A stretch of DNA of 64,000 bases. Origin: Thermococcus sp. P6. GTDB lineage: Archaea > Methanobacteriota_B > Thermococci > Thermococcales > Thermococcaceae. Position numbers and translations under genes: made by a program. How positions within the stretch are numbered: position 1 is the first letter of the stretch; each line of letters starts with the position of its first letter. The stretch covers positions 1,178,001 through 1,242,000 of the forward strand of contig NZ_CP015104.1 in assembly GCF_002214525.1 (NCBI RefSeq). Direction: 5' to 3'. Positions 1 through 64,000 of the stretch are shown piece by piece. The notes below the pieces were generated by a model that made no database searches, was not told the DNA's origin, and worked only from the letters and a program-made list of their open reading frames with translations.

Positions 1-1140
1 TTTGAAGCCCTTCCCGCGAAGGTACTCCGCCAGCTCTTCGGCGTAGCCGAGCCCCTGATCGATGGGGGTGAATACCAGCCCTCCCCTTCCGAGTCGCTGG
101 AGGAGCTCCTCGACGTGTTCCTTTATGTCCTTCTCCGGCTTCAGGTAGGTGTCAACGACGTTCCTCAGGGACGAACGGCCGCTTCCGACCTCGAAACCGA
201 GGAGCTCGCGGTAGAGCTTTATTCTATCCCCCCTCGCGGAGCCGGTGGCCGAGGCGATGACCATCGCCCCGACGTTGTTTTTGTTCCTGAACTCCTCGAT
301 CTCCAGCTGGAGCTTTGAGATCCTATCGTTCAGCTCCCTGAGTTTTTCCTCCCTGTCACTGGCACGGCCGTTTAGGTAGCGACTCATCTCCTTTTTGAGG
401 CGGACTATCTCCCAGGCCTTCCCTATGATTTCCTCGTTGAAGCCGAGCAGGAAAAGGGAGCGGTCTATGTTCCTGCTCGCCTTCAGAAACGCGTCAACGT
501 CATCGACGAAGATGAAGTCAAAACGCCTCCCGGCGAGAACCTCGTCGAACTTCCTCGCGAGCCACTGGGAGCTGGTTACGAGTACATCGTAATCCCCCTT
601 CTGGATAAGGGCCAGCATCTCCTCCCTTTCCTTTTTTCGGAGGTTGCCGTGGTAATAAGCCACCCTCACCTCGAGGCCCGAGTTGTCAATTATCGTCCGG
701 AGCTTCTTCACCGTCTGGAGGACGAGGGGTGTTGTCGGGACGACTATGTAGCTTTTCTTTCCCCGGCTGGCGTACCACACGGCCATGAAAGCTCCGAAGG
801 TGCTCTTGCCCATTCCGGTGGGGGCTATGATGGAGAAGCTCCTCCCCTTGAGGAGACGCTTTACCCACGTTCTCTGGGCACTCCAGAAGGTGAACCCCGT
901 GGCCCGGCGGAAGAACTCCTCGATCTCTCTGAGGTCCTTCTCCAGAGAATAGATCCTCTCCCACTCTTTGAGGGTCCCCCTGAGTTTAAGGGCGTTTCTA
1001 ACCGCAGAAACGAGATCGAAGTAGGAGTCAGCGTGAAGGGGTTCATCGAGGCATTCCTTACACGGATTCTTCATGTAGAGCCTCTCATCGGAGATCCTGT
1101 CGAGGCAGTTCGGGCACATTCCGCGGTAGATGGCCTTCAT
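1..1140 (-). CDS. rgy: Reverse gyrase, N-terminal part (cut by window edge)
   Basis: The 380 visible codons are the N-terminal helicase-like half; the topoisomerase half lies beyond the left edge. An N-terminal zinc finger has C9, C12, C27 and C30. Walker [10 protein letters not shown] starts at about residue 106, a DEAD-box variant DDVD at 213-216, and a SAT motif near 304. Reverse gyrase introduces positive supercoils using ATP and is the hallmark enzyme of hyperthermophiles. The ATG at 1140 follows a GGGTGA ribosome binding site. The SWIM-domain gene ends 4 bases upstream, so the two are probably co-transcribed. Confidence 0.97.
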
Positions 1141-1144
1141 TTTC

Positions 1145-1720
1145 TCACCCTCTGAACGTCCGATTGCCTCTTCGGGATTTATAAGGGTTTTCGAGCGATG
1201 CCTTAAGCTCCCTCAGTTCAGCCTCAAGCTTCTCCGAAAGCTCGTAGTCGCTGAAGACGTGTCTGTAATCCTCGAGGGCTTCCTCGAGAACGTGCAGGGC
1301 TTCTCTCCTCCCGGTCATCCTCACGAGCTTCAGGGCCCTGCGGAAGAGTCTTGCAGACTCGCTCCCGCTCTCGTCCGTGCTCAGGGAAAAGGAAAGCTCC
1401 TTGAGGGTAACGTCGAGCGCCAACTCGGGCACTTCGGCCAGAAACTCCATGGCAACCGCTTCCGGAAACAGTTCCGCGTGTCCGTCCAGAGCTTCGAAGT
1501 AGAAACCCTCTTCATAGGCCTTCAAAACGGCCCCCACGTGCTTGCAGTCCCCCCCGAGCGGGCAGGTGCATCTGTTCTCCCCGGTTTCGACGTTCAGTTC
1601 CACGTAATAGGGGTACCTCCCCAGAACCTTGGAGAAGAGCCTGTTTCCAACCTTGACCACCCAGAGGACCTTTCCGGCCCTGTAATAGCGCTCCCCTTTC
1701 TTCAGCGTCTTCTCGTCCAT
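1145..1720 (-). CDS. SWIM zinc-finger protein
   Basis: 191 residues. A SWIM motif (C51-x-C53-x5-C59-x-H61) follows an N-terminal stretch that begins with a [12 protein letters not shown] segment, as in many small SWIM proteins. The rest is a helical region rich in Leu, Glu and Arg. SWIM domains bind DNA or protein and occur in SNF2 helicases and recombination mediators. It lies 4 bases upstream of reverse gyrase on the same strand, which suggests one transcript and perhaps a role in DNA topology or repair. The exact function is unknown. Confidence 0.85.
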
Positions 1721-1806
1721 GGCACCCCTTACTTTGGTGGCTAATCTTTAAGCCTTTCGACCGCAACCGTTTTATTCCCTCGCGCGTAATTACACCGGTG
1801 ATGGTC

Positions 1807-2040
1807 ATGGACGTTTTTGAACTCGCGAGACGCTACCACGATGAGCTCGGCGTGAAGGAGGCCAGCATGGCGACCATGGCGGCTGAGCTCTATGGGGATC
1901 TCGGTCTAAAGATGGCCGAGTTCCTGAGAGGCGAAGGCTACAACATTCTAAGCACGAAGTTCGTGGACTACGACAGAAGCCTCGTCCTCGAGGTAACAAA
2001 GGGAGAAAAGAGGTTCGAGATAACGCTCCGGAAGAGCTAA
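1807..2040 (+). CDS. Small conserved-type protein, 77 residues, unknown function
   Basis: The start ATG at 1807 sits 4 bases after GGTGAT (1797-1802), which favours it over the upstream GTG and ATG codons at 1798 and 1801. The first half is predicted helical (FELARRYHDELG, then TMAAELYGDLGLKMAEFLRG). The second half looks like two beta strands (STKFVDYDRSLVLEVTKGEKRFEITLRK). There is no motif I recognise. It converges with the DUF4139 gene and their 3' ends overlap by 4 bases. Confidence 0.75.
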   Translation: MDVFELARRYHDELGVKEASMATMAAELYGDLGLKMAEFLRGEGYNILSTKFVDYDRSLVLEVTKGEKRFEITLRKS

Positions 2041-3335
2041 TAGCGGTTCTTGTAGTCGAAGACGATCTCCTTCTTTTCTCCGGGGTTTATAGTAACTCTG
2101 AACTCCACGTAGCTCGCGGTCTCGTCGATGGGCTCGACGCTCGAATTCAGGATCCTGCCCCGCTTGTGGTGTCTGACGACAACGGTTTTCGTCCCGTTTC
2201 CAAGGTTCTCGAGGGTTATCTTTATTTTGTAGTAGGAGTAATCCTTATCGTGCTTCTCCTCGAGGACCGTTGTGCTCCCCTTGAGGTCGTAGTCCCTGCC
2301 GATGCCTATCCTGAGGGTGTCCCCCTCTGGCGTGTGCTCGATGGCCCTTTCGCCGATGAGGAGCGATCCGTCTTCCGTCTCCCGGTACACCTCGACGATT
2401 CCGGCCGGAAGGACCTTCTCCGTCTTAAAAGATACCGACTCGTAAACCGCCCCCTCCCTGCTGTAGGGCCAGCTCTCGTAGAGGTACCCCCTCTCGAAGG
2501 GGGCCTCGAAGTTTATGTAGGGGTACATCATCGTACTGGCGGGATTCAGGTCCACCACCCCAAGCCTGTAGAGGTAGAAGGCCTCCACTTTCTCGGGCTG
2601 GCCGACGCTGACTTCCTGAGTTCCCTTTTCGGCGAGGGTGTAAAGGTCTCCCGGGCGTGGAAGGTTCTGGTAAAGCTGCACATCACCCGCAACGAGGAGA
2701 ACCCGGGCATCCTCGAACTTCTGGACCGTCGGATTGTTGACGACGACGTAGCCGTAAAGCTTCGCCTTCTCGCCGAGGTAGAGCTTGTACCTGCTTTCCC
2801 AGTCCATGTTCACAACGCGGTAGATCACGCTCACGTTGTACTTTCCGGCCTTCTCCGCGCGAAGAACCGCGTAAACGCTCGCCTTTCCCTCTAGGTTCTG
2901 GGCCCTGAAGTAGGCCACTTCCTCAGGGTTTATGAGGTAGTAGCCGTCCCCCTCCAGAACGATCTTTCCTTCCCTGAGGCCGAGGAACTTACCTGCCACC
3001 TTTTCTCCGTTCTTCAGCTTTACCTCCACATCGTTTCCAACGTTGGCGCTGTAGGCATCTCCCCCGCCCCTGCTGAAGACTCCGAGGACGGTAACGCCCT
3101 CATCGAGCGGTCTGATGGTCACCTCCGCTATGTCCAGGCCGGCCAGCTCCTCGAGGGGAACGTCGTTCATGCCCTCCCCGAGCTCAACCTCAACAACCCT
3201 CTCAACAACGCCGATCTTAACCGAGTTGTACAGCACCACGGTACTGCTCGAATCCGATGCCTTTCCCCCGTGAAGGGAAAAAACCGCCAGAACCACCAGC
3301 ATCCCCAGGACGCCGGCCAGTATCTTACCCTTCAT
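2037..3335 (-). CDS. Secreted DUF4139-type protein
   Basis: 432 residues from the ATG at 3335, which lies 4 bases after a GGTGAT site; an ATG 30 bases further upstream is in frame but lacks this site. Residues 1-27 form a signal peptide or membrane anchor (MKGKILAGVLGMLVVLAVFS). The rest is beta-rich, with a stretch VSVIYRVVNMDWESRYKLYL and later strands typical of DUF4139 mucoidy-inhibitor-like proteins. It is probably exported and anchored at the cell surface. Function unknown. The upstream region holds a TATA-like ATTTATACC. Confidence 0.75.
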   Translation of the reverse strand: MKGKILAGVLGMLVVLAVFSLHGGKASDSSSTVVLYNSVKIGVVERVVEVELGEGMNDVPLEELAGLDIAEVTIRPLDEGVTVLGVFSRGGGDAYSANVGNDVEVKLKNGEKVAGKFLGLREGKIVLEGDGYYLINPEEVAYFRAQNLEGKASVYAVLRAEKAGKYNVSVIYRVVNMDWESRYKLYLGEKAKLYGYVVVNNPTVQKFEDARVLLVAGDVQLYQNLPRPGDLYTLAEKGTQEVSVGQPEKVEAFYLYRLGVVDLNPASTMMYPYINFEAPFERGYLYESWPYSREGAVYESVSFKTEKVLPAGIVEVYRETEDGSLLIGERAIEHTPEGDTLRIGIGRDYDLKGSTTVLEEKHDKDYSYYKIKITLENLGNGTKTVVVRHHKRGRILNSSVEPIDETASYVEFRVTINPGEKKEIVFDYKNRY

Positions 3336-3479
3336 CACGATCACCAGTAACCCCTTGGGCTTCATGGTATTTATACCCCGAACATCGCTTCAACGCCACT
3401 GGAAGCGAAACCCGGTGTATGGAAACCCTTTTAACCCCCCGGATGGATTGAAAAATGTCAATCTAACGGGGTGATCTGC

Positions 3480-4178
3480 ATGAACAGGGTCGAAAAGGCA
3501 AAGGAGATAATAGAGAAGGCCAGGGCCGAGAACAGGCCGCTCGTTGAGCCCGAGGCCAAGGAAATTTTGAAGCTGTACGGCGTTCCGGTACCGGACTTTA
3601 AGGTCGCCACCACCGAGGAGGAGGCCGTTAAATTCGCAAGGGAGATAGGCTACCCGGTCGTCATGAAGATAGTCTCCCCGCAGATAATCCACAAGAGCGA
3701 CGCCGGCGGTGTCAAGGTCAACATAAAGAGCGATGAGGAGGCAAGGGAAGCCTTCAGGAAGATCATGGAGAACGCAAAGAACTACAAGCCGGATGCGGAC
3801 CTCTGGGGCGTCATCGTTTACAGAATGCTCCCGCTCGGCAAGGAGGTCATAATCGGTATGATAAGGGACCCGCAGTTCGGTCCGGCCATAATGTTCGGTC
3901 TCGGTGGCATCTTCGTCGAGATACTCAAGGACGTTTCCTTCAGGGTCGCTCCGATAACGAAGGAAGAGGCCCTCGACATGATTAAGGAGATAAAGGCCTA
4001 CCCGATCCTCGCGGGAGCGCGCGGAGAGAAGCCCGTTAACGTCGAAGCACTGGCGGAAATCATCACAAAGGTCGGGGAGCTTGCACTTGAACTCCCTGAG
4101 ATTAAGGAGCTCGACATCAACCCTGTCTTCGCCTACGAGGACTCCGCGGTTGCCGTCGATGCGAGGATGCTCCTTTGA
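3480..4178 (+). CDS. acdB: ADP-forming acetyl-CoA synthetase, beta subunit
   Basis: 232 residues of ATP-grasp fold, matching the usual length of the beta subunit in Pyrococcus and Thermococcus. The segment VMKIVSPQIIHKSDAGGVKV and the Gly-rich GPAIMFGLGGIFVEIL are family signatures. With the alpha subunit it converts acetyl-CoA, ADP and phosphate to acetate, CoA and ATP, the main substrate-level ATP step in peptide and sugar fermentation. The ATG at 3480 follows GGGGTGAT. The alpha subunit is at 41322-42716, so the subunits are unlinked, as is known in Thermococcales. Confidence 0.95.
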   Translation: MNRVEKAKEIIEKARAENRPLVEPEAKEILKLYGVPVPDFKVATTEEEAVKFAREIGYPVVMKIVSPQIIHKSDAGGVKVNIKSDEEAREAFRKIMENAKNYKPDADLWGVIVYRMLPLGKEVIIGMIRDPQFGPAIMFGLGGIFVEILKDVSFRVAPITKEEALDMIKEIKAYPILAGARGEKPVNVEALAEIITKVGELALELPEIKELDINPVFAYEDSAVAVDARMLL

Positions 4179-4181
4179 GGG

Positions 4182-4201
4182 TTTTCCTTTTCTTCTCTTC
4201 A
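4182..4201 (+). terminator. Pyrimidine-rich terminator after acdB
   Basis: The stretch right after the acdB stop is almost all T and C, with runs of T (TTTTCCTTTTCTTCTCTTC). Archaeal RNA polymerase terminates at such T-rich tracts without a hairpin. It separates acdB from the cas operon. Confidence 0.5.
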
Positions 4202-4321
4202 GCATTACCCTTCTTCCTTCCTTAACCTCCGGTCCGTGGGATTAACAACGCTTACCTCCTTTAATCCTCACCCTTCGGAACGTCCGGATAAATCCCTATG
4301 TACCTCCGGGAATGGAAAATG

Positions 4322-7686
<3,365 letters not shown>

Positions 7687-7690
7687 GCAG

Positions 7691-8301
7691 ATGATAAGGG
7701 TTAAACTTAAAGCCTGGACGGCCTCCTTTCGCTTTCCAACTTTCCAATCGGGTTACCAGCCAACCCTTCCAGTTCCACCACCGTCCACGATCCAGGGGAT
7801 ACTCTCAGCAGCAAAGGGAGAACCGGTATATCTAACGAAACTCCCATACGTCGGTTACATCTTTAAGAGCAACGGTACCGCCATCGACCTCGAGAGGATA
7901 TACGCCATTGGAAAGGTTCAAACGGATGTGATAAAGCGAGAGTTCCTCCATAATGCAGAACTCTACCTCTACCTGCCGGATGAATGGGCAGGCTACTTTA
8001 AGAAACCAAAGTACCAGCTCCTCCTCGGCCGTTCCAGTGATATAGCGACGGTCGAAGAGGTAAAGCGCACAGAACTGGAAGAAGGCAGGGCACCTTTAAG
8101 CGGAACCCTTGTTCCAATTGAACTCGGGATCCCGGGAATAGTGCACGCCCTCGTCGTCGAATACGACTACTCAACCGTTCCCAGAAAAGCAAGTATTGTG
8201 AAGCCCTTCGTCGTTCTGCCCTTTGAAAAGAGGGGAAGACCCATAGAAACACTCTTCGATCCGGAGCTTGGAGTCGGCGTTTATCTCCACAGGTGGGGAG
8301 G

Positions 8302-8305
<4 letters not shown>
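7691..8305 (+). CDS. cas5: Cas5 subunit, type I-B (Cas5t)
   Basis: 204 residues. It has the Cas5 N-terminus (MIRVKLKAWTASFRFPTF) with the PPPSTIQGILSAAKGEP loop seen in Cas5. Cas5 caps the 5' tag of the crRNA and contacts Cas8. Its stop overlaps the cas3 start at ATGA 8302-8305. Confidence 0.9.
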
Positions 8306-12035
<3,730 letters not shown>

Positions 12036-12051
12036 GGCTGTTCAGTAATAT

Positions 12052-13522
<1,471 letters not shown>

Positions 13523-13532
13523 GGTGATCCCC

Positions 13533-14267
13533 TTGACCAAATTTTTTAAGGTCACCCTGCGGCCTACGGGGATAATAGCCCTCCGCTCCCTGCCCCAGAG
13601 CAAGATGAGGATGGCACTGCGCTACGTTCCACCCACCACGCTGATCGGTGCCGTGGCCTACCCCCTCCTCCACCAGAAGGGGAACAGAAGGGAGACGATC
13701 TACGAAGGGAAAACCTTCAGAAGCGCCGCGGAGGAGGTCCTGAACCTGTTCACGTGGGTAACCGTGAAGACGTCTGTAAAGCCCATGCTCTACGGTTCGC
13801 TCCTGAAGATCAACACCCTGTACCGTGGAAAGGCCCAGAGCGCCGTCACCTCCTTTCCCTTGGGGGTTATGTACGGTGCATTTAACCCGGAGATAACTGC
13901 CGTCTACCTCCTCAACGAAGAGGCGCTCTCTGGGAGCAGTTACAGCCTGAAGGACATTGAAAGGGCCCTCTGGGGGATAACAAGGCTCGGTTCGAGGGAA
14001 TCGGTTGTGAGCGTTGAAGGGGTTGAATCCGGAAAGGCGAAGATCGGGGAAGCCAGCATCGTGGAAACCTCCTATGCGTTCCCCTTCAGGAGGGTGGAAG
14101 TCGAAGGGAGAGGAACCCTGCAGTCGGTGGTGGAATGGCGCTCTGGAATAGGGGAGCACTCAACGGCAAAGAGGATGGCGATGTTCTATCCTGAGGGTAG
14201 CGTGAAGGTTAGGGGAGATCTACGCACTGCAGAGGTTGAGGGGGAGGTGCTGATCCTTGATTCTTGA
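13533..14267 (+). CDS. cas5: Cas5 subunit, type I-A (Cas5a)
   Basis: The TTG at 13533 lies 5 bases after GAGGTGAT, so I prefer it to the ATG at 13503 inside csa2. That gives 244 residues beginning near TKFFKVTLRPTGIIALRSLP. PPTTLIGAVAYPLLHQ matches the Cas5 PPxTxxGA loop. It caps the 5' crRNA tag in the type I-A complex. It overlaps the next gene by 11 bases. Confidence 0.9.
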   Translation: MTKFFKVTLRPTGIIALRSLPQSKMRMALRYVPPTTLIGAVAYPLLHQKGNRRETIYEGKTFRSAAEEVLNLFTWVTVKTSVKPMLYGSLLKINTLYRGKAQSAVTSFPLGVMYGAFNPEITAVYLLNEEALSGSSYSLKDIERALWGITRLGSRESVVSVEGVESGKAKIGEASIVETSYAFPFRRVEVEGRGTLQSVVEWRSGIGEHSTAKRMAMFYPEGSVKVRGDLRTAEVEGEVLILDS

Positions 14268-15465
14268 GGCGATCGAAAACTATCCCTACGAGGGTCTTAC
14301 CCGGGAGTTACTGTCCCTTGGAATGTCATGGGTCGTTATGAACGCCGGCCTCGAACCCGATGGTGAGGAGATGGCGGATTCCCTCGAAAACGCACTCCGC
14401 TCCCTGGGGGACAGGATGAAGGCGCACACGTCAAAGATGGGCAGGAACGATCGGAGTTCCTATGATAATCTCTTCAGGGCGTGGTTCAACAGGGGAGCCC
14501 CGGAAACCTATGGTGAAGTTTTCGAGCTCGTGATAAGGGAGACCGTGGAACTGCTCCGCAACGGCTCTCTGGACCCGGAGGAATCTTTGAGGGCATTTAG
14601 AACCGACAGAAGGGGAATCTATCTGGGCGTGGAATACAACGGGGAGATGGCACTGCTTCCGGCAATAATCAAGCAGCCGGAATATTACGAACGCCAGAGC
14701 ACTTTCATGCTCCCCACGATGGGTCAAATGGCAAAGATCCATCTCGATCCCCTGTGGCTCTCCCTGATGGCCGTCGGATTTTTCACGGCCTTCGCCGGCT
14801 CCATTGGGGGTATGCATTACCTTATAACAAAACCGGGAATCGAAGGTTTCTGGCCCTATGACGTGGAGGACATCGTTGAAAAGGGAATACTGCCGGTAAC
14901 CGGGGCGGCCATCAGGGGAAGGGTTGCCTTCACCACCGAGGAGCTTTACGAGATGAAGCTCGCTATGAAGCTGGTTGAGGATAACGCGAGCATACCCGAG
15001 GAGGTTTATCCCCTCACACTGCATTTACATAAAAAGCCAGATCGACAGACAAAAGTTTACACCGAACTCAAGACAGTCCAGCTAAACCTCTCGGGCCTGA
15101 ACGGATACTTCAGGGCTTACATAGATAGAATCGGGGGAGCGGGTATCGGAGGAACTCCGATAACGATCGAGCTCAAAGAGCGGGGCAAAACCGTAAGGAA
15201 ATACCCCCTGTGGGCCCTCGTGGACGTTGCTGAGAAAGAACTGCAGAAGAACGTAAGCGGTGATGGAGAGATGCTCGCTTACATCTTCGTAAAGGACCTT
15301 TACAGGGCGATAAACAGCGATAACAGAAAGCTGATCGAGGACACCATTTTCAGGCTGTTCCGTCAGGGAAGGGGTCTCCTGGAGGGGAAGGGAAGCGGAA
15401 GTTACGAGCTGAGAAAGGTTCTCAGAGGGTTCATGTGGGAGGAACACCTGAGGGTGTTGGTATGA
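14257..15465 (+). CDS. cas8a2: Cas8a2 (Csa4) large subunit, type I-A
   Basis: 402 residues, TTG start at 14257 after GGGGGAGGTGC. Its place between cas5a and the split cas3 genes is the usual one for Cas8a2/Csa4, and its length fits. A hydrophobic, Gly-rich segment (WLSLMAVGFFTAFAGSIGG) lies near residues 168-186. There are no CXXC pairs, unlike the I-B Cas8. It is expected to read the PAM and recruit Cas3. Family call rests on length, context and general sequence character. Confidence 0.85.
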   Translation: MILEAIENYPYEGLTRELLSLGMSWVVMNAGLEPDGEEMADSLENALRSLGDRMKAHTSKMGRNDRSSYDNLFRAWFNRGAPETYGEVFELVIRETVELLRNGSLDPEESLRAFRTDRRGIYLGVEYNGEMALLPAIIKQPEYYERQSTFMLPTMGQMAKIHLDPLWLSLMAVGFFTAFAGSIGGMHYLITKPGIEGFWPYDVEDIVEKGILPVTGAAIRGRVAFTTEELYEMKLAMKLVEDNASIPEEVYPLTLHLHKKPDRQTKVYTELKTVQLNLSGLNGYFRAYIDRIGGAGIGGTPITIELKERGKTVRKYPLWALVDVAEKELQKNVSGDGEMLAYIFVKDLYRAINSDNRKLIEDTIFRLFRQGRGLLEGKGSGSYELRKVLRGFMWEEHLRVLV

Positions 15466-17021
15466 AAGCCTACCGGGAGGCTCTTAAAAGACTGGCGGAG
15501 GTTAAGGGGTTCAAACCCGAAAGAAGGCCCCTCCTGGAGGAGGCTTTTGATTTTTTAACCTCCAGCGATAGACCTTTCCTCATACTCAACGCACCCACGG
15601 GCTACGGTAAGACACTCCTGAGCTTTGCACTGGCCCTGCATTCCCTTGGAGATGCCTCCCTCTTCGACAGGGTGATACACGTTCTGCCGATGCGTTCGAT
15701 CATCGAGGACATTCAAAGGACCGCGGAGGAGACCTTCGGCTTCTCGAGGACAAAGATGATGGGCTCGAGCGGTGAGTTCCTCCACCTCTTCCCTCTCAAC
15801 ATAACGACTGCCGATACCTTTACGTGGGACCTTTTGAAGCTCAACACAAAGAAGAGACACCGGATAAAGGCGGGAAAGGAGTTCGGATACGATTATCTAA
15901 CTCAGGCTTCAATTTTAACCTCGCTGGTGATCTTCGATGAGGCCCACTTTTTGCTCGAGGACGAATCCATGGTGACGGCCTTCGACGCGGTCGTTGATTT
16001 TCTTACTTCCAACGGGGTTCCGGTTGTGGTGATGACGGCCACCCTCTCGAGGGGACACCGTGAGCTTTTTGAGGGGTACGCAAAAAAGAACGGTTACGAT
16101 TTCAGGATTTTGACTCCTAAGGAAGGGGATCCCTTCATAGAACGTGAGCTCGGGAAGGAGTTCTCAATAAGCTTCGCCAGAGATGATCACCTGAAGTTTG
16201 TGGATCCAGAAAAGCGGAACGCCGTGATAGTGAACACGGTTGACAGGGCGATTAAGCTTTATGAAGATGCCAAAAACGACATCGGATTAGGGCGCGAGAA
16301 GGTACTCCTCATCCACGGCAGGATGACACCGGGCCATAAGAGAAGCGTGATAGAACGCCTCAGGGAGCTTAAGAACGGGGAGTTCCTCCTCATCGGAACC
16401 CAGGCCATCGAGGCAGGGGTTGATTTCTCGGCGGATGTGATGGTTACAGATGCAGCGCCCATAAACTCCCTCCTCCAGCGCTTCGGAAGGGTGGCCCGGC
16501 ACGGTGGGGATAAGAAAGGAGAGATCATAATAATCGATGCTCCCCCACAGCCCTATTCAAAGGAGAAGGTGGGGACCACCCTAAAACTCCTGAAAGAAAA
16601 GGGTATTCACCCCCGCGTTCCCGGAACCTATCAGGACATCGTGAGTGCGGTTCATGGAGAAAAGCGTAGCAACGTTACCAGAATCATCGACAGGAGTCAC
16701 AAGGCAAAGCTTCTAAACCTCATGAAGGCTCCGGAAAAGAGGGCCCCCGATGTTCTTAGCGTTATCGAGACCATGATGGCTGAGGGAAAACCCATCATGA
16801 GGAGCTTTTTGATTCCCCTTTCAGTCAACGGCGAAATCGTTCCCATAACTCCAAAGAAACTTCTTGAGCTCTATTCAAAGGGTTTGCTCAGCGTCGAAGG
16901 CTCCGGGAGGGAGATCAAAGACCTCAACGATGCGTACCTTGTAGCCAAGGACATCGCCCTCGGTAGAGATATTAACGTTGTGTTTGTGGGAGAATACGAT
17001 CGGGAGCGTGGGATAGTATGA
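15462..17021 (+). CDS. cas3': Cas3' helicase, type I-A
   Basis: 519 residues from the ATG at 15462, which overlaps the cas8a2 stop (ATGA). Walker A NAPTGYGKT is at 43-51, DEAH at 159-162, TATLSRG follows, and motif VI QRFGRVARHG is near the C-terminal third. There is no HD domain; the nuclease is the next gene. The helicase and nuclease act together to destroy target DNA. It overlaps cas3'' by 4 bases. Confidence 0.94.
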   Translation: MKAYREALKRLAEVKGFKPERRPLLEEAFDFLTSSDRPFLILNAPTGYGKTLLSFALALHSLGDASLFDRVIHVLPMRSIIEDIQRTAEETFGFSRTKMMGSSGEFLHLFPLNITTADTFTWDLLKLNTKKRHRIKAGKEFGYDYLTQASILTSLVIFDEAHFLLEDESMVTAFDAVVDFLTSNGVPVVVMTATLSRGHRELFEGYAKKNGYDFRILTPKEGDPFIERELGKEFSISFARDDHLKFVDPEKRNAVIVNTVDRAIKLYEDAKNDIGLGREKVLLIHGRMTPGHKRSVIERLRELKNGEFLLIGTQAIEAGVDFSADVMVTDAAPINSLLQRFGRVARHGGDKKGEIIIIDAPPQPYSKEKVGTTLKLLKEKGIHPRVPGTYQDIVSAVHGEKRSNVTRIIDRSHKAKLLNLMKAPEKRAPDVLSVIETMMAEGKPIMRSFLIPLSVNGEIVPITPKKLLELYSKGLLSVEGSGREIKDLNDAYLVAKDIALGRDINVVFVGEYDRERGIV

Positions 17022-17683
17022 CGGGATGCGCGTTTTTTGAGAAGGGGGAGTGCATCGAAACCATGAAGGAACACGTCACCAGAGGTCTCGAGCTCATTGA
17101 TAGATTATACCTCCAAAGGAACTACGGTTCCCTGATCGGCAGGATTGTGGGTGTAACGCCCGAAGAAGCGGAGACCCTCCTGAGAAAGGCCTACGTTCTT
17201 CACGATGCCGGCAAGTGCCTCGAGTTTTTCCAGAAGCGAAAATCCAAGTTCCCTTTCCATGAGTTCTACTCGGGAGTAATAGCGATGGAAGTCCTGAAAA
17301 AATTCGGAGAGGCCGGCAGAGTTGCATCGGTGGCGATAATGCTCCACCACCACGACTGGGTCAGGAGTAAAACACCAAAAAAACCACCAGACCTGAAGCT
17401 CGAGGAAACCTGTCGCCATTTACTTGAGGAGCTGTCCGGTGAGAGTATTCCCGGGGAAATGAACTGGGTTGAGCCGGTGAGATTTCAGAGTAATGTTAAG
17501 GGGATTCTTCAAAAAAACCTCCGTGGCGTCTACGCATTCCTGCTTCCGATCACCGTGGCTGACAACTACGCCGCGGCCTGCAACAGGGGTGGAAAGGGAA
17601 GTCTCCTCGGCAGGGAGATCTTTGAAACGCTCTCCGTCAGGGGGTGGGAGGTTGCTCGTTGTCTTTCCGGTGGGATTCGATGA
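17018..17683 (+). CDS. cas3'': Cas3'' HD nuclease, type I-A
   Basis: 221 residues. HD-domain ligands appear as H19 (EHVTRG), H62-D63 (LHDAGKC), H81 (HEFYSG), H110-H112 (LHHHDW), and a late Asp in TVADNYAAACNRG. This metal-dependent nuclease cuts single-stranded DNA exposed by Cas3'. Its 3' end overlaps csa3 by 32 bases. Confidence 0.93.
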   Translation: MTGCAFFEKGECIETMKEHVTRGLELIDRLYLQRNYGSLIGRIVGVTPEEAETLLRKAYVLHDAGKCLEFFQKRKSKFPFHEFYSGVIAMEVLKKFGEAGRVASVAIMLHHHDWVRSKTPKKPPDLKLEETCRHLLEELSGESIPGEMNWVEPVRFQSNVKGILQKNLRGVYAFLLPITVADNYAAACNRGGKGSLLGREIFETLSVRGWEVARCLSGGIR

Positions 17684-18332
17684 GAAGTTCATAATCCGTG
17701 CCCTCGTGAGAAACAGAGAGGATGACGTTACCGGGTTAAAGGAGGGAGACAGGCTGATGGCCATACTGCCCGAGGGATACAGGAAGGAGCAGAGAACATT
17801 GAGCGCGCTTCAATCCATAGAGAACATAGCCGTCCCCATAGTTGGGGAGGAGGGTTTAATACGTCTCGAGGTTCCGGTGGATGGGGAGGATACGGTCCTC
17901 TTCATAAAGAAGGGTCTCGAGGAGAACATGCCATCCGACAGGATCGTACTCGCGGTTCTCTCCGGAGGGATGAGGCCGCTTTTGGTCTCAACGTTACTGG
18001 CGTTGCTAACTCTGAAGGACGCCCGGGTAATAGTTGAAAGTGATTTCGAGAACCTCTCGGGATACATCTCCATCGAGCTCGGGGCCTTCCTCGCACCCAG
18101 GAACAGGAGGTGGGAGCACATACTCTGCGGACTTTTAAGAAACGAGAGCGTGAGAACGATATCCGAGAAAGTAGGACTCTCACCCGCCACCGTCAGCAAC
18201 GAACTGAGAAAAATGAGAGAGCACCATCTGATAAAGACCGGAAAGCTAAACGAACGCGTCCCGAGATACGTCATTACGAGGGCTGGCAGGCTCTATCTGA
18301 AGCTAATGGAGGCGGAATGTGAGGGACCTTAG
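17652..18332 (+). CDS. csa3: Csa3-type CARF-HTH regulator
   Basis: 226 residues. I place the start at TTG 17652 after GGGGTGGGAG, because the CARF domain begins at once with the strand LLVVFPVGFDEKFIIRAL. A second CARF core is seen in RIVLAVLSGGMRPLLVSTLLAL. A C-terminal winged helix (SVRTISEKVGLSPATVSNEL) follows at about residues 155-200. Csa3 proteins bind cyclic oligoadenylate and control cas and adaptation genes in other archaea. Here it ends the type I-A operon and could act on the repeats at 12052-12171. Confidence 0.9.
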   Translation: MLVVFPVGFDEKFIIRALVRNREDDVTGLKEGDRLMAILPEGYRKEQRTLSALQSIENIAVPIVGEEGLIRLEVPVDGEDTVLFIKKGLEENMPSDRIVLAVLSGGMRPLLVSTLLALLTLKDARVIVESDFENLSGYISIELGAFLAPRNRRWEHILCGLLRNESVRTISEKVGLSPATVSNELRKMREHHLIKTGKLNERVPRYVITRAGRLYLKLMEAECEGP

Positions 18333-18365
18333 GGGACTCCGGAGTAACCACCGAAGAGTTGAAAG

Positions 18366-18620
18366 TCAGATGATGTCCTCGATCGGGTTCTTTTCCTTTC
18401 CAAGAACTTCCTTCCGGGGCATGGAGCGGAGCCTGTAGATAACAACGGAATCCTCTTCATCGATTAAATCGCGGAGGCCTTCCCTTATGCGCTCGAACTC
18501 CGCCATGGTGACTTCTCCCTCGAAGACGCTGTTCTGAACCCAGTGCAGATGCCGACGCAGGAACTTTTTAACCTTATTAACCCTCGAAACGTTGACGTCG
18601 TAAACGATGATCACGTACAT
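18366..18620 (-). CDS. cas2: Cas2 adaptation protein
   Basis: 84 residues from the ATG at 18620. It has the Cas2 ferredoxin start MYVIIVYDVNVSRVNKVKKF with the conserved Asp at position 8, and the WVQNSVFEGEVT segment. It forms the core of the Cas1-Cas2 integrase. It stands alone, convergent with csa3 and divergent from the array, so its promoter must lie in or next to the leader. Confidence 0.94.
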   Translation of the reverse strand: MYVIIVYDVNVSRVNKVKKFLRRHLHWVQNSVFEGEVTMAEFERIREGLRDLIDEEDSVVIYRLRSMPRKEVLGKEKNPIEDII

Positions 18621-19135
18621 CAAGGGAATATTGGTGTACTTACGTTTAACCTTTTCGAAGGTTTTTCGTTACTCGCTTTGAGAGGTTCTTATCGGGTTTG
18701 GGGTTCTGAAGGAGGTTCTTTTTCGATTCTGGGGTTTTTCAGGAGTCTGGAAGTCTTTAGTAATGAAAAGTTATCATCTAACAGAAAGTTATAAAATTTT
18801 AAGTTTTTGTTACGAATTTTTTCGAAGTTCTGGGAGGAGGGCTTTCAGGGGAGCTTTTATGCATTCTCCCAGTGGAAATCGTGTCTTTTTGATTTTTGAG
18901 GTGTTTAAAGGTTTTATTTTTGTTTTACTCCTCTCGGAAAGCTTGGGAAGTCTCGTGGACGTTTTTGTTCATGGTGAAATCCGGGTTTTTTAAAGGGTTC
19001 AACGGTTCTGGGAGACCACACGATGACCCGAATTGGGGGCTTTTTAGGGAGTTTTTATTGACCCTTCACCGAAAGGCTTTTATAGTTCCGGCTCTCATAT
19101 AACGTTGTTAGGAAAATGGGGCAAAAATCCGGCCT
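18621..19135 (+). promoter_or_regulatory. CRISPR leader of array 1
   Basis: About 515 bases without a gene, rich in T and with many TTTT runs, between divergent cas2 and the first repeat. A TATA box CTTTTATAG lies at 19077-19085, some 50 bases before the first repeat. This predicts transcription of the array from about 19108. Open frames here (for example at 18763-18993) are low-complexity and unsupported. New spacers should be added at this end. Confidence 0.75.
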
Positions 19136-21380
19136 GTTCCAATAAGACTCTAAGAGAATTGAAAGTCGGTCTATGTACGACGTCAAAATATATATAGTTT
19201 TGTTCCAATAAGACTCTAAGAGAATTGAAAGGAGCCTTCCGGAAATCCCTCTCCTTTGTATACTTCATTGTTCCAATAAGACTCTAAGAGAATTGAAAGT
19301 CCCCTCCTTCCGTCGGAACCTTATAACTCAAGGAAAGTTCCAATAAGACTCTAAGAGAATTGAAAGACCGTCTCGAGAATAAGCACGGCGTGGAGCTATG
19401 TAAGTTCCAATAAGACTCTAAGAGAATTGAAAGACTACCATCACTATACCGGTTATAATGGCGTTTCCCGTTCCAATAAGACTCTAAGAGAATTGAAAGT
19501 GGCTCTAGCCTATAATCCCCATCCTCGACGATAAGGTTCCAATAAGACTCTAAGAGAATTGAAAGGCAAGCACAAGATAAGAGTATAGCTACTCCTGATA
19601 TGTTCCAATAAGACTCTAAGAGAATTGAAAGCAAAGATAAGCGGAGATGGTGCGGGCTTTATGATGCTGGTTCCAATAAGACTCTAAGAGAATTGAAAGG
19701 AATTCTTGAAACACTCAAAACGTGGTTTTCGACAAGTTCCAATAAGACTCTAAGAGAATTGAAAGTATGTGTTCTTTTTCCGTCCTCGTAGAATCTAATT
19801 CGTTCCAATAAGACTCTAAGAGAATTGAAAGGCAATGATAATATTCCAGATTGCCTTAATTCCGGGGCGTTCCAATAAGACTCTAAGAGAATTGAAAGAA
19901 TAAACCCGAATGACCTATACCCCCACTACCCGAAGTTCCAATAAGACTCTAAGAGAATTGAAAGAGGGGGGCCGTGGTTACCTCGAGTTAATAGACGCCG
20001 GTTCCAATAAGACTCTAAGAGAATTGAAAGCGACTAATGAACTACATCGACGGCATGGAGGTTATTGTTCCAATAAGACTCTAAGAGAATTGAAAGGTAA
20101 CTTTTTAGAGACAGTCCGAGGTGGTGCGCAACGGTTCCAATAAGACTCTAAGAGAATTGAAAGCGCTTTTTTTTATGTGGCTTTTTAGATGCTCTTAACA
20201 TCGTTCCAATAAGACTCTAAGAGAATTGAAAGCCAAAGTGGCTTGCTAAGGAATATGAAAAGATATCTCGTTCCAATAAGACTCTAAGAGAATTGAAAGA
20301 GGAAATAAACATTCTGTTTATCTTCATAGAGGGTATGTTCCAATAAGACTCTAAGAGAATTGAAAGAGGTATATGGGGAGTATACAGTCTTAGTTGAAGA
20401 ACTGTTCCAATAAGACTCTAAGAGAATTGAAAGGTTATCTTAATTTAATATAGGATATTAAGCTTATGGCGTTCCAATAAGACTCTAAGAGAATTGAAAG
20501 TACTATGGCTATGTAGTCGCTAATTACTTTTATCTCCGTTCCAATAAGACTCTAAGAGAATTGAAAGGAAAGCACACCCCCGTATAGCTGCAAAAGTTAT
20601 AAAGTTCCAATAAGACTCTAAGAGAATTGAAAGTCATCAATAGGAAGAGATTTCCAATCGTCCAAAGGAAATTTATCATCGTTCCAATAAGACTCTAAGA
20701 GAATTGAAAGAGATCATGGGGGATAATATGGTATTCGTCGTTAAACTGTTCCAATAAGACTCTAAGAGAATTGAAAGAGCTCTCTTATAGCGTTCTCTAC
20801 TTTATATGTTGGGGGTTCCAATAAGACTCTAAGAGAATTGAAAGTTATAATAAAACTTCACCATGCTACCGTGGTGGTAGTGTTCCAATAAGACTCTAAG
20901 AGAATTGAAAGATAAAATAAGATAAACTATAAAATTAACGCTTAAGTTCCAATAAGACTCTAAGAGAATTGAAAGCTTTCCTGGTGATTGGCTCGATCGC
21001 AATGCTCGCAATGGTTCCAATAAGACTCTAAGAGAATTGAAAGAGAATTAGTCGTTAGTTGAGTTGATGCCCTCGCTTTTGTTCCAATAAGACTCTAAGA
21101 GAATTGAAACGTGGTAGTGAACTTAAGGGAAGCAGGGAGGATAAGGGAAAGTTCCAATAAGACTCTAAGAGAATTGAAAGGCGATTTCGTCATATATCTT
21201 TATGCTTTAAAGTTTAAGTTCCAATAAGACTCCAAGAGAATTGAAAGGGCTGGTGGATTGAACCGGCCGTCAATAATTTTCTTAAGTTCCGATAAGACTC
21301 TAAGAGAATGGGGGAACTTTAAGGGGGGAGTGGGGGATGTTTCATCCCCCCTTCCAATAAGACTCTAAGAGAATTGAAAG
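19136..21380 (+). CRISPR. CRISPR array 1, 34 repeats
   Basis: Repeats are 30 bases, beginning GTTCCAATAAGACTCTAAGA and ending GAATTGAAAG, with starts from 19136 to 21351. The repeat resembles the P. furiosus repeat and keeps the ATTGAAAG tag found on Pyrococcus crRNAs. Most spacers are 36-38 bases; outliers are 47 (20634-20680), 40 (21111-21150) and 34 (20912-20945). Variants gather at the distal end: 21081 ends in GAAAC, 21218 has CTCCAAGAG, 21286 is decayed, and 21351 begins with C. The polarity fits a leader at 18621-19135. Confidence 0.99.
21286..21380 (+). repeat. Hairpin pseudo-spacer unit, copy A
   Basis: A decayed repeat (21286-21315, ending GAATGGGGGA) is followed by a 35-base pseudo-spacer and a repeat whose first base is C. 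The pseudo-spacer runs ACTTTAAGGGGGGAGT, then GGGGGATG-TTT-CATCCCCC, which forms an 8-bp hairpin. Three near-identical units occur in array 2. The tag ATTGAAAG before the pseudo-spacer is destroyed, so a normal crRNA from it is unlikely. Confidence 0.9.
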
Positions 21381-21454
21381 TAGGGCAATGCGTTTCGCTC
21401 ATTTTTGTGCTGTTCTACTGTAATTTAGCATCGTTTGGTACAAGAGCTACCTCC

Positions 21455-21463
21455 AATTGAAAG
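21455..21463 (+). repeat. Possible remnant of a terminal CRISPR repeat
   Basis: AATTGAAAG, the last 9 bases of the repeat, occurs 75 bases beyond the last full repeat of array 1, after a diverged stretch containing AGAG. It may be the trace of a decayed unit, but a 9-base match could be chance. Confidence 0.25.
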
Positions 21464-21518
21464 GTGCACCGGGAAAAACTCTAAATATCTCTTCCCTTGA
21501 ATAGTTTTGGTGTTGGAC

Positions 21519-21848
21519 ATGGAACTCTATGACGTCAATGAGTTCTGGAAATTTGACCTTAGAGTTGGTCTTGTTAAGAAAGCTGAAAAGTTAAGGAGAA
21601 CTAAAAAGCTCATAAAGCTCGAGGTAGATTTTGGAAGTGAACAGAGGACTGTAATCACCGGTTTAGCAGATCAATACGCTCCAGAGGAGCTGGAAGATAA
21701 AAAATTCATTTTTGTTTTAAATTTAAAGCCCAAGAAACTTTCGGGGATAGAAAGTCGGGGAATGCTTGTAGTTGCTGAAAGTGAAGATGGGAAGGTTTAC
21801 CTCCTTCCGGTTCCCGATGAAGTGCCGGTAGGAACGAAGGTGTGGTAG
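21519..21848 (+). CDS. tRNA-binding (EMAP/Trbp111-like) domain protein, MetRS beta-type
   Basis: 109 residues, a single OB fold. The segments FDLRVGLVKKAEKL, RTVITGLADQYAPEEL, KFIFVLNLKPKKLSGIESRGM and the end LLPVPDEVPVGTKVW are the hallmark of the Trbp111/MetRS C-terminal tRNA-binding domain. In Thermococcales such a gene is often annotated as a separate methionyl-tRNA synthetase beta subunit. The ATG at 21519 follows GGTGTTGGAC. TATA-like CTAAATATC lies near 21481. Confidence 0.88.
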   Translation: MELYDVNEFWKFDLRVGLVKKAEKLRRTKKLIKLEVDFGSEQRTVITGLADQYAPEELEDKKFIFVLNLKPKKLSGIESRGMLVVAESEDGKVYLLPVPDEVPVGTKVW

Positions 21849-21893
21849 ATGCTGTTTGGAATCGCCGGGGTCCATCCATCGTGACACGTTACA

Positions 21894-21918
21894 AAAACCT
21901 CCGGAGGTTTTGAGGTGG
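21894..21918 (+). promoter_or_regulatory. Perfect palindrome joined to the thrC ribosome binding site
   Basis: AAAACCTCCGGAGGTTTT (21894-21911) is an 18-bp perfect palindrome that runs straight into GAGGTGG (21912-21918), the binding site of the next gene. In RNA it can form a hairpin, and its ACCTCC arm could instead pair with GAGGTGG. It may be a translational switch or a regulator site. Confidence 0.45.
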
Positions 21919-21922
21919 TACC

Positions 21923-23071
21923 ATGCTGAAATGCACGTCATGTGGAAGACGTTACCCCTTAGGGGAGCCGTATCAGAGGTGTGAATGCGGGGAACCTCTG
22001 GAGCTTGAGCTTTTTAGGGGTGCTCCCGGTAGGGGAAGAAAGGTATGGGAGCGCTTTTCTCAATTCTATCCTTTCGAGCTTGATCCGGAGTATAGCCTCG
22101 GTGAAGGTGACACCCCCCTCACGAAGGCGAAGCGCCTCTCAGGAGAGCTCGGCGTTAAGCTGTATCTAAAAAACGAGACCCTCAACCCGACATGGAGCTT
22201 TAAGGATAGGGGAACTTATCTGGGCATCCACAGGGCCCTCCAGTTGGGGTTTAAAAAAATCGGCACGGTTTCAACGGGCAACATGGCGGCCAGCGTGGCC
22301 GCTTATGGAGCAAGGGCCGGGCTTGAAACCTACGTACTCGTTTCCTCAGGTATAGCGGAGGAGAAATTAAAGGCTCTCGCCCCTTATGGAGCAAAGGTCA
22401 TCAAGGTCCGTGGAGATTACGGCGAGCTCTACTACAGAAGTCTCGAAATTGGCAGGGAAAAGGGGATATACTTCATAAATTCAGACGATCCCTTCCGAAT
22501 TGAAGGATACAAGAGCATAAGCTTTGAAATAATCGAGGAGGTCACTCCGGACTACGTTGTTGTGCCGACGTCTTCAGGGGGTCTTTTCAGGGGAATCGTG
22601 AAAGGGTTTTTGGAGCTTAAAGAGAGTGAAATCATTGAAAAACTTCCGCGTTTTGTCGTGGTTCAGGCAAAGGGCTGCTCTCCGATATGCGGGGCATTTG
22701 AGAAGAAAAAAGAAAGGGTAGAGAGGTTTGAAAGTCCCCGTACCATAGCCCATGCCATAGAGAATCCGTATCCACCGAGTGGAAACGCCGTTTTGAGGTT
22801 GTTGAAGGAATTCAATGGACTTTGTGTTACCGTAACCGATGAAGAGATTCTAAAGGCCCAAAAAGAGCTTGGTGGGGAGGGGATCTTTGTCCAGCCGGCC
22901 TCTGCTACTGGAATAGCTGCCATAAGGAAACTCGTAGCGGGAAAAATTGTGGAAGAAGGGGCAAAAATCGTTGATATCCTCACGGGCGCCGGTTTAAAGA
23001 CCCTGAGCAGTGTTAAAACCGCAGAGGTGAGCGAATGTGATCTGGACTCTCTTGAAGCATGCTTTCAGTGA
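21923..23071 (+). CDS. thrC: Threonine synthase
   Basis: 382 residues, a PLP enzyme of fold type II. It starts with a zinc-ribbon-like segment (CTSCGRRYPL, then RCECGEPL), as in archaeal threonine synthases. The PLP lysine lies in PTWSFKDRG near residue 93. STGNMAASVAAYGA and the Gly-rich SSGGLFRG and ILTGAGLK complete the family pattern. It converts O-phosphohomoserine to threonine. The ATG lies 5 bases after GAGGTGG, beside the palindrome noted above. Confidence 0.92.
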   Translation: MLKCTSCGRRYPLGEPYQRCECGEPLELELFRGAPGRGRKVWERFSQFYPFELDPEYSLGEGDTPLTKAKRLSGELGVKLYLKNETLNPTWSFKDRGTYLGIHRALQLGFKKIGTVSTGNMAASVAAYGARAGLETYVLVSSGIAEEKLKALAPYGAKVIKVRGDYGELYYRSLEIGREKGIYFINSDDPFRIEGYKSISFEIIEEVTPDYVVVPTSSGGLFRGIVKGFLELKESEIIEKLPRFVVVQAKGCSPICGAFEKKKERVERFESPRTIAHAIENPYPPSGNAVLRLLKEFNGLCVTVTDEEILKAQKELGGEGIFVQPASATGIAAIRKLVAGKIVEEGAKIVDILTGAGLKTLSSVKTAEVSECDLDSLEACFQ

Positions 23072-23233
23072 GGGAATGAAAAAACGTTAACAGCTTCAGC
23101 GTGGTGTCTCACGTGAATCCAGTTCTGGATCCGGAGGAGGAAGATAGAAATACCGGAAGAGCCCATAAACAGGGCTTTTGGAACCGTTTCGGGGGGACGT
23201 TCTAACCTTTTTTAGCCAGTTCGAGTGTCATCC

Positions 23234-23980
23234 CTACACGTAAAACAGCATCCCATCGTAGGCAACGAGAACCTTTCCATCGTATTTTTTCCTCACGTAT
23301 TCGTCGAGTTCTAAAAATGGGAGGTTCTTGTGGGAGATATGGCTTAACACGGTCCTCTGGGCCAGTTCGAGGCCGATTTCAGCTGCCTCGTCGACGTTAT
23401 TGTGGTAGGGATCATCGACGCCGGGGCCGTAGGTGGAGTCCACTACGGCAAGCCTGAGACCCTTCTTTTTCAGCAGTTCGAAGGTCTCATCGGGAAGCCC
23501 TTTGGTGTCGTAGAGGACCGCCACGCTTTTGTTATCTTCCTCTATCAGGTATCCGAGGGTTTCTATCTGGTGATTGAGCTTTAGAGCCGTTATCTTAAGC
23601 GAATCCATCTCAAGCACGTCTCCAGCTTTGATGAACCTTACCTGAATGTTCTTCGGATCGTGGATCATCAGCCAGTCCGCGTTGCCCCTCGGCCCGTACA
23701 ATGTCGTTTTCCTCGCCATCCACCTGAGCTTGTAAAGTCCGTAAATGTGATCGTGGTGCCAGTGGGTGAGGAGTATTCCCTCAAGTGGAACGTTTAAAAC
23801 GTCCCTGATGTCCGTTCCAACGTCTATGAGGATCGCCCTTTTGTTTTTGGTGACGATTGCCAGGGTGGAAGGTTTCCGTTGTGCAAATCCAAGCTTACGG
23901 GCCTCTTCGCACGTTTCGCACGTGCAAAGGTGAGCCGGAATCCCCTCACTGCCCCCGGTGCCTATGAAGTACACTATCAA
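23234..23980 (-). CDS. PhnP-like metallo-beta-lactamase-fold phosphodiesterase
   Basis: I place the start at TTG 23980, 6 bases after a GGTG site, just before VYFIGTGGSEGIP. The motif HWHHDH and later metal ligands D (VLYDT) and H (LSHISHKN) mark the fold. A cysteine cluster CTCETC near residue 20 resembles the extra zinc site of PhnP, a cyclic phosphodiesterase. The natural substrate here is not known. It is convergent with thrC. The 160 bases between them hold only a 30-codon frame that I do not support. Confidence 0.82.
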   Translation of the reverse strand: MIVYFIGTGGSEGIPAHLCTCETCEEARKLGFAQRKPSTLAIVTKNKRAILIDVGTDIRDVLNVPLEGILLTHWHHDHIYGLYKLRWMARKTTLYGPRGNADWLMIHDPKNIQVRFIKAGDVLEMDSLKITALKLNHQIETLGYLIEEDNKSVAVLYDTKGLPDETFELLKKKGLRLAVVDSTYGPGVDDPYHNNVDEAAEIGLELAQRTVLSHISHKNLPFLELDEYVRKKYDGKVLVAYDGMLFYV

Positions 23981-24071
23981 TACCTTCACCACAACCGGAA
24001 ACGCTAAGGGGTTATAAAGTTTCTTCCAAAAGGCATTTATTGTTCTTCCCTGAAGTTCCCCGGTGATGGGT

Positions 24072-24548
24072 ATGAGGCGGAAGTTCATAGCCGACATGAT
24101 GCTCGGAAGACTGGCGAGGTGGCTTCGGCTGTACGGTTACGACACGCTCTACGGCGTCGAGGAAGACGGGGAGATACTCAGGATTGCCCGCGATGAGGAG
24201 CGGGTCATCATCACCCGGGATTCGGGGCTCTCCCGGAGGGCGAAGAGTCTCGGTCTGGAGGTCATTCTGCTGGGCTCGAACTCGCTCGAAGGACAGGTCA
24301 CAGAGCTTGAGGAGCACGGGGTTGAGTTCGGGGAACTGTCGCCGGCCAGCGCCCGCTGTCCAAAGTGCAACGGCCCCCTCAGGAGGGCCTCCGGCGAGGA
24401 GGTCAGGGGAAAAGTCCCCGAGGCGGTCTACCAAAAATACGACGAGTTCTACATCTGCGAAAAGTGTGGCCAGATATACTGGCCCGGAAGGCAGTGGAGG
24501 GAGATGGTGAGAATGGCTGAAAAGCTCAAAAACGCGAGGGGGGGTTAA
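24072..24548 (+). CDS. Mut7-C RNase-like protein with zinc ribbon
   Basis: 158 residues. The N-terminal half (KFIADMMLGRLARWLRLYG, then VIITRDSGLSRRAK) is the PIN-related Mut7-C domain with acidic residues D10 and D54 region expected for metal binding. The C-terminal half has CPKC and CEKC pairs, the usual zinc ribbon. Such proteins are predicted ribonucleases. The ATG at 24072 lies 4 bases after GGTGAT and is preferred to three in-frame starts upstream. Confidence 0.88.
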   Translation: MRRKFIADMMLGRLARWLRLYGYDTLYGVEEDGEILRIARDEERVIITRDSGLSRRAKSLGLEVILLGSNSLEGQVTELEEHGVEFGELSPASARCPKCNGPLRRASGEEVRGKVPEAVYQKYDEFYICEKCGQIYWPGRQWREMVRMAEKLKNARGG

Positions 24549-24601
24549 AGGGGTAGGATGGCAGGCCACGGAGTGATAAGGATGAAGGTGCGGGTGATGG
24601 C

Positions 24602-25309
24602 ATGAGGTGGGAAACGTGGAAGCCCTTCTACCTCCGGATCGTCCGCGAGATGGGTTATTCCATAGAGGAAGACAGAAGGTCCGCCGGGCTGTTGAGGGCG
24701 CTGCTCCTTGAGGGTGATGAGTACCTTCTGAGGGATGAGCTTGAGGTTATCGTTGGGAGGAAAGCTTACGTCTTCGGAGCGGGCCCGAGCCTCGAGGACG
24801 CTTTAAAGACCCACGACTTCTCCGACGGAACGCTTATAGCGGCAGATGGAGCCACCTCGGCCCTCCTCAATGCCGGTCTCGTTCCGGATATAACCGTCAC
24901 GGACCTCGACGGCAGGATTCCGGACATAAAACTGGCCAACGACAGGGGGACCTTCGTGGTGGTGCACGCCCACGGTGACAACGCCGACAGGATCGCCGCT
25001 TACGTCCCGGTGTTCTCGAGGATCCTTGGAACGTGCCAGACGGAACCGCTGGACGTTGTCTACAACTTCGGTGGCTTCACGGACGGTGACAGGGCTGCCT
25101 TTCTGGCGGAGGAGCTCGGGGCAAGGGAGATCGTTCTGGTGGGCTTCGACTTCGGTCCGCTCGTGGGGAAGTGGAGCAAGCCCCGTCTCAGGGACCATTC
25201 GCCCGTCTGGGATAGCAAGCGGAAGAAGTTCGAGTTTGCGCAGGAGCTTCTCCGGTGGCTGGAAAAAAACGGAAGGGCAAGGATCGAGTATTTCAGGTTA
25301 GATCCCTGA
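24602..25309 (+). CDS. mptE: 6-hydroxymethyl-7,8-dihydropterin pyrophosphokinase (MptE type)
   Basis: 235 residues with the DUF115 pattern: AYVFGAGPSLEDAL, IAADGATSALLNAGLVPDI, TDLDG and VLVGFDFG. In archaea MptE diphosphorylates hydroxymethyl-dihydropterin on the way to methanopterin or tetrahydrofolate-like cofactors. The ATG follows GGGTGATGGC. Its 3' end overlaps the convergent gene at 25293 by 17 bases. Confidence 0.88.
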   Translation: MRWETWKPFYLRIVREMGYSIEEDRRSAGLLRALLLEGDEYLLRDELEVIVGRKAYVFGAGPSLEDALKTHDFSDGTLIAADGATSALLNAGLVPDITVTDLDGRIPDIKLANDRGTFVVVHAHGDNADRIAAYVPVFSRILGTCQTEPLDVVYNFGGFTDGDRAAFLAEELGAREIVLVGFDFGPLVGKWSKPRLRDHSPVWDSKRKKFEFAQELLRWLEKNGRARIEYFRLDP

Positions 25310-26120
25310 GTTTTCTGACCTTCCCGCCCTTCATCTCGACGTAGCCGGCCTTCTTCAGGAAGCGCAGGACCTCTTCAAGGGCCCTTTTTGAGTAGCTGAT
25401 CACGAGGGTTCCCTTCTGGGTCGGTATCGATATCGGAGAGGCCCGGAGGAAGCCGTTTATGAGGTCCTCCTCCCGTATCTTCCCCTCTCCAAGGGCTTTT
25501 AGGATCTCTCCGGCAAGAATCGACCGGCCTATAAGCGCGAAGTAAACCTTCAGGAGCTGATCCTCCGGGAAGTAGCGCGCCGCGATCTCCCCAAGGGAGT
25601 TTATCCTCCCCATATCGAGCTCCAGTATCTCGAACCTGTACTCCATGGTCAACTCGGTGAGCACGAACTGTTTGGCGATCCTTTCCGTACTCTCCGGGCT
25701 GTGGACGAGGTTGAAGGGGAACTTGAACTCAAAGCGGAGGTTCGTGACGTCGATTCCCTCCTTTAGCCTGACGGTGCCGTCCCCGTATTCCAGAGCACCG
25801 TTCCGCGCGAGCTGATCGAGGAGCTCGGCCACCCACGGCCCCTCCCGGATCAGGGTCTCAAACCTCTCTCCAACCTTGAGATGCTCCAGAAGGTGGTTGA
25901 GGCTCTCCTTGAAGGAGAGAAAACCCTCTTTGAGGGCCTCTCTGTCGGCACCTTCGATAACGTTTATCATCAAGCTTATCTCCTCGAGCGTCCCCTCGAG
26001 GGCGTAGCCCACGAAGGTCTCGTAACCGGCCACTTCCTGAAGCTCGAACTTTATTCCCGCATCCCTCAGGTCTTTGAGAAACGACTCCTTCACAGCCTCG
26101 CTCTTCGTTACGAACCGCAT
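25293..26120 (-). CDS. Conserved Thermococcales-type protein, unknown function
   Basis: 275 residues from the ATG at 26120. No motif I recognise. The N-terminal third (FVTKSEAVKESFLKDLRDAG, YETFVGYALEGTLEEISLMI) looks alpha/beta. The middle and C-terminal parts are helical and end in a winged-helix-like stretch (ALEEVLRFLKKAGYVEMKGG). A regulator or DNA-binding role is possible but unproven. It diverges from the LSm gene and converges on mptE. Confidence 0.75.
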   Translation of the reverse strand: MRFVTKSEAVKESFLKDLRDAGIKFELQEVAGYETFVGYALEGTLEEISLMINVIEGADREALKEGFLSFKESLNHLLEHLKVGERFETLIREGPWVAELLDQLARNGALEYGDGTVRLKEGIDVTNLRFEFKFPFNLVHSPESTERIAKQFVLTELTMEYRFEILELDMGRINSLGEIAARYFPEDQLLKVYFALIGRSILAGEILKALGEGKIREEDLINGFLRASPISIPTQKGTLVISYSKRALEEVLRFLKKAGYVEMKGGKVRKLRDLT

Positions 26121-26180
26121 TTTACCACCGAACCGGAAAGGGTTAAAAGCCTTATAGGTTTTTGGTCTCCGGGTGAGACG

Positions 26181-26396
26181 ATGGGAGAGAAGGAGTACCT
26201 GCTCGACAGGACCCTTGAATCGTGGAGGGGTAAAAGGGTCGCCCTGGCCATCGGCAGCGAACAGTCCTTCACCGGAATCCTGGAGGACTTCGACGATGAG
26301 GTGGTGCTCCTCAGGGACGTCTCGGATGTCGTCCAGAACAGGGCGAAGGCACTGCTCGTCAAGATAGACGACATCAACTGGATAATGCTCCTGTGA
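26181..26396 (+). CDS. LSm-like small protein
   Basis: 71 residues. The Sm-like pattern is clear: WRGKRVALAIGSEQSFTGILEDFDDEVVLLRDVSDV, then a short C-terminal strand INWIMLL. Archaeal Sm-like proteins form rings that bind RNA; this short divergent type could also have another partner. The ATG lies after GGGTGAGACG. It ends 9 bases before mobB, so they probably share a transcript. Confidence 0.75.
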   Translation: MGEKEYLLDRTLESWRGKRVALAIGSEQSFTGILEDFDDEVVLLRDVSDVVQNRAKALLVKIDDINWIMLL

Positions 26397-26405
26397 GGTG
26401 GTACA

Positions 26406-27140
26406 ATGAGGGGCGTTGCCTTCGTGGGCTACAAAAAGAGCGGGAAAACGACAACCGTTGAGGCCGTAGCGAGCGTCCTGAAGGGGAGGGGTTACAGGGT
26501 CGTTGTGGCGAAGAGCATGCACGCCGATTTCGACAGGGAGGGAAGCGACACGTGGCGCTTTTCCCGGGTGGCCGATGAGGTCCTCGTCAGGGCGAGGGAC
26601 ACGGACGCGTTGCTCTTCCGGGCCAGGGATTTAAACGCCCTCCTTTCAATGGTCTCCGCGGATTTCGTCCTTTTCGAGGGGTTTAAGGCGGTAAAGCACG
26701 TTCCAAGGGTGGTCTGTGCGAGGGATGAGTGGGAGGTTGGCGAGCTCGACGGGGGCCTCGCAGTGGCGGTCAGCGGTGTCATAGCCTCAAAGGGGATCAG
26801 AGAGGTCAACGGCCTTCCGGTTATCGATGCGACCAGAGAGCCTGAGAAACTCGCCGATCTGGTCGAGGAGAAGGCCTTCATGCTCCCCAACATAGACTGC
26901 GGGCTCTGCGGTTTCACGTGCGAGCTCATGGCGAAGAAGATCGTCAGCGGTGAGAAAACACCCAGGGATTGCGTTATCCTGAGCCAGAGGCCCAAGGTAA
27001 CGGTGAGGATTGACGGGAAGGTTCTGCCCATGAAGGACTGGGTGCAGGAGCTGGTTGAGAAAACCGTGAAGGGGATGCTCTCCGCGATGAAGGGTTACCG
27101 GGATGGCAGAAGGATAGAGATCGTGATCAGGGACGACTGA
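26406..27140 (+). CDS. mobB: MobB-like GTPase with C-terminal cysteine cluster
   Basis: 244 residues. The N-terminal P-loop GYKKSGKTTT (about 8-17) followed by VVAKSMHADFDREGSDTWRF is the MobB signature. MobB supports dinucleotide attachment to the molybdo- or tungstopterin cofactor used by aldehyde oxidoreductases. After about residue 160 a cluster C-x2-C-x3-C (CGLCGFTC) and a later Cys suggest an Fe-S or zinc-binding extension. Confidence 0.87.
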   Translation: MRGVAFVGYKKSGKTTTVEAVASVLKGRGYRVVVAKSMHADFDREGSDTWRFSRVADEVLVRARDTDALLFRARDLNALLSMVSADFVLFEGFKAVKHVPRVVCARDEWEVGELDGGLAVAVSGVIASKGIREVNGLPVIDATREPEKLADLVEEKAFMLPNIDCGLCGFTCELMAKKIVSGEKTPRDCVILSQRPKVTVRIDGKVLPMKDWVQELVEKTVKGMLSAMKGYRDGRRIEIVIRDD

Positions 27141-27252
27141 AGGTCCTTACGATCTCTGCACCCCCGTTTTTCAGCACGTAGGCCCGTTGGGAACGAAGCG
27201 AACCTCTCGGAGGTGCCCGCATCCCTCACTCCTCCCGAAGAGGAAGCCACAA

Positions 27253-27270
27253 ACCCCGGCGGGTTTTTTC
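27253..27270 (+). terminator. Possible terminator after mobB
   Basis: A short GC-rich stem-like ACCCCGGCGGG is followed by six T at 27264-27269 and another T tract near 27277. The 247-base gap (27141-27387) also has small hairpins (ACCTC-TCG-GAGGT near 27200) but no gene I can support. Confidence 0.35.
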
Positions 27271-27387
27271 TACGCCTTTTTGACAATCGCCCTTAAGTCC
27301 TCCTGTCGAATTATCAACCTCGTGGTTAAAAACTCCCCGTTAAGCTTATAAATGCTGGAGATATGACGAAAGTCCGCCGGTGATATC

Positions 27388-27537
27388 GTGAAGTGGGAGC
27401 TCACCCTCCACGGGGGAAAACATCACGGCGAAAGGCTGGTCTTTGAGGCCGAAACGGCCGACGAGGCGAGGCAGTTCGCCTTCAGAGAACTCAAGAGGAA
27501 GGCCGCCAGAGTCTTCGAACTTGAAATGCTCGGGTGA
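27388..27537 (+). CDS. 49-residue protein, beta-beta-alpha-beta pattern
   Basis: Starts with GTG at 27388 after GGTGAT (27379-27384). The predicted order is strand (WELTLHG), strand (RLVFEAET), helix (ADEARQFAFRELKRKA), strand (VFELEML). A TATA-like CTTATAAAT lies near 27343. The neighbour at 27701 has the same length and pattern. Function unknown. Confidence 0.7.
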   Translation: MKWELTLHGGKHHGERLVFEAETADEARQFAFRELKRKAARVFELEMLG

Positions 27538-27583
27538 CCTTTCCTTCTTTTGCGTCATCTACGTGCTCCCGGGAATTTAAGTG

Positions 27584-27646
27584 CATTAATGTATTTTTGT
27601 GTTCGGCCATTTGTGTTCATTGATGTTTCTATAAGTCCACTAACGT
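27584..27646 (+). promoter_or_regulatory. Three copies of a CAYTRAYGT motif before a 49-residue gene
   Basis: CATTAATGT (27584), CATTGATGT (27618) and CACTAACGT (27638) lie in one AT-rich upstream region. The last runs into the TATA-like GTTTATAAG near 27645. They may be binding sites of one regulator. Confidence 0.35.
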
Positions 27647-27700
27647 TTATAAGACCTTCCCATCGCTTCATCACCGTCAGTGATATAAGGGGGTGACGGC

Positions 27701-27850
27701 ATGCTCGTGAGGGTCGTCTACTACTTCGATAGCACCATCCCTGCGGAGCGCATAGTTGTTACGAACGACATTAAGAAGGCAGAAAGGGTGGCAAAGGAAG
27801 AAATGAAAAGGCTCGGTGCGAGGGGGTACGAGGTGGAGTGGGTGGCCTGA
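27701..27850 (+). CDS. 49-residue protein, likely paralogue of the preceding small gene
   Basis: ATG at 27701 after GGGGGTGACGGC. The same order of elements as the gene at 27388 is visible: strand (VRVVYYF), strand (RIVVTND), helix (IKKAERVAKEEMKRLGA), strand (YEVEWVA). It has its own promoter with the repeated motif described above. Function unknown. Confidence 0.72.
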   Translation: MLVRVVYYFDSTIPAERIVVTNDIKKAERVAKEEMKRLGARGYEVEWVA

Positions 27851-27868
27851 AGCGGCCCCCTTACGCCT

Positions 27869-30259
27869 TCAGCCCCCTCTGGACTGTTTGAACTTCTCCT
27901 GAATCTTTCTGTAGTACTCCATCGTTTCCTTGCTTATGCTGGGACCCACCTTTTTGAGGGCGCTTTCGAAGTCCTTCATGGTTACCTTTACCCTTCTCCT
28001 TATCTCGTCGGCCTTCATGCCCGGCCTTATGATGCCCACCTGGAGCGCCCTTCTCATCGCGGTCATGGCGGCTTCTCTTACGAGGGCTTCTATGTCCGCT
28101 CCACTGTAGCCCTCGGTTTTCCTTGCCAGCTCTTCGAGGCTAACCTCCTCCGCCAATGGAACGTTCCTCGTGTGCACCTTGAGTATCTCCAGCCTCGCCC
28201 TCTCATCGGGAGCCGGGACGAGTATAAGCCTGTCGAACCTCCCCGGCCTTAATAGAGCTGGATCGAGGATGTCCGGCCTGTTGGTTGCCGCTATAACCAC
28301 GACCCCGCTGTTCTCCTGTATGCCGTCCATCTCGGTTAAGAGCTGGTTGATGAGCCTGTCCGTAACCCTGTTCACGTCGCTCCCTCTCGCGGGAGCTATC
28401 GCGTCGATCTCGTCTATGAAGATCACCGTTGGAGCCGCCTGCCTCGCCTTCCTGAATATCTCCCTGACGTTCTTCTCGCTCTCGCCAACCCACTTGCTCA
28501 GCACTTCGGGACCGCGAATGCCTATGAAGTTCGCCTCGCTCTCGTTAGCGACGGCCTTGGCCAGTAGCGTCTTACCTGTCCCGGGTGGACCGTAGAGGAG
28601 TATCCCCTTCGGCGGGGTTATGCCCAGCCCGAGGAAGGCCTCCGGGTACTTCAGTGGCCATTCTACTGCTTCGCGGAGTTCCTGTTTTGCTTCTTCGAGT
28701 CCTCCGATGTCGTCCCAGCGGACGTTTGGTACTTCTATGAGGACTTCTCTTAGGGCTGAGGGTTCGATCATCTTCAGGGCCTCGTAGAAGTCCTCCCTCG
28801 TCACCTTGAGCTCCTCAAGGACTTCCTTGGGTATGTGCTCGGCTTCGAAGTCTATTCTGCCCTCCTTGATGATCCTTCTGAGTGCTGCCATTGCCGCTTC
28901 TCTTGCGAGTGCCGCCAGATCCGCCCCGACGAAGCCATGGGTGACCTCCGCCAGTTCCTCAAGGAGAAGGTCTATCAGCCTCGCCCGGACCTCCTCGTAG
29001 AGCCTTTCGTTTACGTCCCTCAGTATCTTCGGGATGTCCTCGTCCTTTGCGTACTTGATCCTCAGCATGGCCGTCTCCGCGGCCTCGCGGTAGGCATCGT
29101 TTCTCTCCAGCTCTTCCAGTATCTCAATAACCCTGTCCCTCCTGAACTCCGGTTCGATGGGCATTCCTCTTGTGTGGATCTGGAGGATTTCTTTTCTTCC
29201 GGTTTTGTCTGGCACTCCTACCTCGAGTTCCCTGTCGAACCTTCCGGGTCTTCTCAACGCTGGATCGATCGCGTCGGGCCTGTTGGTTGCCGCTATGACT
29301 ATGACTTTCCCGCGGCTCTTCAGACCGTCCATCAGGGTTAATAACTGTGATACCACGCGTTTTTCAACTTCTCCCGTGACTTCCTCCCTCTTGGGGGCTA
29401 TCGCGTCGATCTCATCAATGAAGATTATGGTCGGAGCGTTTTCCTCCGCCTCTTTGAAGACTTCCCTCAGGCGTTCTTCGCTTTCTCCGTAGTACTTGCT
29501 CATTATTTCGGGTCCGTTAATTGCTATGAAGTGGGCGTTGGCTTCGTTGGCAACCGCCTTCGCGAGAAGCGTCTTACCCGTTCCGGGTGGACCGTAGAGG
29601 AGAACTCCCTTCGGCGGCTCTATACCGAGCTTCTCGAATATCTCCGGGTGCTTGAGCGGGAGCTCTATCATCTCCCTGACCTTCTGGATGACGTCGCCCA
29701 GCCCGCCGATGTCCTCGTAGGTAACGCCCAGAGCGGCGGTCTTGCTGACCTCCTTAACGGGCTTCTCGCTCACGTTGAATTCCGTGAATTCGGTTATCTG
29801 GACTATGCCGGCGGGAGTCGTCGCGGTAACCACGAAGGTGAGTTCCTGACCGAGGATGCTGACCTTGAGGTAATCACCCCTGACAACGGGCCTGCCCATC
29901 AGTCTGCTGTGGAACCACTCGACGAAGTCATGGCCGAAGCGGAGCGGTTCCGTTGGGGCAACGATTACCTTCTTTGCCTCCTTCACTTCCGCCTTTCTCA
30001 CCGAGACCTCGTCCCCGAGGCCAACGCCGGCGTTCTTTCTCATGGTCCCGTCCATTCTGATTATGCCCAGTCCTTCGTCCTCCGGATAGGCCGGCCACAC
30101 CACGGCGGCGGTGTTCTTCGTTCCGATGATTTCGACGATGTCACCGCTCTGAACGCCAATCTCGTGCATGGCTCTCCTGTCTATCCTAACTATTCCCCTA
30201 CCAACGTCGCGCTGGTAAGCGGAAGCCACCTTGAGCTTGACCTCCCTCTTTTCGGACAT
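27869..30259 (-). CDS. CDC48/VCP-type AAA+ ATPase, copy 1
   Basis: 796 residues. An N-terminal double-psi barrel and beta domain (1-165) is followed by two AAA+ modules. D1 has Walker A GPPGTGKT at 223-230 and [14 protein letters not shown]2 repeats GPPGTGKT and [13 protein letters not shown]. It unfolds proteins, probably feeding the proteasome. It lies 103 bases downstream of hsp20 on the same strand. In P. furiosus the corresponding pair is heat-induced under the Phr repressor. Its D1 and D2 DNA is almost identical to copy 2 at 43874-46378. Confidence 0.95.
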
Positions 30260-30271
30260 TTTTAACCACCT

Positions 30272-30320
30272 CCAGTTTTTTCACCAGTTTTTTCAGATGA
30301 TTGGTACTTCAGATGATTGG
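30272..30320 (-). repeat. Two nested tandem duplications in the leader of CDC48 copy 1
   Basis: On the plus strand CCAGTTTTTTCA occurs twice head to tail (30272-30283 and 30284-30295), and CAGATGATTGG occurs twice (30294-30304 and 30310-30320). They lie between the TATA-like GATAAAATAAGG and the ribosome binding site, so they would be in the 5' leader of the mRNA. Confidence 0.7.
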
Positions 30321-30362
30321 GACGAACCTTATTTTATCCCGATGAAAAAAATAACGAAAGGT

Positions 30363-30848
30363 TCACTCGATCTTGACCTCGAACCCTTCCTTCTCTTTCC
30401 TCGGGGACTTCTTGGGTATCTCTATCTCGAGGACGCCGTTGTTGTATCTGGCCTTGGCCTTCTCGGGTATAACCTCCTCGGGCAGCCTGATGACCCTCCT
30501 GTAGCCCGAGTAGTGGCGCTCGATCCTTATTGCCCCTTCCTCCTCGAGCTCCTTCTCGCGCTTTACCTGGGCCTCGATGTAGACCGCCTCCTCGGTAACG
30601 CGGAGCCTGATATCCTCCTTCCTGACCCCCGGCAGTTCGACGGTTATCACGAACCTGTCACCGCGGTCGAAGATGTCCGCGAAGGGCTCCCTCCACGTCT
30701 CGCTCATGAACTCGTAGCGCTCCTCGGGTTCGCGGTGGCTCCAGAGCCTTGGTCCCCTGAAGAAGTCCCTGAAGATATCGTCTATTTCCTCCTGTATCTC
30801 CCTAATAACGTCGAAGGGATCCCAGTAGCGGTCCCTCCTCCACACCAT
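30363..30848 (-). CDS. hsp20: Small heat shock protein, Hsp20 family
   Basis: 161 residues. The alpha-crystallin domain spans about 57-150: GDRFVITVELPGVRKEDI, then RVIRLPEEVIPEKAKARYNNGVLEIEIPK. A C-terminal KKSPRKEK tail replaces the usual IXI region partly. It keeps unfolded proteins soluble. RBS GGGGGTGGTAGT precedes the ATG at 30848. Confidence 0.95.
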   Translation of the reverse strand: MVWRRDRYWDPFDVIREIQEEIDDIFRDFFRGPRLWSHREPEERYEFMSETWREPFADIFDRGDRFVITVELPGVRKEDIRLRVTEEAVYIEAQVKREKELEEEGAIRIERHYSGYRRVIRLPEEVIPEKAKARYNNGVLEIEIPKKSPRKEKEGFEVKIE

Positions 30849-30869
30849 ACTACCACCCCCGTACCTTTT

Positions 30870-30910
30870 GTTTACCCACTGTAACTAAAACGTAAGGGTT
30901 TAAAAAGTTT
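30870..30910 (-). promoter_or_regulatory. hsp20 promoter with possible repressor site
   Basis: Read on the minus strand, CTTTTTAAACC near 30909-30899 is the TATA box. Downstream of it an imperfect inverted repeat, GTTAC-AGTGG-GTAAAC (plus-strand 30870-30885), sits where a repressor would block initiation. In P. furiosus Phr acts at such a position. The match to Phr itself is inference. A further TTTAGT...ACTAAA repeat lies at 30917-30939. Confidence 0.45.
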
Positions 30911-30935
30911 TGTGTCTTTTAGTGTGCATTGGTGA

Positions 30936-31799
30936 CTAAAATTCTCTTCCGCTAAAATTCAGAACGGAGTCCCTTGAGATGGCCTGAGCATCGTAGCCGA
31001 GGCCGTTGAGTGTCCGGGCGAACTCCCTCGAAAAGCCGTAGACGGTGAACACCCTCTCGGGATTCACCCTCTCCACGATCCTGATGAGCTCCCAGAAGTC
31101 GGCGTGGTTGCTGAGCTTTAATTCCCCGAAGCCGGAGACCCTAACTCCAGGCTCCGGAAGTGAAGACCTCTCCATGCCGGAAGCCAGCACGACGTCGCCC
31201 TCCGGGGAGACGTTCTTGAAGGAGACCCCGAACTTGGAATAAACGCGCGCCACCTTCAGTACCTCCCCCGGAACCCTTACGGTGTAGCCGTGCAGGTCGA
31301 GTATCTTCATGACCTCCTGAGCCTTCCCCATCCGGTTGACGTATAGAACGGGCCTTTTTCCCCTATCGAGGGCCTCCTCGACAAGTCCTACCAGCCTTTT
31401 CTCGGCCTCTCTTGGAGCTGGAAAGGAGAAACCCGGAACCCCGAAGGTGGCCTCCACGATGAGGAAATCTGCCCCCGGAAATCGGCTCTTCTCGGCCGTT
31501 CTTAGTTTGAACCACTTCGTGTCTCCGGTATAGAAAAGCGTCCCGTTTTCGAGCCACAGCTTTATTCCGGCAGAGCCGAGCATATGGCCTGCGGGATATA
31601 GCTTGGCCTTGAAATCGCCGAGGTAGAAGCGCTTCCCGAATTTAACCTCCCGGTAAAAGCCCCCCTTTCTCAGATGGCTGAGGAACTTCGTTGGTCTGGT
31701 CGAGAAGATTATCCGGCCGCTTACGAAGTGGTCCGCGTGGGCGTGGCTCTGGAAGGCTAAGGTGGCCGAGCTGTCGAGACCGACGTTCTCCAGTATCAT
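30936..31799 (-). CDS. Metallo-beta-lactamase-fold exonuclease-like protein
   Basis: 287 residues from the ATG at 31799 (a GTG one codon earlier is possible). HAHADH near residue 20, AGHMLGSAG, LFYTGDT, and a C-terminal NHADFWELIRIV give the metal ligands. The pattern resembles the beta-lactamase-fold RNA processing exonucleases related to mRNA 3' processing factors, though it is shorter than full beta-CASP enzymes. It diverges from the ABC gene. Confidence 0.8.
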   Translation of the reverse strand: MILENVGLDSSATLAFQSHAHADHFVSGRIIFSTRPTKFLSHLRKGGFYREVKFGKRFYLGDFKAKLYPAGHMLGSAGIKLWLENGTLFYTGDTKWFKLRTAEKSRFPGADFLIVEATFGVPGFSFPAPREAEKRLVGLVEEALDRGKRPVLYVNRMGKAQEVMKILDLHGYTVRVPGEVLKVARVYSKFGVSFKNVSPEGDVVLASGMERSSLPEPGVRVSGFGELKLSNHADFWELIRIVERVNPERVFTVYGFSREFARTLNGLGYDAQAISRDSVLNFSGREF

Positions 31800-31860
31800 C
31801 ACAGGGAGATACCCCGAAACGTTTATCTACCTTCGTTTCGATTCCCTTCTTGGTGTTGAG

Positions 31861-32799
31861 ATGGGCACCTACATTATCGAGACCCGGAACCTCACCAAGT
31901 TCTTCGGTAAGATGAACGCCGTCTATCATCTCAACCTCAGGGTGCCCAAGGGGGCTGTCTACGGCTTTCTGGGGCCCAACGGTGCGGGAAAGACCACCAC
32001 CATAAAGATGCTCACCGGGGCTTTGAGACCAACCTACGGTGAGATAAGGATCTTTGACCTCGAGATGCCCCGCCAGAGGGTCGAGATAATGCGTAACGTT
32101 GGCTACATGCCCGAGAGACCCCTCGCCTACGAGGACATGACTATCTTCGAGTTTCTGACTTACATGGGCCGCCTTCTGGGACTTCCAAAGGACGAGGCGG
32201 TGAGGGAGGCGAGGGAGCTGATGGCCTACACGGGCGTTGGAAAGCTGGCCTTCAAGGGGATAAAGGAGCTCTCGAGCGGCCAGAGGCAGAGGGTCACCTT
32301 CGCCATGGCCCTCCTCGGGGATCCGGAGCTCCTCATCCTCGACGAGCCAACGAGCAACCTCGACCCGCTGGGGAGGATGGAGTTCATAGGCAAGGTTCTG
32401 GAGCTGGCAAAGAGCGGGAAGACCATATTCGTGAGCTCCCACATTGTGAGCGAGATAGAGAGGATGTGCAACCACGTCGGGCTTATAAAGGACGGCGAGC
32501 TCATCGAACAGGGGCGCGTCAGGGAGCTCGTAAAGGTCGACGGAACGGACTACGATGTGATGGTTTCCGACAACGCTCTTCTCCTCGAGTTCCTCAGGGG
32601 AGAGATCTACGTTAGGGAAGCGTGGGAGGAGGAAGGTATTGTGAGGGTAAAGCTGGATGAGAGGTTCGCCGAGAGGTTCTTTCTGGAGCTTCCAAAGTTT
32701 CTGGCCGAGAACAGACTCGCGCTCAGGCTCTTCAAACCCCACACCAGCCCGCTGGAGAGGATCCTGATGAAGCGCTTCAACGTGGGGTGGAAGGAATGA
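31861..32799 (+). CDS. ABC transporter ATP-binding protein
   Basis: 312 residues. Walker A is GPNGAGKTT, the signature is LSSGQRQR, and Walker B is LLILDEPTSNLDP, followed by the switch His in FVSSHIVSEI. The C-terminal 90 residues form the extra domain common in drug or ABC-2 type exporters. It overlaps the permease gene by ATGA at 32796-32799. Confidence 0.94.
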   Translation: MGTYIIETRNLTKFFGKMNAVYHLNLRVPKGAVYGFLGPNGAGKTTTIKMLTGALRPTYGEIRIFDLEMPRQRVEIMRNVGYMPERPLAYEDMTIFEFLTYMGRLLGLPKDEAVREARELMAYTGVGKLAFKGIKELSSGQRQRVTFAMALLGDPELLILDEPTSNLDPLGRMEFIGKVLELAKSGKTIFVSSHIVSEIERMCNHVGLIKDGELIEQGRVRELVKVDGTDYDVMVSDNALLLEFLRGEIYVREAWEEEGIVRVKLDERFAERFFLELPKFLAENRLALRLFKPHTSPLERILMKRFNVGWKE

Positions 32800-33608
32800 G
32801 CCCTAAACCAGACCCCCTCCGGAGTCCCCTGTGGGTCGTCTTCGAGGGCGAGTTCAGGAGGCTCATCCGTTCGAGGAAGCTCAAGGTTCTCTTTGCTGTA
32901 ACGTTCTTCCCGGCTTTGATATACCTCCTTAACCCGAATTCAACAGGGACCGGCGTTGAGGCCATGCTGGAGTCTTTTCAGGCCCTGATGCTCCAGCTTC
33001 TCCCAGACTACTGGATAGGTATAATCGGTCAGCTCATAGCCATAATCCTGATGAGCGACCTCCTTGGGGGGGAGATAGACAGGGGGACGATAAGGCTCCT
33101 GCTTGCGAGACCCCTGAGGCTCAGCGAGATGATCACCGCCAAGTTCCTCGCGGGGTTAAGTGCCCTCGCGGTCCTCTTTGGGATTCCCTATCTTACCGTC
33201 TGGCTCTACAATCCCGTGGTCTACGACGCCGGCTTTGAGGGTCTCCGCGAGGGTCTTCCCCAGCTCCTCCTCGTTCTCGGAGTAACCCTGCTCGTTCTGG
33301 CGCTCCTCGGGGCACTGGCGATGCTCGTTTCAGCTCTCATACCCCGCTCCCTGTACGCCTCTCTGGCGACCTTTGGAATCGTCTTCCTCCTTCAGTTCCT
33401 CCTTCCCCAGATACCCTACATCCGGAATCCGGAGAGGTACACCCTCGGCTATCAGGCGGTCGTTCTTCTCAAGGCCAGCTTCGACAAACTCGACCTGAGC
33501 GTTTTCACCGGAGTTCCATCCCACACGGCCCTTTACTTCGGCGGAACGACCCTTCTCCTGCTGACCTTTACGTGGGCGGTTCTGATGAGGAGGGACTTCC
33601 CGGACTGA
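32796..33608 (+). CDS. ABC-2 type permease
   Basis: 270 residues with about six hydrophobic segments, for example VLFAVTFFPALIYLL, YWIGIIGQLIAIILM and LLLVLGVTLLVLALLGALAML. The segment GGEIDRGTIRLLLARPLRLSEM is typical of ABC-2 permeases. With the ATPase it should form an exporter of unknown substrate. The start overlaps the stop of the ATPase gene. Confidence 0.9.
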   Translation: MSPKPDPLRSPLWVVFEGEFRRLIRSRKLKVLFAVTFFPALIYLLNPNSTGTGVEAMLESFQALMLQLLPDYWIGIIGQLIAIILMSDLLGGEIDRGTIRLLLARPLRLSEMITAKFLAGLSALAVLFGIPYLTVWLYNPVVYDAGFEGLREGLPQLLLVLGVTLLVLALLGALAMLVSALIPRSLYASLATFGIVFLLQFLLPQIPYIRNPERYTLGYQAVVLLKASFDKLDLSVFTGVPSHTALYFGGTTLLLLTFTWAVLMRRDFPD

Positions 33609-33663
33609 TGGATAATTTATCCAAGGTAAAGGGGACTCTTTAGTTATGTAAAAGCTTTTTATA
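33609..33663 (+). promoter_or_regulatory. Promoter of mutase large subunit with palindromic operator
   Basis: TGGATAATTTATCCA (33609-33623) followed by AGGTAAAG lies about 33 bases before the TATA box TTTTTATA (33656-33663). The palindrome is nearly perfect. A closely similar motif, also followed by AGGTAAAG and with a similar distance to TATA, precedes the mutase small subunit at 62136, and a third is at 62663. Confidence 0.65.
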
Positions 33664-33695
33664 TTCCGGAGTCCAATAGGGAAGGGGTGGTAGGT

Positions 33696-35384
33696 ATGAC
33701 CTTCGATAAGGAAAAGCTCTCGAAGATTAGGGAGGAGGAAAAGCGCTGGGAGGAAACGACGGTTAAGAAGCTCATCGAGAGGAGGCCCGAGAGAAAGGAG
33801 AAGTTCATGACGGACGACGGCTTTGAGATAAAGCGGACTTATACTCCCGCGGACCTTGGAGAGGACTGGGACTACCTCGAAAAGCTCGGTTTTCCCGGCG
33901 AGTACCCCTTCACCCGCGGGGTTTACGCGACGATGTACCGCGGCAGGTTCTGGACGATGAGGCAGTACGCGGGTTTCGGAACGGCCGAGGAGTCGAACAG
34001 GCGGTACAAATACCTTCTTGAGCAGGGACAGACGGGTTTGAGCGTCGCCTTTGACCTTCCAACCCAGATAGGTTACGACAGCGATCACCCGATGAGCGAG
34101 GGTGAGGTGGGTAAGGTCGGTGTTGCCATAGACTCCCTCTGGGATATGGAGATACTCTTCGATGGTATTCCTCTGGATAAGGTCTCAACTTCGATGACCA
34201 TCAACTCCACCGCGGCCAACCTTCTGGCCATGTACATACTCGTTGCCGAAAAGCAGGGCGTTTCTCAGGAAAAGCTCCGCGGAACGGTTCAGAACGACGT
34301 GCTCAAGGAGTACATAGCGCGCGGCACCTACATCTTCCCGCCCCAGCCGAGCATGAGGCTCACCACGGACATCATCATGTACTGCGCCGAGAACGTTCCC
34401 AAGTGGAACCCCATCTCAATAAGCGGCTACCACATCAGGGAGGCCGGGGCAAATGCCGTTCAGGAGGTTGCCTTCACCCTCGCGGACGGTGTGGAGTACG
34501 TCAAGGCCGTCATCGACAGGGGGATGGACGTTGACAGGTTCGCCCCGAGACTGAGCTTCTTCTTCAACGCCCACAACAACTTCCTCGAGGAGATAGCCAA
34601 GTTCAGGGCCGCCAGAAAACTCTGGGCCTACATCATGAAGGAGTGGTTCAACGCCAAAAATCCAAGGAGCATGCTCCTGCGCTTCCACACCCAGACGGCC
34701 GGGTCAACCCTGACCGCCCAGCAGCCGGAGAACAACATAGTTCGCGTTGCCATTCAGGCCCTCGCGGCCGTTCTCGGCGGAACCCAGAGTCTTCACACCA
34801 ACTCCTACGACGAGGCCCTTTCCCTGCCGACGGAGAAGAGCGTCCGCATAGCCCTCAGAACCCAGCAGATCATAGCCTACGAAAGCGGTGTGGTCGACAC
34901 CGTAGACCCGCTTGGGGGTTCCTACTACATCGAGTGGCTCACGGACCACATCTATGACGAGGCCCTGAAGTACATTGAGAAGATCCAGAAGATGGGAGGG
35001 ATGATGAAGGCCATTGAACGGGGCTACGTCCAGAGGGAGATAGCGGAGAGTGCCTACAAAGTCCAGAAGGAGATAGAGGAGAAGAAGCGTATAATAGTCG
35101 GCGTTAACGAGTTCGTGGTTGACGAACCTCTGGACGTCGAGATACTCAAGGTCGACCCGAGCATAAGGGAGAAGCAGATCGAGAGGCTCAAAAAGCTCCG
35201 TTCCGTAAGAGATGGTAAAAAAGTTGAGGAAATCCTTGATAAGCTCAGGAAAGCAGCGGAAACCGAGGACGAGAACCTCATGCCCTACATCATAGAGGCC
35301 CACAGGCACCTCGCAACCCTCGGGGAGGTTACCGACGTTCTGAGGGACGTCTGGGGCGAGTACAGGGCCCCGCTGGTGTTCTGA
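33696..35384 (+). CDS. mcmA1: Methylmalonyl-CoA mutase, large (catalytic) subunit
   Basis: 562 residues; ATG at 33696 after GGGGTGGTAGGT. The TIM-barrel substrate-binding half is clear: [53 protein letters not shown] and [16 protein letters not shown]. The cobalamin-binding half is a separate protein at 62221-62649. The enzyme isomerises methylmalonyl-CoA and succinyl-CoA using B12. Confidence 0.95.
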
Positions 35385-35412
35385 GGTTTACCTTTTCTCC
35401 CCCCTTTCTCAA
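35385..35412 (+). terminator. Pyrimidine-rich terminator after mcmA1
   Basis: TTTACCTTTTCTCCCCCCTT follows the stop, a T/C-rich tract typical of archaeal intrinsic termination. Confidence 0.4.
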
Positions 35413-35498
35413 GCGGGAGAAGCGTAGGGCTCACGAAAAAGCTTAAAAAAGGATACCCAAAGCATCAACGGACATCATGATAATCCGGAGGTGTAGTT

Positions 35499-35654
35499 AT
35501 GGCGAGAAACAAACCCTTTGCGAAGAAGCTCAGGCTTGCCAAGGCCGCCAAGCAGAACAGACGCGTTCCGGTCTGGGTCATCCTCAAGACCAGCAGGGAG
35601 GTCATGACCCATCCGAAGAGGAGGATGTGGAGAAGGACCAAGCTCAAGGAGTGA
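35499..35654 (+). CDS. rpl39e: Ribosomal protein L39e
   Basis: 51 residues, very basic: [20 protein letters not shown] at the start and [14 protein letters not shown] at the end, the full normal length. It is a core protein of the large subunit near the exit tunnel. It starts a cluster with L31e, eIF6 and L18a that is common in Euryarchaeota. A promoter-like GCTTAAAAAAGG lies near 35440. Confidence 0.97.
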
Positions 35655-35664
35655 GGTGGTTTAA

Positions 35665-35934
35665 ATGATCAGACCCGGAGAGGAAGTTATGTTCGTCGTT
35701 CCCATCAGGAAGATAAAGAAGCGCGTTCCGCGCTGGAAGAGGGCACCGAGGGCTGCAAGATTCGTCCGCGAGTGGATAGCGAGGCACGCCAAGGCCGACG
35801 AGGTGGTCATCGGAACGGACGTCAACGAGAAGCTCTGGGAGCGCGGGGCGGAGAAACCGCCGAACAAGATCCGCGTCAAGGTTATCGTCGAGGAGAGCGA
35901 AGGCAAGAGGATTGCCCGGGTTTCCCTCGCCTGA
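35665..35934 (+). CDS. rpl31e: Ribosomal protein L31e
   Basis: 89 residues. [20 protein letters not shown] and [22 protein letters not shown] are family hallmarks. It sits near the tunnel exit on the large subunit. It lies 10 bases after L39e with GAGGTGG as binding site. Confidence 0.97.
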
Positions 35935-35960
35935 TTCTTTTAATTTGAAGGGGTGACCGG

Positions 35961-36647
35961 ATGCGAATAGAAAGGATGGATTTTGAGAACTCCCCGTACC
36001 TTGGAGTTTACGGCCTCGTCACCGACAGGGTAGCCCTCATCAGGGAGGGTCTAAGCTCGCGAAAGCTTGAAACCCTCGGGGGAGTTCTCGGAGTCCCTCT
36101 CGTGGAGACGAGCGTTATGAAGTCCCGCATAATCGGCATATTCGCCGCCGGGAACTCCAGAGCGATAGTCGTCCCGTGGTATGTCTGGGACACCGAGCTG
36201 GAGCGGATAAAAGAGGGACTCAGGGAGCACGACCTGGATATGGAGGTTGTTCCCTTCAAAAGCACACTCACGGCCCTTGGCAACCTCATCCTGGCCAACG
36301 ACAGGGCGGCGCTGGTGAGTGCCAAGTTCACCCGTGAGGAGGCAAAAAAGCTCGGGGACATACTCGACGTTGAGGTTGAGAGGGGCATGATAGGCGACTT
36401 CCATGCCGTTGGGAGTGCGGGGGTCGTTACGAACAGGGGCGGGCTCGTCCATCCCGAGGCCACGGATGAGGAACTTGAGTGGCTCCGCGATCTCTTCGGG
36501 GTGGATATATACGTTGGAACCGCCAACATGGGCGTTCCCTTCGTCGGCTCATGCGTCCTTGCAAACTCCAACGGTGTCGTCGTTGGAAGCCTTACAACCG
36601 GACCCGAGATAGTTAAGATTGAAGAGGCCCTTGGTTTCCTTGACTGA
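35961..36647 (+). CDS. eif6: Translation initiation factor 6
   Basis: 228 residues with the fivefold pseudo-repeat of eIF6: FENSPYLGVYGLVTDRVALI, GNSRAIVVPWYVWDTELE, LTALGNLILANDRAALVS, GSAGVVTNRGGLVHPE, SCVLANSNGVVVGSLTTGPE. It binds the large subunit and blocks premature joining. It is in the L39e-L31e operon. Confidence 0.97.
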   Translation: MRIERMDFENSPYLGVYGLVTDRVALIREGLSSRKLETLGGVLGVPLVETSVMKSRIIGIFAAGNSRAIVVPWYVWDTELERIKEGLREHDLDMEVVPFKSTLTALGNLILANDRAALVSAKFTREEAKKLGDILDVEVERGMIGDFHAVGSAGVVTNRGGLVHPEATDEELEWLRDLFGVDIYVGTANMGVPFVGSCVLANSNGVVVGSLTTGPEIVKIEEALGFLD

Positions 36648-36662
36648 TCGGGAGGTGTGGAT

Positions 36663-36893
36663 ATGGAGGTTAAGGTCTTCAGGATTAGGGGTGTTTTCGA
36701 GAGGAACGGAAAAAAGGAGAGGTTCAGCAGGGAGTACCGCGGCCTTAAGGCCGAGGACGTCGTGGAAATCCTCTACTCAGAGGTGGGTAGCAAGCACAGG
36801 GTTCCGAGGAACAAGATCTGGATCGAGAGCGTTGAAGAGATAAAACCCGAAGAGGCCGAGAACCCGATAGTCAGAAAGCTCAGCGGGCTTTGA
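36663..36893 (+). CDS. rpl18a: Ribosomal protein L18a (LX)
   Basis: 76 residues from the ATG at 36663, which follows GGGAGGTG; the GTG at 36657 is less likely. [20 protein letters not shown] and the end [20 protein letters not shown] match LX. It closes the cluster with eIF6. Confidence 0.92.
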
Positions 36894-36898
36894 TGTTT

Positions 36899-37516
36899 TT
36901 ATTCCTTACCCTTGAGGTTTCCTTCCCTCCAGCCGAGAACCCTCGACTGGTAGTGCTCCCTGGGAAATATCTCCAGCGGGTCGATGCCTTTCTCCCGCAG
37001 CAGATGCCTCAGCTCGACTTCGTAGTCGGATTTCTCCAGCTCCTCGCTCTCCCTGATCTCGACTACGAACAGCCTCTCCGTTAGCTCCCTTATCGTTTTG
37101 TATCCAAGGCCGAGGAGGGGCCTTACGTAGGCGACGCCAAAACGATCCTCCAGCGATCGGGCCTTCGGTAGGTCAAGGAACGGGACCCTGTCGTCCCTCC
37201 TCGTTCCATCGCTCACCCGCTCCACCTCCGGCAGGGAGGCCAGAGCTTCGAGGGCCCTCTCGTGGATGAACTGGATGGCGTTGTTCGGATGACCGTCCTC
37301 CACGGCGATCCTGACGGCCCTCTCAAGGATCTCCCCGGGGAGGTAGAGAACGCTGTGCTCGAAGCCGAGCCTTTCGGCGGTTTCCCTCGCAAAGCGCCAT
37401 GAATCGAGGGTGCCGAAGCTCACGGTTACGAGCTTCACGTCGTAGCCAATCCTCCTCAGTATCCACGCGCTCAGGCTCGAGTCCTTTCCGCCCGAATAGA
37501 GGTGGTGTATCCTCAT
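36899..37516 (-). CDS. PP-loop ATPase family protein
   Basis: 205 residues. The N-terminal SGGKDSS loop (about 8-14) is the PP-loop of adenine nucleotide alpha-hydrolases. DGTRRDDRVPFLDLPKARSLE in the middle and a C-terminal helical part follow. Members of the superfamily adenylate tRNA bases or other substrates; the target of this group is not known. It is convergent with L18a. Confidence 0.82.
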   Translation of the reverse strand: MRIHHLYSGGKDSSLSAWILRRIGYDVKLVTVSFGTLDSWRFARETAERLGFEHSVLYLPGEILERAVRIAVEDGHPNNAIQFIHERALEALASLPEVERVSDGTRRDDRVPFLDLPKARSLEDRFGVAYVRPLLGLGYKTIRELTERLFVVEIRESEELEKSDYEVELRHLLREKGIDPLEIFPREHYQSRVLGWREGNLKGKE

Positions 37517-37590
37517 CTTCGTTGCCCTCCAACACCTTTAAAAGGCCAACCTTTTTAAACTACTCCACGCGGGAGCTAAAGGTGAGAGAG

Positions 37591-38007
37591 ATGGAGAAAC
37601 GCTTGTCTGGAAAGGTGAGAAGGGCCCTCAGGGGGAGGTACTACGACATCCCGCCGAGGGCGTGGATAGGCAGGAGAGGCCTTGATGAGGGAGTCATAGC
37701 CGAGATAAACACCCAGCTCGAGAAGGATGGTGTTCTTAAGGTTGAGATACGCAAGGGAGCGCTCATCTCCACAGGTCTCGACAGAAGGTCAATCGCCGAA
37801 AAGGTGGCCGGGGCAACGGACAGCGAGCTCATAGACGTCCGCGGCAAAAGGTTTATATTGTTCAGGCCGAGGGAAGGTTGGGAAAAGTATTTAAGGAAGC
37901 TTCAGAGAAAGGAGCTTTCGATGGAAAAACGGGAGGAAAAGCCCGTTAAGAAAGTCAGGCTCGACATCGTTCAGTTCAGGAGGAAATTCAAGAAGGGGAG
38001 GGATTGA
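37591..38007 (+). CDS. YhbY/CRM-domain RNA-binding protein
   Basis: 138 residues; ATG at 37591 after GGTGAGAGAG. The CRM-like core covers about 20-85 ([48 protein letters not shown]), although the usual GXXG loop reads WIGRRGL. A very basic C-terminus follows. It is probably a ribosome-assembly factor and overlaps or abuts rps19e. Confidence 0.85.
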
Positions 38008-38009
38008 AA

Positions 38010-38462
38010 GTGGCGACGGTTTATGACGTTCCCGGTGATTTGCTCGTTGAGAGGGTTGCGAAGGCTCTTAAAGAGGTGGAGGCAATAAAACCACCCGAGT
38101 GGGCCCCCTTCGTCAAGACCGGAAGGCACAAGGAGCGCATTCCTGAGCAGGAGGACTGGTGGTACTACAGGGTTGCCAGCGTCCTCAGGAAGGTCTACGT
38201 TGACGGTCCGGTGGGTATAGAACGCCTCAGGACCTGGTACGGCGGCAGGAAGAACCGCGGTCATGCACCGGAGCACTTCTACAAGGCCGGCGGGAGCGCT
38301 ATAAGAAAGGCCCTTCAGCAGCTCGAGGCCGCGGGCTTCGTTCAGAAGGTCCCGGGTGAGGGCAGGATCGTTACACCGCAGGGACGGAGCTTCCTCGACA
38401 GAGTGGCTACGGAGCTCAAGAAGGAACTCGAGGAGCAGATCCCGGAGCTCAGGAAGTACTGA
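38010..38462 (+). CDS. rps19e: Ribosomal protein S19e
   Basis: 150 residues. The GTG at 38010 gives the usual start [16 protein letters not shown] and lies 7 bases after GGGGAGGG; a TTG two codons upstream would overlap the CRM gene. [20 protein letters not shown] and [19 protein letters not shown] are signatures. It is a small-subunit protein of archaea and eukaryotes. Confidence 0.96.
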
Positions 38463-38543
38463 GTGTCTTTTCCATTCGTTTTGTCCGTTTTGAAGCCAAT
38501 ACCTTTTTAATCAGGGCGTCCCATCCGTTATGGGGGTGAGGGG

Positions 38544-38882
38544 ATGGTTGAGGACATAAACGAGATCAGGAAGCGCAAACTTATGGAACTCCAGAGGAGG
38601 TACCTCGAGCAGCAGAAGGCTCAGGAGGAGGCCGTAAAGCAGGAGATGGAGCTCGAAGCCCAGCTCAACGAGATAATGAGGAAGATCCTGACTCCCGAGG
38701 CGAGAGAGAGGCTCGGAAGGGTGAAACTCGTTCGCCCCGAACTGGCCAGACAGGTCGAGCTGATTCTGGTTCAGCTCTATCAGGCCGGCCAGATAACGGA
38801 ACCCATCGATGATGCAAGGCTCAAGAGGATACTCGCCCAGATCGACGCCAGAACGAGGCGCGACTTCAGGATCAGGTGGTAA
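38544..38882 (+). CDS. PDCD5-family DNA-binding protein
   Basis: 112 residues. An N-terminal charged helix (RKRKLMELQRRYLEQQKAQ) is followed by the three-helix core ILTPEARERLGRVKLVRPEL and IDDARLKRILAQID. PDCD5-like proteins bind nucleic acid and regularly follow S19e in Thermococcales. The ATG follows GGGGTGAGGGG. Confidence 0.93.
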   Translation: MVEDINEIRKRKLMELQRRYLEQQKAQEEAVKQEMELEAQLNEIMRKILTPEARERLGRVKLVRPELARQVELILVQLYQAGQITEPIDDARLKRILAQIDARTRRDFRIRW

Positions 38883-38892
38883 GGGATTCTCC

Positions 38893-39162
38893 ATGGACCC
38901 CCGGGAGATAGTGAAGATACTCCACGGGAAAGGCGAGGTTAGTCTGGATACTTGGAAGGCCGTCTCGGTTAAAAACAACGGGGACGGGACCGTTGACGTC
39001 CTTTACAGGAACATCCACGTGGGAACCGAGAAGGATCCCGTCTTCCTCTGGGTCTACGCCAACGTTGTTGAGGAGGATGCCGACGTCCGGGTTCTGGAGA
39101 GGATAACCTTCAAGCGTGAGGACCTCGCCTGGTTGCTCCGCTACGTGGCGAAAAAAGGCTAA
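38893..39162 (+). CDS. Small conserved-type protein, 89 residues, unknown function
   Basis: ATG at 38893, 10 bases after the PDCD5 stop. The sequence is mainly beta (WKAVSVKNNGDGTVDVLYRN, VFLWVYANVVEEDADVRVLE) between an N-terminal helix and a C-terminal helix (REDLAWLLRYVAKKG). I do not recognise the family. It is probably co-transcribed with PDCD5 and S19e. Confidence 0.72.
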   Translation: MDPREIVKILHGKGEVSLDTWKAVSVKNNGDGTVDVLYRNIHVGTEKDPVFLWVYANVVEEDADVRVLERITFKREDLAWLLRYVAKKG

Positions 39163-39190
39163 GGTTTATAAGGGGTTTATAAAATAGCCG
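39161..39190 (+). promoter_or_regulatory. Tandem TATA boxes before tfb
   Basis: Two GGTTTATAA-like boxes (GGTTTATAAG and GGGTTTATAAAATAG) lie 12-13 bases apart, upstream of the tfb start at 39210. Either could set the start of transcription. Confidence 0.5.
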
Positions 39191-39209
39191 CCCGTCTGGG
39201 GGTGTCTGA

Positions 39210-40109
39210 GTGGGTAAACGCAGGGTGTGTCCGATTTGTGGTTCGACGGAGTTCATCTACGACCCGAGCAGGGGAGAGAGGGTATGTAAAGTTTGCGGTT
39301 ACGTCATCGAGGAGAACATCGTGGACACGGGTCCCGAGTGGCGTGCCTTCGATGCGGGCCAGAGGGAGAAGAGGGCCCGTGTTGGTGCCCCCGAGAGCAT
39401 TCTGCTTCACGACAAGGGCCTCTCAACGGACATCGGAATCGACAGACGTGTTTCCGGCCTGATGCGCGAGAAGATCTACAGGATGAGAAGGTGGCAGTCC
39501 CGCCTGAGGATAAGCGACGCCGCCGAGCGTAACCTTGCCTTCGCCCTGAGCGAGCTTGACAGGGTTGCCAGCCAGCTGAAGCTTCCGAGGTACGTTGAGG
39601 AGGAGGCCGCGAGGCTCTACCGTGAGGCCCTGAAAAAGGGCCTTATAAGGGGACGCTCGATCGAGAGCGTCATCACCGCCTGCGTTTACGCTGCGTGCAG
39701 GCTCCTGAAGGTTCCGAGAACCCTCGATGAAGTGGCAGACATATCCCGCGTCGACAAAAAGGAGATAGGAAGAAGCTACCGCTTCATCGCCAGAAACCTC
39801 AACCTTACACCGAAGAAACTCTTCGTTAAACCCACGGATTACGTTGATAAGTTTGCCGACGAGCTGGGGCTGAATGATAGGGTCAGGAAAAGGGCGGTTA
39901 AGATACTGGAGGAGGCGTACGAAAAGGGACTGACAAGCGGTAAGAGCCCCGCGGGCCTCGTCGCCGCTGCCCTCTACATCGCCGGCCTCATGGAGGACGA
40001 TAAAAGAACCCAGAGGGAAGTTGCGGAAGTGGCGCGCGTTACCGAGGTGACCGTCAGGAACAGGTACAAGGAACTCGTGGAGAGGCTTAACCTGAAGGTC
40101 CCGATTTGA
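39210..40109 (+). CDS. tfb: Transcription initiation factor B
   Basis: 299 residues, GTG start. The N-terminal zinc ribbon (CPICGSTEFIYDPSRGERVCKVCG) is at 7-30 by its four cysteines. The B-reader region (DTGPEWRAF) follows. Two cyclin-like repeats occupy about 105-200 and 200-299, ending in an HTH (TQREVAEVARVTEVTVRNRY). It bridges TBP-DNA and RNA polymerase. Confidence 0.97.
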   Translation: MGKRRVCPICGSTEFIYDPSRGERVCKVCGYVIEENIVDTGPEWRAFDAGQREKRARVGAPESILLHDKGLSTDIGIDRRVSGLMREKIYRMRRWQSRLRISDAAERNLAFALSELDRVASQLKLPRYVEEEAARLYREALKKGLIRGRSIESVITACVYAACRLLKVPRTLDEVADISRVDKKEIGRSYRFIARNLNLTPKKLFVKPTDYVDKFADELGLNDRVRKRAVKILEEAYEKGLTSGKSPAGLVAAALYIAGLMEDDKRTQREVAEVARVTEVTVRNRYKELVERLNLKVPI

Positions 40110-40113
40110 AAGG

Positions 40114-41136
40114 TCAGCGCCTTCCGAACCAGCCCTCGAGTGTTGCCTGCTTTCCCTCTTTTACCGCCTTTTTGAGCCTCTCAAGGCCGTTCTTTACCCT
40201 TTCCTCGCTGAAGTCGTGCTCGTCGCAGAGGAACTTCAGTATCCCCTCCTCATCGGGTTCGCGCCACCTGAGTTCGTAGTCATCGGTCACGGGAGGATTC
40301 AGGAAGAACTCCTTTATGGCGTAGAGATCGACCTCGCCGTCCCGGTACTTCCCAAGCGGGTCCCTGCTGTTTTTGACTATGGAGAGGGCCTTTTTCGGTC
40401 CTATCCCCTTTACCCCTCCCGGGTTGTAGTCGGTGCCCACCAGAATAGCGAGCTCTATCAGTTTTTCCCTGTCTATCCCCAGCTCCCTGAGGACCTCCTC
40501 CAGTACTATGAGTTCGGGTTTGACCTCGACGTAGACGTTCTTTCCCGGGAGTTTCCTCCGGCCCGTTATCGTTACGTTCCTAACGAGTTTCGGGGCCCCG
40601 AAGAGGAGCGAGTCGTAATCCTGAGAAGCCGAGGCGTAAACGCTCCCTCTGGCCGCCATGTAGGCCGCCTGCGCCTCACCCTCGCTCGGCGCCTGAACCA
40701 CGGGGATTCCCATCAGCTCGAGAAGCCTTTTCGAGTCGTTTATGAGGGTCTCGTTTACCCTCGTGGAGCGCATCGCGTACTTCTTGGCCTCCTCAAGGTT
40801 GCCGGTCTCGAGGGCCTCGTACCACTTTTCTTCGGCCTCCCTCCGGGCCTCCCGTCTCCGCTCTATCTCCCTCCTTTTGAACTCCGGGGGTTCCCCGTCG
40901 AAAACGTAGGCCGGCTTTATTCCCGCCTCCATGAGGTTTATGTTGCGGTAGAACAGCCCGCTGAGGTGGGAGGTTATCCTGCCCCTTGAATCCATCAGGG
41001 GGGTTCCGTCGCGCTGTCTTATGGTTGAGAGGAACTGGTAGATGGCGTTGAAAGCGTCCACGGCAACCTTCCTGCCGTGAAGGTTCTTCAGCTCTATCTC
41101 CCTCCGGGGCACGAGCTCGCCTATCTGCACGCCCAT
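40114..41136 (-). CDS. fen: Flap endonuclease 1
   Basis: 340 residues. The N domain ([34 protein letters not shown]) and I domain ([50 protein letters not shown]) carry the expected acidic ligands. The C-terminus QATLEGWF is a PCNA-interacting motif. It removes 5' flaps in Okazaki fragment maturation. It is convergent with tfb. Confidence 0.97.
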
Positions 41137-41321
41137 AAGACCACCGGGATAAGTTGGGGTGGAGGTATTTAGCCTTTGTCCCGTGCCGCTGCCTTAAGTT
41201 CCGGTTTCGGCCCCCTTTTAACGTCCGTCGAGCATTCCATCGTCAAAAAGAGAAGAGAAAGGTTATAACCCGTTTTATGAACATAAAATCGTGGCTCTCA
41301 TTGGAGTGTGAGGTGATGAAA

Positions 41322-42716
41322 ATGGATGAAAAGGTAAAGGCGCTTTTCAGACCGAGGAGCATAGCCGTGGTTGGTGCTTCTGAGAAGCCGGGTAAGATAG
41401 GCCACGCGGTGATGAAGAACCTCGTGGAGTACGGCTACGAGGGAAAAATATACGCCGTGAACATAAAGGGCGTTGAGATAGAGGTAAACGGCCGGAAGTT
41501 CAAGTCCTACAGGAGCCTCCTCGAGATACCCGATGAGGTGGACATGGCGGTTATAGTCGTTCCCGCGAAGTTCGTTCCACAGGTTGTTGAGGAGGCCGGG
41601 AAGAAGGGGGTCAAGGTCCTCCCGATAATAAGCTCGGGTTTCGGTGAGCTCGGTGAGGAGGGCAAGAAGGTTGAGGAGCAGCTCGTCGAAACCGCGAGGA
41701 AGTACGGCATGAGGATCCTCGGCCCGAACATCTTCGGCGTCGTTTACACCCCGGAGAAGCTCAACGCCACCTTCGGTCCGACCGACGTTATGCCCGGGAG
41801 TCTGGCCCTGATAAGCCAGAGCGGAGCCCTCGGAATAGCCCTCATGGGATGGACCATACTCGAGAAGGTCGGCCTTTCGGCGGTCGTGAGCATAGGAAAC
41901 AAGAGCGACATCGACGATGCTGACCTCCTCGAGTTCTTCAGGGAGGACGAGAACACCAAGGCCATTCTGATATACATGGAGGGCGTCAAGGACGGTAGGA
42001 AGTTCATGGAAGTCGCAAAAAAGGTCAGCGCGGAGAAGCCGATCATCGTCATAAAAGCTGGAAGGAGCGAGCGCGGTGCCAAGGCCGCCGCATCTCACAC
42101 GGGTTCACTCGCAGGTGCCGACAGCATTTACTCGGCCGTCTTCAAGCAGAGCGGCGTTCTAAGGGCCCTGACGATAGGCGAGGCCTTCGACTGGGCGAGA
42201 ACCCTCAGCAACCTCCCCGAGCCCGAGGGCGAAAACGTTGTCATACTCACAAACGGCGGTGGAATAGGCGTCATGGCCACAGATGCTGCCGAAGAAGAGA
42301 ACCTCAAGCTCTACGACAACCTTGACGACCTCAAGGTCTTCGCCAATCACATGCCCCCCTTCGGTTCCTACAAGAACCCCGTGGACCTGACGGGTATGGC
42401 GGATGCCAAATCCTACGAGGGTGCCGTTAGGGATGCCCTCGCAAACCCGAACATGCACGCCGTAGCGGTCCTCTACTGCCAGACGGCCGTGCTCGACCCA
42501 AGGGACCTTGCAAGGATAGTCATCCGCGAGTACAACGAGAGCGGAAGGAAGAAACCCCTCGTCGTTGCCATCGTCGGCGGAATAGAGGCCAAGGATGCCA
42601 TAGACATGCTGAACGAGGAGGGCATACCCGCCTACCCGGAGCCTGAGAGGGCCATTAAGTCCCTCGCGGCGCTCTACAGGTGGAGCAACTGGAAGGCGCG
42701 GCAGAAGGGAGAGTGA
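41322..42716 (+). CDS. acdA: ADP-forming acetyl-CoA synthetase, alpha subunit
   Basis: 464 residues. The ATG at 41322 lies 4 bases after GGTGAT; longer in-frame starts have no support. The CoA-binding Rossmann part (FRPRSIAVVGASEKPGKIG) is followed by succinyl-CoA synthetase-like domains with ALISQSGALGIALMG and the phospho-His region AASHTGSLAG. It works with the beta subunit at 3480-4178. Confidence 0.96.
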   Translation: MDEKVKALFRPRSIAVVGASEKPGKIGHAVMKNLVEYGYEGKIYAVNIKGVEIEVNGRKFKSYRSLLEIPDEVDMAVIVVPAKFVPQVVEEAGKKGVKVLPIISSGFGELGEEGKKVEEQLVETARKYGMRILGPNIFGVVYTPEKLNATFGPTDVMPGSLALISQSGALGIALMGWTILEKVGLSAVVSIGNKSDIDDADLLEFFREDENTKAILIYMEGVKDGRKFMEVAKKVSAEKPIIVIKAGRSERGAKAAASHTGSLAGADSIYSAVFKQSGVLRALTIGEAFDWARTLSNLPEPEGENVVILTNGGGIGVMATDAAEEENLKLYDNLDDLKVFANHMPPFGSYKNPVDLTGMADAKSYEGAVRDALANPNMHAVAVLYCQTAVLDPRDLARIVIREYNESGRKKPLVVAIVGGIEAKDAIDMLNEEGIPAYPEPERAIKSLAALYRWSNWKARQKGE

Positions 42717-42718
42717 CC

Positions 42719-42735
42719 TTCTCTTTTTTAATTCT
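42719..42735 (+). terminator. T-rich terminator after acdA
   Basis: CTTCTCTTTTTTAATTCTC follows directly on the stop codon, with six T in a row. Confidence 0.45.
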
Positions 42736-42758
42736 CTATAAAAAACCCGGGAGCGGCC

Positions 42759-43466
42759 ATGTTAATAGCGCTCATCTCCGACGTTCACTCCAGTATCGAG
42801 GCCCTTGAGGCCGTCTGGAAGGCCGTGAGTGGGGCCGACGCCGTTCTCTGCATGGGTGACCTCGTGGGCTACGGTGCCTCACCCAACGAGGTCGTGGAGT
42901 TCGTGAGGGAGGAGATGGAAAAGAGGCCTTTTCTCTGCGTGCGCGGCAACCACGACAACGCGGTGGCCTTTGGCCTCGACCGGGGTTTCAACCCCTACGC
43001 GAGGGAATCGGTCAGATGGCACCAGCGGGTGATGAGTGTTGAGAACCTCGAGTTCCTGAGGAGGCTCCCCGTGAGGCAGCTCTTCACCGACGATACAGGG
43101 AGGGACTACCTTCTCATCCACGGGTCTCCGAGGGTCCCCCTCGACGAGTACCTCTTTCCATGGCTCCCCGATGGTGAGTTCAAAAGTGTGTTGGGTTACG
43201 TCAGGCAGAAGGACCTCCTCGTTGGCCACACACATGTACCCATGCTCAAAAGGATGGGCGAACGCCGGATAATCAACCCCGGTAGCGTCGGTCAGCCGAG
43301 GGACGGCGACTGGAGGGCGGCCTATGCGATCATAAACACGAAAAAGGAACCTCCCGAAAACGTAGAGTTCCACCGGGTCGAATACGACGTTGATTCAGCG
43401 GCCGGGAAGATAATAAAAGCCGGGCTCCCGAAGTTCCTCGCCATGCGACTCTACGAGGGGTATTAA
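42759..43466 (+). CDS. Metallophosphoesterase
   Basis: 235 residues. The calcineurin-like motifs are SDVHSS (8-13), GDLVGYG, GNHD, and GHTHVP with a preceding HGSP. NPGSVGQPRDGD is typical of small YfcE/DUF-type phosphodiesterases. Substrate unknown. It is convergent with the PRC-barrel gene. Confidence 0.9.
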   Translation: MLIALISDVHSSIEALEAVWKAVSGADAVLCMGDLVGYGASPNEVVEFVREEMEKRPFLCVRGNHDNAVAFGLDRGFNPYARESVRWHQRVMSVENLEFLRRLPVRQLFTDDTGRDYLLIHGSPRVPLDEYLFPWLPDGEFKSVLGYVRQKDLLVGHTHVPMLKRMGERRIINPGSVGQPRDGDWRAAYAIINTKKEPPENVEFHRVEYDVDSAAGKIIKAGLPKFLAMRLYEGY

Positions 43467-43473
43467 AAGGAAA

Positions 43474-43800
43474 TCACTCCACAGGACTTTCGGGTTCCTC
43501 TTCCGGGGGTCTCTTCTTTACCGGACCGATCCTGCGGAGCTTGGACTTAACCGCGAGCTTGTTCGAGTCTATTATGATGACCTCGCCGATGCTCTTAACC
43601 GCGCTGACCGGAATCAGCAGGAGGCCCTCGTGATCCGTCACAAACTCGCTGGTATCGAGGTCCTCATCGGGTTCGGCCACTATCACGAGGATATCGCCCG
43701 TTTCCTCATCGAAGCTGAGGTCGTAAACCCAGCCGAGCCTTATTCCAGTGTCGGTTATCAGCTCGACATCTCTAAGCTTTGAGGCTATTATCCTGACCAT
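43474..43800 (-). CDS. PRC-barrel domain protein
   Basis: 108 residues. The start ATG at 43800 follows GGGGTGGAAAAG. The PRC-barrel core is IASKLRDVELITDTGIRLG and VYDLSFDEETGDILVIVAEP, ending with a charged PEEEPESPVE tail. Some euryarchaeal PRC-barrel proteins (CdpB) act in cell division with FtsZ and SepF, but that role here is inference. TATA-like GTTTTATACG lies upstream. Confidence 0.82.
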   Translation of the reverse strand: MVRIIASKLRDVELITDTGIRLGWVYDLSFDEETGDILVIVAEPDEDLDTSEFVTDHEGLLLIPVSAVKSIGEVIIIDSNKLAVKSKLRRIGPVKKRPPEEEPESPVE

Positions 43801-43873
43801 CTTTTCCACCCCTTGGGTTAATCGCGTAGGTCTTTGGACACCAACGTATAAAACTTTTTCCAAAATAAAAGGG

Positions 43874-46378
43874 TCAGAAGGTGTAGTAATCAACCCCTCC
43901 CCTCTTCTCGATCTTTGGCTTCCTGCTCTCCTCGAACTTCCTGTAGTAGTCCATCATGTAGGGGGTTATGCTGGGCCGGATCTTCTTGAGGGCTTCTTCA
44001 AAGTCCCTTTTTGACACCCTGAGCCTTCCGAGGAACTCCTCGCTCTCCTCCTCCACGGATTCCCTCGGGAGTTCCTTCATTATGCGGCGCATGGCCGTTA
44101 GGGCGGCTTCTCTTACGAGGGCTTCTATGTCCGCCCCGCTGTAGCCCTCGGTTTTCCTTGCCAGCTCTTCGAGGCTAACCTCCTCCGCCAATGGAACGTT
44201 CCTCGTGTGCACCTTGAGTATCTCCAGTCTCGCCTTCTCATCGGGAGCCGGGACGAGTATGAGCCTGTCAAACCTTCCGGGCCTGAGTAGAGCTGGATCG
44301 AGGATGTCCGGCCTGTTGGTTGCAGCTATAACCACAACCCCACTGTTCTCCTGTATGCCGTCCATCTCGGTTAAGAGCTGGTTGATGAGCCTGTCCGTAA
44401 CCCTGTTCACGTCGCTCCCTCTCGCGGGAGCTATCGCGTCGATCTCGTCTATGAAGATCACCGTTGGAGCCGCCTGCCTCGCCTTCCTGAATATCTCCCT
44501 GACGCGCTTCTCGCTCTCACCGACCCACTTGCTCAGCACTTCGGGACCGCGAATTCCTATGAAGTTCGCCTCGCTCTCGTTAGCGACAGCCTTGGCCAGT
44601 AGAGTCTTACCTGTCCCGGGTGGACCGTAGAGGAGTATCCCCTTCGGCGGCTCTATACCGAGTCTCTGGAACGCCTTTGGATACTTCAGTGGCCATTCTA
44701 CTGCTTCGCGGAGTTCTTGTTTTGCTTCTTCGAGTCCTCCGATGTCGTCCCAGTGGACGTTTGGTACTTCTATGAGGACTTCTCTGAGGGCAGAGGGTTC
44801 GATCATCTTCAGGGCCTCGTAGAAGTCCTCCCTCCGTACCCTGAGCTCCTGAAGAACCTCCGGCGGGATACGCTCCTGTTCCGGGTTCACCTTACCCTCC
44901 TTGATGAGCCTTCTGAGGACCACCATTGCCGCTTCTCTTGCGAGTGCCGCCAGATCCGCCCCGACGAAGCCGTAAGTGATCTCCGCCAGCTCCTCGAGGA
45001 GAAGGTCTATCAGCCTCGCCCTAACCTCCGGGTAGATCTCGTTCTCACTCCGCAGGATCTCTTTGATTTCCTCATCGCTCGCTTTCCTTACCCTTTCGAT
45101 GAGCCTCTCAATCAGGGCCCTGTCCACGCCCCTCTTCTCCAGCTCTTTAAGGACCTTTATGACGGTGTTCCTGTCGTAGTCCGGTTCGATGGGCATTCCC
45201 CTCGTGTGGATCTGGAGGATTTCTTTGCGTCCTTGTTTGTCTGGTACTCCTACCTCTATTTCTCTGTCGAACCTTCCGGGTCTTCTCAACGCTGGATCGA
45301 TCGCGTCGGGCCTGTTGGTTGCCGCTATGACTATGACTTTCCCGCGGCTCTTCAGACCGTCCATCAGGGTTAATAACTGTGATACCACGCGTTTTTCAAC
45401 TTCTCCCGTGACTTCCTCCCTCTTGGGGGCTATCGCGTCGATCTCGTCAATGAAGATTATGCTCGGAGCGTTTTCCTGAGCTTCTTTGAATATTTCCCTT
45501 AACTTTTCCTCACTCTCCCCGTAAAATTTGCTCATTATTTCGGGTCCGTTTATGGCTATGAAGTGGGCGTTGGCTTCGTTGGCGACGGCCTTCGCGAGAA
45601 GCGTTTTACCCGTTCCGGGCGGGCCGTAGAGGAGAACTCCCTTCGGCGGCTCTATACCGAGGCGCTCGAAGAGTTCGGGATGCTTCAGCGGGAGCTCCAC
45701 CATCTCGCGGATCTTTTGAATCGCATCGCTCAGCCCGCCGATGTCCTCGTAGGTGACCTCCGGAACGGCCTCCTCGCGGACTTCGACGGCCTGCGGTAGA
45801 ACCTCCACCTCGGTTTCGTAGGATATCTGGACTATGCCCTTTGGAACGGTGTTGACGACCGTGAACTTGATCTCCCCAAAGCCTATCGGCATCGTCTCGA
45901 AGAGCCCCTTGAGGATCTCGTCAAAGGGCGAGCCACCGTAGTAGCTCTCTTCCCTGCTGCTCGCCACTATCAGGTCTCCCTTCGTGACGGGCCTGCCCAG
46001 CAGGTTCCTCTTGACGATTTCCCCGGGTATCTGGATGAAGACGCCCTTCTGGGCCGGGGCCAGAACGACCTTCCTCGCCTCCTGAACCTCCGCTCTGGAC
46101 ACGGTCACGTGGTCCCCTATGCTTACCCCGGCGTTTCTCCTTATGTAGCCGTCCATCCTGACGATGTCAAGCCCCCTGTCGTCGGGATGGGCGTTGGCCA
46201 CTATCGCTGCGGTTGTTCTCTCCCCGGTGATCGAGACTATGTCCCCCGGCTCAACGCCGAGCTGTTTCTGATACTTCCGGTCTATCCTCACTATCCCCCT
46301 TCCAACGTCCCTCTTCAGGGCCTCGGCAACGCGCAGCTTTATCTCCTTCTTCCTGCCCCCTTCCTTACCGAAGATCAT
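43874..46378 (-). CDS. CDC48/VCP-type AAA+ ATPase, copy 2
   Basis: 834 residues from the ATG at 46378, which follows GGGGTGA by 5 bases. The layout equals copy 1 (N domain, D1, D2, each with GPPGTGKT and [10 protein letters not shown]). It has a longer C-terminus ending in HbYX-like DYYTF, which could dock on the proteasome. Long parts of D1 and D2 are nearly identical in DNA to copy 1, while N domains differ. It starts 1 base after the preceding gene stops. Confidence 0.95.
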
Positions 46379-46379
46379 C

Positions 46380-47135
46380 TCATTCACCCCTCTGCTTTTT
46401 TATGGCCTCCTCTATGGTCAGATTGCCCAGGGCCACCTCGCGTGCGAGCTCCGAGGATATGGTTATGTTCCCACTTATCTCCCTGCTCCGTCTTTTTATG
46501 TGTTCGATCTCGCGTTTTGTGGGGTTTTTCACCTCTATGAGCTCCCTTATGGGAACCTCCTTTCCGGCCCTCAGGCCTATGTTTATGGCGGCAACTATAT
46601 CCTGAACCCTCGACACCTCGGTTCCTCCCACCTTGGGTGTGGTTCCCGACTCGTCGACGACCGTTACGGGGTAATCGTAGCCCAGCAGGTCCCCAAGGGC
46701 CTTCAGCAGGAGGGTTCTCTGCCTTCTCGCGCCGTTACCGATTTTAATCCGGGCACCGGGATACTTCTCCAGCAACTCGAGGATAATCCCAACGTCCCGC
46801 GGGCCCTTAAGGCGGTGAACCTCAAGCACCCGGTTGTCGGCAACCACGCTCAGGCCGGGCCTTTCCCCGGGGTCGATGGCCACGTAAACCCTCCTGAACC
46901 TCCCGATACCCGCGAGTCCCGCCAGCAGTTCGTTTATAAAACTCCCGTCCCTCACCGCGATCTTGAAGGGAAAATCAACCCTCTCGATCTCCTCCTCGCC
47001 GGTCAGGACAACCTCAACGTCGGGGGGTATCCTCTCACCCATCCTGAGGCTGTGAAAGGGTATGCGGTACTCCTTCAGGACCTTCGTTGCGGTGTAGTAC
47101 ACCCGGGCGTCGCCCGTTACTATCGCCACCCTCAT
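46380..47135 (-). CDS. RNase H-fold (resolvase-like) conserved archaeal protein
   Basis: 251 residues from the ATG at 47135. [18 protein letters not shown] at about 93-110 is the first strand of a Holliday-junction-resolvase or YqgF-type RNase H fold, and a later [12 protein letters not shown] fits its C-terminal helix. A C-terminal Arg/Lys helix region ([19 protein letters not shown]) looks nucleic-acid binding. It is coupled to the CDC48 copy 2 gene with a 1-base gap. Exact function unknown. Confidence 0.75.
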
Positions 47136-47269
47136 GGTTCCCGGTAGGTTGTTGACGATTAAAAATCTTTCCAACCTTTCCGATGAAATTCCGGCCTCCG
47201 GAGGGGTTAAACACCCCCGCTTGCGTAACCCATTTATAGAGCGGCGTCTGATCCATCCCGGGTGGTGGA

Positions 47270-48472
47270 ATGGCCTTCCTGAAGGTGGTCCCTCTGGAAA
47301 AAGCTCTCAACGTGGTGGATTCCCTTCCCCTGAAACCGGAGATCGAAAGCGTTCCCCTGAGCGAGGCCCTTGGAAGGGTACTGGCCCGCGATCTGGTGTC
47401 CCCGATAGACGTTCCCCCCTTTGACAGGGCGACCGTGGACGGCTACGCCGTAAGGGCGGAGGATACGTTCATGGCGAGCGAGACCGAGCCCGTCAGGTTG
47501 AGGGTCGTTGGGGAAGTCAACGCGGGGGATGAGCCTTCTCTGGAGCTCAAACCCGGCGAGAGCGTTTACATCTCCACTGGAGCACCCCTGCCCGGGGGTG
47601 CCGATGCGGTGGTGCAGTTCGAAGAAGTAGACAGGGACGGCGATGAAGTCGTCATCTACAGGCCAGCCTATCCGGACCTCAACGTCATGAAGGCTGGGGC
47701 GGACATTCCCAAGGGTAAGCTCCTTCTGAAACGCGGGACGAGGCTCACCTTCAAGGATACCTCACTTCTATCTGCCGTGGGAATGGCCGAGGTTCCCGTG
47801 TTCAGAAAACCGAAGGTGGCCGTGATAGGCACCGGAAACGAGGTGATCCTCCCCGGCGAGGAACTGAAGCCGGGAAAGATATACGACATAGACGGAAGGG
47901 CCGTGACCGATGCCGTGAGGGAACTCGGCGGGGAAGCGGTTTTCATCGGAATAGCAAAGGACGAGCGGGATAGCCTGAGGTCCATGATAGAGAGGGCCGT
48001 CGAGTGCTGCGATATGGTCATCCTGAGCGGAGGTGCGAGCGGAGGAATAAGGGACCTGACCGCTTCCCTGATCGAGGAGCTCGGCGAGGTGATGGTCCAC
48101 GGCATAGCCATTCAGCCGGGCAAACCCACGATAATAGGCCTCGTAAAGGGAAAGCCCGTCTTCGGTCTCCCCGGCTACCCGACCAGCTGTCTCACGAACT
48201 TCACCCTTCTTGTAGCGCCCCTTCTCAGGAGGCTCCTCGGAAGAGAGGATGAGGTCAGGAAGGTGAAGAAAAAGCTTGCCCACAAGGTCTTTTCGGTGAA
48301 GGGCAGGCGTCAGTTCCTTCCCGTCAGGATAGAGGGTGAGAAGGCCGTTCCGATCCTCAAGGGGAGCGGGGCGGTGACGAGTTTCGTGGACGCGGACGGC
48401 TTCATTGAAGTTCCGGAGAACGTTGAGATACTCGAGGCGGGTGAAACCGTTGAGGTGACCTTCTTCGGGTGA
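47270..48472 (+). CDS. moeA: Molybdopterin molybdenumtransferase MoeA
   Basis: 400 residues. PPFDRATVDGYAVRAEDT, STGAPLPGGADAVVQFEEV, GTGNEV, ILSGGASGG and FGLPGYPTSC are MoeA signatures in order. It inserts molybdate or tungstate into the pterin. TATA-like CATTTATAG lies near 47231, and GGTGGTGGA precedes the ATG. Confidence 0.96.
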   Translation: MAFLKVVPLEKALNVVDSLPLKPEIESVPLSEALGRVLARDLVSPIDVPPFDRATVDGYAVRAEDTFMASETEPVRLRVVGEVNAGDEPSLELKPGESVYISTGAPLPGGADAVVQFEEVDRDGDEVVIYRPAYPDLNVMKAGADIPKGKLLLKRGTRLTFKDTSLLSAVGMAEVPVFRKPKVAVIGTGNEVILPGEELKPGKIYDIDGRAVTDAVRELGGEAVFIGIAKDERDSLRSMIERAVECCDMVILSGGASGGIRDLTASLIEELGEVMVHGIAIQPGKPTIIGLVKGKPVFGLPGYPTSCLTNFTLLVAPLLRRLLGREDEVRKVKKKLAHKVFSVKGRRQFLPVRIEGEKAVPILKGSGAVTSFVDADGFIEVPENVEILEAGETVEVTFFG

Positions 48473-48520
48473 GCCTCCCAAACCTTTTTTAAACTTCCGT
48501 AAATTCCTTTTCGGGTGTTG

Positions 48521-49891
48521 ATGGTGCTGGATATAAGGCTCATCCGTGAAAATCCGGACGTTGTAAAGGCCGACCTCCTGAAGCGCGGGGAAATCGAGAA
48601 GCTCAAGTGGATAGACGAGATCCGGGAGCTCGACAGGAAGTGGCGTGAGAACCTCAGGAAGATCAACCAGCTCAGGAAGGAGCGCAACAGGCTGGCGGTG
48701 GAGATAGGGAAGCGAAAGAAGTCAGGGGAGCCGGCGGATGACCTCCTCAGGAGGAGCGCCGAGATCGTTGATAGCATACGGGAACTCGAGAGGGAAGTGG
48801 AGGAGCTGAGGGCGAGGATAGACTACTACCTGTGGCGCCTGCCGAACCTGACCCATGAGAGCGTTCCCGTTGGCAGGGACGATACCGAGAACGTTCCCGT
48901 AAGGTTCTGGGGTAAGGCAAGGGTCTGGGAGGGCTTCCTCGAGAGCTTTAGGGAGCAGAGCCTTGGGAGGATGGAGTACGAGGTGTTGAACTGGAGGCCG
49001 AGGCTCCACGTTGACATGCTTGAGATCCTCAGGGGGGCCGATCTCGAGAGGGCCGCCAAGGTGAGCGGTTCACGCTTCTACTACCTCATGAACGAGCTGG
49101 TCATCCTCGATCTGGCCCTGATTCGCTTCGCTCTGGACAAACTCATCGAGAAGGGCTTCACCCCCGTAACGCCGCCTTACATGGTGCGCAGGTTCGTTGA
49201 GGAAGGCGTCACGAGCTTCGAGGACTTTGAGGACGTTATCTATAAGGTCGAGGGTGAAGACCTCTACCTCATCCCGACGGCCGAGCACCCCCTCGCGGGA
49301 ATGCACGCCAACGAGATACTGGATGGAAACGAACTGCCCCTGCTCTACGCCGGAGTAAGCCCGTGCTTCAGAAAGGAGGCCGGAACCGCTGGAAAGGACA
49401 CGAAGGGGATCTTCCGCGTTCACCAGTTCCACAAGGTCGAACAGTTCGTTTACGCCAGACCGGAGGAGAGCTGGGAATGGCACGAGAAGATCATAGCCAA
49501 CGCCGAGGAGATATTCCGGGAGCTTGAGATCCCCTACAGGGTCGTCAACATCTGCACCGGAGATCTCGGCTACGTTGCGGCCAAAAAGTACGATATAGAG
49601 GCGTGGATGGCCGGTCAGGGCAGGTTCAGGGAGGTTGTCTCCGCGAGCAACTGCACGGAGTGGCAGGCGAGACGTTTAAACATCCGTTACCGCGATAGAA
49701 CAGACGAGAAGCCCCGGTTCGTCCACACGCTCAACTCGACGGCCATAGCGACTTCAAGGGCCATCGTGGCCATACTCGAGAACTTCCAGACGGAGGAGGG
49801 CATCGTAAAGCTCCCGAAGGCCCTGTGGAAGTACACGGGCTTCAGGGAGATCCTGCCCGCCGGCATGAAGGAGCGCTGCTGCGGGGAGTGA
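48521..49891 (+). CDS. serS: Seryl-tRNA synthetase
   Basis: 456 residues from the ATG at 48521. The N-terminal coiled-coil arm covers about 30-105. Class II motifs follow: motif 2 in CFRKEAGTAGKDTKGIFRVH and motif 3 in NSTAIATSRAIVAILENFQ. It is the common type of SerRS, not the rare methanogen type. Confidence 0.96.
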   Translation: MVLDIRLIRENPDVVKADLLKRGEIEKLKWIDEIRELDRKWRENLRKINQLRKERNRLAVEIGKRKKSGEPADDLLRRSAEIVDSIRELEREVEELRARIDYYLWRLPNLTHESVPVGRDDTENVPVRFWGKARVWEGFLESFREQSLGRMEYEVLNWRPRLHVDMLEILRGADLERAAKVSGSRFYYLMNELVILDLALIRFALDKLIEKGFTPVTPPYMVRRFVEEGVTSFEDFEDVIYKVEGEDLYLIPTAEHPLAGMHANEILDGNELPLLYAGVSPCFRKEAGTAGKDTKGIFRVHQFHKVEQFVYARPEESWEWHEKIIANAEEIFRELEIPYRVVNICTGDLGYVAAKKYDIEAWMAGQGRFREVVSASNCTEWQARRLNIRYRDRTDEKPRFVHTLNSTAIATSRAIVAILENFQTEEGIVKLPKALWKYTGFREILPAGMKERCCGE

Positions 49892-49892
49892 G

Positions 49893-50603
49893 CTACTCTC
49901 CCCTCTCCCTGATCTTTCTCCTTACGTTGGGGTCTCTGTCGGCTATGAGCTTAAGGGCTTCCTCGAACCCCATCCAGTCCGGGACTTCCTCGTTGATGTA
50001 GATGCCGGTTCTCCCGATGCTGTCCCTCCTCCTCAGGATGTGAACGCGCTCCGTGACGATGTCCACGCTCACCCCCAGCGTCCTCGCCACCTCGCTCTCC
50101 CGTCCGACGACCTCCCTCTCGACGTGCCCCCTTTCCGTCGGGATTATGAGGATCAGCCTCTTGTTGACACCCGGGGCCCGTTTGCCGGCCTTTAGGCCCT
50201 CGAGGTCTATCGACCCGCCCCACCTGTAGAACTCCAGTTCCCTGTCGGTCGGATCTATCAGGGGAAAGGTTACGGTGGTTTCCCCGTCCACCTCTATCAC
50301 TCCCTTGATGAGATGCCACGGCGTCGCCATGACTATCCTCCTCCTTCCCACGAGCCCCTCCAGCGCGAGCTCGATCAGGTATCCCGGCGTCCGGTAGGGT
50401 ATGAAGATGTCTATGTCACTGTCCCTCCTCACATCGCCCCTCGCGACGCTGCCGTAGATCTGGGGATCGAAGTCGCGCAGTCTCTCCATTATCCTCCGAG
50501 CCTTCTCCCGTTTTTCCCTCAAATAACGCCATCTCTCCGGCGAATAAATGACCTCCCTCTCGTCCCAGATGTTCACGACCTTTTCCCTCGGCATCCTGCT
50601 CAT
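49893..50603 (-). CDS. Archaeal nucleotidyltransferase-domain protein
   Basis: 236 residues from ATG 50603; another ATG at 50594 is possible. The minimal nucleotidyltransferase motif is GSVARGDVRRDSDIDIFIPY (about 50-70). A C-terminal HTH-like part (VARTLGVSVDIVTERVHILR) follows. The substrate is not known. It is convergent with serS with a 1-base gap. Confidence 0.85.
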   Translation of the reverse strand: MSRMPREKVVNIWDEREVIYSPERWRYLREKREKARRIMERLRDFDPQIYGSVARGDVRRDSDIDIFIPYRTPGYLIELALEGLVGRRRIVMATPWHLIKGVIEVDGETTVTFPLIDPTDRELEFYRWGGSIDLEGLKAGKRAPGVNKRLILIIPTERGHVEREVVGRESEVARTLGVSVDIVTERVHILRRRDSIGRTGIYINEEVPDWMGFEEALKLIADRDPNVRRKIRERGE

Positions 50604-50675
50604 CTCCACCGGAACGTTTAAAGGCTTACCGATAGCGTTTTATACCGTCCCGACCAGTCGCTGGTGGTGAGAAAA

Positions 50676-51098
50676 ATGCCGGTAGTTGGATTCAACCTGA
50701 CGAAGATAAAGCTCGAGAAGGTTACCCTGAACGTTCCCTCAGGCAGGATAGAGGTAAAGCTTTCCCCGCAGGTGAAGGAGATGCGCCTCGGGGAGATACG
50801 CACGCCCACGGGGAAGACGAACGGGGTGGAGATGATATTCCGATATGAGATCGACTATAACCCAAAGATCGCCGGGGGTGCGATCGAGGGGGTTCTCCTG
50901 TACCTTCCTCCGCGGAAGGAGATGGTGGACGAGATCCTCGACCTCTGGGAGAAGGAGAAGAAGATGGACTCATCGACCTTCGCTGAGGTCGTCAACTTCA
51001 TAACCAAGGAGGTCTCCCCGGTACTCATGATAATGGCCAAGGAGATGCGCCTGCCCTACCACGTGCCGATTCCAAGGGTGGAAGTCAGGGAACAGTAA
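50676..51098 (+). CDS. Conserved-type protein, 140 residues, unknown function
   Basis: ATG at 50676 after GGTGGTGAGAAAA. The N-terminal two thirds are beta-rich (VGFNLTKIKLEKVTLNV, GVEMIFRYEIDYNPKIAG, IEGVLLYLP), and helices follow (KEMVDEILDLWEKEKK, FITKEVSPVLMIMAKEMRLP). The pattern is reminiscent of SecB-like or DUF-type beta folds but I do not assign a function. Confidence 0.72.
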   Translation: MPVVGFNLTKIKLEKVTLNVPSGRIEVKLSPQVKEMRLGEIRTPTGKTNGVEMIFRYEIDYNPKIAGGAIEGVLLYLPPRKEMVDEILDLWEKEKKMDSSTFAEVVNFITKEVSPVLMIMAKEMRLPYHVPIPRVEVREQ

Positions 51099-51111
51099 GC
51101 TTTCCCTTATT

Positions 51112-52290
51112 CTATTCGTATATCCCCTCGGCCCTGTGGATCATCCTCAGGACCTCTCCAAGGCCCTCCCTGAGCATGACCTTTTCCGCCAGCTCGAATG
51201 CCTTCGTGTGGGTCCCCCTGTTGAGGTGGTACTCGAGGGTCGCTATGTCCCCGAGGAGTTCCTCCGAGCCCTCCGTGGCGGCGTGGTGCTTGAGAACCGC
51301 AAGGCGAACCCGAACGCGGAACTTAAGATCGCTCTCTGTTTCCAGGACGCTTCTGTAGGTTTCTATGGCCTCCTTCAGTTTTCCGATGCCTATTAGTGAT
51401 TCCGTTAGCTCCATGAGCTTCTCCGCCGCTTTCTCGTTATCGCTCTTGGCCAAGTAGGAGCTCACGACCTGATGGAGTATCCTCGCGTTGTTTATGCCAA
51501 TCAGCTTGGCCCTGTTGGGGTTTTTGGCCAGCAGGTAGGCGTACTGGGCCTTCAACAGGTTCGTGGTGGTGCCGTCCAGATCCCCGTTGGAGTAGGACAG
51601 CTTGCTGGCCTTTTCAAAGTTCTTGGCCGCGGTGTCCATCATCTCCATGAAGTGTATGTCGTAGCCGAATATCGAAAGGATATATCCCGCGAGCCTGTAA
51701 AAGGCCTCGGCGGCCCCTTCAACGTCCCCGTTCTCCAGTCTCGACTCGGCGAGCTGTCCGTAAAGGCTTATGAGCTTCTCGTTTAATCTTTTATAGGATT
51801 CCCCGTCGTCCATCAGCGAATAGTAACGGTGAGCGGACTCGTAGGTCCTTATGGCCATTGTAACGTCATCTCTGTCCTCGTAGGTGTTTCCAAGGTCTTC
51901 GTAGATCTTGGCGAATTCACCGGCGTACTTCATGAGGTTTTTCCGGTCGTTGAGGGTGGCGAATGCCTCGAGAACGTTCGAGCAGTACTCATCGAGGACG
52001 TCAACGTCAACCTCGGGCTTTGAAACCTCGGCATCTATGAGGTCTATGTAGAGGTAGGCGCTCTTCAGAATCGGTGGACGGGCCTTTCCAAGGTCCCCCG
52101 TCTTTTCAAGAACGAGGTATCCGAGGTACCTGTAGAGCCTCGCGGCTTCCTTTATTTTACCTCCCCTCTCGTAACCCCTCGCGGCACGAAGGGTTAACTT
52201 AAGTCCCTCCTTAAGCTTCCCCTCGTTGATCCTTTTGACGGCGAGTTCTTCGAGCTCTTCCGGTTCCATAAGTTCAAAGTCAACGGACAA
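51112..52290 (-). CDS. TPR-like helical repeat protein
   Basis: About 392 residues, almost fully helical, with repeated helix-turn-helix units (EGLKLTLRAARGYERGGK, AAEAFYRLAGYILSIFG, KEAIETYRSVLETESD). I chose TTG at 52290 because it follows GGGGTGAGCGG; a GTG three codons earlier is part of that site. Such proteins act as scaffolds or regulators. No partner is evident. Confidence 0.78.
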   Translation of the reverse strand: MSVDFELMEPEELEELAVKRINEGKLKEGLKLTLRAARGYERGGKIKEAARLYRYLGYLVLEKTGDLGKARPPILKSAYLYIDLIDAEVSKPEVDVDVLDEYCSNVLEAFATLNDRKNLMKYAGEFAKIYEDLGNTYEDRDDVTMAIRTYESAHRYYSLMDDGESYKRLNEKLISLYGQLAESRLENGDVEGAAEAFYRLAGYILSIFGYDIHFMEMMDTAAKNFEKASKLSYSNGDLDGTTTNLLKAQYAYLLAKNPNRAKLIGINNARILHQVVSSYLAKSDNEKAAEKLMELTESLIGIGKLKEAIETYRSVLETESDLKFRVRVRLAVLKHHAATEGSEELLGDIATLEYHLNRGTHTKAFELAEKVMLREGLGEVLRMIHRAEGIYE

Positions 52291-52360
52291 ACCGCTCACC
52301 CCTCATGATTTCACACCCTCCGCCCGTGGGGAGTTGGGATCAAAGATATTTAAGTGTTGT

Positions 52361-53368
52361 CTAAACCCTGATGATCCTTCCACCCGCGGCTTTCCTGAGT
52401 CTGTTCATCACCGCCACGCCGAGGCCCTTCTCCTCAACTCCCTCGGCGATTATAACGTCCACGCCGAGTTTATCCAGTTCCCTGAGCCCTCTGAACAGGT
52501 TCCTTGCAACCTCCTCGGTGGTTCTGCCGGGGTTGAAGAACCCATCGGCATCGTATCTATACCTCGCCATGACCCCGACCTTCAGCCCTCTGGAACGGTA
52601 CTCCTCGATGAGCTCCCTTATCTTCTCCCTGACCCTCTCGCCTTTGCCCTCTACAACCACAACCCGGGCGTTGGGGGAGTAGTGGCGGTACTTCATCCCC
52701 GGGGAACGGGCCACTCCCTTGGCCTTTACCTGAACCTCGAGTTTTCCCAGAACCCGTTCTATCTCCTCTATCGGCAGACCACCGGGCCTGAGCACCGTGG
52801 GTTCCTCCGAGCTGAGATCGATGACGGTTGACTCAACTCCGATGGGGGTCTCTCCGCCGTCTATTATGCACTCTATCCTCCCGTAAAAGTCATCCGCAAC
52901 GTGTTCCGCCAGCGTCGGGCTCGGCCTCCCGCTCACGTTCGCCGAGGGGGCCGCCAGGGGGGTGCTTGCCTTTATCAGGGCGAGGGCTATTGGATGGGCG
53001 GGCATCCTCACGGCGACGGTGTCGAGGCCGCCCGTGGTAACTCTGGGGACCTCGTCCCTTGCAGGTAGAACGAGGGTCAGGGGCCCGGGCCAGAACCTGC
53101 GGGCGAGGAGCTTCGCCTCCGGTGGTATATCGCGGGCGACCTTCTTGAGGTCATCAAAGCTCGCCACGTGGACTATCAGCGGATTGTCCGGAGGCCTGCC
53201 CTTTACCTCGAAGATCCTCCTTACGGCATCCTCCCTCAGGGCATCGGCACCGAGACCGTAAACCGTTTCGGTTGGAAAGGCGACGAGCTTCCCCTCCAGT
53301 ATGAACCTCGCGGCTATCCTTATCTTCCCCTCATCCGGGCCATCTCGCATGTTGATTACGACCGTCAT
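52361..53368 (-). CDS. sua5: Threonylcarbamoyl-AMP synthase Sua5
   Basis: 335 residues from ATG 53368 after GGTGGGGAGA. The YrdC domain covers about 1-200 (VAFPTETVYGLGADAL, KGRPPDNPL, PGPLTLVLPA, APSANVSGRPSPT). The C-terminal Sua5 domain begins near SPGMKYRHYSPNARVV. It makes the activated intermediate for t6A37 in tRNAs. Confidence 0.95.
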   Translation of the reverse strand: MTVVINMRDGPDEGKIRIAARFILEGKLVAFPTETVYGLGADALREDAVRRIFEVKGRPPDNPLIVHVASFDDLKKVARDIPPEAKLLARRFWPGPLTLVLPARDEVPRVTTGGLDTVAVRMPAHPIALALIKASTPLAAPSANVSGRPSPTLAEHVADDFYGRIECIIDGGETPIGVESTVIDLSSEEPTVLRPGGLPIEEIERVLGKLEVQVKAKGVARSPGMKYRHYSPNARVVVVEGKGERVREKIRELIEEYRSRGLKVGVMARYRYDADGFFNPGRTTEEVARNLFRGLRELDKLGVDVIIAEGVEEKGLGVAVMNRLRKAAGGRIIRV

Positions 53369-53408
53369 TCTCCCCACCGGAATAGGAGGCTAAAACGCCG
53401 TTAAAAAA

Positions 53409-54437
53409 CTATCCCAGAACCGAGGAGTAAACCTCTTCCACCGCCCTCGCCGTGTTCTTCCATGAATAGGCCGAGGCTATCCTCTCGCCGAGCCTACCAG
53501 CCTTTGCGTTCCTCTTTGGTTCGAGGAGCTCCTCAACGGCCCGCAGGAGATCTTCGAAGTTCTCAAAGGTTAACCCGTTCTTGTTCTCCCTTATCAGCTC
53601 GGGTATGGCACTTACGCGCCTCCCTATTACCGGAACCCCAAGGGAGTTCGCTTCCAGGATGACCATGCCGAAGCCTTCCCTCTTTGACGGCAGAATCAGG
53701 AGCCTGCTCCGGGAGAGTATAGCCCCAACGTCGTGCCTGTAGCCGGTGAACTCAACGTTGGCCGGCGCCATCGACCGCAGTCGGTCCATCAGCGGGCCCT
53801 CCCCAACGACGAGGAACCTGTTTCCGGGAAAATGACGCGCCAGCTCCACGAAGGTTTCCGGGCTCTTGTATTCCCTGAGCGCCCCGATGTAGGTGATGTA
53901 CTCCCTCCTCGAGTTCCCGCCCTCGAGTGGCCTGAGGCCGTTGGGTATTACCCTGACCGACCGTGCTCCCAGTGAGAGGGCCCTCTTCGCCAGCCAGTGG
54001 CTGACGGCTATAACCCCGTCCGCCTCGAGAAGGCTCTTCTTCACGTAGAACCTGCCCAGTGCCAGTTCCGCCGTGTGTTCCAGATCGCTGCCGTGGGCGG
54101 TTACAACGAGTGGCAGACCGGTTTTCTCCTTGGCAAGAACCCCGGCAAAGCTCGTCGTCCCAACGAAGTGGGCGTGGATCAGGTCGAAGTTAATCCTCTC
54201 GTGGAGTTTCACAGCCTTCCGGGATCCAAGAAAGGCGAAGCCCGTCCCCCTCAGGCCGTAAACGGGGGGAACACGGACCGGGTGCACGAGGTCCCTCTCG
54301 AATTCCCTCGGCCTTACCGGCCCGTAGGTTAGAACGTGAACCTCATGCCTCTTCCTCAGCTCCCCAACGAGGCCGTCGAGATGGTTCGCAATCCCACCGC
54401 CGTGTGGCGGATAGTGTCCTATCATTAGAATCCTCAT
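53409..54437 (-). CDS. Glycosyltransferase, family 4 type
   Basis: 342 residues. The N-terminal Rossmann half (ILMIGHYPPHGGGIANHLDG, DLIHAHFVGTTSFAG, LVVTAHGSD) and the C-terminal half with the nucleotide-sugar motif PSKREGFGMVILEANSLGVPV define GT-B fold family 4. It could build surface glycans or glycolipids. It is next to a secreted protein gene on the same strand. Confidence 0.92.
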   Translation of the reverse strand: MRILMIGHYPPHGGGIANHLDGLVGELRKRHEVHVLTYGPVRPREFERDLVHPVRVPPVYGLRGTGFAFLGSRKAVKLHERINFDLIHAHFVGTTSFAGVLAKEKTGLPLVVTAHGSDLEHTAELALGRFYVKKSLLEADGVIAVSHWLAKRALSLGARSVRVIPNGLRPLEGGNSRREYITYIGALREYKSPETFVELARHFPGNRFLVVGEGPLMDRLRSMAPANVEFTGYRHDVGAILSRSRLLILPSKREGFGMVILEANSLGVPVIGRRVSAIPELIRENKNGLTFENFEDLLRAVEELLEPKRNAKAGRLGERIASAYSWKNTARAVEEVYSSVLG

Positions 54438-54474
54438 TTCAACCGGGGGAAATTGGAGGGGGATCTAAAAAGGC

Positions 54475-55656
54475 TTATGGTCCCGGGGTCGGTCTTCCCC
54501 CTCTGCCGTGCTTTCCTCCCCTCGTTAGCTCCGCCATCTCCCTCCTTATCTCGGGCATTATGTCGTTGATGAGAACCGAGTAATCTCCCCTCTCCAGTGC
54601 CGCTCTGGCCCTGCTGAGGAGGTACTCCAGCCCGCTCACGTCGTAGCCCTTTTCCTTTAAAACGGCCACCATGGCCTCCAGACGGTTTATCTTAAGCTCC
54701 AGAAGTGCCTTCAGGGATCCCTGATGGACGGTCTTCATCTCGCTGTAGGCCCTTGATACGACGAAGTCCGCACTGGAACCGGCCATCAGGGCCAGTTCGT
54801 AGGCTCTGAGGTAATCTCCGGACCGGTAGGCATCCCATGCCTCCTCAAGGCTCTCCCTTGCCCTCTCGAGCCTTACCCTCGCGCCCGGGATCTGAAGTCC
54901 GTCAAGGAGTCTCTCGGCCCTGTCCGTTCTGTTCTGAACCTCGATCAGGAGGGAGTAAACCTCCTCCCCGGCGGGGGAGACGGAGACGTTCTCCTCGCGG
55001 GCCTGGAGGTGGGCTCTGATCCAGAGGGACAGTTCCTTCCCCTTCGGGGAGAAGGCTGATCTTCCCCCGAAACTGCTCTGGAAGTACTTAACCTCGCTCA
55101 CGCTTTTCAGCCTCTCGAGTGCCGCTACCGTCACGTTCTCCTTTTTCCGGTCTGTGAGGACGATTATGGGCTTTCCAGAGGTTTTCAGGGCCCTGCGGTA
55201 GGCCCTTATCGCGAGGACGTCACGTCCGTTTACCACTACGGCCGTTCTTATCTCCCCGGACACCTCCGGGAACTTCTCCACGAGGGCTTTTATGACCTCA
55301 AGATTCGTCTCGTATCTCGTCTCACCGTACCAGCGCTCGTAGGGTATCTCGAAGTCCTCCAGATCCCTTGCGTATTCTTCGGGAACCGCGACGGGCCCGC
55401 CGATTATTATGACCTCGTCGGGAGCGTGGGCGATGATCCTTGCAGTGGCGTTCGGATCGTAACTTCCCCACGGGCTCACGATGACGGTCGCCCCGAGGAG
55501 GTCCGCTATGCTGTAGGCTAAGGTTTCGTCGGCCTCGTTGTCGCTAACGAGGATCGTTAGACGTTCGCTGGCTGCTTGCCCATGGGGAATGATGAAGGCG
55601 AACATGAGGCAGATTACGATGGCAAGGCCCTTCTTCCATACCACTCTTCTCACCAT
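54475..55656 (-). CDS. Secreted CWB2-type cell-wall-binding repeat protein
   Basis: 393 residues. A signal peptide (GLAIVICLMFAFIIPHGQA) spans about 10-28. A CWB2-like region, roughly 33-200, shows VIIIGGPVAVPEEYARDLED, WYGETRYETNLEVIKAL and TAVVVNGRDVLAIRAY. The rest is helical, with coiled-coil character, ending in a Gly/Arg/Pro tail. It is probably attached at the cell surface. The start codon is uncertain by a few codons. Confidence 0.82.
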   Translation of the reverse strand: MVRRVVWKKGLAIVICLMFAFIIPHGQAASERLTILVSDNEADETLAYSIADLLGATVIVSPWGSYDPNATARIIAHAPDEVIIIGGPVAVPEEYARDLEDFEIPYERWYGETRYETNLEVIKALVEKFPEVSGEIRTAVVVNGRDVLAIRAYRRALKTSGKPIIVLTDRKKENVTVAALERLKSVSEVKYFQSSFGGRSAFSPKGKELSLWIRAHLQAREENVSVSPAGEEVYSLLIEVQNRTDRAERLLDGLQIPGARVRLERARESLEEAWDAYRSGDYLRAYELALMAGSSADFVVSRAYSEMKTVHQGSLKALLELKINRLEAMVAVLKEKGYDVSGLEYLLSRARAALERGDYSVLINDIMPEIRREMAELTRGGKHGRGGRPTPGP

Positions 55657-55773
55657 TTCTACCTTGAAGAGGCCTTATTTAAGCGTTTTTCACGCAATCG
55701 TTTGCCTCCTTTTGGTCCGGGGGGAGGGGAAGGCCTCCTCCGTCCGTAAATATTAACGGACGTTCAAAACCGT

Positions 55774-57213
55774 TTACCCGCGTTTAAAAACCTCGTTGAA
55801 TACTTTCATGGCGTACTCGCCCGGCTTGAGTCCCTCGCTCTTCGCCAGCTTTCCGAGGAGTTTTTGGGAATGACTTCCGTACTGGGCGGCCTTCTTCTCG
55901 CGCTCCGCTATCTCCTTCGGCAGGCCGAGTTCAAGGGCCACCTTCCTCAGAATGGCCTTTCTGGTGCCCCTCTGGATCTTTAAGTCCGCCGGGATTCCGA
56001 GGGCGACTGAAACCACCGAGGGGTCGAGGAAGGGCACCCTGCCCTCGACGGAATTGAGCATGGCTATCTTGTCGTCCCTCGCGAGGTTCCTTTCGCCGAG
56101 CTCGAGCAGGTCCCTCTCCATCAACCCGGGGTTTTCAACGTACTTTGCGTAGCCCCCGAAGAGCTCGTCCGCTCCCTGACCCGTCAGGAGAACCTTACAT
56201 CCTTCCTCCCCCGCGAGACGGGTGGCAAAATAGATCGGGATACCTATGGAAAGGTTGACGGGATCGGGCTCCTCTATGGCGAACGTAACCTTCCTTACCG
56301 CATCGCGAACGTCTTCAATGTCAAAAACGCGCTCCCTCAGGGGTATTCCGAGAAGTTCGCTGGCCTTTCTTGCCCATTCCAGATCGGGACTTCCCTCCGC
56401 CCCCGCGGTGTACAGCACAACTTCGGAGTGGCGGGAGGCCAGCAGGGCCACGATGGAGCTGTCCAGACCCCCCGAGAAAAGGACACCCGTTTTTTTACCC
56501 ACCCTGACCCTGACCGAGTGGTTCAAAAGGTTCTTAAGGGCCTTCTCAGCCGACTCCGGCTTCAGGTTTGCCCTCAGCTCCGTGATGGTGAGGAGCCTTT
56601 TCTTCAGGACCCTCCCTTCGGCCAGTACAACCATCTCGCCGGGTTGCACGGGGATGGCCTCCTCACCTATGGCCCAGAGAACTTTCTTTTCCGATGCAAA
56701 GAATCCCCGTGGCGAGTAGTAGAGCGGTCTCACTCCCACGGGATCCCTGAAGAGGTAAATCCTTCTCCCATCGCTGAAGGCCACGGCGTAGTCCCCTTCG
56801 AGGCTTCTCATCGCCTTCCCAACGGCCTCCCACATATCGAGCCCTTTGTCGAGAAGGTGCTCCAGAAGTCGCAGGATGACCTCGCTGTCAACGTCGGTCT
56901 CGAATTCCACGCCCCTGTCAGAAAGGTAGCTTCTGAGGTGGTAATGGTTGTATATCTCCCCGTTGTGAACCATAACGAGATCGTTGAAGAAGGGCTGGCT
57001 GTAGTTCTTGGAACCGGTCATCGCCAGCCGGGTCTGGAGCAGACCGATTCTGCCGTCGGGGATCTCGTAAACCCGCGAGAAGTCGTCGGATTTTAGGGTT
57101 CCCTCATCCGTCCACACGCCGAAGGAGTCCTTTCCCCGGTGTTTGCCCCTCAGTATCATCGTGATGAACCTTTCCCTCAGGTTCTCACCCATACCCCCGG
57201 CTATAAGGCACAT
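55774..57213 (-). CDS. asnB: Asparagine synthetase, glutamine-hydrolysing
   Basis: 479 residues. The start at 57213 gives Met-Cys, so that Cys2 becomes the N-terminal nucleophile of the glutaminase domain; GGTGGGAG lies just before it. MVHNGEIYNHYHLR is in the glutaminase half. The synthetase half has the PP-loop VLFSGGLDSSIVAL and VLLTGQGADELFGGY. It converts aspartate, glutamine and ATP to asparagine. Confidence 0.94.
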   Translation of the reverse strand: MCLIAGGMGENLRERFITMILRGKHRGKDSFGVWTDEGTLKSDDFSRVYEIPDGRIGLLQTRLAMTGSKNYSQPFFNDLVMVHNGEIYNHYHLRSYLSDRGVEFETDVDSEVILRLLEHLLDKGLDMWEAVGKAMRSLEGDYAVAFSDGRRIYLFRDPVGVRPLYYSPRGFFASEKKVLWAIGEEAIPVQPGEMVVLAEGRVLKKRLLTITELRANLKPESAEKALKNLLNHSVRVRVGKKTGVLFSGGLDSSIVALLASRHSEVVLYTAGAEGSPDLEWARKASELLGIPLRERVFDIEDVRDAVRKVTFAIEEPDPVNLSIGIPIYFATRLAGEEGCKVLLTGQGADELFGGYAKYVENPGLMERDLLELGERNLARDDKIAMLNSVEGRVPFLDPSVVSVALGIPADLKIQRGTRKAILRKVALELGLPKEIAEREKKAAQYGSHSQKLLGKLAKSEGLKPGEYAMKVFNEVFKRG

Positions 57214-57338
57214 GCTCCCACCGTGGCTGATTGACCGGGTTCCGTCAAAAGGCTTCCCCATTATCCACTGAAAACGTTTTCACAGCTCCTCCACGGATAT
57301 TGAAAAACCGCCCTGAAAATGCCCGGAAAAGTGAACCG

Positions 57339-58076
57339 TTACCCCCTCACCCTTGCCTTCAAACCGGCTATTCTGGATATCCTGTCGGCGAGCTCCATGA
57401 AGGCCTTTGCTCCCTCGGAGTCCGGCTTGTACTCAACCACGGGGGTCCCTTCGAGGGTGGCCTCCCTCACCGCCGGGTCCTCCGGGACAACCACCAGCAA
57501 CGGCACCTCCATAACCTCTTCCGCAACCTCGGGTGGCACGTCCCTCTCGGTTGCACCCCATCGGTTGAGAATGAAACCCAGAACAGTTAAACCTGCCTTT
57601 TTCAGGACTATTCCAACCTTCATGGTATCGGTGATACACGAGATCTCCGGGTTCGTTACGAGGAGAACCTCTTCCCCGCTCATCATGGCGTTCATGGCGT
57701 CCAGCTGAAGCCCCGCGGGGCAATCTATAATCACGAAGTCAAAGCGCCCCTTCAGCTTGCGTATCGTTTCGGGGAGCTTTCGGGGATCGGCGATTAACAC
57801 GTGCTCCCAGTCTACAGCTGCAGGCACGAGGCTGACGTTCTCGTAGGCTGTGGAGTAGATGGCCTCATCTATGGTGTTTCTACCGGCCAGAACGTCGTGG
57901 ATGGTAACGTCGGCGTCGTCTATTCCCATAACGAGGCTGAGGTTGGCCATCGTGAGGTCGGCATCCACAGCACAGACGCTGTAACCCATCTTCCCGAGGG
58001 CTATCGAGAGATTGGCCGTCGTCGTGGTCTTCCCCGTCCCGCCCTTACCGGAGGCCACTGAAATCAGTCTGCCCAT
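57339..58076 (-). CDS. minD: MinD-family ATPase
   Basis: 245 residues from ATG 58076. The deviant Walker A SVASGKGGTGKTTTTANL lies at 5-22, DADLTMANLS is switch I, and VIIDCPAGL is Walker B. No clear C-terminal amphipathic helix rich in hydrophobics is evident apart from the last 20 residues. It may take part in positioning of membrane-linked machinery. Divergent from the PINA gene. Confidence 0.92.
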   Translation of the reverse strand: MGRLISVASGKGGTGKTTTTANLSIALGKMGYSVCAVDADLTMANLSLVMGIDDADVTIHDVLAGRNTIDEAIYSTAYENVSLVPAAVDWEHVLIADPRKLPETIRKLKGRFDFVIIDCPAGLQLDAMNAMMSGEEVLLVTNPEISCITDTMKVGIVLKKAGLTVLGFILNRWGATERDVPPEVAEEVMEVPLLVVVPEDPAVREATLEGTPVVEYKPDSEGAKAFMELADRISRIAGLKARVRG

Positions 58077-58162
58077 TCTTCCACCCATCCCTTTTCCGGC
58101 TAAACCTTTATGAACCTTTAGCCTAATTCCTCAGAACCATGGAGAATTTTGAGGTGAGAGAG

Positions 58163-59971
58163 GTGAAGGTGTTCGTTGCGGATACGAGCGTGATAGTTGA
58201 CGGCAGGCTCACCCAGTTCCTCGAGGGCACTGAGGGGGAAGTCAGGCTCATCGTACCCGAGGCGGTTGTTGCCGAGATAGAGCATCAGGCCAACGAGGGC
58301 AAGGCCATAGGCCACGTCGGGCTTGAGGAGCTGAAAAGACTCCGGGAGATGGCGGATGAAGGAAGGATAATCCTCGAGTTCAAAGGGGAGAGGCCCGAGC
58401 TCTGGCAGATAAAAAGGGCCAAGGCCGGTGAGATAGACAGCATGGTGAGGGATCTGGCGGGTGAGCTGGGCGCCACCCTGATAACCGGCGATAGGGTTCA
58501 GCGCGATATAGCGATCGCAAAGGGCATAGACGTGATATACCTTGAGGCCAGAAAGGAGCTCAAGCACCGCCTTGAGGACTTCTTCGACGAGAACACGATG
58601 AGCGTTCACCTGAAGGCCGGATTGAGGCCCCTTGCAAAGAAGGGAAGACCCGGCGAATGGAGGCTCGTTCCCGTAAGGGACGAGGTTCTTACGGAGGAGG
58701 CACTGGAGGATATGGCGGACGACATAGTCGAGAGGGCGAGGCGCGATCCCAGAGGCTTCATAGAACTCGACGAGCCCGGCGTCACGGTCGTCCAGCTGGA
58801 GAGCTATAGAACGGTCATAGCGAGACCCCCCTTCGCCGATGGGATAGAGATAACCGCGGTCAGGCCCGTTAAGAAGCTCAGCATTGAGGACTACCAGCTC
58901 AGCGAGAAGCTTCTTAAACGGCTGGAGGAGAGTGCGGAAGGCATCCTGATAGCCGGTGCCCCCGGGGAGGGCAAGACGACGTTCGCACAGGCCCTGGCGG
59001 AATGGTACGCCGGTATGGGCAGGATAGTGAAGACCATGGAAAAGCCCCGTGACCTGCAGGTCGGCGATGAGATAACCCAGTACACGGCCCTCGGCGGGAG
59101 GATGGAGAAGACCGGCGATGTTCTCCTTCTCGTCAGGCCGGACTACACCATATTCGACGAGATGAGGAAGACCGAGGACTTCAGGATATACGCGGATCTA
59201 CGCCTCGCCGGGGTTGGGATGGTCGGAGTTGTGCACGCCACGAGGCCCATAGATGCCGTTCAGCGCTTCATCGGCAGGGTCGAGCTGGGAATGATACCCC
59301 AGATAGTCGATACCGTCATCTTCATCAAAGCGGGAAAAGTCGCCAAGGTCCTGACCCTCGAGTATCTCGTCAAGGTGCCGAGCGGCATGCGGGAGGAGGA
59401 CCTCGCCAGACCGGTGATAGAGGTGAGGGACTTCGAGACCGGCGAGCTGGAGTACGAGATCTACACCTACGGTGAGGAGGTAAGCGTTGTCCCCGTGAAG
59501 AAAGGTCAAAAAGCCCCGGCTCTAAAACTCGCCGAGAGAAGGCTGAAGCAGGAGATAAAGAAGTTCCTTCCGGACGTTCGCACAGAGGTCGAGATAGTCA
59601 GCCCGCACAGGGCCATCGTTTACGCGGACGAGTTCGACATCCCGGCGATAATCGGCAAGAAGGGTAAGAGGATAGCCGATCTGGAGAAGAGGGTCGGAAT
59701 AAGCATAGACGTCAAAAGCTTCTCCGAGAGGGAAACGGCTGAACCCGGGACGAAGATACCGGTCGAGGCCGAGGAGAAGAAGAAAAAGATAGTTCTCAGG
59801 GTTCCGGATGAGTACGCCAGAACCCCTCTGAAGTTCTACGGCGGTGAGGAGTACGTCTTCACGGCAACGCCGAGCAGGAAGGGGCTCGTTAAGGTGAACA
59901 AGAAAACGCCCATCGGCAGGGAGCTGAAGAGGCTCCTCGATGCTGGGATACCCATCTGGGCCGCGCCCTGA
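58163..59971 (+). CDS. PINA: PIN-domain, ATPase and KH-domain protein
   Basis: 602 residues. The GTG at 58163 lies 6 bases after GAGGTG and begins MKVFVADTSVIVDG; an ATG eight codons upstream is the alternative. PIN residues 1-145 (ADTSVIVDG, GEIDSM, LITGD). A secretion-type ATPase core with Walker A GAPGEGKTT near 268-276 follows. A KH domain lies near 500-530 (IPAIIGKKGKRIADLEK). In Sulfolobus a protein of this layout drives Holliday junction migration. Confidence 0.92.
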   Translation: MKVFVADTSVIVDGRLTQFLEGTEGEVRLIVPEAVVAEIEHQANEGKAIGHVGLEELKRLREMADEGRIILEFKGERPELWQIKRAKAGEIDSMVRDLAGELGATLITGDRVQRDIAIAKGIDVIYLEARKELKHRLEDFFDENTMSVHLKAGLRPLAKKGRPGEWRLVPVRDEVLTEEALEDMADDIVERARRDPRGFIELDEPGVTVVQLESYRTVIARPPFADGIEITAVRPVKKLSIEDYQLSEKLLKRLEESAEGILIAGAPGEGKTTFAQALAEWYAGMGRIVKTMEKPRDLQVGDEITQYTALGGRMEKTGDVLLLVRPDYTIFDEMRKTEDFRIYADLRLAGVGMVGVVHATRPIDAVQRFIGRVELGMIPQIVDTVIFIKAGKVAKVLTLEYLVKVPSGMREEDLARPVIEVRDFETGELEYEIYTYGEEVSVVPVKKGQKAPALKLAERRLKQEIKKFLPDVRTEVEIVSPHRAIVYADEFDIPAIIGKKGKRIADLEKRVGISIDVKSFSERETAEPGTKIPVEAEEKKKKIVLRVPDEYARTPLKFYGGEEYVFTATPSRKGLVKVNKKTPIGRELKRLLDAGIPIWAAP

Positions 59972-60035
59972 GCCCTTTATTCCCTTTCCGCTCCGTGGCC
60001 GGCAACCTTTTTAACCCCTCCACAGAGGGGAGATC

Positions 60036-60593
60036 ATGCTGGTTCTTGCCTCATCGTCACCGAGGAGGAGGGAGATACTCGCCCGTTTCGTGGAGTTCGT
60101 GGTCGTTCCGAGTGAAGTGGAAGAGGAGTGCTCCATCGAGGACCCCGAGGAGTTCGCCGTGGAGCTGGCCCGGAGGAAGGCAAGGGACGTTCATTCCCGC
60201 ACGGGCGGAACCGTCATCGGGGCGGACACGGTGGTCAGCCTGAACGGAAGGATCCTTGGAAAGCCCCGGAGCAGGGAGGAGGCCTTCGAGATCCTCAAAC
60301 TCCTGAGCGGAAAGGTCCATCGGGTTATAACCGGCTACTGCATAGTCCACCCCGGCGGGGAGATCTGCGGGAGCGTTGTGACGGAAGTGAAGTTCCGGGA
60401 GCTCGACGACGGGCTGATAAGGGCCTACGTTGAAACCGGCGAACCCATGGACAAGGCCGGGGCCTACGCGATACAGGGCAGGGCGGCGCTCTTCGTCGAG
60501 TGGATCAGGGGGGACTATTACAACGTCGTTGGTCTGCCGGTTGAAGTCGTGTGGAAGCTGCGGGACCTCGGGTTCAACGTTCTTCGGGGATGA
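60036..60593 (+). CDS. Maf-like nucleoside triphosphate pyrophosphatase
   Basis: 185 residues. LVLASSSPRRREILARF at the N-terminus, GADTVVSLNGRILGKPRSRE, and DKAGAYAIQGRAALFVEWI are the Maf signatures. It hydrolyses non-standard or canonical NTPs. Its stop lies only 10 bases before the first repeat of CRISPR array 2, so there is no room for a leader there. Confidence 0.93.
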   Translation: MLVLASSSPRRREILARFVEFVVVPSEVEEECSIEDPEEFAVELARRKARDVHSRTGGTVIGADTVVSLNGRILGKPRSREEAFEILKLLSGKVHRVITGYCIVHPGGEICGSVVTEVKFRELDDGLIRAYVETGEPMDKAGAYAIQGRAALFVEWIRGDYYNVVGLPVEVVWKLRDLGFNVLRG

Positions 60594-60603
60594 GCTTCCC
60601 CGA

Positions 60604-60699
60604 GTTCCAATAAGACTCCTAAGAGAACGGAAGGACTTTAAGGGGGGAGTGGGGGATGTTCCATCCCCCCTTCCAATAAGACTCCAAGAGAATTGAAAG
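60604..60699 (+). repeat. Hairpin pseudo-spacer unit, copy B
   Basis: Decayed repeat 60604-60633 (centre CTCCTAAGAG, end GAACGGAAG), pseudo-spacer 60634-60669 with GGGGGATG-TTC-CATCCCCC, then a repeat starting with C at 60670. It forms the left edge of array 2. Confidence 0.9.
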
Positions 60700-61210
60700 G
60701 TGGCAAGACGCAAATCCTACCCCCGGGTGAGGATGGGTTCCAATAAGACTCCAAGAGAATTGAAAGTAGGCCCAGACGAAGAGCTCATCGCCGGTTATGG
60801 AACGTTCCAATAAGACTCCAAGAGAATTGAAAGGAATTTTGCGTTAGAACTCTTTAAGACCCAGTGCTCCCCGGTTCCAATAAGACTCCAAGAGAATTGA
60901 AAGTTATCGAACTGTTGCATAACTTCCTTGGCTTCCTGAGTTCCAATAAGACTCCAGGAGAATTGAAAGTTTTCTTTCTCTTTCCGAATCCGAACATCAC
61001 GATCACCGTTCCAATAAGACTCCAGGAGAATTGAAAGTATGCTTAAGACCTCCCCCACTGCTCCAGCTCCCACCACGTTCCAATAAGACTCCAGGAGAAT
61101 TGAAAGTTCGGTTATAGGAGAGAACCAAAAGTCCGGGTTTTGGGTTCCAATAAGACTCCAGGAGAATTGAAAGGACGTCACTTCTGCGTATCTTATGGTG
61201 TTTTTGGTCT

Positions 61211-61306
61211 GTTCCAATAAGACTCCCCGGAGAACGCGAGGACTTTAAGGGGGGAGTGGGGGATGAAACATCCCCCCTTCCAATAAGACTCCAGGAGAAT
61301 TGAAAG
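61211..61306 (+). repeat. Hairpin pseudo-spacer unit, copy C
   Basis: Decayed repeat 61211-61240 (centre CTCCCCGGAG, end GAACGCGAG), pseudo-spacer 61241-61276 with GGGGGATG-AAA-CATCCCCC, then a repeat starting with C at 61277. It is internal in array 2. Confidence 0.9.
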
Positions 61307-61343
61307 AGCTCCTCTATGGTCTCTGCCACAAGAGCCCTGTTCA

Positions 61344-61439
61344 GTTCCAATAAGACTCCTAAGAGAAGGGGAGAACTTTAAGGGGGGAGTGGGGGATGGA
61401 ACATCCCCCCATCCGGCGGGACTCAGGGAGGATTGAAAG
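61344..61439 (+). repeat. Hairpin pseudo-spacer unit, copy D
   Basis: Decayed repeat 61344-61373 (centre CTCCTAAGAG, end GAAGGGGAG), pseudo-spacer 61374-61409 with GGGGGATG-GAA-CATCCCCC, then a strongly decayed repeat that still ends in ATTGAAAG. It forms the right edge of array 2. Confidence 0.9.
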
Positions 61440-61445
61440 ATAAGC

Positions 61446-62102
61446 TTAAAGGAACTCCTCGAAGAGCAGGTCCTCCTTCTTTCCCCCGGCCCTCCTGAAT
61501 ACCTTCTCGCTCCAAGAAACCCGCCCGACTTCCCGGGGGCTGTGGGCGTCGCTCGCGAAGGTCAGCTTAACCCCCTGCCTCACGCACTCCCTTACGAACT
61601 CCGCCTCCGGGGCGCGGTAGCTGGAGTTTATCTCGAAGGCCTTTCCCCTTTCTCCGGCCAGTTTCACGAGCTCCATCAGGCTCTCCCGGTCGGGGTAGCC
61701 TATCCTTGAAAAACTCGCCCCGAAGTGCCCGATGATGTCAACGTTCTCATCTAAGATGGCCATCTTCACGAGCTCGACGTATTCCATCGGGTCGTTCAGC
61801 CACAGATGAACGCTGGCTATCACGTAGTCCAGCCTTCTGGCCATCTCCTGCGTTATGTCAACGCCGTTCCGGGTTACGTTGGCCTCGATTCCGGCCAGAA
61901 GCGTTACCCCGCTCTCCTCCTTCCAGCGGCGGATCTCCCCAAGGTAGCGGTTGAAGGCCTTCCCTTCAAGGTAATGGATGTGGTCGCTTATCCCGAGGAG
62001 TTTCAGCCCCCTGAGTTCGGCGGTTGCAACGTTCTCCCCTACCGATCCGGCCCCATCCGAGTGGGTCGAGTGCGTGTGCACATCGTGGGGAAACTCGAGC
62101 AT
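61446..62102 (-). CDS. PHP-domain phosphoesterase
   Basis: 218 residues. The PHP metal ligands are seen in DVHTHSTHSDG (7-17), ISDHIHYLEG, GIEANV, SVHLW, GHFG and SDAHSPREVG. It resembles stand-alone PHP proteins related to histidinol phosphatase or DNA polymerase-linked PHP domains. The substrate is unknown. It ends 6 bases from array 2. Confidence 0.9.
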   Translation of the reverse strand: MLEFPHDVHTHSTHSDGAGSVGENVATAELRGLKLLGISDHIHYLEGKAFNRYLGEIRRWKEESGVTLLAGIEANVTRNGVDITQEMARRLDYVIASVHLWLNDPMEYVELVKMAILDENVDIIGHFGASFSRIGYPDRESLMELVKLAGERGKAFEINSSYRAPEAEFVRECVRQGVKLTFASDAHSPREVGRVSWSEKVFRRAGGKKEDLLFEEFL

Positions 62103-62135
62103 AATAACCCTTCTCCCGGGTCTTAAAAAACCTTC

Positions 62136-62190
62136 TGGACAAAATATCCAAGGTAAAGCCCTGCCTTGAACTTTGACAACATTTAAATAA
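62136..62190 (+). promoter_or_regulatory. Promoter of mutase small subunit with TGGAYAA-type operator
   Basis: TGGACAAAATATCCA (62136-62150) followed by AGGTAAAG lies 31 bases before the TATA box ATTTAAATAA (62181-62190). Motif, downstream bases and spacing match the region before mcmA1 at 33609. Confidence 0.65.
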
Positions 62191-62220
62191 GATGGCGGGG
62201 AAGGGTCATCGGTGATGGAA

Positions 62221-62649
62221 ATGGTCGAGCGCTCAAGGGTTAGGGTTCTCGTTGCAAAGCCCGGTCTGGACGGTCACGACAGGGGAGCGAAGGTCATTGC
62301 AAGGGCCCTTCGTGACGCGGGGTTTGAGGTTATCTACACCGGCATAAGACAGACGCCCGAGCAGATAGTTGAGAGCGTCGTTCAGGAGGACGTTGACGTT
62401 CTCGGGATAAGCATCCTTTCGGGGGCCCACATGGTCCTGATTCCGAAGATCCTGAGGCTTCTTGAGGAGCGCGGTTTGAAGCCCAACGAGGACGTTCTCG
62501 TCATAGCGGGGGGGATAATACCGCCCGACGATGCGGAGAAGCTCGAGGAGATGGGCGTTGCAAAGGTTTTCGGCCCGGGAAGTCCGATATCCGAAATCAT
62601 AGCCTTCATAGATGAGAACGTTCCAAAGCTGAAGAAGTTCTCCGCATGA
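62221..62649 (+). CDS. mcmA2: Methylmalonyl-CoA mutase, cobalamin-binding subunit
   Basis: 142 residues; ATG at 62221 lies 4 bases after GGTGAT. The B12-binding motif is DGHDRG near the N-terminus, with [10 protein letters not shown] and the C-terminal [14 protein letters not shown]. It completes the split mutase whose large subunit is at 33696-35384. Confidence 0.95.
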
Positions 62650-62662
62650 TTTATAACTTTTC

Positions 62663-62677
62663 TGGATAATTCATCCA
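62663..62677 (+). promoter_or_regulatory. Third TGGATAA-type operator, before meaB
   Basis: TGGATAATTCATCCA lies 10 bases before the meaB start and just downstream of TATA-like TTTATAAC (62651-62658). Here it is placed between TATA and the start codon, which would suit a repressor. Confidence 0.55.
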
Positions 62678-62687
62678 AGTGATGGAC

Positions 62688-63647
62688 ATGATAAAAGAAC
62701 TCGTGGAACGCATGCTTTCCGGCGACAGAAGGGCCGCTGCAAGGCTCATAACCCTCGTTGAGAACGACGAGGAGAAGGCCCGGGAGATAGTGGGTCTTAT
62801 CTACCCCTACACGGGGAAGGCCTACGTGATCGGCGTAACCGGGCCACCGGGAGCCGGTAAATCGACGCTCCTCGACAAGCTCATAAAGGTGGCCCGGGAA
62901 GAGGGTAAGGTCGTGGGAGTGATAGCCATAGACCCGACGTCGCCCTTCACCGGCGGTGCGCTCCTCGGCGACAGGATAAGGATGCAGAGGCATTCAACCG
63001 ATCCCGGGGTCTTCATAAGGAGCATGGCCACCCGCGGTTCCCTCGGCGGTCTCGCCAAGGCCACGAACGATGCCATAAAGGTGCTCGATGCCTACGGCTG
63101 CGACGTCATCTTCGTTGAGACGGTTGGAGTCGGGCAGGTTGAGGTGGACATCGTTAAAACCGCCGACACGGTGCTTCTCGTTACCGTCCCCGGACTCGGG
63201 GATGATGTGCAGGCGATAAAGGCCGGCCTCATGGAGATAGCCGACGTGTTCGTGATCAACAAGGCCGACAGGGAGGGGGCCGATGCCACCTACTTCGAGC
63301 TGAACCTCATGCTCGACCTTGAGAAGGAACGCTGGGAGAAGCGTGGGTGGAGGCCGCCCGTGGTCGAGACCGTGGCGACGACCATGAAGGGCATCAGGGA
63401 GCTTTGGAGAACGGTACTGGAGCACCGCGATTTCCTTGAGCGGAGCGGCGAGATAGAACGGAAGAGGAAGTTCCGGGCCGAGGAGGAGGTCAGGACGATA
63501 ATTTCGGGCAGGATAGCCCGGATGATAGGCGAAAGGCTCAACGAGGGTGAGCTGGCGGAACTCATAGATAGAATCGTCAGGCGGGAGGTTGACCCGTATT
63601 CTGCCGCGGACGTAGTCCTTGAAAAAACTCTGGGGGTGAAGGCATGA
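62688..63647 (+). CDS. meaB: MeaB-type GTPase, mutase chaperone
   Basis: 319 residues from the ATG at 62688; an ATG at 62682 is also possible. The P-loop GPPGAGKST is at about 47-55, followed by [28 protein letters not shown] and NKADREG. MeaB proteins load and protect the cobalamin mutase. The gene overlaps the epimerase by ATGA. Confidence 0.95.
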
Positions 63648-64000
63648 TAGGAAGGATAGACCACGTTGGTATAGCCGTTAAGAACCTTGAAGAGGCCATC
63701 AGGGTCTGGGAGGGCCTCGGTCTCAAGGTGGAGGAGATTGAAGAGGTGCCGGATCAGAAGGTCAGAACGGCGGTGATACACGTCGGGGAGAGCAGGATAG
63801 AGCTCCTCGAGGGAACCTCGGAGGACTCGCCCATCTCGAAGTTCATAGCGAAGAGGGGCGAGGGCATACACCACATAGCCCTTGGCGTCGATAACATCGA
63901 GGAGCACCTCAGGAAGCTTAAGGAGGCCGGCTACCGCCTCATAGACGAGAAACCGCGCGTGGGGGCCGGCGGAGCAAAGATAGCATTCGTCCACCCGAAG
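63644..64000 (+). CDS. mce: Methylmalonyl-CoA epimerase (cut by window edge)
   Basis: The first 119 codons are visible. The glyoxalase-fold start [20 protein letters not shown] with the metal His, and [17 protein letters not shown], are signatures. It interconverts the R and S forms of methylmalonyl-CoA for the mutase. The ATG overlaps the meaB stop. The C-terminal end lies beyond the right edge. Confidence 0.94.

Follow-up and report, generated by a model that had tools for sequence, protein, structure and literature searches.

The window analysed here, a stretch of 64,000 nucleotides of Thermococcus sp. P6, carries two CRISPR arrays, both on the plus strand. Array 1 (19136-21380) is built of RF01319 (CRISPR-DR6) repeats, has its leader upstream and adjoins cas2 and csa3. 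Array 2 (60604-61439) has no leader and lies between the gene of a Maf-like protein (60036-60593, plus strand; PF02545, E 4e-60) and that of a PHP-domain protein (61446-62102, minus strand; PF02811); in many Thermococcus genomes the latter gene lies next to the end of a CRISPR array. The repeat type switches midway through array 2, from CTCCAAGAG to CTCCAGGAG, as if the tails of arrays had been joined. A decayed repeat fragment, GACTCCGGAG...GAGTTGAAAG, lies outside the arrays at 18333-18364, between convergent csa3-like and cas2 genes.

A 34-nt motif, CTTTAAGGGGGGAGTGGGGGATG-nnn-CATCCCCC, was found on the plus strand at 21317-21350, 60636-60669, 61243-61276 and 61376-61409, with the loops TTT, TTC, AAA and GAA in that order. 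The first-pass annotation had reported a repeated unit of varying loop at 21316, 60634, 61241 and 61374; the copies were indeed identical outside the 3-nt loop, and dinucleotide shuffling gave 0.00 copies of the motif. It had also advised looking for a genomic protospacer; no fifth copy was present in the whole 1.52-Mb genome at up to 3 mismatches. The sequence CTTTAAG, which resembles a TATA box, occurs in all four copies.

In array 1, unit 1 (21316-21350), with the hairpin GGGGGATG-TTT-CATCCCCC at 21332-21350, is preceded by a repeat with a decayed 3' end (21286-21315; it scores 24.4 bits with the Rfam CRISPR-DR6 model, whose cut-off is 39 bits) and followed by a repeat that starts with C (21351-21380), whose CTTCC end can pair with GGGAG in the predicted fold and so extend the hairpin. 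In array 2, unit 2 (60634-60669, hairpin at 60651-60669) stands between the decayed opening repeat (60604-60633) and a C-starting repeat (60670-60699), and unit 3 (61241-61276, hairpin at 61258-61276) between a decayed repeat (61211-61240) and a C-starting one (61277-61306). Unit 4 (61374-61409, hairpin at 61391-61409) occupies the terminal slot, after a decayed repeat at 61344-61373 and before a badly decayed terminal repeat (61410-61439) that keeps only ...GGATTGAAAG and abuts the PHP gene. The 3' halves of the four preceding repeats are decayed (GAAT-GGGGGA, GAACGGAAG, GAACGCGAG and GAAGGGGAG), and the tag ATTGAAAG is absent from each. The claim of a decayed, tag-less repeat before every unit thus held for the four window copies but is not general, as in other species the tag is sometimes present in the upstream repeat (G039 and G067). 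Likewise, the C-starting repeat said to follow every unit is there, near-intact, after three copies, but not after the fourth. Array 2 opens with a unit 10 bp past the Maf stop codon, two of the four window units are internal and are each followed by a C-starting repeat, and every block of array 2 closes with a unit. Such a pattern would be expected from recombinational joining of array ends.

We read all the arrays of the 1.52-Mb genome, which has five CRISPR arrays and one solo repeat. The unit had been thought limited to two arrays, but diverged versions close two further ones (~593400 and ~669340; ACCTTAAGGGGGGAAGTTAACCGGCATCCCCCC and ACCCTAAGGGGGGAGTGGACTGGTATCCCCC), and the solo remnant at genome position 358961 holds another (ACTTTAAGGGGGAAGTGGGCCGGCATCCCCTCC). 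The array at 649109 ends without a unit. Four of the arrays have a leader, and these leaders are similar to each other, so the arrays of this genome are paralogues. The unit is absent from these leaders, which ruled out its duplication from leader sequence. End units were more alike within a species than between species (G071, G072 and this genome, G000), which indicates copying between arrays.

To see the unit beyond this strain, as the first-pass annotation had suggested, the search was widened to 94 Thermococcaceae genomes, one per species. A covariance model of the unit, 33 positions long and with E-values that are rough, gave 42 matches at E<1e-3, all in Thermococcus. CRISPR array ends and array remnants accounted for 26 of them, nearly always with the unit in the final slot and directly against the last repeat; the other 16 fell within a single gene, which encodes a hotdog thioesterase. 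A palindrome pattern gave ~40 sites in 23 genomes, again all Thermococcus, against five control sites. The possibility that an acquired spacer had simply been duplicated once in this strain was thereby refuted, the unit being present in many Thermococcus species. A looser pattern, TAAGGGGGN{6,24}ATCCCC, returned background only outside this genome, and a match at a gene start in G049, with 3 mismatches and outside any CRISPR context, was dismissed as chance. Searching Rfam returned no family for the unit, and the nearby matches were to CRISPR repeat models only.

In most Thermococcus genomes the PHP gene found here beside array 2 has a CRISPR array next to it. The last slot of several of these PHP-locus arrays holds TTCGAGGGGGTGTGGGGGACG-GAA-CGTCCCCCC, the window unit except that ACG/CGT replaces ATG/CAT; this comparison of array ends overturned the impression, gained from the strict patterns and the looser one, that the unit was specific to one species. 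Many Thermococcus arrays, some at the PHP locus, end without the unit. The Maf-PHP interval (60036-62102 in the window) is an orthologous CRISPR site in most of the genus, and several species keep the gene order but have no array there. In G066 (L167, ~1484) an array-less remnant behind the Maf gene contains two tandem palindromes, one of them decayed.

Twenty-one copies were compared from nine other species. Where the CAATAAG core of the following repeat could be read, the hairpin ended 1-4 nt 5' of it, and nothing array-like followed the last repeat. The orientation of the unit in arrays was always the same. Its 5' (seed) part varied between species. One array of G041 is made of an unrelated repeat, GTTTCCGTAGAACATAATTGTGTGGAAAG (RF01350), and its last spacer is the unit, which again abuts the repeat and keeps its orientation; duplication of arrays or recombination between like repeats therefore cannot explain this transfer. 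Terminal slots in nine other species, the unrelated repeat class and the thioesterase insertion together upheld the proposal that the unit is copied as a whole, and the same evidence points toward a small mobile element or an array boundary, two of the roles that had been offered for it. Several repeats at an array end in L085, from a T. paralvinellae MAG, are in inverted orientation.

The unit is ~28-36 bp long and has three parts: a run of G, the head GTGG and a GC-rich hairpin. The hairpin, whose middle is 3 nt long, reads GGGGGTGTGGGGGACG-GAA-CGTCCCCCC in most species and GGGGGGAGTGGGGGATG-nnn-CATCCCCCC here. The window loops form two reverse-complement pairs, TTT/AAA and TTC/GAA, which suggest inversion of the hairpin; inversion in one step is a better explanation than three parallel substitutions. 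The sequence GACGTTCCATC, found in the G048 gene and in an array remnant of G059, is the flipped state of GATGGAACGTC, with the matching stem mismatch. Arms that template each other would keep the stem perfect, and so its perfection by itself is no proof of function. The stem covaried at one compensatory pair only, and we make no claim of an RNA function from strong covariation. Whole units folded no better than shuffled sequences (z about -1).

The copies in the hotdog thioesterase gene form an in-frame insertion of 30 bp, encoding the peptide GGVGDGTSPR, between a GGA and an AGG codon (27 bp net in G048). The insertion consists of exact extra codons and is missing from most Thermococcus species, including this one, and from all other genera. 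Over 91 species pairs, third positions differed at 5.5% of codons in the insertion versus 44% in the flanking codons. On a tree of 38 genomes built from two proteins, PHP and the thioesterase minus its insertion, presence of the insertion required 9 changes, of which 7 were forced by well-supported branches, and its clustering was no stronger than that of shuffled labels (106 of 500 as low). From the 5.5% versus 44% and the 9 changes, the insertion looks repeatedly gained or copied rather than inherited; a single old insertion under selection at the protein level would be expected to leave the opposite pattern. Recurrent insertion, local copying between species and strong hairpin constraint remain as explanations for the near-identity of the insertions, and either of the first two would mean a mobile element.

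Rickettsia genomes contain palindromic elements (RPE) of roughly 100-150 bp that are inserted in frame in genes. The thioesterase insertion resembles them as a palindrome placed cleanly and in frame in a protein gene, with no frameshift and with patchy presence and absence among orthologues of different species. However, it is 30 bp long, and the Thermococcus element occurs in only one gene plus CRISPR arrays.

Weaker matches of the covariance model led to an intergenic palindrome, AAAGTTCT-GGGGGTGTGGGGGCG-TTAG-CCCCCCGGAG, present at 61 sites in 33 of 61 genomes, with 0 sites for the reversed control and none in the genome of this window. Its 5' side has AAGTTC and GGGGGTGTGGGGG in common with the CRISPR unit, and its 3' side CGGAG; CCCCCCGGA is shared as well. 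The two are likely homologous, judging from this short shared sequence. The intergenic palindrome forms mosaics together with other palindromes, frequently close to tRNA genes. Such a long intergenic mosaic was observed in L258-L269 (for example L258, ~2483), with AAACTTTGC..GCAAAGTTT, GGGGGCGTTAGCCCCC, GGGGAAACGTAGTTTCCC, GTGGGGTGGAACCCCAC and AAGGGGGCGGAGCCCCCTT; many genomes of the genus have it, frequently close to a tRNA or sR36 gene, and it has no Rfam family. The earlier worry that the core might be a common genomic repeat unrelated to CRISPR was half borne out, by the intergenic palindrome related to the unit; the unit itself, however, is overwhelmingly tied to CRISPR.

Bacterial REP elements are defined by a GT(A/G)G head that leads straight into a GC-rich palindrome, whose short middle of 2-4 nt is non-complementary (PMC2817692). 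The unit has this architecture (GTGG plus GGGACG-GAA-CGTCCC), and the GTGG is kept in its TGTGG, AGTGG and AAGTGG variants. REPs are dispersed between genes, as are the relatives of the unit in their palindrome mosaics. However, REPs usually number more than 100 per genome and are extragenic, whereas the unit had at most ~9 model matches per genome on both strands, is intragenic in 16 genomes and, unlike REPs, favours CRISPR array ends and one coding gene. REP elements also have Y1/RAYT transposases, whereas no RAYT-like gene was tied to the Thermococcus unit. The Y1 transposase family PF01797 occurred in 15 of 61 genomes, this one not among them; the eight Y1 loci examined held no copy of the palindrome, and co-occurrence of Y1 transposase and unit across genomes was not significant. 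Given its low copy number and the lack of a linked Y1 transposase, we did not class the unit as a REP. The ends of IS200/IS605 elements were not supported as its source. A limited literature search found no described Thermococcus palindromic element or CRISPR trailer hairpin.

With moderate confidence, we favour the explanation that the pseudo-spacer is a REP-like palindromic element of Thermococcus that lodged at array ends, was copied among arrays and yields no useful crRNA. Its main home is the terminal CRISPR slot, flush with the last repeat, and it behaves like a miniature mobile element, not like the memory of a virus. The palindromic element would move or be copied, lodge at array ends and then spread from array to array within a genome, through duplication or recombination; here, the two extra copies inside leaderless array 2 would each mark an old array end. 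Mutual templating of the arms would keep the stem perfect and flip the loop between TTT and AAA and between TTC and GAA. A useful crRNA is not expected because the window copies have lost the tag and the guide would be self-complementary, and at most the element may be an inert array cap. In Pyrococcus abyssi, the last spacers have degenerate repeats and their crRNA was undetected (PMC3124441); the unit likewise has decayed terminal repeats and no expected crRNA, whereas ordinary trailer spacers are unique and the unit is common to arrays, species and two repeat classes. Against a mobile element, our search found no mobilising enzyme (the Y1 family was checked in 61 genomes), and no target duplication and no clear target site were seen. 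The array position, always flush and always terminal, is also more precise than random insertion predicts, and the near-identity of the gene insertions could come from hairpin constraint or recombination between species.

The terminal position also speaks for a domesticated array-end structure, a possible function although an unlikely one on balance. Here the hairpin would close the 3' end of the pre-crRNA or sequester the 5' end of the last repeat, thus blocking extraneous crRNA from the chromosome beyond the array or protecting the transcript end, and selection would keep it while array duplication spread it. Every foreign copy examined was in the terminal slot, the unit is present in two repeat classes, the predicted fold would allow the CTTCC of the next repeat to pair with it, and one stem change is compensatory. 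There is a precedent in Cas13 arrays, where a leader-repeat hairpin blocks extraneous crRNA (PMC13187072); this too is a boundary hairpin able to pair with a repeat end, but it lies on the leader side, whereas the Thermococcus unit lies at the 3' end of arrays of a Class 1 system and any block of processing by it is putative. However, many Thermococcus arrays lack the unit, even at the PHP locus, as does one array of this genome; two of the four window copies are internal, whole units fold at the level of shuffles, and the thioesterase insertion would go unexplained. Somewhat less probable is a dedicated palindrome of CRISPR termini, a removable cap or end marker that would be delivered to the last slot across repeat classes, possibly by Cas1-Cas2 acting on a DNA hairpin, with the thioesterase gene as a rare off-target landing. 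We also judge improbable, a step further down, a very old ordinary spacer, in which an ancestral founding spacer taken from host DNA (the dispersed palindrome or the thioesterase gene, for example) stayed at the trailer end, fell silent through the decay of its repeats and multiplied when whole arrays were duplicated. The unit does fill a spacer slot exactly in two repeat classes, at the trailer end where the oldest spacers lie, with homologous leaders among the arrays of this genome and with the unit in the orthologous PHP-locus array of several species. However, array duplication cannot reach a different repeat class, normal decay would erode a palindrome, and the orientation never varies. 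The gene is an unlikely source, as most carriers have no insertion in it and its sequence does not match that of the unit in the 5' part. An ordinary spacer is unique and has intact flanking repeats, whereas this one is common to arrays and species and its repeats are decayed. Phage, plasmid and viral collections and contigs held no match that could serve as a protospacer, and a virus or plasmid source was dropped for want of a match in those collections.

Two further roles had been offered for the unit, and both fared poorly. Mini-CRISPRs of the CreTA/CreR kind are known from haloarchaea, and the unit resembles them in joining a degenerate repeat to a spacer-like segment, with a repeat after it. 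A crRNA-like regulator in this manner is nevertheless very improbable: the 5' seed part is unconserved between species, no partner site for the core turned up genome-wide with as many as 3 mismatches allowed, the guide is complementary to itself, and neither a toxin nor a cas promoter was identified as its target. We give even less credence to an internal promoter that would use CTTTAAG as its TATA box and re-start transcription in long arrays. All four window copies have this motif, and TATAAAA or TTTAAG precedes the hairpin in some species. However, the motif is missing in G016, G067 and G072, and copies at array ends have nothing behind them to transcribe. The G-run that immediately follows CTTTAAG is also unlike the promoters known from Thermococcus.

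The oldest end of a CRISPR array is usually seen as slowly decaying junk, but here it is marked by one palindrome across many species and across two classes of repeat. In a protein gene, those 28-30 bp seem to have appeared more than once at a single site. How very small archaeal palindromes move without an obvious transposase thus becomes testable, as does whether the array end is a landing place or a cap relevant to crRNA production; by the predicted fold and the Cas13 analogy, the unit may be a cap and stop processing where the array ends. A spacer common to several arrays is accordingly not necessarily immune memory. An ordinary spacer from the middle of an array (L036, 1153-1188 on the reverse strand) carries a different G/C palindrome, GGGGGATTAATGCCCCC.
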